A stretch of DNA of 47,914 nucleotides from Candidatus Doudnabacteria bacterium (GTDB lineage Bacteria > Patescibacteriota > Doudnabacteria > UBA920 > O2-02-FULL-48-8), in the NCBI GenBank assembly GCA_023246005.1, contig JAHFJG010000009.1:1-47914 (forward strand), in the 5' to 3' direction. The position numbers were made by a program, and so were the translations under genes. Positions within the stretch are counted from its first letter, which is position 1. Each line of letters starts with the position of its first letter. Under the pieces are notes generated by a model. That model ran no database searches and was not told the origin of the DNA. It worked only from the letters and a program-made list of their open reading frames with translations. Shown piece after piece: positions 1 through 47,914 of the stretch.

Positions 1-1101
1 AACGTGTGTGCCTTCCATATCTTGATCCAAAGCCTTGCCCACATCATGCAGCAGCGCTCCTTTTTTGATTGTCTGGACATCAGCACCCAGCTCTTCTCCC
101 ATCAACGCTGCCAGTTTAGCCATTTCAACCGAATGCTTGAGCACGTTTTGGCCATAACTGGTTCGAAATTTTAAACGGCCAATCAGTTGGACTAATTTCG
201 GGGGAAAATCAGCAATCCCTAATTCATAAACTGCTGCCTCACCTGCCTCCCGGATCATTTCCGCCACTTCTTTTTTTGCTTTCTCCGTGGCTTCTTCAAT
301 TTTGGCCGGATGTATGCGTCCATCTTGAATCAATTTTTCCAAAGCAATCTTGGCAATGTGACGGCGAACCGAATTAAATCCCGAAATAACAACTGCGTCC
401 GGCGTGTCATCGACAATTACCTCAACGCCCAGCATCTGTTCAAAAGTCCGGATGTTCCGGCCTTCTTTGCCAATAATCCGTCCTTTCATTTCTTCGCTGG
501 GCAACGTCACAGCAGTCGTGGTCATCTCGCTCGTCACTTCAGAAGCGCAGCGCTGGATGGCTAAAGCCACAATCTCTCGAGCTTTTCTGTCAGCATCTTC
601 ACGAGCATTGTTTAAAAGTTTGTGAGTCAGCATGACCATCTCATCTTTTATGCTTTTTTCTGCGGCTTCAAGCAGCACTCGCTTGGCATCTTCTGTCGAA
701 AGCCCGCTGATCTTCTGCAATTGTTCCAGCTGTTTGCCTTTCAGCTCGCGTATCTCGTCTTTGGTTTTTTCAATCTCGGTTTTCTTGGCAGCCATTTCAT
801 CCTTAATCTTATCTGTTTCAACGATTTTGCGCTCCAAATCCGATTCCTTGCGATTTAGACGCTCTTCAACCTTCAGGATTTGATTGCGAAATTCCTGCTC
901 TGACTTTTTGCCCGTTTCGACAATCTCCAAAGCCTTGGATTTGGCTTCCAACAATATTTCTTTTTCTTTATTTTTGGCCTCTTCCAAACTTCGGGCAACT
1001 TTGGCTTCCACGGAATTAACTTGGTTTGCTATCTGGAGTTTACGAACAAAATAGCCGACAATTAAGCCAATTGTTGCTCCAATCATAACTTGAATAACCA
1101 T
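1..1101 (-). CDS. rny: Ribonuclease Y (partial; C-terminus outside window)
   Basis: Minus-strand frame from ATG at 1101 reads MVIQVMIGATIGLIVGYFVRKLQIANQVNSVEAKVARSLEEAKNKEKEILLEASKAL..., an N-terminal TM helix plus coiled coil, followed by KH- and HD-like sequence toward position 1; typical RNase Y layout. Confidence 0.85.
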   Translation of the reverse strand, partial: MVIQVMIGATIGLIVGYFVRKLQIANQVNSVEAKVARSLEEAKNKEKEILLEAKSKALEIVETGKKSEQEFRNQILKVEERLNRKESDLERKIVETDKIKDEMAAKKTEIEKTKDEIRELKGKQLEQLQKISGLSTEDAKRVLLEAAEKSIKDEMVMLTHKLLNNAREDADRKAREIVALAIQRCASEVTSEMTTTAVTLPSEEMKGRIIGKEGRNIRTFEQMLGVEVIVDDTPDAVVISGFNSVRRHIAKIALEKLIQDGRIHPAKIEEATEKAKKEVAEMIREAGEAAVYELGIADFPPKLVQLIGRLKFRTSYGQNVLKHSVEMAKLAALMGEELGADVQTIKKGALLHDVGKALDQDMEGTHV

Positions 1102-1312
1102 AATAAAACCTTTCCAAGTTTAGATGGATGCATCTTTAGACCAGAACTATGTCTTTGTTTCAATTAAAAAACTGAAAATTCCCTTGTTAAAAAGGGTAGT
1201 GTGGTAATTCTTAAATAATTGGACAAAAAATCGTTCTTCATTGAATCTTCACAAGATGCAATCACTAAGCTAAACAAATACTTATCAATTTAAGCGGCTC
1301 CAAGAGCCCTGC

Positions 1313-1330
1313 GCCTACCGTCAGGTAGGC
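1313..1330. repeat. Short palindrome GCCTACC-GTCA-GGTAGGC (dispersed palindromic family)
   Basis: Inverted repeat read directly; related in layout to copies at 13133, 26391 and 35034. Confidence 0.6.
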
Positions 1331-1450
1331 ATTTCTAATATAACATATCGAGGTGCAAAGTCAATCCCCCGGTTTTGTTGATAGTTGATAGTTTATAGTT
1401 CTTGGTTTATGCTTTATCTATCATCAATTAACTATTATCTATCAACTTTT

Positions 1451-2032
1451 ATGAAACAAGCTTTACCAAAACTTGGGTATGCCTATGATGCTTTGGAACC
1501 ATATATTGATGCCAAGACTATGGAGATCCATTATACTAAGCATCATCAAACCTATGTTGATAAACTGAATGCCGCCTTGGAAAAGTATCCGGATTTGCAA
1601 GGTAGACCAGTCGATGAACTTTTAAAAAAGCTTGATTCTTTAAAAATTGAAGAAGCCGACCGCACAGCCATTCGAAACCATGGCGGCGGGCATGTCAATC
1701 ATTCACTATTTTGGACAATTCTTAATCCAACAAACAAAAAAGATGAGAAGCTTATGGCTGACTTAATCAAGGAATTTGGTTCAATCGACGAGTTTAAAAA
1801 ACAATTTACAGATACTGCGACAAAAATCTTTGGATCCGGCTGGGCTTGGCTGGCTCGAGATGAAAAAGGCAAACTGCATTTGCATGGCATGCCGAATCAA
1901 GACTCGCCGTATCTGCATGGACAGACTCCAGTAATTGGCCTCGATGTCTGGGAGCACGCATATTACCTTAAATATCAGAATAAAAGGCCGGAATACATTG
2001 AGAATTGGTGGAAGGTTTTGAAACTGATTTAA
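1451..2032 (+). CDS. sod: Superoxide dismutase (Fe/Mn family)
   Basis: MKQALPKLGYAYDALEPYIDAKTMEIHYTKHHQTYVDKLN...HGGGHVNHSLFW...PVIGLDVWEHAYYLKYQNKRPEYIENWW; start chosen at 1451 within ORF 1385..2032. Confidence 0.95.
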   Translation: MKQALPKLGYAYDALEPYIDAKTMEIHYTKHHQTYVDKLNAALEKYPDLQGRPVDELLKKLDSLKIEEADRTAIRNHGGGHVNHSLFWTILNPTNKKDEKLMADLIKEFGSIDEFKKQFTDTATKIFGSGWAWLARDEKGKLHLHGMPNQDSPYLHGQTPVIGLDVWEHAYYLKYQNKRPEYIENWWKVLKLI

Positions 2033-2082
2033 GATTGACAACGGAATTTGCGAGTATTAAAATAAGTATTACCTAAACTAAC

Positions 2083-2367
2083 GTGGCGGCAGAAAGAAAT
2101 ATGACAAAGATGTCGAAAAACGATGTATCTAATGAAGAATTGGCCCGAATGATCGCCAAAGGTTTTAATAGTGTTGAGATAAGAATGGCGACCAAAGAGG
2201 ATCTCAAAAATCTGGCAACAAAGGATGACTTAAAGCGAGAGGCAACAGAAATCAGGCAAGATTTAGAAAATCTGGAACTCCGCATTGGTAGTCTGGCATA
2301 CGCATTTGACGTAAAAGATTTAAAAAAACGTATGGATGTAGTTGAACGCAAAATCGGAGTAAAATAA
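2083..2367 (+). CDS. Small coiled-coil hypothetical protein
   Basis: 94-aa ORF, charged heptad-like sequence. Confidence 0.5.
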   Translation: MAAERNMTKMSKNDVSNEELARMIAKGFNSVEIRMATKEDLKNLATKDDLKREATEIRQDLENLELRIGSLAYAFDVKDLKKRMDVVERKIGVK

Positions 2368-2502
2368 ATGTGGAAAACAATAGTTGATTTTACTGAAATT
2401 GAACCAGACGGAGTTGAGCTTAAAGAAATTTTAATCCGGCTTTAATTTATTGAGTTGTCTGTGTCTCATTTTTTGACCATATGGTCAATTTTTAAGACAT
2501 AT

Positions 2503-2528
2503 AAACCGCCTGACTTGAGGCGGTTTTG
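2503..2528. terminator. Rho-independent terminator hairpin
   Basis: AAACCGCCTGACTTGAGGCGGTTTTG. Confidence 0.6.
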
Positions 2529-2530
2529 AT

Positions 2531-2944
2531 TTATAACAGATCTAATCCTTGACCCGTGCCAGCTTCATGGTAACCAGCGTTCACGCCGAAAGAATTTTGT
2601 AATTCTTCGGACTCTGTTCTTAACTTTTTAATAATTTCATTGGCCTCTTCGCGGCTTTGGGCTGCTTCTAGTTTTGGAATGGCACCTTCTAATGCTAGTC
2701 GCATCCCTATGTGAGCCCTTTGCTCTTTTGAACCTACTTTATATAACGGTTCTGTATTAATTTTATAAGATTCGACATCGGTACGGATGCCCTGAACGAG
2801 CCTATCGCGATCTTCTTTGAATTTCCGATCGGATTCCGCCTGAGATCCTTCTGGTTTTTTTTCAGTTGATTCGGGCTTAATGCCCATCATTGCTTGGTCT
2901 CTTTGGGACATTTCGCCCATTTCTTCAGGGCCTGGTCTAGACAT
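2531..2944 (-). CDS. Hypothetical protein
   Basis: 137-aa ORF, hydrophilic, clean intergenic borders. Confidence 0.6.
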   Translation of the reverse strand: MSRPGPEEMGEMSQRDQAMMGIKPESTEKKPEGSQAESDRKFKEDRDRLVQGIRTDVESYKINTEPLYKVGSKEQRAHIGMRLALEGAIPKLEAAQSREEANEIIKKLRTESEELQNSFGVNAGYHEAGTGQGLDLL

Positions 2945-3026
2945 AAATTTTTGATTAATTGTTTAAATTCATAATATTATTATCTCATCAAATCGTCAAA
3001 TATTAAACCGCCTTTTGGCGGCTAAT

Positions 3027-3368
3027 TTATTCTCGAATTTTCGCTTCTTTGCCTTCTCTTGTGTAGTAAAGTTTGGCTTTTCGAGCTGGAGTTTCTTTTA
3101 CGACTTCAATCTTTTCAATATTGGGTGAATGGATCGGAAAAATTCGTTCCACCCCAACACCAGAAGAAATCTTGCGCACAGTGACTGTGCCGTTCATAGC
3201 CTTGCCGCCTTTGGTTGCAATAACCTGACCTTCGAAAATCTGAATGCGTTCCTTTTCCTTGCCATCAGGCGAGATGTCTTTGATTTTCTGGTAAACGCGG
3301 ACAGTGTAGCCAGCTTTGAGTACTGGTACAGTTTTCAAATCTGCTTGTCTAAATGTTTGAATCATCAT
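3027..3368 (-). CDS. rplS: 50S ribosomal protein L19
   Basis: [24 protein letters not shown]...[14 protein letters not shown]...[28 protein letters not shown]. Confidence 0.95.
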
Positions 3369-4290
3369 AACTAATTTGCACTTGATTAAGAATATTTTTC
3401 AAATCAAGAGGTAGAGTGGAGAACAATTCCAGCCACGTCCCATCCATCAACTGAAACTTTAATTTATAAGCGTGTAGGAATTGCCTGGTCAAGATTGTTG
3501 AATCTTGCTTTAGTCCGTAAACTTGATCGCCAACTATCGGATAGCCGATATGGGCCAAGTGGGCTCGAATCTGATGTGTGCGGCCTGTATGCAATTTTAC
3601 ACGAAGCAGGGAGAATTGTCCAGAAGCATCTAAAACCCAATACTCTGTCAGCGCCGGCTTAACTTTTCCGCCTGAGGCGCCCGCCTGCCCGGCCGGCAGG
3701 GATCCGTCTCTGACGGACATCTTTTGCTTAAGCGGTTGTTTCTCAAGAGGCAGATCAATGACATCATGTTTCTTGCTGGGTGTCCCATGGACTAAGGCTA
3801 AATATTCTTTTTCTACTTTCCGATCCATGAAAAGTTGTTTGAAATAATCATAGCTACCGGGATTCTTGGCAACCAAAATTAATCCTGAAGTATCTTCGTC
3901 CAGCCTGTGGACTATTCCTGGCCGATGTGGCTGCCCGACTTTTTCAATTCCAGGATAGAGACTTATCAAAGCATTAGCCAAAGTATCTTCTGTATTGCCA
4001 GCTCCTGGATGCACAACTAATCCTGCCGGTTTGTCAATCACAACCACCTCCTCGTTTTCAAAAACTATTTTTAATTTGAGATCACTTGGTTTCAGATTAT
4101 CAGATTCAAACTCTGGTAATTCAATCGTATCGCCAACGATAACCATATAATCCGGTTCTAAAATTTCCATACCGTTAACTGAAACCAAACCATGCTTAAT
4201 AGCAGTTTGGACTTTGCCTCTGGAAACCTGAGTTTCGTGGGCCAAAAATTTGTCCAACCGGTCAGTTTGATCTGATGTAAATTTAAGCAT
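3349..4290 (-). CDS. rluD: RluD-like 23S rRNA pseudouridine synthase
   Basis: S4-like N-terminus and [56 protein letters not shown] motifs; contains in-frame palindromic insert ([15 protein letters not shown]). Confidence 0.93.
3668..3717. repeat. GC-rich compound palindromic repeat inserted in rluD
   Basis: CCGCCTGAGGCGCCCGCCTGCCCGGCCGGCAGGGATCCGTCTCTGACGGAC; 28-nt core identical to copy at 42995-43043. Confidence 0.85.
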
Positions 4291-5050
4291 TTTTGATTAA
4301 ATCTGGCCTTCGTTTTTTTGTTCGCTTCAAAGCTTCGGCTTTGCGCCATTGGTCAATCTTGGCATGGTTTCCAGAAAGCAAAACTTTCGGCACTTTTTGT
4401 TTGTCAAACACTTCGGGTCGCGTGTACTGAGGATATTCCAAAAGCCCATCACTGAAACTTTCATGCACCAAAGATTCTTCTTTTCCCACGACCCCTGGAA
4501 CCAAACGAGCAACTGTATCCAAAACAACTAAAGCGGGAATCTCGCCGCCGGTCAAAACAAAGTCGCCAATGGAAATTTCCATATCAACCAAGCTCCGAAT
4601 CCGTTCATCAAATCCTTCGTATCTGCCGCAAATCAAAACTATCGTTTTATATTTTGACAATTTAACGGCTAATTTCTGATCAAATTTCTGGCCCTGTGGC
4701 GTAAGCAAAATTATCTTTAATCTTTTATCTTTAACCTTTAACCTTAGATCGCGCAAGGCGCGATCAATTATGTCGACGCGCAAAACCATGCCGGCTCCCC
4801 CGCCATAAGGTCTGGCATCCACACTTTTATGCACGCCCTCTCCCCAGTCGCGCAGATTTTTTATTTCAAATGAAACCAACTTTTTCGCCACTGCACGCTT
4901 AAGCAAACTTACATTCAGGTAAGATTCAAAAGCTTCCGGGAATAAAGTTAAAATAATAAATTTTACCCCCACACCAATAGTGCGACGGCTTGGTACATTT
5001 ATTCGAACTTTATTAATTTTTTTACTAATCCCAACGATGGAAAATTTCAT
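4283..5050 (-). CDS. trmD: tRNA (guanine-N1)-methyltransferase TrmD
   Basis: FIILTLFPEAFESYLN, RDWGEGVHKSVDARPYGGGAGMVLR, LICGRYEGFDERI, SIGDFVLTGGEIPALVVLD. First ~29 residues of the ORF lie in the TIR element at 4966-5062, so the start is uncertain (possible GTG in the TIR). Confidence 0.93.
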   Translation of the reverse strand: MKFSIVGISKKINKVRINVPSRRTIGVGVKFIILTLFPEAFESYLNVSLLKRAVAKKLVSFEIKNLRDWGEGVHKSVDARPYGGGAGMVLRVDIIDRALRDLRLKVKDKRLKIILLTPQGQKFDQKLAVKLSKYKTIVLICGRYEGFDERIRSLVDMEISIGDFVLTGGEIPALVVLDTVARLVPGVVGKEESLVHESFSDGLLEYPQYTRPEVFDKQKVPKVLLSGNHAKIDQWRKAEALKRTKKRRPDLIKNA

Positions 5051-5062
5051 TTGGTGTGGGGG
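4966..5062. mobile_element. MITE-like element, TIR family 2 (CCCCCACACCAA...TTGGTGTGGGGG), 97 bp
   Basis: Perfect 12-bp terminal inverted repeats; same ends as the GIY-YIG element at 12423-12725. Confidence 0.65.
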
Positions 5063-5102
5063 TGAATAATTTCAAAACCCGCCGATGAGGCGGGTTTAGA
5101 TT

Positions 5103-5552
5103 TTAGAGCTTGAATTCGTCGATATCAGATGCTAAATCGCGATCCATAGATGGTGCGCCTTGACCCATCGGTTCTCGGCGACCTCTGGTCGAACCTTCCG
5201 GTTCGTGGATCTTCAGGTTCACCCGAGACTTGCGCTTGGCTCCAACCACCCGCAGAAGCGTGCGAATTGATTTGGCGGTTTGACCTTGGCGTCCGATGAC
5301 CTGCCCCATATCTTCTGGATTAAGGTGGAGAGTAATTAAGACTCCCATCTCATCCACAGTACGCTCGGTTTTTACATCTGTCGGATGATCAACCAAAGCT
5401 TTGACGAGAAATTCTACAAATTCCTGATCTTGTTCTTGTGCCATATCTGTATTATTAATTGCTACTGTTAAGAACTGAAAACTGGCTTTCGTTCGACCTA
5501 TTTTGAAGCAGTTTCTTATCTTTAAGATATCGAAATAATTCTCTATTGTCAA
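5103..5552 (-). CDS. khpA: KH-domain RNA-binding protein (KhpA/YlqC-like); native start probably the internal MAQEQDQEF
   Basis: DQEFVEFLVKALVDHPTDVKTERTVDEMGVLITLHLNPEDMGQVIGRQGQTAKSIRTLLRVVGAKRKSRVNLKI. Confidence 0.88.
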   Translation of the reverse strand: MTIENYFDILKIRNCFKIGRTKASFQFLTVAINNTDMAQEQDQEFVEFLVKALVDHPTDVKTERTVDEMGVLITLHLNPEDMGQVIGRQGQTAKSIRTLLRVVGAKRKSRVNLKIHEPEGSTRGRREPMGQGAPSMDRDLASDIDEFKL

Positions 5553-5555
5553 ACT

Positions 5556-5963
5556 CTAGGCTACAACCGGGGCTTCTGGAGCTGCTTTTATGGCTGGAGC
5601 AAGGGCTTCATCTGGGGCGGCCTGGGGAACAGGAACAACCATTGCTGGAGAAACTAGCGCAGTTTCTTCTGCTTGTTTTTTCTTTGGCCGCCAAGCCTTG
5701 ATTTTCTTTTCAACTATGATTTTCTTTTCTACCAATAAATTATGAACTGTTGGGGAAACCGAAACATGTTGATTGATCCAATAATCCAATCTTTCCTTAT
5801 TCCTTATTCCTAATTCCTTATTCCTTGGATTATAATTGCCCAAAACTTCCAAAGCCCGCTTGCCCGCGGCGCGGTGGGCTTCGGCCAAAACAATCCTAAA
5901 ACTAGGTTTGTTTTTTGTGCCCATACGTTGTAGTCGGATAGTTAACATAGTTAATGCTCGCAA
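5556..5963 (-). CDS. rpsP: 30S ribosomal protein S16
   Basis: MLTIRLQRMGTKNKPSFRIVLAEAHRAAGKRALEVLGNYNP. Confidence 0.95.
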   Translation of the reverse strand: MRALTMLTIRLQRMGTKNKPSFRIVLAEAHRAAGKRALEVLGNYNPRNKELGIRNKERLDYWINQHVSVSPTVHNLLVEKKIIVEKKIKAWRPKKKQAEETALVSPAMVVPVPQAAPDEALAPAIKAAPEAPVVA

Positions 5964-5988
5964 AGTATAACAAAACTACTACGCTTGG

Positions 5989-6612
5989 TCAACCCTGCTT
6001 TCGACCAAACTTTAGATGCTTTCTTAGCCAATAAATCAAACCAAAAATTATTAATACCACGATAACTATATCAAATTTCCGAAAATAGATTTCCAGATCA
6101 TGCCAATGTTCGCCAAGGCGAAGTCCCAGCCAAGCCAAAAAATACGACCAAATGAAGGAACCAAAAAAAGCGTACCCTAAAAATGAACCAAGCGGCACTC
6201 GGGCTATTCCTGCAGGAATGGAAATAAAAGTTCTGATCACTGGCAGAATCCGACCGTAGAAAGTCGAGATCGCGCCAAACTTGGCAAAAAACTTTTCTGT
6301 GATCCCCAGCTCACCTTCTGATACGTGAACATAATGTTCATATTTTTTAATTAACCTGATCCCGCCATGGTAACCCAAATAATACGTGATGAAAGATCCA
6401 ATAGTTGATCCAATAGCGCCGGCCAGAGCAAGGCCGAACAAACCAAATCTGCCCGAAACAACTAAAAATCCAGCAAATGGCATAATAACTTCCGACGGTA
6501 GCGGAATGGCGGCTGATTCGATAGCCATTAAACAAGCAACGCCGAAATAACCCAAATGGCTGATGGTTGAAGTAATAAACTGGGTTAAAGCTACGAGGAT
6601 ATTTGTCAGCAT
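5989..6612 (-). CDS. DedA family membrane protein
   Basis: ESAAIPLPSEVIMPFAGFLV, GSFITYYLGYHGG, FYGRILPVIRTFISIPAGIARVPLGSFLGYAFFGSFIWS. Confidence 0.92.
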   Translation of the reverse strand: MLTNILVALTQFITSTISHLGYFGVACLMAIESAAIPLPSEVIMPFAGFLVVSGRFGLFGLALAGAIGSTIGSFITYYLGYHGGIRLIKKYEHYVHVSEGELGITEKFFAKFGAISTFYGRILPVIRTFISIPAGIARVPLGSFLGYAFFGSFIWSYFLAWLGLRLGEHWHDLEIYFRKFDIVIVVLIIFGLIYWLRKHLKFGRKQG

Positions 6613-6613
6613 A

Positions 6614-8740
6614 TTATTCGGCCATAGCCTCGGCCTTCTCTAGCTTAATCGACAAAATCTTTGAAATGCCTTCATCAGACATGGTCACGCCATAAAGCGT
6701 GTGAGCCTGACGCATGGTTTCCCGATTGTGAGTAATGGTGATAAATTGGGTTTGATGAACCAGAGTTCCCAAAATTTTTGCGAACCGGACGGAGTTGGCT
6801 TCATCTAATGCGGCATCAACTTCATCCAAAACCACGAAGGGCGACGGATATGCGGCTAGCATCGAACAAAGTAAGGCGATAGCGGTTAAAGCGCGTTCGC
6901 CTCCGGAGAGCGCTGCGATAGATGCTAACTTTTTGCCAGGTGGAGTGGCTTTAATTTCAATCCCAACAATTTCCGGCCCAGTCTTTTTGTTTCTTAGGCC
7001 ATCAATAGTCGGCATCTCCTTATCAGTCTCATCCGCGTCTGAATCCGCATCCGCTTGTGATTTCATAAGCGTCATCACAGAACGGCCGCCATTAAACAAA
7101 ATCCGAAAATATTCGACAAACTTGGAAGAAATCTTTTCAAATGCTTGGTCAAATTGTTTTTTTATAATCTGATCAAGTTCATCGATCACTGATTTAAGAT
7201 CAGCAACTGCGGAAGTTAAATCTTTTGATTGAGTGGTCAAATAATCGAACCGCTCTGCCGTTTCTTTATATTCATTCAAGGTCGATTCGTCTACTCCACC
7301 GGCAAGTTCTAGTTGATGTTTTAGTTTGGAAATTCGGTTCACCAAATCGGATGAAAATTGCACTTTCTTGTACTGACTAAGCTCATCAAACCTGCCCTTC
7401 AAAGCTTCTTTACTTTCCCGGATCAAATTTTCCAACCTAGTATCCAGTTTGGCCTTTTCAATCAAAATTAAGTTTAATTCATCCTTGATTGTGATCAATT
7501 CCAAATTTTTAGCCCGAAATTTCTTTTCTTCATCCGTCAAAAAACTCTTTTTCTGTTTTTCTTCTGCTAGCAGCTTGTTTCTAACGCTTTTCTGTTCCTC
7601 CATGTCCTTTATAATCTGTTCCAGCTCCAAAGTTAAAGCAAGTTTCTGCTTTGACAATTCATCATTTTTTGATTGCCCAAATTGAAAAACCAGATCTTTT
7701 AAGCGTTTTTTTACTTCCTCAATGTTATCTGACTGCAAGGCTGCTAGAATCTTTTCAAATTCATGTTGAAATTTTGAAAAATCTCTCACTACAGGGGATT
7801 CGACTCGAAGCTTACCTTTGATTTCCGCCAAACGCTCTGCTAACATCAATCTTTTTTCTTCTAAATCTTTAAGATGCTTGTCTAATTGATCCAAAAAATT
7901 ATCAGCGCTGCCTGATTGCTGTTCTTCTTTCTCCAAAGTTTTTTCAAAACTTAAAATCTCCTTTTCTAATTTGGCAATAATGCCAACCTTGATTCCTAGC
8001 CGGTCAGTCACAGCTTTCAAATCAGTTTCCAATACAAAAAATTGGCTACCATAAAATTCCAATTGCAACAAAGCAAGCTCCGCAGCCACAGCCTCGCGCT
8101 CCTCCATACGCTTGGCTTGCCGCTTAAGCGACCTTAATCTTGGTTCAATTTCAGCCGCCAACTCTGACACTCGAGCTAAATTTTCTTCCGTCTGCTCAAG
8201 CCTTCTTAGAGTTTTTTCTCTTTTTATATAATAAGGCTTAACACCCGAGGCTTCTTCAATTAAATTTTTTATCTCCGCCGGTCCTGCCATAATCATTTGA
8301 TCAATAGTTCCTTGACTGATAACCGCATAATTAGTCGCGCCAAATCCAGAGCGCATAAGTGCATCTGTGATATCAAGCAGTCTTGAATGCTGATTATTAA
8401 TCAAATATTCTGACTCGCCGTTGCGGAATAATCGGCGACGAAATTCGACCTCTGAATATTCAAGCGGGATTTTGTGGTCGCGATTGTCAAAAGTCAAAGA
8501 TACCTCTGCCAAGGACAGTTTGGATTTTTTATCTGAACCGGCGAAAATAACATCCTCGGATTTTTTTCCGCGCAACAGCTTGAGCGACTGCTCGCCCATG
8601 ACCCAACGGATAGCATCAGCAACATTTGATTTGCCACTGCCATTGGGCCCGACCACAGCCGTCATGCCAGGATCAAAATTCAAAACAGTTTTATGCGCAA
8701 ATGATTTGAAGCCATGTAGTTCGAGGCGTTTTAAATACAT
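6614..8740 (-). CDS. smc: Short SMC-family chromosome partition protein (708 aa)
   Basis: MYLKRLELHGFKSFAHKTVLNFDPGMTAVVGPNGSGKSNVADAIRWVMGEQS (Walker A) and LSGGERALTAIALLCSMLAAYPSPFVVLDEVDAALDEAN (signature/Walker B). Confidence 0.92.
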   Translation of the reverse strand: MYLKRLELHGFKSFAHKTVLNFDPGMTAVVGPNGSGKSNVADAIRWVMGEQSLKLLRGKKSEDVIFAGSDKKSKLSLAEVSLTFDNRDHKIPLEYSEVEFRRRLFRNGESEYLINNQHSRLLDITDALMRSGFGATNYAVISQGTIDQMIMAGPAEIKNLIEEASGVKPYYIKREKTLRRLEQTEENLARVSELAAEIEPRLRSLKRQAKRMEEREAVAAELALLQLEFYGSQFFVLETDLKAVTDRLGIKVGIIAKLEKEILSFEKTLEKEEQQSGSADNFLDQLDKHLKDLEEKRLMLAERLAEIKGKLRVESPVVRDFSKFQHEFEKILAALQSDNIEEVKKRLKDLVFQFGQSKNDELSKQKLALTLELEQIIKDMEEQKSVRNKLLAEEKQKKSFLTDEEKKFRAKNLELITIKDELNLILIEKAKLDTRLENLIRESKEALKGRFDELSQYKKVQFSSDLVNRISKLKHQLELAGGVDESTLNEYKETAERFDYLTTQSKDLTSAVADLKSVIDELDQIIKKQFDQAFEKISSKFVEYFRILFNGGRSVMTLMKSQADADSDADETDKEMPTIDGLRNKKTGPEIVGIEIKATPPGKKLASIAALSGGERALTAIALLCSMLAAYPSPFVVLDEVDAALDEANSVRFAKILGTLVHQTQFITITHNRETMRQAHTLYGVTMSDEGISKILSIKLEKAEAMAE

Positions 8741-8755
8741 GTAAAAAATTTTATT

Positions 8756-9439
8756 TCAAAAATCAGAAACTTTCAGCCCATTTTCAGCAGCAGAAATTTC
8801 TGCTTCCTGCTTGGAGGGCCCGGTTCCCTTGGCAATTTGTTTGTCATTGATAAACACGGCAACTTCGAAATTTTTATTATGATCCGGGCCCCATTCAGCT
8901 AAAACTTTATAGTGCGGTGTGACTCCCAATTTTTCTTGAGCTAGTTCTTGAAACTTGCTTTTTGGGTCCAAAGTTTTGCCGTTTGTCACAATGCTTTCTA
9001 AATGATTGATCACAAATTCGTAAATAAAAGTCTTGACAACATCAAATCCTCGATCCAAATAAATTGCGCCAATCAGCGCCTCGAACGCATTAGCCAAAAT
9101 GACTTGGCGGGCTCGACCCATATCTTTCGACTCGCCGCGGGAAAGCAAAATGTATTTATCCAACTCCATGCTACTGGCAATTTCTGACAGCATTTTATAA
9201 TTGACCAAAGCCGAGCGTAAATTAGTTAACTCTCCCTCTGGATTTGGAAAATTGCGGTACAAATATTCGGTCGTAATCAATTCCAAAACCGCATCCCCCA
9301 GAAACTCCAGTCGTTCATTATGCGGCATGGGCCAACGACGATTTTCATTTAAATAAGATCGATGCGTTAAGGCGCTTTGCAAAAAATTACGATCTGTAAA
9401 TTGTACTTTAATTTTAATCTCAAGCTTGTCTAAATCCAT
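8756..9439 (-). CDS. rnc: Ribonuclease III
   Basis: ALTHRSYLNEN, NERLEFLGDAVLELITTEYLY, FEALIGAIYLDRG, plus C-terminal dsRBD. Confidence 0.95.
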   Translation of the reverse strand: MDLDKLEIKIKVQFTDRNFLQSALTHRSYLNENRRWPMPHNERLEFLGDAVLELITTEYLYRNFPNPEGELTNLRSALVNYKMLSEIASSMELDKYILLSRGESKDMGRARQVILANAFEALIGAIYLDRGFDVVKTFIYEFVINHLESIVTNGKTLDPKSKFQELAQEKLGVTPHYKVLAEWGPDHNKNFEVAVFINDKQIAKGTGPSKQEAEISAAENGLKVSDF

Positions 9440-9514
9440 ATGTTAGTAAAAAGGCAAAAATCAAAAGTAAAAACCTTTATTTTTTACGTTTAACTTTTAA
9501 CTTTGGTTAATTAT

Positions 9515-9589
9515 TGGTGGACGGTAGTGGGTTCGAACCACTGACCCTCTCTACGTCAAAGAGATGCTCTACCACTGAGCTAACCGTCC
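9515..9589 (-). tRNA. tRNA-Val (anticodon GAC), CCA encoded
   Basis: Minus strand GGACGGTTAGCTCAGTGGTAGAGCATCTCTTTGACGTAGAGAGGGTCAGTGGTTCGAACCCACTACCGTCCACCA; acceptor, D, anticodon and T arms pair. Confidence 0.93.
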
Positions 9590-9604
9590 GCTACTAAATA
9601 AAAT

Positions 9605-10534
9605 TTATGAAACAATTTCCGGAGCTGGTAAAACTTCCTCTTGTTCAAATATTTGAGGTTTAATTAGTTGTAAAAAAGCCAAAATCCAAGCGGTTTGTTG
9701 AAACACTGCAACCACGGCTTGGGTAACAAAAAAAACAATTGAACCAAATACGATACTAAAAATTGTCAAACCCAAACCGACTGTCGAACCTCCCCTATGA
9801 TAAGCTAAATATGCTAAAAGTACAAATGGACTGACAGCTAATCCAGCCAAAAGTAAACTTAAAATAACAGACAAAATCATCAAACATAATAAGAGAAAAC
9901 TAAACACCAATAAAGTTGGCCAAGACTGGCTGATCAGTTCAAAACTGCGTTTAATCGCTTCGCCGATTTTAAAATCATACATAGTCACAAACATGGGAGA
10001 CAAAAAATTGATGAGGGTTGTAACAATCGATACTGGAATGAAAATTATCAAACCTAGAATGGATAAAATGATAGCTCGAATAAAAAATTTAAGGGAAAAC
10101 AGATAAAAAATTGGACTGACAATCAGGAAGGCCAAGACTAACAACAGTATCTGCATTAGCACCGTCACACCAAGCAGTCTTAGATTAAATAATCCACCGA
10201 CTCGTAGTGCCTTTATGAAAGAAGTTTCTTGCTTTTCCAAAATAGCTTTGACTGCGATAATATTTGCCGCCCTGGCTCGGAAAAAAAGTAATATTAATTG
10301 AAAAACCAAAAATAATATTAACAATAAAATGAAATTTCCTAAAAAGGGATGATTTTTGAAAATAATTAAATCAGTAGGCACTGGCAAAGACGACGAACTC
10401 TGTTGATTTTGAGAAACGTAACTGAAATTTAACAAATTACCCCAAACTAAAAACAGGCCGAAGATCCACAAGAACTTGTTGTTCTTGACTATCTCGTAAG
10501 CCTGCTTAAAAATTTTGCGATACTCCAGCTGCAT
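9605..10534 (-). CDS. Multi-pass membrane protein of unknown function
   Basis: About six hydrophobic segments; FKQAYEIVKNNKFLWIFGLFL opening. Confidence 0.75.
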   Translation of the reverse strand: MQLEYRKIFKQAYEIVKNNKFLWIFGLFLVWGNLLNFSYVSQNQQSSSSLPVPTDLIIFKNHPFLGNFILLLILFLVFQLILLFFRARAANIIAVKAILEKQETSFIKALRVGGLFNLRLLGVTVLMQILLLVLAFLIVSPIFYLFSLKFFIRAIILSILGLIIFIPVSIVTTLINFLSPMFVTMYDFKIGEAIKRSFELISQSWPTLLVFSFLLLCLMILSVILSLLLAGLAVSPFVLLAYLAYHRGGSTVGLGLTIFSIVFGSIVFFVTQAVVAVFQQTAWILAFLQLIKPQIFEQEEVLPAPEIVS

Positions 10535-10535
10535 T

Positions 10536-12419
10536 CTACACAGGAACTGATGCCAGTTGTCCGCTTGTGGTATTTTTAATTAATTTATCTTTTGGAATAA
10601 TGTCAGCAACCAAATTTTCGAATTCATCACGCTCCAAAGTTTCTTTTTCTACCAATTGGTTGGCGATTAAGGTCAGATGCTTGCGATATTTTTTGATAAC
10701 ATCCGAAGCTGTGCGGAAAGCCCGCTCTATGAACCCAGCGACTTCTTCGTCAATTTTTGCGGCAACTTTCTCGGAGTAATTTTTTTGTTCGGAAATCTCG
10801 CGGCCTAAAAAAATCATTTCATGACTCTCGCCAAAAGTCATAGGCCCCAAACTTTCTGACATGCCATAAGCCGTGACTAATTTGCGCGCCAAATTCGTCG
10901 CGACTTTTAAATCATTGGAAGCGCCTGTAGTTAATTCATTAAAAACTAACTTTTCCGTGGCATAACCACCCAAAGATACTGCCAAATCCGCCAAAAATTC
11001 TGATTTGGAATGTAAATTCTTATCTTCACTTGGCAACTTCATGGTAAAACCAGCGGCGCGGCCGCGGGAAACAATCGAAACTTTGTGCACCGGGTCAGCG
11101 TGCGGCAAGACAGTGGCAATTAGCGCATGCCCGGCTTCGTGCCAAGCTGCAATTTCTTTTTCTTTTTTCGAAAGTAAGTGGCTTTTCCGTTCAGGGCCTA
11201 ACATAACTTTTTCAATAGCAGAAATCAATTCAGTTTGACCCACTTCTTTCATATTTTTGCGCGCAGCCAAAATCGCGCCTTCATTCATAAGATTGGACAA
11301 ATCAGCTCCAGAAAATCCTGGCGTTCTTTCAGCAATGCTTCGCAAATTGACGCTCTTGGCCAGAGGCTTGCCTTTGGCATGGACTTGTAAAATTGCTTCC
11401 CGATCATTGATATCAGGCAGATCCAAAATCACCTGCCGGTCAAACCTGCCTGGTCGAAGCAGGGCCGGATCGAGTACATCTGGACGGTTAGTCGCGGCAA
11501 TGACAATGACATTGGTTTCATTTTCAAATCCATCCATCTCAACCAAAATTTGATTCAAGGTTTGCTCTCGTTCGTCATGCGATCCACCTAAACCCGCGCC
11601 TCGTTGTCGGCCAACGGCATCAATTTCATCTATAAACACGATGCACGGTGAGTTGCGCTTAGCTTTCTTAAATAAATCCCTGACGCGCGAAGCGCCCACA
11701 CCCACAAACATTTCTACGAACTCTGAACCCGAAATATGGAAAAAAGGAACATTAGCCTCCCCTGCCACTGCCCGGGCGACTAAAGTTTTGCCAACTCCTG
11801 GAGGACCAAGCAACAAAACACCCTTAGGAATTCTGGCGCCTAAAGAAAAGAATTTTTGCGGGAAGCGTAAAAATTCCACGATTTCTTTGAGTTCTTCTTT
11901 GGCTTCTTTCGCGCCGGCCACATCAACAAATGTCGCGCGCTTACGGCGATCTGATTGTTCCAAAACTTTTGCTCCTGATTGGCCAAATGACATAGCGCGA
12001 TTGTTTGAGCCTTGAACTTGGCGCATCAAAAACCAGATGAATGCTGCAATCAAAAGAAAAGGAATTAAAAACGGCAGTACAGTTGAGATAAGAAAAGATG
12101 AAGACGATGAAGCGTCGGAAACCTCAATTTTCAAATCTTTCTGTTTGCCAGAATCTACTCCAGCATCCTTCAGAGTTGTAAAAATAGACACCCCGTTCTC
12201 TTTTTCAGAAATTTGCTGGCTGCCATCTTTCAAATACACAGTCAGTTTGTCAATATTAACCACAATCCGATCAATCTTGCCGGCATTAGCTTCTCCTGCG
12301 ATTTGAGAAATCGAAACTGTATTTGCTGGACTGGTGTTATTGTTAAATAAAGTAAACGCGCCAGCAATCACGAGAAAGATGGCGAGAATGATTAATAAGT
12401 TCCGGATAAAATTCGACAT
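10536..12419 (-). CDS. ftsH: ATP-dependent zinc metalloprotease FtsH
   Basis: [62 protein letters not shown]. Confidence 0.97.
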
Positions 12420-12422
12420 TTA

Positions 12423-12725
12423 CCCCCACACCAAACGAATTTAAAAGTCGATTGACTTCTTAATTCGTATTAATAGTTGTCTCCTGGCCCTTGCCCCAAG
12501 CTTGAGATTATGTTCTCTATGACGCGCATCTTGTTCTGAAGCGTAAGCTTCATAATAAACAAGTGTTAACGGTCTTCTATTTCTAGAAGATGGCACAAGT
12601 CCTGAATTATGTTTTTTATATCGTTCTATTAAATTCTTTGTAGATCCAATATATAACAGCTGATCCTTCAAACTTTTTAAGATATAAACGAAAAACATAA
12701 TTCAAAACTCGTTATGGTGTGAGGG
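12423..12725. mobile_element. GIY-YIG ORF-bearing element, TIR family 2
   Basis: Left CCCCCACACCA-AACGAATTT; right (rc) CCCTCACACCATAACGAGTTT; single ORF inside; left end 3 nt from the ftsH ATG. Confidence 0.6.
12441..12698 (-). CDS. GIY-YIG nuclease domain protein
   Basis: MFFVYILKSLKDQLLYIGSTKNLIERYKKHNSG...PLTLVYYEAYASEQDARHREHNLK. Confidence 0.92.
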   Translation of the reverse strand: MFFVYILKSLKDQLLYIGSTKNLIERYKKHNSGLVPSSRNRRPLTLVYYEAYASEQDARHREHNLKLGARARRQLLIRIKKSIDF

Positions 12726-12767
12726 TGTAGCTTACAAATTTTACCTAATTTTGGAATAAAAGTCAAT

Positions 12768-12854
12768 TGGTGCCGACGGTCGGATTCGAACCGACATGCT
12801 CTTGCGAGTGCTGGGTCCTAAACCCAGTGCGTCTGCCAGTTTCGCCACGTCGGC
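12768..12854 (-). tRNA. tRNA-Leu (anticodon UAG), CCA encoded
   Basis: Minus strand GCCGACGTGGCGAAACTGGCAGACGCACTGGGTTTAGGACCCAGCACTCGCAAGAGCATGTCGGTTCGAATCCGACCGTCGGCACCA with long variable arm. Confidence 0.94.
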
Positions 12855-12860
12855 ATTAAC

Positions 12861-13100
12861 TTATTTTAGCTTTTTTAAGAATTCTTTACCAGTTCCCGAT
12901 TTCAAATATTTCTCTCTTTGTCTGGCAGAAACTCGATCTGAAAACTCTTCTGTATATATTAATTTAAAAGGCCTATATGCACGCGTTGTTCTTTCTTTAC
13001 CTAGATTATGCTGGACAATCCTCTTTTCAACATTAAATGCTAAACCTACGTAAATATAATTTCTTATCAAACTACTGATCGCATAGACTGAACATTTCAT
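12861..13100 (-). CDS. GIY-YIG nuclease domain protein
   Basis: MKCSVYAISSLIRNYIYVGLAFNVEKRIVQHNLGKERTTRAYRPFKLIYTEEFSDRVSARQREKYLKSGTGKEFL. Confidence 0.9.
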   Translation of the reverse strand: MKCSVYAISSLIRNYIYVGLAFNVEKRIVQHNLGKERTTRAYRPFKLIYTEEFSDRVSARQREKYLKSGTGKEFLKKLK

Positions 13101-13111
13101 AAGTTAATATC

Positions 13112-13174
13112 TTAGGTCCTAAACCTTGCATGCCTGCCTGCCGGCAGGCAGGTCTGCTGTTTCATCACCCCGGC
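13112..13174 (-). pseudogene. 5'-half remnant of a tRNA-Leu(UAG), interrupted by a 20-bp perfect palindrome
   Basis: Minus strand GCCGGGGTGATGAAACAGCAGAC[CTGCCTGCCGGCAGGCAGG]CATGCAAGGTTTAGGACCT: acceptor 5' strand, D-arm-like, anticodon loop TTTAGGA, then truncated. Confidence 0.65.
13133..13152. repeat. Perfect palindrome CCTGCCTGCCGGCAGGCAGG
   Basis: Read directly. Confidence 0.85.
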
Positions 13175-13212
13175 ATAATATATTAACGAATTGCGGATTG
13201 CGAATTACGGAT

Positions 13213-13590
13213 TTATTTTTTGCCTTTTCTAAAATTGTCCAAATAGACCATAAAGCCACCGATCTGATTGCCTAATTCTTCAAGTTTCTTATTTGCGTCC
13301 TCAAATTCGTCTTCAGTAATATAACCAACAACTAATGCTATACGTAACTGATTACGAACTTCCCCTACAGAACCCTTCGACATCCTAAGAAACCGTATAA
13401 ATTCGTTATTATTATTCTTCTCGAAACCTTCAACTATACAAGAGCTAACTCCAATCATTGCACCTCTAATCTGATCCCTGAGTTTAAAATCCTTACTGAA
13501 TTTTAGATTATTGGATAAATCGTAAACTAACTTTGTCAGCTTCAACGATTCTTGCCAAATTGGCAGTTCTTCGAATCTTTTATATTTCAT
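13213..13590 (-). CDS. Four-helix bundle protein (S23/TIGR02436-like)
   Basis: FEELPIWQESLKLTKLVYDLSNNLKFSKDFKLRDQIRGAMIGVSSCIVEGFEKNNNNEFIRFLRMSKGSVGEVRNQL. Confidence 0.88.
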   Translation of the reverse strand: MKYKRFEELPIWQESLKLTKLVYDLSNNLKFSKDFKLRDQIRGAMIGVSSCIVEGFEKNNNNEFIRFLRMSKGSVGEVRNQLRIALVVGYITEDEFEDANKKLEELGNQIGGFMVYLDNFRKGKK

Positions 13591-13686
13591 AATCCGTTAA
13601 TTCGTTAATCCGTAAATCCGCCAATTATCTGTGAGAAGTATATCAAAAGCCCTTAACATTGACAAAATTGACATTGACAAAATCTG

Positions 13687-13715
13687 TTGACAAAATCAAG
13701 CATTTTTGCTATACT
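13687..13715 (+). promoter_or_regulatory. Sigma70-type promoter for the 13882-17772 operon
   Basis: TTGACA - 17 nt - TATACT; two further TTGACAAAAT-like repeats just upstream. Confidence 0.7.
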
Positions 13716-13881
13716 TGGCCGTCATCATCATGATGATTTCGGCCTGCCCGCCGAAGACGAAAGTCAAAGGCGGGTTGCGGTCCGAAGCTCCTTAAAAACC
13801 GAATAATTCAAACTAAAATAACGGTCATCGAAAGGTGACCAAACAGTCAACAACTTAGCCGCCAACAGCGGGAGGTGTCAC

Positions 13882-15222
13882 ATGTCAGAACAAGGAAAAG
13901 TGAAGTGGTTTCAGAATGGCTACGGCAGGGTCTCCCGCCCAGACGGCAGTGAAGCGTTCCTGCCTCCGCGAACGTTCGCGAGAGGTGAGGATATCATCGG
14001 GGGCGATGAGTTGGAGTTTGACGTTGAACCTGATCCGGATCCCGCAAGGCCCGGAAAGTTTCTAGCAAAAAATGTGAAGATCATAAACAAGGTCTCACGC
14101 CCAACTCCTAGTCCCATCCCAATACCTGCACCTGCAGCGTCGCCGTTGGCTAAGGAAGAACCCGAGGCAAAAGTGTCGTGGAGATTTGATCCGCCAAAAG
14201 TGCAAGAAGGACTGATGCTGGTGCGAACCTTCATCGCTTTCAAATTCAACAACGACCCAGTGCCAGGAATCGACGTCTCGCTTTTCAAAGTCGACAGTCA
14301 AGCTGAGGAAACTCAAGTTCTAACCCCGACCAAGAAGGCGACGACGAACGAAGAAGGCGAAGTTTACTTCGCTCTGTATCTGGAACCTAGCATTGCTGCG
14401 TGCGATCTGTTTGCCAAAGTTGAAGGGAAGAAATATCCTTTCTTCTGGAGCAAGCCGATCACTGCGAGCGGTGCTGATGCTTCCAATGTTTACGACCTGG
14501 AACTCACCTCCAAACCGGTTAGGCCTGACGGCAAGTTCATGGTTCGCGCCATCACACGCAAAAATGGGGTCGCTCAATCTGATTCTTTTCACTTTTGTCC
14601 AACGTGGGAATGCAAAGTCACTCCCATTCTCGGACACATGGTGGAAATCACGGAAGTCTTTGTCAGAGGAGCTTACACGAGAGTAACTGGCCAACAGATC
14701 AATCTCAACACTCCGGACGGTCAGCTGGTAATTCAAGCTGACCAGACCGGACCTGCTGAAATGCGGATCCAATGGCCGGAGCCATGCCTGGAAATGCACA
14801 CCTCGAATGATGGCGTCGCTGAATTCCTGGTTGAATTCGAAGGGGACAACATGCCTATCGAAGGCCGATACCATGATAAGATTGTCAGCCTTAACCTGGA
14901 AAGGTCGATCGATGATGGCAAAAACTGGACCATTGAAGTACACAACCCGCCGCGCGACCTAGATCCAATCACGGGAATGTTTTTCATCAGCGTGATCACC
15001 CGGAAAGACGGCAAGCAAGCTGATTGCAAGTTCGTGACTATTTCTGAACCTGTCCCTGTTGAAATCAAACAGATGACAGCCGCAGGACCGGTTGCGGTTA
15101 TTGATCTTGCGTCAAAGAGTCCAGGAATTTACCAGCTCTATGTCGAATTCACTGGTCTCTATGCCAAGGTTACATTTCAACTCAACGACGGCACCGAAGC
15201 CGTCGTTCATCTGCGAAAATAG
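13882..15222 (+). CDS. Protein with divergent N-terminal cold-shock-like domain, Pro/Ala-rich linker and repeated beta-rich (possibly Ig-like) region
   Basis: GKVKWFQNGYGRVSRPDGSEAFLPPRTFARGEDIIGGDELEFDVEPDPDPARPGKFLAKNVKII resembles a CSD; good RBS (GGGAGGTG). Confidence 0.8.
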   Translation: MSEQGKVKWFQNGYGRVSRPDGSEAFLPPRTFARGEDIIGGDELEFDVEPDPDPARPGKFLAKNVKIINKVSRPTPSPIPIPAPAASPLAKEEPEAKVSWRFDPPKVQEGLMLVRTFIAFKFNNDPVPGIDVSLFKVDSQAEETQVLTPTKKATTNEEGEVYFALYLEPSIAACDLFAKVEGKKYPFFWSKPITASGADASNVYDLELTSKPVRPDGKFMVRAITRKNGVAQSDSFHFCPTWECKVTPILGHMVEITEVFVRGAYTRVTGQQINLNTPDGQLVIQADQTGPAEMRIQWPEPCLEMHTSNDGVAEFLVEFEGDNMPIEGRYHDKIVSLNLERSIDDGKNWTIEVHNPPRDLDPITGMFFISVITRKDGKQADCKFVTISEPVPVEIKQMTAAGPVAVIDLASKSPGIYQLYVEFTGLYAKVTFQLNDGTEAVVHLRK

Positions 15223-15230
15223 AGGACATC

Positions 15231-16022
15231 ATGGATGCTTCCACCGAAGGAATAAGGACAATCAAACACTTCATATGGCACACGTTTGAGGAATTGCTGG
15301 AGTTCTTCACAGGGGTGACCATCGGAGCCGTCGGTCATTACTTCGTTAGTGATACCGGCGCCGACGGCAAGAAAAAATTCAGCATCAACCTAAGGAACTT
15401 CCGCCTCGACGCGCCGCACTTTGCCAAAACCGTGGAAGATGTGGCGGAGTTCAATGCGCTCTGTCTCAAACTCCAACCGGGGCAGATGAAACAGCTCGAA
15501 CCATGGATGGTAATCCTCGGCAATCATCAGCGTTCGCATATCGAGATCAATATCGCTGAAATGACTCGCCGACAGAATCTGTCGCCTGACGCAACCACGA
15601 ACAATACTCTGGCTCGACAAGAAGCCTTCACAGCACTGGAGCAATTGGCTAGAGTGGATGCTGCTACTGATCCGGCGAATCCGAATCAGCCTCATCCGGA
15701 TCCAGTGGAACGTTGGAGGGCCAGAAATGCTCACGCCGTGGCGTTCAAACTCATGAGAGCAAACGAGAACGACTACCCCGGCGCCCGCTGGCCAGCAGAA
15801 ATTGGACAAGTCTTGCACGAATTCTTAGTGGAGTTCCAAGCGGCGAAGATGACCTGGGATCAGTGGATGACGCAGCTGACTTCCACAATCGATGCGGATA
15901 CCAACCGTCTCGAACAGGCTCGCATCGCTCGCGAACAAGTTCGCGCGCAAGGTGGATTGCGCGGGGCATGGAACCGGTTCAATCAATCACGACGCCGCCT
16001 GTCGGCTTTTCCGTGGGAGTAG
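15231..16022 (+). CDS. Hypothetical protein (263 aa)
   Basis: Long ORF immediately downstream in the same operon; no family recognised. Confidence 0.8.
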   Translation: MDASTEGIRTIKHFIWHTFEELLEFFTGVTIGAVGHYFVSDTGADGKKKFSINLRNFRLDAPHFAKTVEDVAEFNALCLKLQPGQMKQLEPWMVILGNHQRSHIEINIAEMTRRQNLSPDATTNNTLARQEAFTALEQLARVDAATDPANPNQPHPDPVERWRARNAHAVAFKLMRANENDYPGARWPAEIGQVLHEFLVEFQAAKMTWDQWMTQLTSTIDADTNRLEQARIAREQVRAQGGLRGAWNRFNQSRRRLSAFPWE

Positions 16023-16052
16023 GTTTAAGCCTACTTCCACAGAGGTACAATC

Positions 16053-16901
16053 ATGGAAGAAACACTCGGAACAGCACGTTCTGCCACGGCTTGGGGTATG
16101 CAAGCTGGTCGCAATGCCCTGGAAGAGACTCGCAATGGTCTCTACGACGTGATCGTACCAATCTACATTCTCGGGCTAGTCCTGCCGATTCCCATCGGCT
16201 GGATCGGCGACTTCATCGGTTGGCTGATTTTGCTCGTACCGACCGTCGTCCGACGAGCCAACATTGCACAGGGTTCCTGGTATGGCGATGCACTGGGATG
16301 GGTTCTTGCCCATATGGAAAATCTAGCAGGATTTTTCTACCACTTGGGGCATATTCCCGCCGCACTCGCGTTCGTTCTCGTCGGTTACTATTATTGGCAG
16401 ATTGTCGGTCGCGGCGTGATTGCGGAAGGAGCCGTGCACGCACTGCCAAATTGGCTACAAAACATCGTAGCCAAATGGAGTGTGCTAGCCGGGGTTCTCG
16501 GCCGAGATTTCCGCATCATGGCAAGCATTGGCATGTGGGGATCGGTTCTGCTCTGGGTACCGCTCGAATTCCCAGTGTGGCGACACGTCTACCACTACTC
16601 CGGAGCACTGGCCTTGACCATGGCTCTGACGTACGTGGTGGCGACGAGCAAGCACTTCGACACGTTCTGGCGAAAATTCTACGGCGGAAATTTGGTCTGG
16701 ATCGCAGCCAGACACGCTCTGGGACTTATGGGGTACGAGCTCGTCTCCCTATGGGCATACGTAAGCTCGACTTCGTTCGACTTCAGTGACCTCGACTCGT
16801 TCGAGATCATGCTTCTCTTTGTGGGACTGGCGCTGGTAGTTGCAATTGTGCTTCCAGCGTTGAGCAAATCAACATCAACGTCAACATCACCAAGCCACTA
16901 A
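16053..16901 (+). CDS. Multi-pass membrane protein of unknown function (282 aa)
   Basis: Multiple TM segments (DVIVPIYILGLVLPIPIGWIGDFIGWLILLVP...); same operon. Confidence 0.8.
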   Translation: MEETLGTARSATAWGMQAGRNALEETRNGLYDVIVPIYILGLVLPIPIGWIGDFIGWLILLVPTVVRRANIAQGSWYGDALGWVLAHMENLAGFFYHLGHIPAALAFVLVGYYYWQIVGRGVIAEGAVHALPNWLQNIVAKWSVLAGVLGRDFRIMASIGMWGSVLLWVPLEFPVWRHVYHYSGALALTMALTYVVATSKHFDTFWRKFYGGNLVWIAARHALGLMGYELVSLWAYVSSTSFDFSDLDSFEIMLLFVGLALVVAIVLPALSKSTSTSTSPSH

Positions 16902-16914
16902 CAGGAGACCAAAA

Positions 16915-17772
16915 ATGCGAAAAACGATCATTCTATTAGTGGTCCTGGTCTGCGCTGGGTATGCAATTCGCACTTGGCACGTTGGCAATCGTGCGAGTTA
17001 CTATCGAGAGGAAGCGAAAGTCGACCACAAGATCGGGCAGATGCATGTTGGCAATACCGCCAAGCTCGAAGACGAGACGAATCCAAAACTCATGAAGCAA
17101 TGGGTCAAAGACGTCGACGTCGCGAGCTTCACGGGGGCAATCCTGCCATCGGCAACCAGGTCTGCCGGCTTGGACAATGCCAAGGATGCCTGGCTGTCTA
17201 GAGCGCAGCGCAAAATTCCGTTGAGGCGCGATCCGTACGTCACTGGCGCTCAGAACGCCTGGAAAACGTTCTTTCCGGCGCACGAAGACATCCTCGTAAC
17301 AGTCGGGAAAGATGATCAGATCTGTAATGGGGAACGGATCAACGAATGCTACCATGCTGATGGGCCATACACAGGTTTCAAGCCCAGCATCATGGATGAG
17401 AAAAAAACGGTGATGCAGGATCCGGATCCCAAGCATGGCGGCAACCCATCATCACCGCCGGGAAACTATCGGGCTCTGATAGCCCGAATCAGCCAACGAG
17501 GCGGACACACCGCGATTGTCGAAACGGGTTTCCAATTCGCAATTTGCGGTGCAAGCGCTGGGGCTGGCGACACAGAACTCTGGACAAATGGGGCCACTAT
17601 AATTGGCCCATCGCACAATGTCCAGGATTTCTGGGGCGGTAGCGGCGGCTACAGCTTCGAAGCAAAACCTGATCGGTTGGCAATGACGGCATGCTTGCTT
17701 CGACCAGGCCAGCCGATCGTGCCACTCGATTCGCTGGCAACGCTGTCAACAATGGCAGCAAACAATCAATAG
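16915..17772 (+). CDS. Signal peptide/anchor-bearing extracytoplasmic protein of unknown function (285 aa)
   Basis: MRKTIILLVVLVCAGYAIRTWHVG N-terminal hydrophobic segment; preceded by AGGAG RBS. Confidence 0.8.
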   Translation: MRKTIILLVVLVCAGYAIRTWHVGNRASYYREEAKVDHKIGQMHVGNTAKLEDETNPKLMKQWVKDVDVASFTGAILPSATRSAGLDNAKDAWLSRAQRKIPLRRDPYVTGAQNAWKTFFPAHEDILVTVGKDDQICNGERINECYHADGPYTGFKPSIMDEKKTVMQDPDPKHGGNPSSPPGNYRALIARISQRGGHTAIVETGFQFAICGASAGAGDTELWTNGATIIGPSHNVQDFWGGSGGYSFEAKPDRLAMTACLLRPGQPIVPLDSLATLSTMAANNQ

Positions 17773-17817
17773 GAGGGTATTGGAAAAACCGATTCAGGCT
17801 ATACGCCTAATCACATA

Positions 17818-17856
17818 CGGGTGTGCGAAGCTACCAAGCTTCCGCACCCGTTTTCT
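17818..17856 (+). terminator. Terminator of the four-gene operon
   Basis: CGGGTGTGCGAAGCTACCAAGCTTCCGCACCCGTTTTCTTTTT. Confidence 0.8.
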
Positions 17857-17861
17857 TTTTA

Positions 17862-18009
17862 CCCAGTATATCAACTTCGATAATGGTTTTTGAATTTGCT
17901 TTTGCCAAAAGTAGTAGTTATTAATTTTTATTTAACCCTAATCTATAGTTTTAAAATTTAACTAATCAAAAACCATTAAGGGCAAAAGCATCGAAGTTGT
18001 ATTACTGGG
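17862..18009. mobile_element. MITE-like element, TIR family 1, 148 bp
   Basis: CCCAGTATATCAACTTCGAT ... ATCGAAGTTGTATTACTGGG; flanks TTTA / TTTG. Confidence 0.75.
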
Positions 18010-18014
18010 TTTGC

Positions 18015-18365
18015 CTAAAAAATTATTGGTTTTCTATCAATAAAAATTGATTGTATAAATCTTTTTTTCAACTCTTGATCATCAGACCAAGTCACAATAA
18101 TCAGTCTGTTCCCAACATAAAAATAAAGTTCTTGCCATGACAATTTAGATTTTCTACCAAGCACTTTCTTCGATGATAATCTCGTTTCTATTTCCTGCAA
18201 GATAGTTAAATATAATTTTTCGGCACTGGCCTTATAATTTTGGATAATCAATGCCTCACTCCATACACCGCTGTCTTGGTATAATTCAAAAAAAGCCTCC
18301 TCATAATGGCGGATAAATCGCTGCAACTCAACCAAAGCCTGCTCGCTAAATTGCAAATCTATCAT
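18015..18365 (-). CDS. RelE/ParE-like toxin candidate
   Basis: MIDLQFSEQALVELQRFIRHYEEAFFELYQ...AEKLYLTILQEIETRLSS...YFYVGNRLIIVTWSDDQELKKRFIQSIFIDRK; start overlaps the upstream small ORF. Confidence 0.6.
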   Translation of the reverse strand: MIDLQFSEQALVELQRFIRHYEEAFFELYQDSGVWSEALIIQNYKASAEKLYLTILQEIETRLSSKKVLGRKSKLSWQELYFYVGNRLIIVTWSDDQELKKRFIQSIFIDRKPIIF

Positions 18366-18507
18366 GCTTCTGGGTTTTGAGCGGGACCTGTTTTTTCCAT
18401 TGAGACCGTAGGCGTGCGCGCAATCGCTGGGCTGAAAGTTCCAAGTACGTTTCCATTTCTGCTTTAATCTCATCTAAGGAATAGGTTGTTGTATTATTCT
18501 TCTTCAT
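18346..18507 (-). CDS. Putative cognate antitoxin (53 aa)
   Basis: MKKNNTTTYSLDEIKAEMETYLELSAQRLRARLRSQWKKQ; overlaps the toxin start. Confidence 0.55.
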   Translation of the reverse strand: MKKNNTTTYSLDEIKAEMETYLELSAQRLRARLRSQWKKQVPLKTQKHDRFAI

Positions 18508-18537
18508 ATAAATCAAGTATATCAAGACCAAAAACCA

Positions 18538-18566
18538 TTGACAAGATGGCTTTTTTGTGCTAATAT
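18538..18566 (+). promoter_or_regulatory. Sigma70-type promoter for the STN-domain gene
   Basis: TTGACA - 17 nt - TAATAT. Confidence 0.65.
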
Positions 18567-18639
18567 TGAGTGTTCTTTTTACAACGGCTCACTGTCTCAT
18601 TTCCGGCTCACAAAGCCGTGCCTGTAGGAGGGCACAACA

Positions 18640-19593
18640 ATGAAGCGTTTACTTTTCGCCGCACTGCTTGTGGTTCTCGTTTCGTCGTTCGCGTGGGCAC
18701 AAGACGGTCAAATCAGCCTGTCATTCGCCGACACGCCGGTCTACCAGATCGTCAACGCGATCGCCGCGGGCCAAGGCTACAAGCTCAAGCCTGCCGACAA
18801 CCTGCCTGGTGAGAAGGTCAGCATCAATATAGCTGACCAGACCATGGCGCAGGCACTAACGCAGTTGCTTAACCCGCGCGGTTTCGGCTTCCTGATCAAC
18901 TCCACTGATCACGTGATCGTGGTGTACAAGCAAGAAGGCGTGCCTAACGTTGCTAGTAGTATTGCGACTCCTTCACAACAGCCACGCACCGCAATTCAGG
19001 GCGCTCCTTGGGATTTGAGCGTAGCAGGATCATCATATGCGGCTGGAGTTCGAGGGTTCGATGCTCGGGCTTATGCCAGAGAGGCCATGGTAGCCGGAAC
19101 TTACTTGGAAGACCGAGCCTACCTTGAACAACGTCGATTTTCCGGCAGTGACTTGGCGTACTCTCCGGCGAGCTACGGTAGTTCTGGTTTCGGGCGGGTA
19201 TACGGCGGGTACTATGGTGGTAGCTATGGCTACGTCGATCCAGTGTATGGCGCGAGATTTCGAGGCGCGGCAACCACAGGATACATGAAGATCAACGCCA
19301 ACAAAGACACCCATTTTGCAAAGTACCTCCACGTACTACGCAAGGAGGGAAACAATTGGGTGTATGTGGGTGGGGGCGGCAAGTCGTTCCGCAGTTTCCA
19401 TGATCCGATGGAACTGCCAGTCGGACATCAGACCCTGCGATTCGAGCTACGGCGCGATGGCAAAACCCGCTACCTCACGGAGGAGTTTGATATCATGTCC
19501 AAATTCGACCGCCAACATGCGCTACAATACACGGTCGATGAAGATATGTTCAACTCCTTTGCAGATACAGAGGAGATTAAGCGCGAACAGTAA
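18640..19593 (+). CDS. Secreted protein with STN (secretin/TonB short N-terminal)-like domain
   Basis: Signal peptide MKRLLFAALLVVLVSSFAWAQ; ISLSFADTPVYQIVNAIAAGQGYKLKPADNLPGEKVSINIADQTMAQALTQLLNPRGFGFLINSTDHVIVVYK. Confidence 0.82.
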   Translation: MKRLLFAALLVVLVSSFAWAQDGQISLSFADTPVYQIVNAIAAGQGYKLKPADNLPGEKVSINIADQTMAQALTQLLNPRGFGFLINSTDHVIVVYKQEGVPNVASSIATPSQQPRTAIQGAPWDLSVAGSSYAAGVRGFDARAYAREAMVAGTYLEDRAYLEQRRFSGSDLAYSPASYGSSGFGRVYGGYYGGSYGYVDPVYGARFRGAATTGYMKINANKDTHFAKYLHVLRKEGNNWVYVGGGGKSFRSFHDPMELPVGHQTLRFELRRDGKTRYLTEEFDIMSKFDRQHALQYTVDEDMFNSFADTEEIKREQ

Positions 19594-19619
19594 TAGAATA
19601 CCGACGCTTCAAAAACAAA

Positions 19620-19662
19620 ACGGCTGGTCCCTTTCATGGGATCAGCCGTCTTATTATTTTTG
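19620..19662. terminator. Rho-independent terminator
   Basis: ACGGCTGGTCCCTTTCATGGGATCAGCCGTCTTATTATTTTT. Confidence 0.75.
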
Positions 19663-19664
19663 AT

Positions 19665-20036
19665 CTATGCTCGGCCGAACAGGGCGTTAGAAATTACAGC
19701 AACAATGACGTATGACAAAATAACTACAACCAAACCAATAATGGCGTTTTGTATCGCTTTCTTTCCGGCTTCGGCCTGTTCTTCATTCCCCGCGGAGGTA
19801 ATATAACGGAAGCCACCATAAATAAGAAAGCCAACTGTGATAATACCTACCACTACAAGAAAAACATCGATATAGTACAAAACTACGTTGGTAAACGTAT
19901 CAGTTTCTTGTCCTGGCAGCCCAGCTGGTTTGGGTAAATCAAGAGCTGCGAATGCAGGTATCGCTAATAATGACCCAATTAGGAATGAACCTAATAGCAG
20001 TATTTTTCTTATCTGCCGCTTCATGAAATTGATCAT
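19665..20036 (-). CDS. T4SS_pilin-like small membrane protein
   Basis: FLVVVGIITVGFLIYGGFRYITSAGNEEQAEAGKKAIQNAIIGLVVVILSYVIV. Confidence 0.82.
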   Translation of the reverse strand: MINFMKRQIRKILLLGSFLIGSLLAIPAFAALDLPKPAGLPGQETDTFTNVVLYYIDVFLVVVGIITVGFLIYGGFRYITSAGNEEQAEAGKKAIQNAIIGLVVVILSYVIVAVISNALFGRA

Positions 20037-20037
20037 G

Positions 20038-20442
20038 TTATACCTGGTTGGAAACCAAAGCGTTGGAGATGACGCGCACGATCACGAACGACAGAATGAT
20101 TACCACGATACCAATAATGGCATTCGTAATAATTTTCTTAGCTTGTTCCGCAGTCTCTTCATTGCCGGCGGAAGTGATATAGCGGAAGCCGCCGATGATC
20201 AGGAACAAGACTGCAATCAAGCCGGCAACGGCTAAAGCAATGTTAATTATCTTAATAACGAACCCTGACACTGAAGTATCGTTTGGCAAGCCAGATCCAG
20301 CACCGCTTGGTGTTTGAAATTGAGCAAAAGCAAACGGAGCTAGAGCTAAAACACCAGTTAGCACTAAAACCGAAATTTGAGTTGCTTTTGCAATTGAACT
20401 TTGTTTTCCGCCAAAGGCGGACATATTCACTATTTGTTTCAT
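20038..20442 (-). CDS. T4SS_pilin-like small membrane protein
   Basis: VLFLIIGGFRYITSAGNEETAEQAKKIITNAIIGIVVIILSFVIV. Confidence 0.82.
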   Translation of the reverse strand: MKQIVNMSAFGGKQSSIAKATQISVLVLTGVLALAPFAFAQFQTPSGAGSGLPNDTSVSGFVIKIINIALAVAGLIAVLFLIIGGFRYITSAGNEETAEQAKKIITNAIIGIVVIILSFVIVRVISNALVSNQV

Positions 20443-20548
20443 ATACTTAATTCTTCATTAATTTTTGATATTGTTATTATACTACGATATTTATCATTAC
20501 GCAAAAACCTAATTTTCGACCTTTAACCCGTCTGACGGGTTTTAAATA

Positions 20549-20953
20549 TTAAATACTCCCATTTAAAGCATTAATAATTACGGCAACTATGATATAAGAC
20601 AAGATGACAATAACTAAGCCTATTATAGCATTAGTCAAGGTTTTCTTGCCAGCTTCGGCCTGTTCTTCGTTTCCATGAGAGGTAATGAATTGAAAACCGC
20701 CAATGATGATAAAAAGTATAGAGATTATGCCAACAATAGGCAGTAATATTTTTTCAATTACAAAAAGGATAATACCCTTAAAACTATTGTCGCCGATGTT
20801 AACAAAGTAATCCGTATTCGGGTTATTAATTTTAACAGCAAAAACTGGCCCAGCGACTATGAGCAACAAAATTATTAAATTAATTATAATTAGTGCTTTT
20901 TTCATATTTATCCTCTTACACTTGTGCTCCAAATAATTTAGCGGTGGCAACAA
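20549..20953 (-). CDS. T4SS_pilin-like small membrane protein (start probably internal MKKALIIINL)
   Basis: IGGFQFITSHGNEEQAEAGKKTLTNAIIGLVIVILSYIIV. Confidence 0.82.
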   Translation of the reverse strand: MLPPLNYLEHKCKRINMKKALIIINLIILLLIVAGPVFAVKINNPNTDYFVNIGDNSFKGIILFVIEKILLPIVGIISILFIIIGGFQFITSHGNEEQAEAGKKTLTNAIIGLVIVILSYIIVAVIINALNGSI

Positions 20954-21560
20954 CTATGACATAAGCTAACAATGCTACCACTAATCCTATTATAGCCCAT
21001 TGCAAACTCTGCTTCGCTTGAGTTACTTGCTCCTCATTGCCTTGCGCGGTTATGTAACGAAAGCCAGCAATAATAATCATCAAAATCGCCAGCAAGCCCG
21101 CAACTTCCAAAAATCCCGTTATCATTTTTGTCAGTAAATCACCGAAGGTGTTGCTGGTCAAGGGGTTTTGGACTGGATTTGTTCCCTCTGGTATATCTTT
21201 TGTTCCGATATAATTGCCAATAGCGGAAATTATAACATAAGCAAATAAACTTAAAACAAAACCTGATAAAGTCCATTGCAGCGCAGCTTTAGATTTCGTG
21301 ATCTCTTCTTCGTTGCCCCCTGATGCGATCATTCTGAAACCAGAAAATACGACCATGATTATTACAGTCAATCCCATTAACAAACCAAAAGTTTTCGCGA
21401 GATAAGTCAGAGCCATTTGAAGAGTGTCAATGCCGGCTGCCGCTGGATTACAAAGCGCGACCTGATTTCCAGCCGAGTCGCTGCAACTCTGCAAATTTGC
21501 CATTGAAAAATTGGGGATCAATAAAGCACTCAAAAAAATAATGAATAACAAGCGCTTCAT
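20916..21560 (-). CDS. Double T4SS_pilin-like repeat membrane protein
   Basis: Two units: GFRMIASGGNEEEITKSKAALQWTLSGFVLSLFAYVII and GFRYITAQGNEEQVTQAKQSLQWAIIGLVVALLAYVIV. Confidence 0.82.
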   Translation of the reverse strand: MKRLLFIIFLSALLIPNFSMANLQSCSDSAGNQVALCNPAAAGIDTLQMALTYLAKTFGLLMGLTVIIMVVFSGFRMIASGGNEEEITKSKAALQWTLSGFVLSLFAYVIISAIGNYIGTKDIPEGTNPVQNPLTSNTFGDLLTKMITGFLEVAGLLAILMIIIAGFRYITAQGNEEQVTQAKQSLQWAIIGLVVALLAYVIVVATAKLFGAQV

Positions 21561-22012
21561 TTATTTTTGGGCAAATTGTTTAAAACGCCAAAAGCATCTT
21601 TAACTGAATTTTGATAATCAAGCGTCTGACCTGTAGCAACCGAAATAATAAAATTCAACAATAAAAAAGACGCCATAACTAAAAAAAATCCAATTATCGC
21701 ATGCGTTAAAGCTGATTTAGCTTTAGTAATTGCCTCTTCATTTCCAGCGGCATTGATCATTTCCCATCCGGCCCAAACAATAAAAAACAAAGCCACTAAC
21801 CAAGCCCAGGCTAATAAATAATTTATTATGTTTACTACCACTTCTACCAAATCATGAATACTGCATTGATTGGCCGCAATTTCTTCAGGAGTTGGGTTGG
21901 GTCCTAAACCAGCGCTGCTGCCGCATTTAACAAGACCTGCCTGCGCTATATTAACTGATACAAATAGCAATAAACATGAAATAATAAATATTATTTTTAA
22001 TTTTAGTTTCAT
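21557..22012 (-). CDS. T4SS_pilin-like small membrane protein
   Basis: WAGWEMINAAGNEEAITKAKSALTHAIIGFFLVMASFLL. Confidence 0.8.
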   Translation of the reverse strand: MKLKLKIIFIISCLLLFVSVNIAQAGLVKCGSSAGLGPNPTPEEIAANQCSIHDLVEVVVNIINYLLAWAWLVALFFIVWAGWEMINAAGNEEAITKAKSALTHAIIGFFLVMASFLLLNFIISVATGQTLDYQNSVKDAFGVLNNLPKNK

Positions 22013-22051
22013 CGAATTTTAAATCAAAAGTGAATATACTATACCACAAAT

Positions 22052-23365
22052 CTACCGTTGCTGCAAATTAAGATTAATCTGCTGAACTGCATTGCGCAAT
22101 GCGTCATCAGGGCTGAAATTATGCAAGACCACATCATCAATCATCTTGGTAAACACGCCTTCAAACAAGTTAGCGTCTTTTTTATACACACTGCGCGCAG
22201 TCAGAGCGCTTTCGGCAAATGAACCAATCTGCGTATCTGATGCTTGATCTGGCAACATATCTTTCCTGGAAGCCACAAGCTTGTGTTTGGCATAATATTT
22301 GGTAAGCTCCGGTTTGCTGCTGATAAAGTTTAAAAAATCCCAAGCCGCGGCAGGGCTTTTGGAAGATTTAGAGACAGCTTCCCCCCAATAATTGGCAAAA
22401 TTGACTTTAGTCGTCTGTTCGCTGATTTGGGGCGCGGCTGCTACTCCCCAATTCAAATTCGGGGCTTTACTGCTAATCACAGGTGCGGTATAAGCATAGT
22501 TTAATATCATGGCGACTTTGCCTTGAGTAAATGCATCAATGCTGGCATCGGACTTGGAATTCCAAGTGTAGGAAGTTTTGGCCGGATCAGTAAATTGGGT
22601 ATAAAAAGTTAGAGCCGTGGAGCCGGGATTAAATGATTGGTTAGTAGTCGGATCATTCTGTGTCTGGTCAAACACTGCGGTATTCAAATCATTGGAATAA
22701 AACTTAGTGCCATTTTGCAGCATTAAAAGACTGATAATATCTACAGCTCTGTTAACATTATTGGAAGTACCCAGAGCCACGCCTGAACGAGCAAACTTAC
22801 CAGGATTTGATACTTTGGTAATTTTTTGAACATCACTGACTAGTTCTGGCCAAGTGGTCGGCGGTTGGGCGATACCTGCTGAATTTAAAAGGTCTTTATT
22901 ATAATAAAGACCTAAAACATCAACTGATACAGGAATAGCATAAATTTTATTATTATTGACAAAATCTGAAGTCGCTACGTCCACAAAAGTCTGCTGATAA
23001 GTTCGGAGACTCATAAGAGTATCTGGGATTGGAAACATCTTGTCAGAGTGTTTGGCCAGCCAATCATTGTGAATAGTGAAGATATCAGGACCGGTTCCTG
23101 CGGCAATGGCATTAACCAGATCCTGTTCATAAGTCGTCACGTCTTTTTTCACAAAGTTAATCGTGACGTTTTTGTGAATCTTTTGATAGTCGTTAATTAG
23201 ATCCTGGACATTTTCAGAATCTTCAAATGTTTTCCACCAAATAAGCGTTACCCTGCCATTATTGCCAGATTTGGGTGATGTGCCGGACGAAAAAAATAAA
23301 ACTCCAGCCAAAATTAGAAGCAGAACTATTACACCACCGATAATATAATATTTTTTGTTTTCCAT
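22052..23365 (-). CDS. ABC transporter extracellular (sugar-type) substrate-binding protein
   Basis: N-terminal TM; VTLIWWKTFEDSENVQDLINDYQK...DIFTIHNDWLAKHSDK...LYYNKDLLNSAGIAQPPTTWPELVSDVQKIT. Confidence 0.9.
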   Translation of the reverse strand: MENKKYYIIGGVIVLLLILAGVLFFSSGTSPKSGNNGRVTLIWWKTFEDSENVQDLINDYQKIHKNVTINFVKKDVTTYEQDLVNAIAAGTGPDIFTIHNDWLAKHSDKMFPIPDTLMSLRTYQQTFVDVATSDFVNNNKIYAIPVSVDVLGLYYNKDLLNSAGIAQPPTTWPELVSDVQKITKVSNPGKFARSGVALGTSNNVNRAVDIISLLMLQNGTKFYSNDLNTAVFDQTQNDPTTNQSFNPGSTALTFYTQFTDPAKTSYTWNSKSDASIDAFTQGKVAMILNYAYTAPVISSKAPNLNWGVAAAPQISEQTTKVNFANYWGEAVSKSSKSPAAAWDFLNFISSKPELTKYYAKHKLVASRKDMLPDQASDTQIGSFAESALTARSVYKKDANLFEGVFTKMIDDVVLHNFSPDDALRNAVQQINLNLQQR

Positions 23366-23370
23366 TACTT

Positions 23371-24249
23371 TTATTTTACTATATTTTTCAAATATTCGGC
23401 AAATTCTGATTTGAGATCATCATGCTTGAGCCCAAACTCTACTACAGCCTTAAGATACTCTAGCTTATTGCCGCAGTCATAGTATTTTGCATTCTTAAGT
23501 TCCAAAGCGAAAACATCCCTTTTTTTAATCAACCTATCAATCGCTTCTGGCAGCCAAATCTCGCCTCCGCGGCTAGGCGGCATGGTTTCTAAAATTTTAA
23601 AAATATCCGGAGTCAACAAATAATTTCCGTGCGTGGCGAGATTAGAGGGAGCTTTCCCAGTCTCGGGCTTTTCTACAATCCTGTTAATTTTATAAACATT
23701 ATCTTTAACAGCCGTCACGTCCGCAATTCCATAGCGACTAACTTCAGCCTCGCCCACGCGAACTCCCGCGATCATTGGTCCTTGATATTGCTCATAAGCT
23801 TGAATCAGTTGTTTAACGGCAGATGGCTGGGCATGAAAGAACTCATCACCCCACATCACGATAAACGGTTCGTCTCCCACCACGTCTTTGGCCATCAGTA
23901 CGGCATGTCCATTACCTAAAGCTTCTTTTTGCCGGACATAGACAAAATTGGCCAATTCCGAAATTTTTCTGACTGCTTCAAGTTCTTCTTTTTTGTTGGC
24001 TTGAGCCAGATGAGCTTCTAATTCAAAATGTCGATCGAAATGATCTTCAATCGCTCGTTTATGCCAACCAGTAACTATAATAATTTGTTCAATTCCGGCT
24101 TCAACTGCTTGCTCCACGACATATTGTATCACTGGCTTATCAACGATCGGTAGCATCTCCTTGGGTTGGGCTTTCGTGGCTGGCAAAAATCTCGTGCCGA
24201 ATCCGGCTGCTGGAATTACTGCTTTACGAACTTTTTTGAGTGTAGACAT
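23371..24249 (-). CDS. galU: UTP-glucose-1-phosphate uridylyltransferase
   Basis: KVRKAVIPAAGFGTRFLPATKAQPKEMLPIVDKPVIQYVVEQAVEAGIEQIIIVTG. Confidence 0.95.
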   Translation of the reverse strand: MSTLKKVRKAVIPAAGFGTRFLPATKAQPKEMLPIVDKPVIQYVVEQAVEAGIEQIIIVTGWHKRAIEDHFDRHFELEAHLAQANKKEELEAVRKISELANFVYVRQKEALGNGHAVLMAKDVVGDEPFIVMWGDEFFHAQPSAVKQLIQAYEQYQGPMIAGVRVGEAEVSRYGIADVTAVKDNVYKINRIVEKPETGKAPSNLATHGNYLLTPDIFKILETMPPSRGGEIWLPEAIDRLIKKRDVFALELKNAKYYDCGNKLEYLKAVVEFGLKHDDLKSEFAEYLKNIVK

Positions 24250-24261
24250 AGCCCATATATT

Positions 24262-25782
24262 CTACTCTACTTTCGGTCTGTATTGCAACGCTTCGGCTAA
24301 ATGATTAATGGCTATGTCTGGAATTCCTTCAAGATCAGCAATGGTCCTGGCTAACTTTAAAATCCGATGATAAGATCGAGCGGATAAATACATTTTTACC
24401 ACAGCAGTTTTCATAAAATTTTGCTCATCGCTGCCAAGCTGGCAAAATTCTTTAATCTCTTTAATGCCCATTTCAGAATTAGTTTTTATTCCTTTTAAAT
24501 TCGTAAATCTTTCGGTTTGAATGTCCCTGGCTTTCTGGACTCTAACCTGAATATTTTCTGAAGATTCTCCGGGTGATTCTGAAGATAATTTTTCATATTC
24601 CAAACGGCCGACCTCGACATGCAAATCAATGCGATCGAGCAATGGCCCTGAAATCTTTTTTTGATACTTCATGATTTGACCAGGAGTACAAATACAGCTT
24701 TTGGTTGGATCTGAATAATAGCCGCAGGGACAAGGGTTCTGAGCTGCAACCAAAGTAAACTGGGCTGGAAATGTGGCTGTGGAATGCACACGCGCAACTG
24801 TCACAATACCATCTTCCAAGGGCTGTCTTAGATTCTCAAGTACCGATCGGGAGAATTCCGGAAATTCATCCAAGAACAAAACACCTCGATGGGCCAGAGA
24901 AATTTCACCTGGTTTCGGGTTGCTTCCTCCCCCGACTAAAGCAATTCCAGAGGTTGTGTGGTGCGGACTCCGAAAAGGTCTGGCTGTAACTAAAGTTTTA
25001 TTTATGTTCAATAACCCTGCTACACTATAAACTTTCGTAATTTCTAAAACCTCATCTGCAGTCAGTTTAGGCAAAATTGAAGGCAAGGCTTTGGCGAGCA
25101 ATGTTTTGCCAGTGCCAGGAGGACCAGACAAAAGTAAATTATGTCCTCCAGAAGCTGCGATTTCAAGCGCGCGTTTGGCTGCCTCTTGGCCTTTGATCAG
25201 CTGCATATCAAAGACCGTTTCAGGCGTTTGTAAAATTCTATTCCAATCAGCAGATTCAACCATTTCAACTTTAATCAAGCCTTGTAAATAACCTATAACT
25301 TCATACAAACTTTTAACAGGGATAATTTCTATGCCAGTAACCAAGCTCGCTTCCTTGGTGTTGCCTTTGGGTATAAACACTTGTTTAAATCCCCGCTCCT
25401 TAGCCATGAGCAAAATTGACAAAACGCCAGAAACTGTCCTTAGATTTCCATCTAAGGCTAATTCTCCAACAAACAATTTATCTTTTGGTTCAAAAAATAT
25501 CTGACCGGAATTATGTAAAATAGATAACGCAATTGGCAAATCATAGTATGTCCCATTTTTAGGCAAGTCAGCAGGCGCTAGATTTACAGCAATGTGGGTG
25601 GGTGGAAAGATAGCACTGGAATTTCTGATTGCTGACTTGACTCGTTCTTTCGCTTCTTGGACAGCTGCGTCTGGCAAACCGACAATAATAGTTTTGGGCA
25701 AACCTCCTGAAATATCAACTTCGACCTCGATGAGTGCGGCATTCAAACCTATTAGAGACGCGGAATAAATTTTTGCGGGCAT
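24262..25782 (-). CDS. comM: YifB/ComM family Mg-chelatase-like ATPase; native start inferred at 25782 (MPAKIYSASLIGL)
   Basis: GGLPKTIIVGLPDAAVQEAKERVKSAI, GPPGTGKTLLAKALPSILP, FRSPHHTTS, RPGEISLAHRGVLFLDE-type motifs. Confidence 0.94.
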   Translation of the reverse strand: MPAKIYSASLIGLNAALIEVEVDISGGLPKTIIVGLPDAAVQEAKERVKSAIRNSSAIFPPTHIAVNLAPADLPKNGTYYDLPIALSILHNSGQIFFEPKDKLFVGELALDGNLRTVSGVLSILLMAKERGFKQVFIPKGNTKEASLVTGIEIIPVKSLYEVIGYLQGLIKVEMVESADWNRILQTPETVFDMQLIKGQEAAKRALEIAASGGHNLLLSGPPGTGKTLLAKALPSILPKLTADEVLEITKVYSVAGLLNINKTLVTARPFRSPHHTTSGIALVGGGSNPKPGEISLAHRGVLFLDEFPEFSRSVLENLRQPLEDGIVTVARVHSTATFPAQFTLVAAQNPCPCGYYSDPTKSCICTPGQIMKYQKKISGPLLDRIDLHVEVGRLEYEKLSSESPGESSENIQVRVQKARDIQTERFTNLKGIKTNSEMGIKEIKEFCQLGSDEQNFMKTAVVKMYLSARSYHRILKLARTIADLEGIPDIAINHLAEALQYRPKVE

Positions 25783-25783
25783 A

Positions 25784-26092
25784 CCCAGTATATCAACTTC
25801 CCGTGCCAAACGCCGATTGGCGTTGGTACTCTAATAATCTTAGTCCGGTAAATCTTCTGCCTTGGGTTGTTTTAAGATACTTCTCACGGCGTTTGGCATC
25901 TTTCTCTGATAAACAAGCTTCATAGTAAATAAGCTTAAAAGGCAGTCTAAACTTGGAGGAAAAGTTATAGCCATGCTCGTGTTCTTTTATTCGTCTAGTT
26001 AAATTGTTCGTATGCCCGATGTAGTTCTTACCGTCTGTTAAACTCTCAAGAATGTAGACATAAAAGAACACGTGGGAAGTTGTATTACTGGG
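25784..26092. mobile_element. GIY-YIG ORF-bearing element, TIR family 1, 309 bp, TSD CATA/CATA
   Basis: CCCAGTATATCAACTTCCC...GGGAAGTTGTATTACTGGG; flanked by CATA at 25780-25783 and 26093-26096. Confidence 0.8.
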
Positions 26093-26095
26093 CAT
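25793..26095 (-). CDS. GIY-YIG nuclease domain protein; start and stop codons lie at/in the TIRs
   Basis: MPSNTTSHVFFYVYILESLTDGKNYIGHTNNLTRRIKEHEHGYNFSSKFRLPFKLIYYEACLSEKDAKRREKYLK. Confidence 0.93.
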   Translation of the reverse strand: MPSNTTSHVFFYVYILESLTDGKNYIGHTNNLTRRIKEHEHGYNFSSKFRLPFKLIYYEACLSEKDAKRREKYLKTTQGRRFTGLRLLEYQRQSAFGTGS

Positions 26096-26143
26096 AAAAA
26101 TCTTTATAATAAAAGCCCCAACTCCTATTGTCAGGGCTTCTCG

Positions 26144-26374
26144 TTATTTGCTACTTTGTTTGATAAAGCTTACTGCTTCATTTAAAGCTTGATTGAAGTC
26201 GCTGACTTCAGAATCAAAAATATTAATATAGCTTTTCTTTTTCTCATCCCCGTTGATTTCAGACTGTGTAATCTTCAAAAACGGTTTAGTATTTTTTGCA
26301 GACTTGACGTCAAAGAAATAAGTTCGGCGTCCGGCTGTTACTCTGGTTGAGAAAAGTGCTGGTGCAAATTCCAT
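26144..26374 (-). CDS. DUF3276/PUR-like nucleic-acid binding protein
   Basis: LFSTRVTAGRRTYFFDVKSAKNTKPFLKITQSE. Confidence 0.75.
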   Translation of the reverse strand: MEFAPALFSTRVTAGRRTYFFDVKSAKNTKPFLKITQSEINGDEKKKSYINIFDSEVSDFNQALNEAVSFIKQSSK

Positions 26375-26377
26375 ATT

Positions 26378-26581
26378 TTACCTCGTCCTACCTGCCGACC
26401 AGGCAGGCATTAATAATCCATTGAATCTGGCATTGACAATCAGCGGGACTCCGGACAGGCTGGCAACCTCACGGGCAATTGATTGCAACTTGCAATTATG
26501 GTGAACATTATTCGCACAATGTGCGCACAAATTTTTCAATTGACTGATGATGGTATGCTTTTGTTTTTCAAATTCGCTCAT
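26378..26581 (-). CDS. Small hypothetical protein; C-terminus apparently generated by a palindromic repeat
   Basis: 67-aa ORF between DUF3276 and lexA genes; tail LMPAWSAGRTR from CCTGCC...GGCAGG palindrome. Confidence 0.55.
   Translation of the reverse strand: MSEFEKQKHTIISQLKNLCAHCANNVHHNCKLQSIAREVASLSGVPLIVNARFNGLLMPAWSAGRTR
26391..26407. repeat. Palindrome CCTGCCGACCAGGCAGG
   Basis: Read directly. Confidence 0.65.
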
Positions 26582-26582
26582 A

Positions 26583-27227
26583 TTACTCTAATCTTCTAAT
26601 TACTCCGATTACTTTACCCTGAATCGACCATTCATTTTCAGGGTAGATATTTGGATAATCCTTATTCTCGGCTTTCAAATAAAATTTATTGTCTTTTCCG
26701 CCAGAGGCGGATCCGCCTCCGGCGGATTTCACTAAACGCTTAACCGTAGCTTCATCTTCAAGCAATGCTACCACTATATCGTTGATATCTGCAATCTTTT
26801 GTTGCTTCACAATCACCAGATCCCCATTCAAGATTCCTGCATCCTTCATACTCATGCCTTGGACTTTTAGGAGAAAAACATCTTTGCGGCCTCGAATCAA
26901 ACTGGTTGGTAGATTCAGCCAATCTTCAATCTGTTCTTCAGCTAGCATGGGAAGTCCTGCTGTGATTCGGCCAAGTAATGGAACACTAATCAATCCTCGT
27001 CCTACAGGTTCACCTTCTGGATTTAAGACTTCAATGCCTCGAGCCTTACTTGATCTGCGGATGTAACCTTTAGTTTCCAAAACCCGGAGTAATTTTGCCA
27101 CAGCGTTTTTAGATTTAACTCTAAGGCCTTTGGCGATTTCTGAAATTGAAGGTGGAAGCCCTTTTTTTTGGATTTCATCAGTTAATAGTTCTAATAATTG
27201 TTTTTGCTTGGACGTTAGTTCATTCAT
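26583..27227 (-). CDS. lexA: LexA-like SOS repressor/S24 peptidase (start MNELTSKQKQ)
   Basis: Winged HTH (LPPSISEIAKGLRVKSKNAVAKLLRVLETKGYIRR), G-rich cleavage region and catalytic VQGMSMKDAGILNGDLVIV ... ATVKRL. Confidence 0.92.
   Translation of the reverse strand: MNELTSKQKQLLELLTDEIQKKGLPPSISEIAKGLRVKSKNAVAKLLRVLETKGYIRRSSKARGIEVLNPEGEPVGRGLISVPLLGRITAGLPMLAEEQIEDWLNLPTSLIRGRKDVFLLKVQGMSMKDAGILNGDLVIVKQQKIADINDIVVALLEDEATVKRLVKSAGGGSASGGKDNKFYLKAENKDYPNIYPENEWSIQGKVIGVIRRLE
26698..26725. repeat. Palindromic repeat inserted in lexA (CCGCCAGAGGCGGATCCGCCTCCGGCGG)
   Basis: Encodes AGGGSASGG within LexA after TVKRLVKS. Confidence 0.75.
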
Positions 27228-27306
27228 ATGTTTGGAGGTTTTCGAAGGAACTAGTAGATTCGGGGCGGCTCCTAGCTTACCGGTTCCTTCGTTTTTACCT
27301 TCCATG

Positions 27307-27340
27307 ATTATATGGTATACGATCGTTCACCTAGTGTCAA
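27307..27340 (-). promoter_or_regulatory. Candidate lexA promoter with dyad operator GGTGAACGATCGTATACC (27314-27331)
   Basis: Minus strand TTGACA...GGTGAACGATCGTATACC...TATAAT; inner ACGATCGT is perfectly palindromic. Confidence 0.5.
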
Positions 27341-27360
27341 GAAGCTTAATTTATTAGCAA

Positions 27361-27420
27361 AATTAAAAAGCCTTTCGACTTTATCCCCACACCAAAATTT
27401 TGGTGTGGGGATTTATCCAC
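27361..27420. repeat. ~60-bp direct repeat copy 1 with perfect palindrome CCCCACACCAAAATTTTGGTGTGGGG (27385-27410)
   Basis: Nearly identical to 28621-28680. Confidence 0.8.
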
Positions 27421-27463
27421 AAAAGAAAAAAGCCTCACCGCAAGAAACGGCAAAGCTAGTGAC

Positions 27464-28519
27464 TTATTGGCCCTCTGGCCAATAAAGAGGTACGCTTTCG
27501 GGCGCGTACAAATCCGTCAGGCTTTGATCGAGCACCGTGCGTTTGATCGCTTCGGCCAACAGGTGCGCCACGGTCAGAACCGTAAACTTGGAGATGTTGG
27601 CAACTTTGTCAGCCACGGGGACACTGTCAGTGATGACGACCCGATGAATCATCGAGTCAGCCAAGAGCTCCACCACGTACATCGGCTTTTGGCCGTTCTT
27701 GTTCAAAACCCCATGTACTACGGCAGAGACCACGAACGCGGCCCCGGCATGCATGAGCGCGTTGGTGTCGCCAATCATAGTCCCGGCTGAAAGTATTTCG
27801 TCGTCGACTGTCAGGCAGCACTTGCCCGACACATCTCCGATCACTCCGTGTACCTCCGATGTCCCGCTATCGTCGGGCCTGCCCTTGTCGATGTAGGCCA
27901 CTGGCAGCCTCAGCCACGTGGGAAAGGTGTGGAATCGTTTTGCGGCGCCACCATCGCCATTCACGAACACCCAGTCTCCGCCGGTCGGATCAATCACTTC
28001 TTTCCGCAACCAGTGGGCCAGCATTGGGCCGGCCGAAACTTCGTCTGCCGCTGGTTCGAAGTAGTGCTTGGTGTGAGTATCGTGAGGGTCAAGAAGCAGT
28101 ACTCTTTTGACTCCGAGAGAGTGAGAAATGATCTTCGCCAGTGTACAAGCCATGGTGGAAATGCGCGGCTTGTTCTTGCGATCTGAACGGGCATACGGAT
28201 AGCACGGGAAGACCAACAGGATGTCCTGGGGGCGAGCATTACGAATCGCGTCGAGCAAGGCAATCAGCTCGACGATGTGGTCGTTCACCGGCGGCACCAT
28301 GGTATGGATCACCACAACGAAGCAGCCGCGAACATTGCTCACTTGGACCTGTAAGTTGTCATTGTCGAACCGAGTCACGGTAACCGAACCATTCAGACCA
28401 TCCCCGGGGATGTTCTCTTTAGGAAGCCGAGCAGCAAGCGAGCCGCTGATCGCGTAGGCCAAGCTTTCTGAGCCGGTCGTCGCAAACAACTTCACCGGAT
28501 AGCTCATCTCTTTCTCCAA
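27464..28519 (-). CDS. prs: Ribose-phosphate pyrophosphokinase
   Basis: VFPCYPYARSDRKNKPRIS, VLLLDPHDTH, VNGDGGAAKR, VDDEILSAGTM (PRPP loop variant). Confidence 0.9.
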   Translation of the reverse strand: MEKEMSYPVKLFATTGSESLAYAISGSLAARLPKENIPGDGLNGSVTVTRFDNDNLQVQVSNVRGCFVVVIHTMVPPVNDHIVELIALLDAIRNARPQDILLVFPCYPYARSDRKNKPRISTMACTLAKIISHSLGVKRVLLLDPHDTHTKHYFEPAADEVSAGPMLAHWLRKEVIDPTGGDWVFVNGDGGAAKRFHTFPTWLRLPVAYIDKGRPDDSGTSEVHGVIGDVSGKCCLTVDDEILSAGTMIGDTNALMHAGAAFVVSAVVHGVLNKNGQKPMYVVELLADSMIHRVVITDSVPVADKVANISKFTVLTVAHLLAEAIKRTVLDQSLTDLYAPESVPLYWPEGQ

Positions 28520-28620
28520 TCAAGAAAGCCCTGTGTTTGTTCAAAATTCATCTGCCTCTTTATAGTTCGAAAAGGACATCTGTCTTAACTCTAACCTAAC
28601 ATAAGTAAAAAACCTAAGCA

Positions 28621-28680
28621 AAACAAAAAAGCCTTTCGGCTTTATCTCCACACCAAATTTTGGTGTGGGGATTTATCCCC
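28621..28680. repeat. ~60-bp direct repeat copy 2 (palindrome 28646-28670)
   Basis: AAAAAAGCCTTTCGGCTTTATCTCCACACCAAATTTTGGTGTGGGGATTTATCC. Confidence 0.8.
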
Positions 28681-28702
28681 AATTGGTGCGCGCACTAGCT
28701 TG

Positions 28703-28728
28703 TCCGCCGAAGCTTTAGCGAAGGCGGA
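28703..28728. repeat. Palindromic repeat TCCGCCGAAGCTTTAGCGAAGGCGGA
   Basis: Imperfect inverted repeat next to tRNA-Ile. Confidence 0.7.
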
Positions 28729-28739
28729 GATTCAGATTC

Positions 28740-28816
28740 TGGTGGGCCAGGATGGACTCGAACCATCGACCGCGACTTTATAAGTGTCGTGCTCTAACCA
28801 GCTGAGCTACTGGCCC
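28740..28816 (-). tRNA. tRNA-Ile with UAU anticodon, CCA encoded
   Basis: Minus strand GGGCCAGTAGCTCAGCTGGTTAGAGCACGACACTTATAAAGTCGCGGTCGATGGTTCGAGTCCATCCTGGCCCACCA; anticodon loop CTTATAA; body matches tRNA-Ile. Confidence 0.88.
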
Positions 28817-28840
28817 TAAACTTCTTTAGATTATAACATT

Positions 28841-29509
28841 TTAAGCTTTAGCAGAATAGTAACCGGCTATCGCTTTTAGGCTCATTAAAACCCGTTCCTT
28901 AATTCTGGTATCGCTGACATATAAATTACACGTCCCATGTCCGAAGCTTTTATAAGTTAAGTCGGTTCTATTGCTCGATTTAAAATAAGACTTGCCGAAG
29001 CTCTTCAAAGCCAAATTTATCTGAGAACTCCAAAAGTTAATTTCGGATTTTTCATGCAAATCTTTATATAGATGTAATCGAGCATTAACTTTCTTCTTAG
29101 GGATTCCTAGAGCGTGAGTAAACCAATATAAGGCAAATTTAATCAATTTCGGATCGGAATTACTGACAGATAAAGCTCCTGGCAAATTTTTACTCCCTTC
29201 TCCCCAATAAAGAGCAACGCCCGCAATTAATAACTCTCGTTTTGAAAGAGGAAATATTTCGTCCTTGGCTTTAATATACTCCTGATCAAGTCTGCTTTGT
29301 TTCTTCAACTGCATTGTCTGCCTGAATCTTTCTATACGAATTTCACTAAAATCCCTTAAAAGTCTCATCTGTTTTTTACTCAATGGATATGGTCGCAACC
29401 AAAGACTCAAGGTGCTTTTGCTTACACTCAAAAGGCCTTTAATTTCAGAGTAGCTTTTGCCTTGTTTTCTTAATTTTAAGGCTTGTTCACGAATCTCTAT
29501 CTTTGACAT
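28841..29509 (-). CDS. HTH protein with LAGLIDADG-like (homing endonuclease-like) region
   Basis: EQALKLRKQGKSYSEIKGLLSVSKSTLSLWLR HTH; LLIAGVALYWGEGSKN...VSNSDPKLIKFALYWFTHALGIPKKKVNARLHLYKD. Confidence 0.65.
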   Translation of the reverse strand: MSKIEIREQALKLRKQGKSYSEIKGLLSVSKSTLSLWLRPYPLSKKQMRLLRDFSEIRIERFRQTMQLKKQSRLDQEYIKAKDEIFPLSKRELLIAGVALYWGEGSKNLPGALSVSNSDPKLIKFALYWFTHALGIPKKKVNARLHLYKDLHEKSEINFWSSQINLALKSFGKSYFKSSNRTDLTYKSFGHGTCNLYVSDTRIKERVLMSLKAIAGYYSAKA

Positions 29510-29582
29510 AAAAAAACGAACCTTTAAAATGATATCTAGTAACTCTAGATCAATAATATAAAGATTCTATTCATACTGTCAA

Positions 29583-30332
29583 CTACTTTTTCAATAGTGG
29601 CAACGCTGCCCCGATTATTCCGGCATATTTCAGTTTAGAAATCTTAACTGGAGTTTTATTTATGTAATTACCAACATTTTTTGTCAATTGATTCGCTAAT
29701 TTCTCCATGCCTGAAAGTTTGGACCACGCGCCGCCCAAAATAATAATGTCGGGATTAAAACTTAACACGATCATATCCAGAAGAGTTTTTAAATATTTAT
29801 TCGTATTGGCGGCCTGTTTAAAAGTCCCGGTCGAATGTCTGTGATCGCGGAACATCTTACTGTCCAACAAAACAGTATGTTCATATTCTCCCGCAATTCC
29901 GTCTTTGCCAAAATAAATTTTTTTATCCATTATGATTCCAACACCAATGCCTGTGCCTAAAATTACTCCGGCAACGGTTTTGTATGCTCTACCCACTCCG
30001 ATTGAGGCTTCGGCCAAAGCAAATGCTTTGGCATCGTTTAAAATATTTACTGGCACCTTAAATTTATCTTCTAATATCTTCTTAAAATTTATGGATTTAA
30101 AATTATTCACATTAGGAAGTCTGGTTATCATGCCATTGGCCAAAACTTGCCCTGGCATCCCTAAACCAATGGCCGAAAAACTCTCATAAGATCTAATTAA
30201 ATTGACCAATTGCTTGACCAAATCAGTTTGAGAGGTTGATAAAACAGCAAGTTTGGTTACTCTAAATGACTTATCTATCAATCCTGCCGCGATTTTGGTC
30301 CCGCCCACATCAATCCCCAAGATTTGCTTCAT
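29583..30332 (-). CDS. ROK family sugar kinase/repressor-like protein
   Basis: MKQILGIDVGGTKIAAGLI; IGLGMPGQV; GVILGTGIGVGIIMDKKIYFGKDGIAGEYEH. Confidence 0.9.
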   Translation of the reverse strand: MKQILGIDVGGTKIAAGLIDKSFRVTKLAVLSTSQTDLVKQLVNLIRSYESFSAIGLGMPGQVLANGMITRLPNVNNFKSINFKKILEDKFKVPVNILNDAKAFALAEASIGVGRAYKTVAGVILGTGIGVGIIMDKKIYFGKDGIAGEYEHTVLLDSKMFRDHRHSTGTFKQAANTNKYLKTLLDMIVLSFNPDIIILGGAWSKLSGMEKLANQLTKNVGNYINKTPVKISKLKYAGIIGAALPLLKK

Positions 30333-30789
30333 ACTTTTGTGAAAAAATAATCATTATTAAACCTATGATAATCATGACATCAGCGAGATTAAAAGTAAAC
30401 CCTAATCCTAGATCCAAAAAATCACGGACATACCCTAAATACAACCGATCGATAATATTTGAAATAGCGCCGGCTAAAATTAAAACAACCATGATCTTGC
30501 CGGTCCAAGATAAATCTTTCCGATGAGAAAAATAATAATAAATAAAAAATATTAATGCAGTCGCGATGATAATTAAATTTGCCGGTAATCCGAAATTGAA
30601 TGAAAATCCCAAACCGAAATTTCTGACCAGATGAATATGAATTAAACCAATAAAAAAATCACGAGGGCTAAAAATCAGCTTCGTGATTTGATCTAGAACC
30701 ACAAGAACAGAAATCAGATAACAGTTAACACAAATTTTTTGTTCCATGTTATCTGTTAACTGATCTATGACTTTGCGTGCTTGATACAT
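30310..30789 (-). CDS. lspA: Signal peptidase II
   Basis: VVLDQITKL, LVRNFGLGFSF, LAGAISNIIDRLYLGYVRDFLD, FNLADVMIIIG. Confidence 0.92.
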   Translation of the reverse strand: MYQARKVIDQLTDNMEQKICVNCYLISVLVVLDQITKLIFSPRDFFIGLIHIHLVRNFGLGFSFNFGLPANLIIIATALIFFIYYYFSHRKDLSWTGKIMVVLILAGAISNIIDRLYLGYVRDFLDLGLGFTFNLADVMIIIGLIMIIFSQKYEANLGD

Positions 30790-31121
30790 GCTTCCGCCGC
30801 AGGTTCTGCTCGAAGTCTGGCTTCCTCAATTTCCTCTCCGCCAATTAGACACTTGCCATAGGTGCTGTCTTCAATTCTTTTTAAAGCCGCTTCAACTTTA
30901 GTCAGACGCATTTCTAGATCTTCTATTACAGAAAGATCATTGCCGAACTGTTCCGACTCAAAAGCATTTTCGCCTTCTTCAGATCCGACTTCGTCAAATT
31001 TTGGTTTGTGTCCGCCCGGGATTTCGGAATCAAGATTTGTATCACGCTTAAGAATCGAATTGAGTTTTTTCTGTTCAGCCACAAGCTTGGTCTTGTTTTC
31101 TTCGATGAGTTGTTTATTCAT
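30765..31121 (-). CDS. DksA/TraR-like protein with degenerate zinc finger
   Basis: Coiled coil then TYGKCLIGGEEIEEARLRAEPAAEACIKHAKS. Confidence 0.82.
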   Translation of the reverse strand: MNKQLIEENKTKLVAEQKKLNSILKRDTNLDSEIPGGHKPKFDEVGSEEGENAFESEQFGNDLSVIEDLEMRLTKVEAALKRIEDSTYGKCLIGGEEIEEARLRAEPAAEACIKHAKS

Positions 31122-31223
31122 CCCGTTAGAAATTGTGCTTAGTTAATAATAAATATTAATTGCAATTTGTCCCGCAGAATCTTATTTTAAAGATAATTAT
31201 GCTACTCAATATTTCTAACGGGA
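31121..31223. mobile_element. MITE-like element A, TIR family 3 (TCCCGTTAGAAAT...ATTTCTAACGGGA), TTCA flanks
   Basis: Inverted termini, TTCA at 31117-31120 and 31224-31227. Confidence 0.6.
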
Positions 31224-31261
31224 TTCATAGATCAAGTATACACGAATTTGGATAACAAAAA

Positions 31262-31420
31262 AAGCCTCATTCTTTCTGGGCTCTGTCTCGCGTAGCGAGA
31301 TCCCGCTCCGCGGGATAATCAACAACTTTTAAGTTAGTGGTTACAGAGCGGATCATACCGCCCGCAAATATTATATATGTGGCGAGATCCGCCCTGTGGG
31401 CGGCCTCTACTGAAGCTCAT
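31262..31420 (-). ncRNA. Candidate structured RNA ending in an intrinsic terminator (unassigned)
   Basis: Minus strand has nested complementary segments (CTCTGT...ACAGAG; GGCCGCCC...GGGCGG) and ends AGCCCAGAAAGAATGAGGCTTTTTTT. Confidence 0.3.
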
Positions 31421-31716
31421 CTCCGCTCGCACGCTTGCGCGTAAAGCAGAGGTCAACATTCGTATGTAGAAACCGAAAAGGAACAACTTATATATCTAAC
31501 CAATCTATAAGAGAAGTTCTTCACTGTTCTTGTGGTGCGAACACCATAACAATTTTTGTTTTATGTTTGTTTTATTTTTATACAAACGATTTTTATTTTT
31601 GTTTTACAAGCAGCTGGGTTAGAACAGCTATGACGAATAGTGGAGAACGTCAAAGTCTCAAATTTTAAGGCCTTGGCTTTCTCCGCTTTTCGAAAATATT
31701 CAATTTTCAAGGTTCA

Positions 31717-31814
31717 TCCCGTTTAGAAATTACATTTCTGTTTTCTAAATCAATTAATCTATCCAAATTGGCTTATTTTGAAGATAAACTGAGTTACTAA
31801 AATTTCTAACGGGA
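31717..31814. mobile_element. MITE-like element B, TIR family 3, TTCA flanks
   Basis: TCCCGTTTAGAAAT...ATTTCTAACGGGA; inner CTTATTTTGAAGATAA shared with element A; TTCA at 31713-31716 and 31815-31818. Confidence 0.6.
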
Positions 31815-31968
31815 TTCAATATGACTATTCTAGCAGATTTTTTAAGCCTTGTCAATAATTTGTACTGCAAACTTAAAAAATTGCGAATTTATTAAGCATT
31901 TTTGAATTTTAAAACCGGCTTCAGATGATTTATACACATCTAAAACCGACAAAAACTAAAAAATTTAT

Positions 31969-32997
31969 TTATTCAGCCACAACCAAGGCCAGATCAGACT
32001 CTTTAGCTTTGCTCAGAGTGGATTTTTCTATGTCAGAAGCAATTTTTGGGTTGTCCTTAAGGAAAATTTTGGCATTTTCCCGGCCGACCCCTAGTTTCAC
32101 ATCCCCAAAACTATAAGTATTCCCTGATTTGATTATAAGACCATATTTAACTGCAGTATCAAGTAAATCTCCAGTATAGGAAATGCCGCCTTCACTGAAC
32201 ATAATATCGAATTCAGTAGTCTTAAATGGCGGGGCAACTTTATTTTTAACAATTTTAGCCTTTACTCGATTACCGACAATGGCCTCACCTTGCTTAATCT
32301 GGGCCAGCTTGCGCACTTCAATCCGAACTGATGAATAAAACTTGAGAGCCTGGCCGCCGGTCGTAGTTTCGGGATTTCCAAACATAACGCCAATCTTCAT
32401 CCGAATCTGATTTATAAAAATTACTGTTGATTTAGATTTAGAAATGATTGCCGTTAGTTTGCGCAAAGCCTGGCTCATGAGTCTGGCATGCAAACCCATA
32501 TGTGAATCGCCCATGTCGCCTTCGATCTCAGCGCGCGGAGTGAGGGCTGCTACAGAATCAACTACAATAATGTCAACGCTATTGGACCGTACTAAAGCCT
32601 CGACAATATCCAATGCTTGCTCACCATTATCCGGCTGTGAAATTAAAAGTTTATCAATCTTAACTCCAATAGCTTTTGCTCGATCTGGATCTAAAGCATG
32701 CTCCGCATCCACGAATGCTGCCACCCCACCATCCTTCTGAACCTCTGCCACAATGTGTTCGGCCAAAGTAGTTTTGCCGGATCCTTCGGGTCCATAAATT
32801 TCAATGATGCGGCCAACCGGTATTCCTCCAGCCCCCAATGCAATGTCAAGGGATAAACAACCAGTCGGAATAACTTTAACATTCATGGCCTTGGCTTTTT
32901 GCAATGTCATGATTGAGCCCTCGCCAAACTTCTCACGAATTGATGTGAGTGTTTCTTCCAAACTGCCGCCCATACTTTTCGGATTACTTTTTGACAT
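31969..32997 (-). CDS. recA: Recombinase RecA
   Basis: [88 protein letters not shown]. Confidence 0.98.
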
Positions 32998-33043
32998 ATA
33001 TTTTCTTACCTGACTGTCTATAATTAATAGACTTAATTATAAA

Positions 33044-33967
33044 TCAAAGAGATGAAAATTGCACGTTGCGAATGACTTCTCCTTCGCGACCGAGTTTTCC
33101 TAAATCTTTACCATTATAAACTACTGTGGTAGAACCTGCATCAGCTGAAGTTAAAATAATTTCATGTTTTGCAGAAATAACTTTGGATGATCCGGCCAGC
33201 ATAGTGCCTCGTTGAATTACAATTCCGTCTGCCTCCAAATATACCCACGCACTGTTAGGCCCGATTTGGACTGTTAAATTTACAGCTTGCGGGAGCACCA
33301 CGGCTGTTTGCTTGGGCTGACTGGTGATCTGCCTTGTAATTTTACTGATTTTATTAAACTTGTTTTTCTCCGTAATCTCAACAATATTAATACCAGGGCT
33401 AAGCAGCAGATTTTCTGTAAATTCGCCGATAGGATCAGTTAATACTGGCTGATTATTGATAAATACTTCAGCTCCTGCTTCGGCTTTGCCTGAAACTACA
33501 ACACTATTATCTGTCACAATTAAGTCAGAAGCAGGATCAATAACTGCCAAATAAGGTGGCGCTAGCACGGAACGAATTTCACTGACCACATAGCCAAACG
33601 CAACTAAAGCGACGAGCAAACTCGAGCCAATCACAACTGTTTTTGGGGTAAATGAAAACTTAGATCTCTTAATTCGGCCAGCAGGTTTATCTATTTCAAA
33701 TCCTCGCTCCTTTTCGTATTGATCGATCAATATTTGTTCTTTGATTCGATAGAAAGAAGCTAAACTTTTTAAGAAGCCCCTGATATAAACTTCAGATGGC
33801 AATTCATGGTAATTTCCAGCTTCCAACTGCTCAATGTAAAGAGCTTTGATCTGTGTGAGTAAACTGACTGTTTTAATATCCAAATTAAATTGGTTGCGTA
33901 TTGAAGATAAATACTCACCCAAGGTATCTATCTTCACCGTTTTAGTTTTGAAAAGCGCTTGGGACAT
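33044..33967 (-). CDS. RodZ-like HTH membrane protein with extracellular beta-rich domains
   Basis: LGEYLSSIRNQFNLDIKTVSLLTQIKALYIEQLEAGNYHELPSEVYIRGFLKSLASFY plus single TM. Confidence 0.85.
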   Translation of the reverse strand: MSQALFKTKTVKIDTLGEYLSSIRNQFNLDIKTVSLLTQIKALYIEQLEAGNYHELPSEVYIRGFLKSLASFYRIKEQILIDQYEKERGFEIDKPAGRIKRSKFSFTPKTVVIGSSLLVALVAFGYVVSEIRSVLAPPYLAVIDPASDLIVTDNSVVVSGKAEAGAEVFINNQPVLTDPIGEFTENLLLSPGINIVEITEKNKFNKISKITRQITSQPKQTAVVLPQAVNLTVQIGPNSAWVYLEADGIVIQRGTMLAGSSKVISAKHEIILTSADAGSTTVVYNGKDLGKLGREGEVIRNVQFSSL

Positions 33968-35013
33968 TATTTTTTATTAATCAAATTTACAATTAATTTT
34001 ACCATCACATTTTTCTGCGAAGGTTTAGATTCGGCCACAAGCAAAGTCAAAGCTGTCAATGCCGCGTCATTGATTTTTCTCTCGCCTCTTTTGTTGAGCA
34101 AATAATTATTTTGGATCAGAAACAAAATAAATAATAATGCGCCGATCCGTTTGTTACCATCCACAAACGGATGATCTTTCACGGCAAAATATAAAAGATG
34201 CGCGGCTTTTTCATCCAAGCTAGGATAAACATCTTTGCCCCCATAAGTCTGCCTCGTGCTGGCCAACACTGAAGATAATTTATTGTTAACTTCTGATCCA
34301 AACAAATTAGAAGCCTCTTTGTCTTTAATCAATCGCGTCTTAAATCGTTCAATGGCTTTTTTTATTTCTTCATAATCTAAGTGCAGTGCTGATTTGTGAT
34401 TGACTTGATCCAAAGTCAGATTGCCAGAATCAAATTGATTCAAAGTAATCCAAGTATTGGTATAGTCAGTAATAATATGCAGTAATTCTTTTTCATAACC
34501 TTCCAAGCGTTTAGCTTCCAAAGCGTGCTGCATCAACCCCACGGCTTGTTGCAATTCTTTGAGTTTCAATTCCTGATTTTCTTTTAATCGTTTCTCATTG
34601 ACCAAATAGCCTTTAAGCAAATAGTCGCGCAAATGCTTCGTGGCCCAAATGCGGAATTGAGTGCCACGCTTGGAATTAACCCGATAGCCCACTGAGATAA
34701 TCATGTCGAGGTTATAAAAAGTAATATCTCTTTTAACCTGTTTTTCGCCTTCGGTTTGAACTACCGTAAATTTTGCGGTAGTTTGATTTTGGCTAAGCTC
34801 TGCGGTTTTATAGACGTTTTTGATGTGTTTTCCAATAGTATCAGAATCCCTGCCAAATAATTCAGCCATTTGGGCTTGGTTAAGCCAAACGGTATCGTCC
34901 ACCAAGTTTACTTGGATTTCTGGAGTATTGTCGTCCTTATAGATAACTATTTCCCCTTTGTTTTCTTGATTTTCCATAGATTTTGAGTTACCCGGAATTT
35001 CTAGGTAACTCAA
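33967..35013 (-). CDS. RhuM family / Fic-domain (Doc-like) protein
   Basis: VWLNQAQMAELFGRDSDTIGKHIKNVYKTAELSQNQTTAKFTVVQTEGEKQVKRDITFYNLDMIISVGYRVNS and HPFVDGNKRIGALLF. Confidence 0.9.
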   Translation of the reverse strand: MSYLEIPGNSKSMENQENKGEIVIYKDDNTPEIQVNLVDDTVWLNQAQMAELFGRDSDTIGKHIKNVYKTAELSQNQTTAKFTVVQTEGEKQVKRDITFYNLDMIISVGYRVNSKRGTQFRIWATKHLRDYLLKGYLVNEKRLKENQELKLKELQQAVGLMQHALEAKRLEGYEKELLHIITDYTNTWITLNQFDSGNLTLDQVNHKSALHLDYEEIKKAIERFKTRLIKDKEASNLFGSEVNNKLSSVLASTRQTYGGKDVYPSLDEKAAHLLYFAVKDHPFVDGNKRIGALLFILFLIQNNYLLNKRGERKINDAALTALTLLVAESKPSQKNVMVKLIVNLINKK

Positions 35014-35033
35014 TTAGTCCCTAAATAATACCC

Positions 35034-35078
35034 CGCCTCGACTCGCCCGTCTAGCTTATCATCGAGGCGAGGCAGGCA
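35034..35078. repeat. Palindromic repeat GCCTCGACTCGCCCGTCTAGCTTATCATCGAGGCGAGGC
   Basis: Imperfect inverted repeat ending in CAGGCAT like other copies. Confidence 0.6.
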
Positions 35079-35154
35079 TAAAACACAAAAACGGCTCTTT
35101 CGAAGCCGCCTTCAAAACAATCTTAAACCTAAGCTTAAAAATTGTCAAATTTAT

Positions 35155-36708
35155 CTACATTTTTATCAAGCCAAGTTTAACTAAGCGGGATCTAATAGCT
35201 CCTGGTTTTCTTCCAAATATATCAGCTAAATGTGTAGTTGATAAATTCTGACTAAACAACTCTCGCAATTTCTTATCTTGATCTTGATCCCAAGGCCTGT
35301 AGGCATTCGGGTGTATTTCTCTGATTTTTTCAAAAGTTTTTTTATCTATTTTGTTCTCAACTACACCTTGAACATTAAGCTTACCACCGCAACTTAGAAT
35401 AAAATTTTTCTGAATCTTTTGACATTCTTCGTTCGAAAGTTTGATCAAAGCCGCTTCAGTGAAGCTAGAATTTTCTCGAAAGATTTGATCTTGTTGTAAA
35501 ATTTCCGGATGAACCTGAAATGTCCGAGCGTTCCACCCAAACAAATGCAAGCCAGTTAGTCTACGGACACGCGAGAGCGCTACGTATCCTTGGCCGAATT
35601 CGAAAACATCCGATAAATCCATGGCCGCGGCATCCATGCTCATGCCCTGTGATTTGTGAACCGTAATGGCCCAAGCCAACCGCAATGGAAGCTGGGTGAT
35701 ACGGGCCCTGACGCTACCACCTTCTTCCGTTGTCCACTCCATAGGACCAACTTCCACTCTTCTGCCATTTCGGATTTTGACCACGGGATAGCCGCTGTCA
35801 TTATTAAATTTTTCCACAATCCCGAGTGTGCCGTTGACAAATCCTTCTTTGGGATTATTTTTCGTAAACATGACAACTGCGCCGACCTTTAACAATAATT
35901 TTTCCGGCGACAAACAGCCTTTTTTCAAGGCCTCAACCAAGGCTTTGCGGCCACGCGTGGACATTTGATAATCTTTCGACTGCCCCGATAAACGAGCCAG
36001 CATTTGGTCATTAACTCGATCAACTTCGGCGTTATGAGTAAAAAATCGCGGGATAGAATCGTCTACGTCGGCTCTGTTTGTTTTTCGATTTTTGATGTGA
36101 ACAAAGTGTTCTTCCCCAAAACTATTGCTTCGTATAGCTGAAAGTACTTTCAAAAAATCCGCATCGTCTTGGCGGTATTGTTCTGTCAGATAACAAACGA
36201 CTGCTTTAGACGACTCCCAAGCCACAGAATTATATGCAAACAAACCTAAAGATTGTTCCTGGGATTTGACAACAATAGGCGGCAACTGAAAAAAATCACC
36301 AACCAAAATCACCTGCAAGCCGCCAAAAGGTCTGGATTTATCTTTAACTTCTCGACAAACCGCCTCCACCATAGAAAGTGTTGAACCTGCAAGCATGGAA
36401 ATTTCATCAATCAAAAGCACAGAGGTACGTTCGATTCTTCTCACAATCCGTTCTGTAGACGAAATTCTATCCAAATCATATTTATCTAATCTCTCTTTGA
36501 TCCCGATCCCGCTCCAAGAATGAATGGTCATGCCGCCAATATGCGTGGCTGCAATGCCAGTGGAGGCTGTGATTGCCGGTTCAATACCGTGGCTGCGCAA
36601 GTATGCGATGTACTGATTGATCAGATAAGTTTTGCCAGCTCCCGGCTCGCCAGTTAAGAACACATTGGCGCCGGTTTTGAGAATTTCTAAGGCTTGAGTT
36701 TGGGTCAT
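35155..36708 (-). CDS. PIF1/RecD2-like helicase (start MTQTQALEILKTG)
   Basis: NVFLTGEPGAGKTYLINQYIAYLR, VLLIDEISMLAG, LRLAWAITVHKSQGMSMDAAAMDLSDVFEFGQGYVALSRVR. Confidence 0.9.
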   Translation of the reverse strand: MTQTQALEILKTGANVFLTGEPGAGKTYLINQYIAYLRSHGIEPAITASTGIAATHIGGMTIHSWSGIGIKERLDKYDLDRISSTERIVRRIERTSVLLIDEISMLAGSTLSMVEAVCREVKDKSRPFGGLQVILVGDFFQLPPIVVKSQEQSLGLFAYNSVAWESSKAVVCYLTEQYRQDDADFLKVLSAIRSNSFGEEHFVHIKNRKTNRADVDDSIPRFFTHNAEVDRVNDQMLARLSGQSKDYQMSTRGRKALVEALKKGCLSPEKLLLKVGAVVMFTKNNPKEGFVNGTLGIVEKFNNDSGYPVVKIRNGRRVEVGPMEWTTEEGGSVRARITQLPLRLAWAITVHKSQGMSMDAAAMDLSDVFEFGQGYVALSRVRRLTGLHLFGWNARTFQVHPEILQQDQIFRENSSFTEAALIKLSNEECQKIQKNFILSCGGKLNVQGVVENKIDKKTFEKIREIHPNAYRPWDQDQDKKLRELFSQNLSTTHLADIFGRKPGAIRSRLVKLGLIKM

Positions 36709-36715
36709 AAAAAAA

Positions 36716-37009
36716 TTAATGAGAAGATTTATCAATCGAAACTCGAAGTCTCGTATTGAGGCCAATAGCAACCCGATTAAGAAATTTCAGTGTCGGATTA
36801 TACGTGCCTTGTTCCAATCGAGAAATAACTGGTTGCTTGGTTCCGATTTTTTTGGCTAATTGCGTTTGGGTCAATCCCTGCTCTAATCTTTTTCTAATTA
36901 ACATTTCTACCAAAGCAAATTCTGGACCCAATTCATCATAGGCTTTCTTAAATGCCCCGTCTTTGAGCATTTCCTTTTTGAAACTTCTGTAATTTCTATA
37001 ACTTTGCAT
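36716..37009 (-). CDS. XRE-family antitoxin (HigA-like)
   Basis: IRKRLEQGLTQTQLAKKIGTKQPVISRLEQGTYNPTLKFLNRVAIGLN. Confidence 0.88.
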   Translation of the reverse strand: MQSYRNYRSFKKEMLKDGAFKKAYDELGPEFALVEMLIRKRLEQGLTQTQLAKKIGTKQPVISRLEQGTYNPTLKFLNRVAIGLNTRLRVSIDKSSH

Positions 37010-37018
37010 ATATAATAT

Positions 37019-37038
37019 ATATAACTTATAAGTTATAT
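37019..37038. promoter_or_regulatory. Palindromic operator in a promoter for the XRE antitoxin
   Basis: ATATAACTTATAAGTTATAT perfect palindrome, downstream of TTGACA on minus strand. Confidence 0.6.
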
Positions 37039-37344
37039 TCTGTCAAGCTCTTTTATTTTACTGATTGCCTTTTCTATTTCTCTCTTCGGTGTTTGCTGGG
37101 ATTTCTTGACAAATCCGCTCAACAGATAAATTTGATTTCGATAAAAACAATAAAAAATCCTGACTTCTTGCCGGCCGCTAATTCTTAATTCAAATAGCCG
37201 ATCCAAAATCTTTTTAGAATGCGGCGTCCTTAATCTATAGCCAAATTCTTCTAAAAGCTCAAGCGTCCTAGCGACCTTAGCCCTAGTCCCTGCCTCAAGA
37301 CTCAAAATGAAAACTTCAACTTCCCTACCAATATTTATTTGCAT
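37033..37344 (-). CDS. RelE/HigB-like toxin
   Basis: RTLELLEEFGYRLRTPHSKKILDRLFELRISGRQEVRIFYCFYRNQIYLLSGFVKKSQQTPKREIEKA. Confidence 0.88.
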   Translation of the reverse strand: MQINIGREVEVFILSLEAGTRAKVARTLELLEEFGYRLRTPHSKKILDRLFELRISGRQEVRIFYCFYRNQIYLLSGFVKKSQQTPKREIEKAISKIKELDRI

Positions 37345-37447
37345 GACTTTGTTGCTAAATACAAAAACGGCTTATTAAAAACTCGTCAAACGAGTCTTAT
37401 AGCCGCTCTTGGAGATATTATGCTCCCGCTCTAATTATTTTGTCAAA

Positions 37448-37747
37448 TTACACAAATTCAATTTTAAGATTTCGCTTATAAGCCTTGGCGAATTTTTCCA
37501 AAGTTTGAACAGTCACGTTTTCATTGCCGGCCTCAATTCGCGCGATATTGCTTTGCGAAGTGCCCAATTTTTTGGCAACTTGGGCTTGGGATAGCTTGGA
37601 CTTTTTCCTCATTTGCAAAAGCGCATAAGCAATTTCGAATTGGCGACCAAACTCGTCATAATATTTCTTAAAAGTTGGATCTTTCAGTTGCTCGTCCAGA
37701 TATGGTTGGAAGTCTACTAAATTTGGATGATTTTTATCGTCGTTCAT
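37448..37747 (-). CDS. XRE-family antitoxin (HigA-like)
   Basis: MRKKSKLSQAQVAKKLGTSQSNIARIEAGNENVTVQTLEKFAKAYKRNL. Confidence 0.88.
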   Translation of the reverse strand: MNDDKNHPNLVDFQPYLDEQLKDPTFKKYYDEFGRQFEIAYALLQMRKKSKLSQAQVAKKLGTSQSNIARIEAGNENVTVQTLEKFAKAYKRNLKIEFV

Positions 37748-37751
37748 ATGA

Positions 37752-38117
37752 TTACTTACGATTTAATATTTTGATTAGATTATTTTCGGCTTTAATAATT
37801 TCTGATTCTGGGATTGCTGGGGTATTTTTGAGAAAAGCGTGCAATAAGACAATATTTCTATTGATAAAAGTAAAATAAAAAATCCTGTGGCGATTGCGAG
37901 CAAAATCAACTCTCAGCTCCCTTAACTTTCCTCGAATATGCTTAGTATATGGTTCATCTAAAACGCCGTTATGCTGTCTTAAAACTTCAATATACTTTGC
38001 GACTTTAACTCGATCTTTCTCTGAAATCTGATCCAAATATTCCTGGACAGGAATTCGACCCGTCAAAATATCTTTATAAAATACTATCTTATACTCTTCA
38101 TTTTCATTATATATCAT
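37752..38117 (-). CDS. RelE/HigB-like toxin
   Basis: VQEYLDQISEKDRVKVAKYIEVLRQHNGVLDEPYTKHIRGKLRELRVDFARNRHRIFYFTFINRNIVLLHAFLKNTPAIPESEIIKAENN. Confidence 0.88.
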   Translation of the reverse strand: MIYNENEEYKIVFYKDILTGRIPVQEYLDQISEKDRVKVAKYIEVLRQHNGVLDEPYTKHIRGKLRELRVDFARNRHRIFYFTFINRNIVLLHAFLKNTPAIPESEIIKAENNLIKILNRK

Positions 38118-38133
38118 ATATGATATGGTGTCA
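38105..38133 (-). promoter_or_regulatory. TA promoter with palindromic operator between -35 and -10
   Basis: Minus strand TTGACA-CCATATCATATATGATA(17)-TATAAT; palindrome ATATCATATATGATAT 38111-38126. Confidence 0.7.
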
Positions 38134-38315
38134 ATCCCTCACCTTTTGTTTTGAGGATTCTTAAGGAAAAAGGTGAGGGATAAATACAAAAACGGCTCTT
38201 GTGAAGCCGCCTTCGGAATTATCCTAAACCCAAGCTATAAATTTGTCAACTTTTGTTTAGAAATTAGATCAATTAGGTAATTAGAAATTTTCTCGCTCCC
38301 GCTAAAATTATTTTG

Positions 38316-38822
38316 TCAAACTGAAATTTCTGATTCTTCTATTAATTTTATGGCAAGCTCGGCTGATTCTATAGTTTTTGGAATAGTATTTCTTGGATGC
38401 ATCATTTGATAATGTTCTCCGCTCCCGTCCCAAGCTCCACCAAGATCAATTTGATCAATGGCACCTTGCAGATAATCTCTTGCTTGAATTAAGGCTTTAT
38501 GAAAAGATCCGATACCGCGGAGATTCTCGATGCCGCTCAGATCATGAGTAGACAAAAAATCTTCAATTCTTTTTATTGCCACTTCAGCATTTTGGCGGAG
38601 CTGACTCAACTCACCTTCTGCTTTAGGATTATAAGGTTCAACTCTATCCTCGCCAGCCTTTCTCGCCAAAGCATTCCAAGTAGCTTCGTCACCAGTATTA
38701 CCTGTTCTTTCATTTAAACTTCGTTTGGCATCGGGAATTATCTTTGATCTCATAGCTTGCTCTGCTCTGGCGGCAGTCCAAGCTTTATCAACATCTGGAA
38801 TTCGTGTTTCTTCTTCGTTCAT
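38316..38822 (-). CDS. Hypothetical protein (168 aa)
   Basis: Hydrophilic helical ORF with own RBS context. Confidence 0.6.
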   Translation of the reverse strand: MNEEETRIPDVDKAWTAARAEQAMRSKIIPDAKRSLNERTGNTGDEATWNALARKAGEDRVEPYNPKAEGELSQLRQNAEVAIKRIEDFLSTHDLSGIENLRGIGSFHKALIQARDYLQGAIDQIDLGGAWDGSGEHYQMMHPRNTIPKTIESAELAIKLIEESEISV

Positions 38823-38875
38823 AAATTAATCATACTCTCCCTTTTGCGCTTCGTCAAAGTCCTGCGCGTCTTTAC

Positions 38876-39409
38876 TCAAATCCGGATATTTTTTAATATT
38901 TGGTTGGCGATATTTTTTGCCGATTGCTCATGGGACCAAAAAGTCTTCTCTGGCTGATACTTATTTTTCTTCCACATTCTAATATTTCGTAAAAGTCGGC
39001 TGGGTGCGATCGGCGTTCGTATCAGGGCTGATGGCTTTCGATTTTTTATCCTTCCCAACAAAACTTCTTTTGGCGCATCTAACTGGTAAAAATAAAATCT
39101 GACTTTGTATTTTTTTGCCAAAGCAGCAAAGTCAGATGGCGCAACAAAAGGCGAGCCTTTCTGTTTCCAAAATCCTTGCGTGACAATCAAATCGATACCT
39201 TGTTTAAGATACTCTTCATACATCTTAAATAAGACGGCATTTGTAATTGCATTATCCTTTTTACTGCGTTTGAAATCGGAGATAAACCATTTAATTCTAT
39301 CCATACTTAACAAAGCGGTGCGCTTTAGTTTTTTATGTACCAAATCGCCCACTGTACTTTTGCCTGATCCCATCGGACCGTCAAGGATTAAAATAAAATT
39401 CTTACTCAT
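38876..39409 (-). CDS. P-loop kinase (AAA/zeta-toxin-like)
   Basis: MSKNFILILDGPMGSGKSTVGDLVHKKLKRTALLSMDRIKWFISDFKRSKKDN. Confidence 0.82.
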   Translation of the reverse strand: MSKNFILILDGPMGSGKSTVGDLVHKKLKRTALLSMDRIKWFISDFKRSKKDNAITNAVLFKMYEEYLKQGIDLIVTQGFWKQKGSPFVAPSDFAALAKKYKVRFYFYQLDAPKEVLLGRIKNRKPSALIRTPIAPSRLLRNIRMWKKNKYQPEKTFWSHEQSAKNIANQILKNIRI

Positions 39410-41594
39410 ACTCTCCCTTTTGGGCTTTTTCAAATTCTTCTTCTTCACTCGTTTCTGATTTTTCCGCAGCGCCATAAACTTCCCGCGGCTTAGCACCTTC
39501 GCCAGGACCAATTATTCCTTTGTCTTCCATAATGTCCAAAAGTCTGGCTGCGCGGGCGTATCCTACTCGCAAGCGGCGTTGCAAAAGTGAGGCTGAAGCT
39601 TTGCCTGCATTTCGCACAATCTCAATAGCTTCTTTCACTAATATATCATCTTCGTCGTCTGAATTTTCAAACCCAGGAACATTCACTCCGCGCTGCGGTT
39701 TTTCTACAATCTGTTCATCATAAATCACGGAGCCTGATTGCTGTTTAATAAAATCAACCACGCGCTTGATTTCTTTCTCTCCGACAAATGTGCCTTGAAC
39801 GCGCTTGGGCTTAGTTAGTTCAGCTGTAACATACAACATATCGCCCATGCCCAGGAGTTTTTCAGCTCCGGCTGAATCGAGAATTGTGCGCGAATCAACT
39901 TGGCTGGCTACGGCGAATGCCATTCTGGCCGTGATATTGGCTTTAATCAAACCTGTAATAACATCCACTGATGGCCGCTGGGTAGCCACAACCAAATGAA
40001 TACCTACTGCCCGGGCCATTTGCGCCAAACGGACGATTGCTGCTTCAACATCATTTTGCGCCACGCTCATTAGGTCCGCCAGCTCGTCCACGACAACGAC
40101 CAAATATGGCAACCTCATTAAAGCGGCATTATTATATTCGCCAATGTTGCGTTTGTGCACTTCAGACAAAAGTTTGTATCGCCGATCCATTTCCGCCACA
40201 GCCCATTTGAGCGCATTCACCGCTTTTTGATGATCAATAATCACACCAGTCATCAAATGCGGCAAGCCATTATACAAATTTAGTTCCACGCGTTTCGGAT
40301 CAATAATAATAAATTTTAATTCCGAAGGAGCGGCCCGATACAGAAGACTGATTAATACAGAATTAATTGCCACTGATTTGCCAGTGCCTGTAGCGCCTGC
40401 GATCAGCAAATGCGGCATGCGGGATAAATCCGCAATCATGGGATGTCCGGCTACATCACGGCCCAAGGCAAACGCCAATTTTGATGGCTGCTCCATAAAA
40501 TTGTTGTGTCCTAGAATTTCTTTAATCCGCACGATCGCAGTTGACTTGTTCGGAATTTCAATCCCGACCAAAGCCTTGCCCGGGATTGGCAGTTCCATAC
40601 GCAAGGAGCTGGCAGCTAAGCTTAGGGCCAAATCGTTTTGCAATGATGCAATTTGAGAAAGCTTAACCCCAACCGCAGGCCGGAAAGTATATTGCGTAAC
40701 AGTCGGCCCGACATTGACTTCACCCATCTCAACTTCTATGCCAAAGTCATTCAATGTTTTTTGAATAATTGCAACGTTAGCCTCGATGTTGCCTGAATCA
40801 ACTTTGGTTTTAGAATCATCCAACAGATCCAATGGCGGGAACTTCCAGTTTTTTTCAGCCGGAGAAACCATTTTGGTTTTTTTGGCCGGAGTCAAATCGT
40901 CCATATCATTGATGAAAACTTCTGGCTTGTCTTTGGCCACAACTTTGTTTGGTTCTCCCACTGTTTCTTTCGTAAAGCCAGCATTAGCTGCGTTATTGAT
41001 CTTGAGCTTGCCAGGCCTGTTTACTGTTTCCTGATTACTGTTTACTGATCTTCTGAACAAATCAGAAAAAGAAATATTGAATGTGACTAAAAATGAAATA
41101 ATAATGCCTGCCAATAGCACCACTAAACTTGCGACAAAGCCCATCAAATGCATTAAAGGATAAGAAGCCAAAACTCCCAAATATCCCCCACCTCGCCCAT
41201 CTTTGACTAATTGAAATGCTTGGTTAACATCGCTTCGTAAAACCCACAGATGCAGAAGGCCTGTCAAAGTTAAGATCAAAAGTACGGCGCCAACATAAGC
41301 ATGGGTTGAAACCGTGGACGCTTCTTCTTCGGGTTTTTGGCGAAACAAAGCAATGGCCACAAATAAAAAAATCAAGGGCACTAAATAAACGACCCAGCCA
41401 AACGCTAATTTTAAGACTTCATTGGCCACTGCGCCAAATGGCCCGGCTAATCCAATGAGGCTTAAGGTAAATAAAATTGCTAAAACAACAAAAAACACCA
41501 TAGCCACGGTTTTTCTGGTGTCGCGTTTAAGATTCAACTGCGGGCGCTTGAATTGTGGGTAATCGTATTCGTCTTGATTTTTCTTTCGAGCCAT
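39402..41594 (-). CDS. ftsK: DNA translocase FtsK/SpoIIIE
   Basis: Four N-terminal TMs; PHLLIAGATGTGKSVAINSVLISLLYRAAPSELKFIIIDPKRVELNLYNGLPHL; C-terminal gamma domain. Confidence 0.97.
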   Translation of the reverse strand: MARKKNQDEYDYPQFKRPQLNLKRDTRKTVAMVFFVVLAILFTLSLIGLAGPFGAVANEVLKLAFGWVVYLVPLIFLFVAIALFRQKPEEEASTVSTHAYVGAVLLILTLTGLLHLWVLRSDVNQAFQLVKDGRGGGYLGVLASYPLMHLMGFVASLVVLLAGIIISFLVTFNISFSDLFRRSVNSNQETVNRPGKLKINNAANAGFTKETVGEPNKVVAKDKPEVFINDMDDLTPAKKTKMVSPAEKNWKFPPLDLLDDSKTKVDSGNIEANVAIIQKTLNDFGIEVEMGEVNVGPTVTQYTFRPAVGVKLSQIASLQNDLALSLAASSLRMELPIPGKALVGIEIPNKSTAIVRIKEILGHNNFMEQPSKLAFALGRDVAGHPMIADLSRMPHLLIAGATGTGKSVAINSVLISLLYRAAPSELKFIIIDPKRVELNLYNGLPHLMTGVIIDHQKAVNALKWAVAEMDRRYKLLSEVHKRNIGEYNNAALMRLPYLVVVVDELADLMSVAQNDVEAAIVRLAQMARAVGIHLVVATQRPSVDVITGLIKANITARMAFAVASQVDSRTILDSAGAEKLLGMGDMLYVTAELTKPKRVQGTFVGEKEIKRVVDFIKQQSGSVIYDEQIVEKPQRGVNVPGFENSDDEDDILVKEAIEIVRNAGKASASLLQRRLRVGYARAARLLDIMEDKGIIGPGEGAKPREVYGAAEKSETSEEEEFEKAQKGEYE

Positions 41595-41720
41595 GTTATC
41601 AGTGATCAGTTAACAGATATCAGATAACAAGCCTGTTAACTGTTCGCTGTTATCTATTTTATGACTTTTGCTTGTTTATTTTAGCACAAAAACGCTCAAA
41701 ACCAAAAGGCAAAAATATGA

Positions 41721-41726
41721 TATAAT
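41721..41726 (+). promoter_or_regulatory. -10 element upstream of small membrane protein gene
   Basis: TATAAT followed by AAGGAGG RBS. Confidence 0.5.
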
Positions 41727-41749
41727 TTATGCAATTAAGGAGGATCCCT

Positions 41750-41983
41750 ATGACTCGCAGACGAATCATGGTTCTCGTCGTACTTCTGGTCGTGTTGGTT
41801 CTGCTTGCCATCCCTACCGTCAATAGCTACCCTGCGGCCAGAAGCGGCCTGCTCGTAGCACTAGCTCTCTTCTTCGTCGACGCGATCGGCGACTGGATGG
41901 AATATCAGGACCTGACTGATCATCAGATCCCGTTCTGGTTTTTCCTGATCCACAAGTACTGGCAATACCAACCAGTCGGTTGA
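41750..41983 (+). CDS. Small membrane protein of unknown function
   Basis: MTRRRIMVLVVLLVVLVLLAIPTVNSYPAARSGLLVALALFFVDAIGDWMEYQDL; strong SD AAGGAGG. Confidence 0.75.
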   Translation: MTRRRIMVLVVLLVVLVLLAIPTVNSYPAARSGLLVALALFFVDAIGDWMEYQDLTDHQIPFWFFLIHKYWQYQPVG

Positions 41984-41993
41984 CGGCGGCAAT

Positions 41994-42032
41994 CCGCGAC
42001 TTCTGCCTCAACCAGACCTCGCGGCTTTTTTT
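41994..42032 (+). terminator. Rho-independent terminator
   Basis: CCGCGA...TCGCGG followed by T-run. Confidence 0.6.
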
Positions 42033-42204
42033 ATTTCAACGAAGTTGAAATAACTCCGACCGCAGCGTCGGAGTATCTTTGTCATCCCGAGCGAGCTTAT
42101 AAGGTTAAGCCAAAGCCGCGAGTCGAGGGATCCCTCTTCCAAGCTTTAGGAGGGATTCCTCCACTCCCACTCTCGAAAACCAATGAGGTCGGTCGGAATG
42201 ACAA
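42031..42204. repeat. Cluster of intergenic palindromes including GTCATCCCGAGC...GGTCGGAATGACA
   Basis: TTATTTCAACGAAGTTGAAATAA (42031-42053), CTCCGACCGCAGCGTCGGAG (42054-42073), then REP-like 42080-42204. Confidence 0.7.
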
Positions 42205-42333
42205 GAGGTTAGACCTTCTAGCGATGCAATGATGATATTATACATTTTCCGCGCGGCCGCGTGGTTTTGAATACTATCTTATTTTGGGATTTGTACTTGA
42301 TATTTATTTAGAAATTAGAGCAACTAGAAATTT

Positions 42334-43386
42334 TTACTTGATCCGCCACGCCTCTCCATCCTTCACTAGTTTACCTTTGATTTTAAACCCCGAGGCCAGT
42401 TTGTGTCCGCCACCGCCGAATGATTTGGCGATTTTCGACACATCAACTTTTTTTTGCGGCTCGCTGCGCAAACTGCCTTTCACCACTTCCCCGTCCTGGC
42501 GCAGAAGCAGAGCAAATTTGGCTTGCGGCATATTGTTAAGCAACTCGACAAATCCGTCAAGATCAGCGTCAGTGGCACCAATTTCTTTTAAATCTTCTTC
42601 AGTTAGAATCGAGAACACCATTTTCTTATCAGGATCAAACCGGGCGTTTTCCAAACCCTTGGCCCAAGCTTTAATAGCCTGGGGTCGTTTCTTGCCCATG
42701 GTCTGAAGCGCGATCTTGTCAATCCTGGCGCCTTTTTTTAAAAGTTCGGACGCGACCTTAAATGCGGCGGCTGAAGTATTGGCATGCTTGAATCCACCGG
42801 TGTCAGTAAAGATTCCGGTTAGCAGACAAGTGGCGATATCCTTAGTGATCTCGGCATCAGCAAAAGTTAAAAAATAATAAACCAATTCAGCCACAGCAGA
42901 GGTCTCGGCGTCCACGATATTGACTGTGCCAAAATTCGTGTTGTCCGGATGATGGTCAAAATTAATTATTGGCACTTTCAAGTTTTGCAGCCGTCCGCCA
43001 AAGTCGCCCGCCTGCCCGGCCGGCAGGGATCCGCCTCCGGCGGAAAATCCTGTTCGCTCGAGTTTGTTGCAACCAAAAAAAATCGCCAAATCAAAATCAA
43101 GTTCTGGAATTGTTTGCAGAACGCTTTCTGAACCAGGCAAAAAGCTTAGATTATCCGGAACAACGCCTTTAATTACCGATGTTGGATCTTTTTTTAATTG
43201 CTTCAAAAAGGACTGCATGGCTAAAACCGAACCCAAATCATCACCGTCCGGTCCTTCGTGCATGGTTAAAAATATTTTTCGGGAAGAATTGATGAGCTCT
43301 AATGTTTTTTTGAATTGTAATCTATTCTTCATAAGTCTTACGAAGCAGTTCACTAATATGCGAGGCGTATTCTTCACCGTGGTCAA
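42334..43386 (-). CDS. DHH/DHHA1 phosphoesterase (NrnA-like); native start probably internal
   Basis: IFLTMHEGPDGDDLGSVLAMQSFLK, NFDHHPDNTNFGTVNIVDAETSAVAELVYYF, FTDTGGFKH, GGGHKLASGFKI; carries in-frame SLPAGQAG insert. Confidence 0.9.
   Translation of the reverse strand: MTTVKNTPRILVNCFVRLMKNRLQFKKTLELINSSRKIFLTMHEGPDGDDLGSVLAMQSFLKQLKKDPTSVIKGVVPDNLSFLPGSESVLQTIPELDFDLAIFFGCNKLERTGFSAGGGSLPAGQAGDFGGRLQNLKVPIINFDHHPDNTNFGTVNIVDAETSAVAELVYYFLTFADAEITKDIATCLLTGIFTDTGGFKHANTSAAAFKVASELLKKGARIDKIALQTMGKKRPQAIKAWAKGLENARFDPDKKMVFSILTEEDLKEIGATDADLDGFVELLNNMPQAKFALLLRQDGEVVKGSLRSEPQKKVDVSKIAKSFGGGGHKLASGFKIKGKLVKDGEAWRIK
42995..43043. repeat. GC-rich compound palindromic repeat inserted in DHH gene
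   Basis: CCGCCAAAGTCGCCCGCCTGCCCGGCCGGCAGGGATCCGCCTCCGGCGG. Confidence 0.85.
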
Positions 43387-43654
43387 TCATAAATTTGACT
43401 CTTGGCACAAACTTCATAACCAACTTGCGGTTAAGCGAGCCTTGTAAATCAAAGAGGGTTTTTTGTAATTCAGCCAAAACCTCTTTCTGTCTGTCATCTT
43501 CGCCCATAACCGTGATCCAGACTTTGCACCATTTTAAATCCGGCGTGACTTCGACTTTGCTAATCGTGGTCAAGCTCGGCAGTTCCATTTGATTTATATA
43601 GTCTCCAACTTCCTCATGCAACAAAGCGGCAACTTTTTCTGTCCTACGACTCAT
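43322..43654 (-). CDS. rbfA: Ribosome-binding factor A
   Basis: RRTEKVAALLHEEVGDYI...LTTISKVEVTPDLKWCKVWITV...RKLVMKFVPRVKFMIDHGEEYASHISELL. Confidence 0.93.
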   Translation of the reverse strand: MSRRTEKVAALLHEEVGDYINQMELPSLTTISKVEVTPDLKWCKVWITVMGEDDRQKEVLAELQKTLFDLQGSLNRKLVMKFVPRVKFMIDHGEEYASHISELLRKTYEE

Positions 43655-43657
43655 AAA

Positions 43658-45580
43658 CTATAAACTTCTGTTCCTAACCGTTTCTTCAAACACGACCAGC
43701 ACATCTCCTTCCTCAACCTTATTTGAAACCTTGACGCTTGATCCAAATTCAGTCCCGCGCAAAACTTCCTTGGCTTTGACTTTGTTCTGTTGTAATTCCA
43801 AAACTTGTCCTTTCCCCACTATTTCTTCCCCGCGTTTAATTTCAAACTGGGCATTATCCTTAATCTTTCCTTCAGCCACAATGCCGCCAATAATCATCCG
43901 GTCTTTTTCTGTGCGGAACACTCCTAAAATTTTTACTCGTCCCAAATCCGTCCTAAGAACTTCTGGCGTCAGCATCTCCACCACTTGGCGGGTTAGATCT
44001 TCAATTAACTCATAAATAATGTCATACATTTGAACTGTGACATTCTTGGCTTGGGCCAGTTTAGTCGCTTGAACGCTCATGCGCGTATGAAATCCGACAA
44101 TGACAGCATTCGCACCTGCAGCACGCAAGACATCATTCTCATTAATCTCACCCGCTTCTTCTGTTAAAATATTTAATTTCACCTCGGTATTCTTAAGCTT
44201 GGCCAAAGCTTCATTGATAGCCTCAAGGCTTCCGAGCACGTCAACTTTGATAATCAAATTTAAATCTTTACCATACAAATTCAAAGATTTTTTCACTGCC
44301 ATTTTCTTAGCTCGCTCAGACTTGACTATGGCTGAAGCATAAGCCTTGGCCTCATCCAAAGTCACATAAGTTTTCAGCACATCGCCAGCGCTAGGCACAT
44401 CAGATAAACCTGTGATCTGAACCGCCATAGACGGCTCAGCAGATTTAACTTTGGCTCCCCTGGCATCAGTCATGGATCGGACTTTGCCAAATGCTCTGCC
44501 AACTGCGACAAAGTCTGACAAATTTAATGTTCCATTTTGAACTAAAATAGTGGCCACAAAACCCAAGGTTCTTGAGACATGCGATTCAATTACAGTCCCT
44601 AAAGTTGTTCCATTAGCATTAGCTTTTAAATCCAAGACTTCTGACTGAAGCAAAATCAAATCTAACAGCTCATCCACCCCCTGGCCTGAAAGTCCGGAAA
44701 TTTTCGCCACAGGCACAGTTCCGCCCCACTCTTCTACTGTCACACCATAGTCGGCTAATTCTTTTTTTACCCGCTCAATGTTGGCGTCTGGCTTATCAAC
44801 TTTGTTTATGGCCACAATCAGTGGCGTGCCAGTCAACTTTGCCCGATTAATTACTTCAATTGTTTGTGGCTTGACCCCATCATCAGCCGCGACCACCAAA
44901 ACAATAATATCAGTGATATTCGCCCCCCGAGCCCGCATAGCAGCAAACGCTTCGTGGCCAGGAGTGTCCAAGAAAGTAATCAACTTGCCATTACGGCTGA
45001 CTTGATACGCGCCGATATGCTGGGTAATCCGGCCGGCTTCCGTGTCCACGATTTTAGTCGAGCGGATAGTATCAAGGAGTGTGGTTTTGCCGTGGTCCAC
45101 ATGTCCCATAATCGCCACAATTGGCGGCCGGATCAGATGTTCATCTGGTTTGGCTGTTTGTTCTTTCTTAACTTCATCCGCTACATAACCCAAACCTAGT
45201 CTGGTGGTAGATTCTTGAGTTTCTGAAACATTAAATCCTAAGTCAGCTGCGACAATTGCGGCGGTATCATAATCAATTTCTTCATTGATCGTGGCCATGA
45301 CCCCGTTTTGGATAAGCTTCTTAATCACAGTAGTCACATCCAAACCAAGTTTGACAGCTAATTCTTTCACGCTTAAAACTTTAGGCAAAATGACTTCTTT
45401 TGGCTGATCAGTCTTAACAGCAGTTTGGACTTTTTGACTTAAGGAATTTAAAATCTGTTTGGCTAATTGATTGTCAATCTTATTGGCGCGCGGCGAGACA
45501 TGAAAACCCACGGCCGCAATCTTTGCCCGCAGTTGAGTAGTTGGAATATTTAATTGCTTGCTGAGTGTTGAAATATCCAT
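43658..45580 (-). CDS. infB: Translation initiation factor IF-2
   Basis: [78 protein letters not shown]. Confidence 0.97.
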
Positions 45581-45717
45581 GGATTACAAATTATTATGCG
45601 GTAATTTGCCAAAAAAATCAAGTGCTCATAATTCCTCGCAGCTCACCAAGAAATATTTTATGCTTGATTATTAGCTTGTACTTTCTATTAAGTCCAGGAG
45701 ACTTACTTTTTTGTTAA

Positions 45718-45750
45718 CAAAAATCCCGCAACTTTGCGGGATTTTTGCTT
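45718..45750. terminator. Rho-independent terminator
   Basis: AAAATCCCGCAACTTTGCGGGATTTTTG. Confidence 0.75.
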
Positions 45751-45766
45751 CTTAGATAAATTGTTA

Positions 45767-46240
45767 TTAAACTCTCGCGCCGACTCTGATTTTCTTGGCT
45801 TTGGCTTTCGCAGCCTTAGGCAAAATCACGGTTAGTATGCCGTCTTTCAAATCAGCGCCCACGTTATCGATATCAACATCAACTGGCAAAACTACTGAAC
45901 GGGAGAAACTGCCCCAATAACATTCCTGATAAAAATAATCTTCACTCGAAGCGTCGAAATCTCGCTTGCGCTCACCGCGGATGGTGACCATGTCATTAGC
46001 AATCGTGACATCGATATCTTCCGGCTTAACCCCGGCAATTGTCGATTTAATGATGACATTATCCTTGGTCTGAAACATATCAATCGTTAACTGGCCTTCG
46101 TATTCTGACAGCCAATCTTCCTGTGAACTAGCCGGAGCAGTTGATGTGCCTTCTAATTCATTTGTTTCTTCCGTATCTTGGTCCTCCGTCATGGTTTGTG
46201 TTCCCATAAGTTTGTTGATCAAATTCTTATCTTTTGGCAT
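45767..46240 (-). CDS. Hsp20/alpha-crystallin small heat shock protein
   Basis: EGQLTIDMFQTKDNVIIKSTIAGVKPEDIDVTIANDMVTIRGERKRDFDASSEDYFYQECYWGSFSRSVVLP. Confidence 0.93.
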   Translation of the reverse strand: MPKDKNLINKLMGTQTMTEDQDTEETNELEGTSTAPASSQEDWLSEYEGQLTIDMFQTKDNVIIKSTIAGVKPEDIDVTIANDMVTIRGERKRDFDASSEDYFYQECYWGSFSRSVVLPVDVDIDNVGADLKDGILTVILPKAAKAKAKKIRVGARV

Positions 46241-46294
46241 AAATTCTATTTAATCGTGTAGTTAGATATTAGTTTATCAGGTTTATGTTGTCAA

Positions 46295-46434
46295 CCCAGT
46301 AATACAACTTCGATGCTTTTGCCTTAAATGGCTACTAATTACCAAAAAAAATAAAAGATTAGCTTAAATCTATTAGTAATATTTTATTTTTTTGCAAAAG
46401 CAATTAAGCCATTTATCGAAGTTGATATACTGGG
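46295..46434. mobile_element. MITE-like element, TIR family 1, 140 bp, TSD TCAA/TCAA
   Basis: CCCAGTAATACAACTTCGAT...ATCGAAGTTGATATACTGGG; opposite orientation to 17862-18009. Confidence 0.8.
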
Positions 46435-46439
46435 TCAAA

Positions 46440-46475
46440 TGACCACGCAGTGGTCAGCCCGGACTCGAGTCCGGG
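46440..46475. repeat. Two adjacent perfect palindromes
   Basis: TGACCACGCAGTGGTCA and CCCGGACTCGAGTCCGGG. Confidence 0.7.
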
Positions 46476-46483
46476 ATCCACTT

Positions 46484-47647
46484 CTAATTTTCCTGATAGT
46501 TTTTAACTTTCAAACTGCCGGTTTTTTCCAGCTCACCGGGTCGAATTCTATCAATTACTTCAACAAGAGAAACTGCTGCTTTGGACTTAACTATTGTTTC
46601 AAAATTTTTGTTATGATCAGTCATCATTTTACCATCTAGAATTTGCTCAACCATGAATACTGCCTCTCTAGGAATTCTGCCGTATTGTCCGATTCCATGG
46701 GATAGCAAATAATTCAAATTCGCTTCTTCATGTCCGGCTCGCACATCGACAAACACGATCGGCAATTTTTTCACTACTGCTTCGGCCATGGATGGTCCGC
46801 CGGTTTTGTATACCAGCACATTGGCCACACTCATCCAAATCTCCATGTTATCCACGTATCCCAAAATTTTGACCGGGTGTGGAGCTGGAGCGGAAATTTG
46901 CATTAGTTCTTGTTTTAATTCTTCATTGTGTCCACAAATCACAGCCACTTGAAATGATTTGGGGCTTCGAAGCAGTTGCAAAAAAATTTCTTTAGTTGAG
47001 GCGCGCGCTCTGCCTGCTCCTCCGACCAAAACCACTGGCATACTGCTCAAAAGTCCCAGTTCGCCCAAGGCTTGCTCGCGATTTATAGGCGAAAAAAACT
47101 TTTCAGCGATGATTGTGCCTACTAATACAATTTTAGATTCGTCCACTCCCAAGCGTTTCAGCTCTTCGCGCTGATCTTCGATATTGCAAAGGTACAAATC
47201 AGCTTCGTCATACAGCCAAAATTGATGCAAATGATAATCAGAAAAGACAATTACGAATTTCCCGCGATACAAACCTTTGGATTTAAGATATGCCATGATT
47301 GCGGATGGCACCACGCCAGTGGAGATGACAATTGGCGGCTGAAATTCCCTCAAAATTTGTAAAACGTTTTTAGATTTAAATGATGCGGCAAATTTTCTAA
47401 GCGGCAAAGTCAGAAACAAAACAATTTTAGAAAAATATAAAAATCCCCACAGAGAAGAAATATGATCTAAAAGCAAAAGATATACTTTTCGAATCAGAGA
47501 CGAATAAGCGCCGGTTTCAACTTGCTCAATATCAAAATTCCGCACTTCAAATTCACCTGACTTTTCCAGCTGCTCCATGATATTGGCAGCAGTGGCTTGA
47601 ATGCCGCCGCCAACTGATGTATGTAATATTAAAACTTTTGTTTTCAT
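46484..47647 (-). CDS. Glycosyltransferase of the MGDG synthase/MurG-like family
   Basis: KVLILHTSVGGGIQATAANIMEQL; VVLVGGAGRA; VLVYKTGGPSMAEAVVKKLPIVFVDVRAGHEEANLNYLLSHGIG. Confidence 0.85.
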   Translation of the reverse strand: MKTKVLILHTSVGGGIQATAANIMEQLEKSGEFEVRNFDIEQVETGAYSSLIRKVYLLLLDHISSLWGFLYFSKIVLFLTLPLRKFAASFKSKNVLQILREFQPPIVISTGVVPSAIMAYLKSKGLYRGKFVIVFSDYHLHQFWLYDEADLYLCNIEDQREELKRLGVDESKIVLVGTIIAEKFFSPINREQALGELGLLSSMPVVLVGGAGRARASTKEIFLQLLRSPKSFQVAVICGHNEELKQELMQISAPAPHPVKILGYVDNMEIWMSVANVLVYKTGGPSMAEAVVKKLPIVFVDVRAGHEEANLNYLLSHGIGQYGRIPREAVFMVEQILDGKMMTDHNKNFETIVKSKAAVSLVEVIDRIRPGELEKTGSLKVKNYQEN

Positions 47648-47656
47648 GCTTTGGTT

Positions 47657-47914
47657 TCAATGCATTGTGTGTTCCGCCGAATTTTGAAGAATACTTTTAA
47701 ACACATCCGGATTTTCATTTCCAGTCACTTCAAGCACGGCCCAAGCGCCCTTGTTCATTCGAGCGAGCGCGTGATCAACTAAAAGATACTTGCCCGGAAC
47801 ATTTACGGTAAATTCTACTATGCTTGCGCCGCCTGGAAGCACAGCGGTTGTCTGCACGTTATGCTCGAGTAAACCGCCCATGCTTGCCTCCGGATATACC
47901 GTATCAAATATTTC
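47657..47914 (-). CDS. nirK: Copper-containing nitrite reductase/multicopper oxidase C-terminal part (partial at window edge)
   Basis: EIFDTVYPEASMGGLLEHNVQTTAVLPGGASIVEFTVNVPGKYLLVDHALARMNKGAWAVLEVTGNENPDVF. Confidence 0.75.
   Translation of the reverse strand, partial: EIFDTVYPEASMGGLLEHNVQTTAVLPGGASIVEFTVNVPGKYLLVDHALARMNKGAWAVLEVTGNENPDVFKSILQNSAEHTMH

Follow-up and report, generated by a model that had tools for sequence, protein, structure and literature searches.

The window analysed here, the whole 47,914-nucleotide stretch of a Candidatus Doudnabacteria contig, contains a 148-bp sequence, copy 1, which, judging from sequence comparison, is a dispersed, non-autonomous insertion, itself bordered by an imperfect target duplication. 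It is probably a MITE whose movement depends in trans on a GIY-YIG mini-transposon, a copy of which lies in the same window (Table 1). An earlier note had described copy 1 as an ORF-less relative of that GIY-YIG element: the same asymmetric ends are now found in 49 elements, 42 of them ORF-less, in agreement with this description.

Table 1. Localization of the described features within the window
Feature	Position	Strand	Remarks
ORF-less non-autonomous element, copy 1	17862-18009	+	148 bp
Copy 1, TATC end CCCAGTATATCAACTTCGAT	17862-17881	+	stem 17862-17868, TAT bulge 17869-17871, stem 17872-17881
Copy 1, ATAC end ATCGAAGTTGTATTACTGGG	17990-18009	+	stem 17990-17999, TAT bulge 18000-18002, stem 18003-18009
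Inner block 1 TAATGGTTTTTGA	17881-17893	+	exact complement of 17966-17978
Inner block 1 partner	17966-17978	+	pairs with TAATGGTTTTTGA
Inner block 2 GCTTTTGCC	17898-17906	+	exact complement of 17981-17989; crosses block 1
Inner block 2 partner	17981-17989	+	pairs with GCTTTTGCC
Copy 1, left flank TTTA	17858-17861	.	imperfect target duplication
Copy 1, right flank TTTG	18010-18013	.	imperfect target duplication
GIY-YIG element, same ends as copy 1	25784-26092	-	309 bp; identical second copy G000:C30:31540-31848
GIY-YIG ORF, 100 aa	25793-26095	-	PF01541, 5.4e-16
Host gene comM/yifB (Mg-chelatase-like)	24262-25782	-	start codon restored by duplicated TATG; comM by Pfam
ORF-less copy 2	46295-46434	-	140 bp; TCAA target duplication on both sides (a TTGAC -35 box)

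Ends and folding of copy 1

Copy 1 has the features of a MITE: it is 148 bp long, contains no ORF and ends in imperfect inverted repeats of 20 nt. Read directly, the termini are CCCAGTA-TAT-CAACTTCGAT and ATCGAAGTTG-TAT-TACTGGG, complementary to each other save for the three central bases, where each end has TAT on one and the same strand; in a folded strand this leaves a TAT/TAT internal bulge between stems of 7 and 10 bp. At each end 17 bp are in common with the GIY-YIG element. The direct reading also confirms two points of the earlier note, namely the asymmetry of the ends (TATC on one side, ATAC on the other, as in the GIY-YIG element) and the TTTA and TTTG flanks, which match at 3 out of 4 positions. 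The 20-nt end finds no chance match in the shuffled window, against five real ones: the two termini of copy 1, those of copy 2 and a single terminus of the GIY-YIG element.

The strand of copy 1 is predicted to fold with an energy of -43.2 kcal/mol as RNA (z -5.95 relative to shuffles) and of -30.3 as DNA (z -7.17). A chance palindrome was rejected, since the fold lies far beyond the shuffles and the 20-nt end is absent from the shuffled window. The two subterminal blocks already noticed in swapped order are present as described, and both have exact complements. Because of this order the two inner helices cross and cannot extend the end stem together, while either of them, alone, is able to lengthen it. 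The previous suggestion that the whole 148 bp can fold on itself holds, therefore, as far as a fold much better than shuffles is concerned, but not for both inner helices at once. A separate terminator-like hairpin is found just left of copy 1, at about 17818-17858; identification of copy 1 itself as an intrinsic terminator was rejected, as this distinct hairpin adjoins it and the family is dispersed.

Pairing is conserved among related copies. When 37 MITEs are aligned, 94.2% of cells pair, and 16 out of 38 pairs are changed on both sides (6.8 in shuffled alignments; none of 500 shuffles reaches 16, although related sequences may beat shuffles even without a structure). Sliding the partners by 1-3 columns cuts pairing to 31-48%. 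Paired variants include CCCC/GGGG, AACGTC/GACGTT, AACATC/GATGTT and AACTGC/GCAGTT. The inner helices were counted explicitly, as they cross and are therefore omitted by RNAalifold: changes on both sides occur, in the 37 copies, at 8 out of 11 pairs of the block 1 helix (helix 3) and at 4 out of 10 pairs of the block 2 helix (helix 4). TAT/TAT, in turn, is retained, and stays unpaired, in 36 out of 37 MITEs. Covariation of the MITE arms as base pairs, while the bulge remains unpaired, suggests that the folded strand is probably what is recognised. Palindrome correction could also yield covariation within an element, yet it should erase the TAT/TAT bulge; the persistence of the bulge, and the recurrence of the changes in different genomes, argue against a simple correction of this kind.

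The GIY-YIG element and the family sharing its ends

In the source genome (673 kb, 43 contigs) these ends delimit nine elements or more. Two are the identical 309-bp GIY-YIG copies; seven others, of 140-149 bp, contain no ORF and are well diverged internally. A further related copy, a BLAST match at G000:C25:3193-3341, falls outside the extracted set. Within the family, 12 out of 14 genomes show the end pattern, the genomes compared being, as it seems, largely metagenome assemblies. Complete elements could be extracted in 49 cases: 42 are ORF-less and 7 carry the GIY-YIG gene, one of the latter as a 207-bp deletion form. A longer pattern, of 20 nt, gave only two more matches when another 36 genomes from the order were searched. 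The genome-wide search for the end pair, proposed in the earlier note, thus revealed a dispersed family, with different genes around the elements.

The ends of the GIY-YIG element form part of its coding frame. The ORF found in the window has its start codon in the flanking CATA, at the start of the host comM gene; its N-terminus, MPSNTTS, derives from the ATAC end, and its TGA stop is formed by the TATC end. The same arrangement is found in 7 out of 7 copies: the ORF starts at an ATG from the host flank, continues across the ATAC end as M-PSNTT, and terminates at a TGA made by the TATC end, directly followed by the duplicated ATG of the host gene. The seven copies occupy seven different host gene starts; the genes behind the other copies, as read from their N-termini, are presumably those for L15, RNase Y, PstB and asparagine synthase, among others.

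The encoded protein consists of a single GIY-YIG domain, the nearest solved structure being UPF0213 protein BH0048 (1zg2), and its gene, as indicated by a dN/dS of 0.10-0.15 (pairs with measurable dS), is under purifying selection. GIY-YIG homing endonucleases of the group I intron type (TIGR01453) have the same catalytic domain, but the protein scores 22.6 bits, below the cut-off of 56.05, and the elements differ from such systems in their many unrelated target genes, in their target duplications and in the absence of an intron. The seven different host gene starts, too, speak against a homing endonuclease of this type.

Inside these ends, when the 14 family genomes are searched by ends, either GIY-YIG or nothing is found; no element with these ends exceeds 459 bp, and around solo ends no distant partner is found up to about 1.5 kb away. 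Other GIY-YIG genes of Patescibacteria lie in different terminal repeats (CCCCGTAGTAGAATTT, TCCCGTTAGAGAC, CCCCCGCACCAAT, CCAGGTAGTAG), with duplications of 3-5 bp, many on start codons. The best flanking inverted repeat reaches a score of at least 12 in 44 out of 76 GIY-YIG loci (with mismatched flanks, the 95th percentile is 11 and the 99th is 13), in a sample picked by GIY-YIG similarity, which is therefore not unbiased and is compatible with other enzymes in such frames. In two other genomes (L126, L137) GIY-YIG elements are located at the 5' end of a putative tRNA-Ser gene, whose start is restored by the duplication.

The window contains further features. An ORF-less element with other ends (TCCCGTTAGAAATT...AATATTTCTAACGGGA, 31120-31224) is flanked by TTCA on both sides and lies on the start codon of ORF 30765-31121(-); a second one (31716-31815) has ends TCCCGTTTAG/CTAACGGGA, again with TTCA on both sides. 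In the whole genome the core motif CCCGTTAGARAY is found 16 times. A GIY-YIG gene of 85 aa (12441-12698), with ACCCCCACACCAAACGAA-like ends, adjoins a tRNA-like sequence, and a further GIY-YIG domain is found at 12885-13094. Two direct copies of the palindrome TTTATCCCCACACCAAAATTTTGGTGTGGGGATTT (27380-27422 and 28640-28682) bracket ORF 27464-28519(-).

Insertion and landing sites

Exact 4-bp direct repeats flank 34 out of 49 elements (mean 5.5 and maximum 15 in 2000 trials of shuffled flank pairing); when exact repeats of 3-5 bp are considered, the number rises to 44 out of 49 (mean 10.9 and maximum 20 after shuffling). The five elements lacking an exact repeat include copy 1. The duplications include TG/CA in 40 out of 49 cases, against a background of 36%.

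Comparison with empty sites, also advised in the earlier note, gave a clean result for a related MITE. In genome G006 (L159), a 146-bp MITE with slightly diverged ends is inserted within a GIY-YIG ORF (ACCCAAG|CCCAG...CTGGG|CAAGG); five homologs of this ORF read through without insert, revealing a clean 4-bp CAAG duplication. The 146+4 bp leave the reading frame open across the whole insert. The other 11 genomes parsed have an uninterrupted comM start, and several of them the same kind of terminator upstream, while in the source genome the GIY-YIG element stands between terminator and restored start codon. For copy 1 no empty site was found, as the flanks have no relatives in the family: in its 1.7-kb neighbourhood essentially only the 148 bp match other genomes of the 14-genome set, along with two stretches shorter than 40 bp near 18.53-18.57 kb. 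The matches start and stop at the element, and a conserved regulatory RNA bound to this locus, which the earlier note had named as the alternative to a dispersed insertion, is thereby ruled out. Around copy 1, the region 13900-19500 has about 50-55% GC, against about 38% in its surroundings, and contains ORFs without Pfam hits along with a weak STN/secretin-like protein; these features, and the lack of family relatives for the copy 1 flanks, indicate that the block may be an acquired island.

Elements tend to be located exactly on start codons or on the -35 boxes of promoters. By a loose rule, which asks for an ATG within the duplication that starts an ORF of 50 aa or more, 7 out of 7 GIY-YIG copies and 21 out of 42 MITEs are positive, against 3.8% of random points; for copy 2, one of the 21, the match is probably due to chance, since this copy lies on a -35 box. 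By a strict gene-start rule, 16 out of 42 MITEs are positive, against 1.4% of intergenic positions. The MITEs placed exactly on a host start codon number 16-20 out of 42, and the TATC end points toward the gene in every start-codon case. In nine further MITEs the junction contains TTGAC, followed in each case after 16-18 nt by a hexamer resembling a -10 box (4/6 or better); such a hexamer accompanies 40 out of 228 background TTGAC sites. Copy 1 falls in neither class: it is found after a terminator T-run, between convergent genes, at a border without start codon or promoter. Targeting and selection probably both contribute to placement.

Proposed mechanism and alternative readings

According to the model favoured here, the autonomous form would be a mini-transposon of 309-315 bp, encoding only a GIY-YIG nuclease of 92-102 residues. 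When an element becomes single-stranded or extruded, its ends would fold into a 7 bp stem, the TAT/TAT bulge and a stem of about 10 bp. The GIY-YIG protein, expressed from its own element, would act in trans on MITEs, recognising the fold and cutting at the CCC/GGG borders; the target would be cut with a stagger of ~4 nt, usually at a site containing TG/CA, and the element joined in, host gap repair then generating a target duplication of 3-5 bp, mostly 4. Insertions are indeed found mainly where the duplication spares a host signal, either a start codon, with the TATC end toward the gene, or a -35 box. At start codons the nuclease would be expressed from the host translation start, and the duplication would give the host gene its start back. 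We infer from the sequences the cutting role of the GIY-YIG protein, the folded single strand as its substrate and the manner of strand joining. DNA hydrolysis by GIY-YIG enzymes involves no covalent intermediate, so that strand joining would need a host step. A point against the simple model comes from two genomes, G011 and G012 (98-100% complete), which hold 6 and 11 complete MITEs: neither contains a GIY-YIG element with these ends or a close GIY-YIG partner, the best having about 50% identity. For a broader proposal, the chances appear evenly balanced: a transposon class, active across Patescibacteria, in which a single-domain GIY-YIG nuclease of ~95 residues would be the only element-encoded transposition protein, recognising bulged-hairpin ends, producing 4-bp duplications, inserting at start codons and mobilising hairpin MITEs.

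The MITEs of G011 and G012, lacking a matching GIY-YIG element, would fit a separate transposase, encoded elsewhere or lost, moving both GIY-YIG elements and MITEs, with the GIY-YIG gene as cargo; DDE transposases ordinarily give 4-bp duplications. This explanation is rather unlikely, given the 459-bp upper size found by the search by ends in 14 genomes, the enclosure of GIY-YIG genes by several unrelated end families as well, and the coding frame built into the element ends. Another possibility, which we consider improbable, is that the 148 bp serve at promoters and start codons, as a structured RNA or as regulatory DNA, and are retained for this function, with mobility old and incidental. 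Variation conserving pairing in all four helices, the preference for start codons and -35 boxes, and the internal divergence of the source-genome copies speak in favour of such a function. Rfam, however, gave only sub-threshold noise and no family; the copy 1 flanks are not conserved, its site between convergent genes offers neither start codon nor promoter, and target duplications for each copy, with a MITE within a GIY-YIG ORF, speak of insertion.

Hairpin ends, a conserved unpaired position and left/right asymmetry are also features of single-strand elements of the IS200/IS605 type (REP/RAYT, with a Y1 tyrosine transposase), a resemblance only. Target duplications are not expected from the IS200/IS605 pathway, yet 3-5 bp duplications are found at 44 out of 49 junction pairs, and the only protein encoded within the elements is GIY-YIG, not Y1: this identity, REPIN/RAYT included, was rejected and is extremely improbable. 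REPIN/RAYT systems are similar in having palindromic, hairpin-forming, non-autonomous repeats mobilised in trans, but they rely on another enzyme class, and duplications characterize the present family.

With prokaryotic MITEs, such as the Correia elements of Neisseria, the ORF-less elements described here have in common a short length, the absence of an ORF, terminal inverted repeats, target duplications and a dispersed, intergenic localization. Known MITEs, in contrast, are usually tied to classical transposases, while the sole coding partner here is a GIY-YIG nuclease; a further difference is that insertions of this family fall on start codons and -35 boxes. The Ssn GIY-YIG single-strand nucleases of Neisseria, together with NTS repeats, reportedly modulate transformation: they too combine a small GIY-YIG protein with a hairpin-forming repeat, but are not said to form a transposon with target duplications and MITEs. 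A review of prokaryotic MITEs mentions neither GIY-YIG nor start codons (PMC10969869). GIY-YIG-encoding insertions of CPR bacteria have been reported for rRNA genes, in a text where inverted repeats or palindromes are not mentioned (PMC11270868). No description of a GIY-YIG transposon or of Patescibacteria MITEs was found in the literature, whose coverage was incomplete, so that this is weak evidence of novelty.

The host of copy 1 is a groundwater bacterium with a tiny genome. If the GIY-YIG protein mobilises these elements, this nuclease superfamily would carry out transposition in a way that is new for bacteria within the literature searched, and the elements, at ~280-320 bp, would rank with the smallest autonomous DNA transposons. 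The model, if true, would also explain why the very small genomes of Patescibacteria contain many small GIY-YIG genes and the palindromes that match them. The exact positioning of insertions on start codons and -35 boxes poses a puzzle on target choice and on the tolerance of streamlined genomes to insertion.
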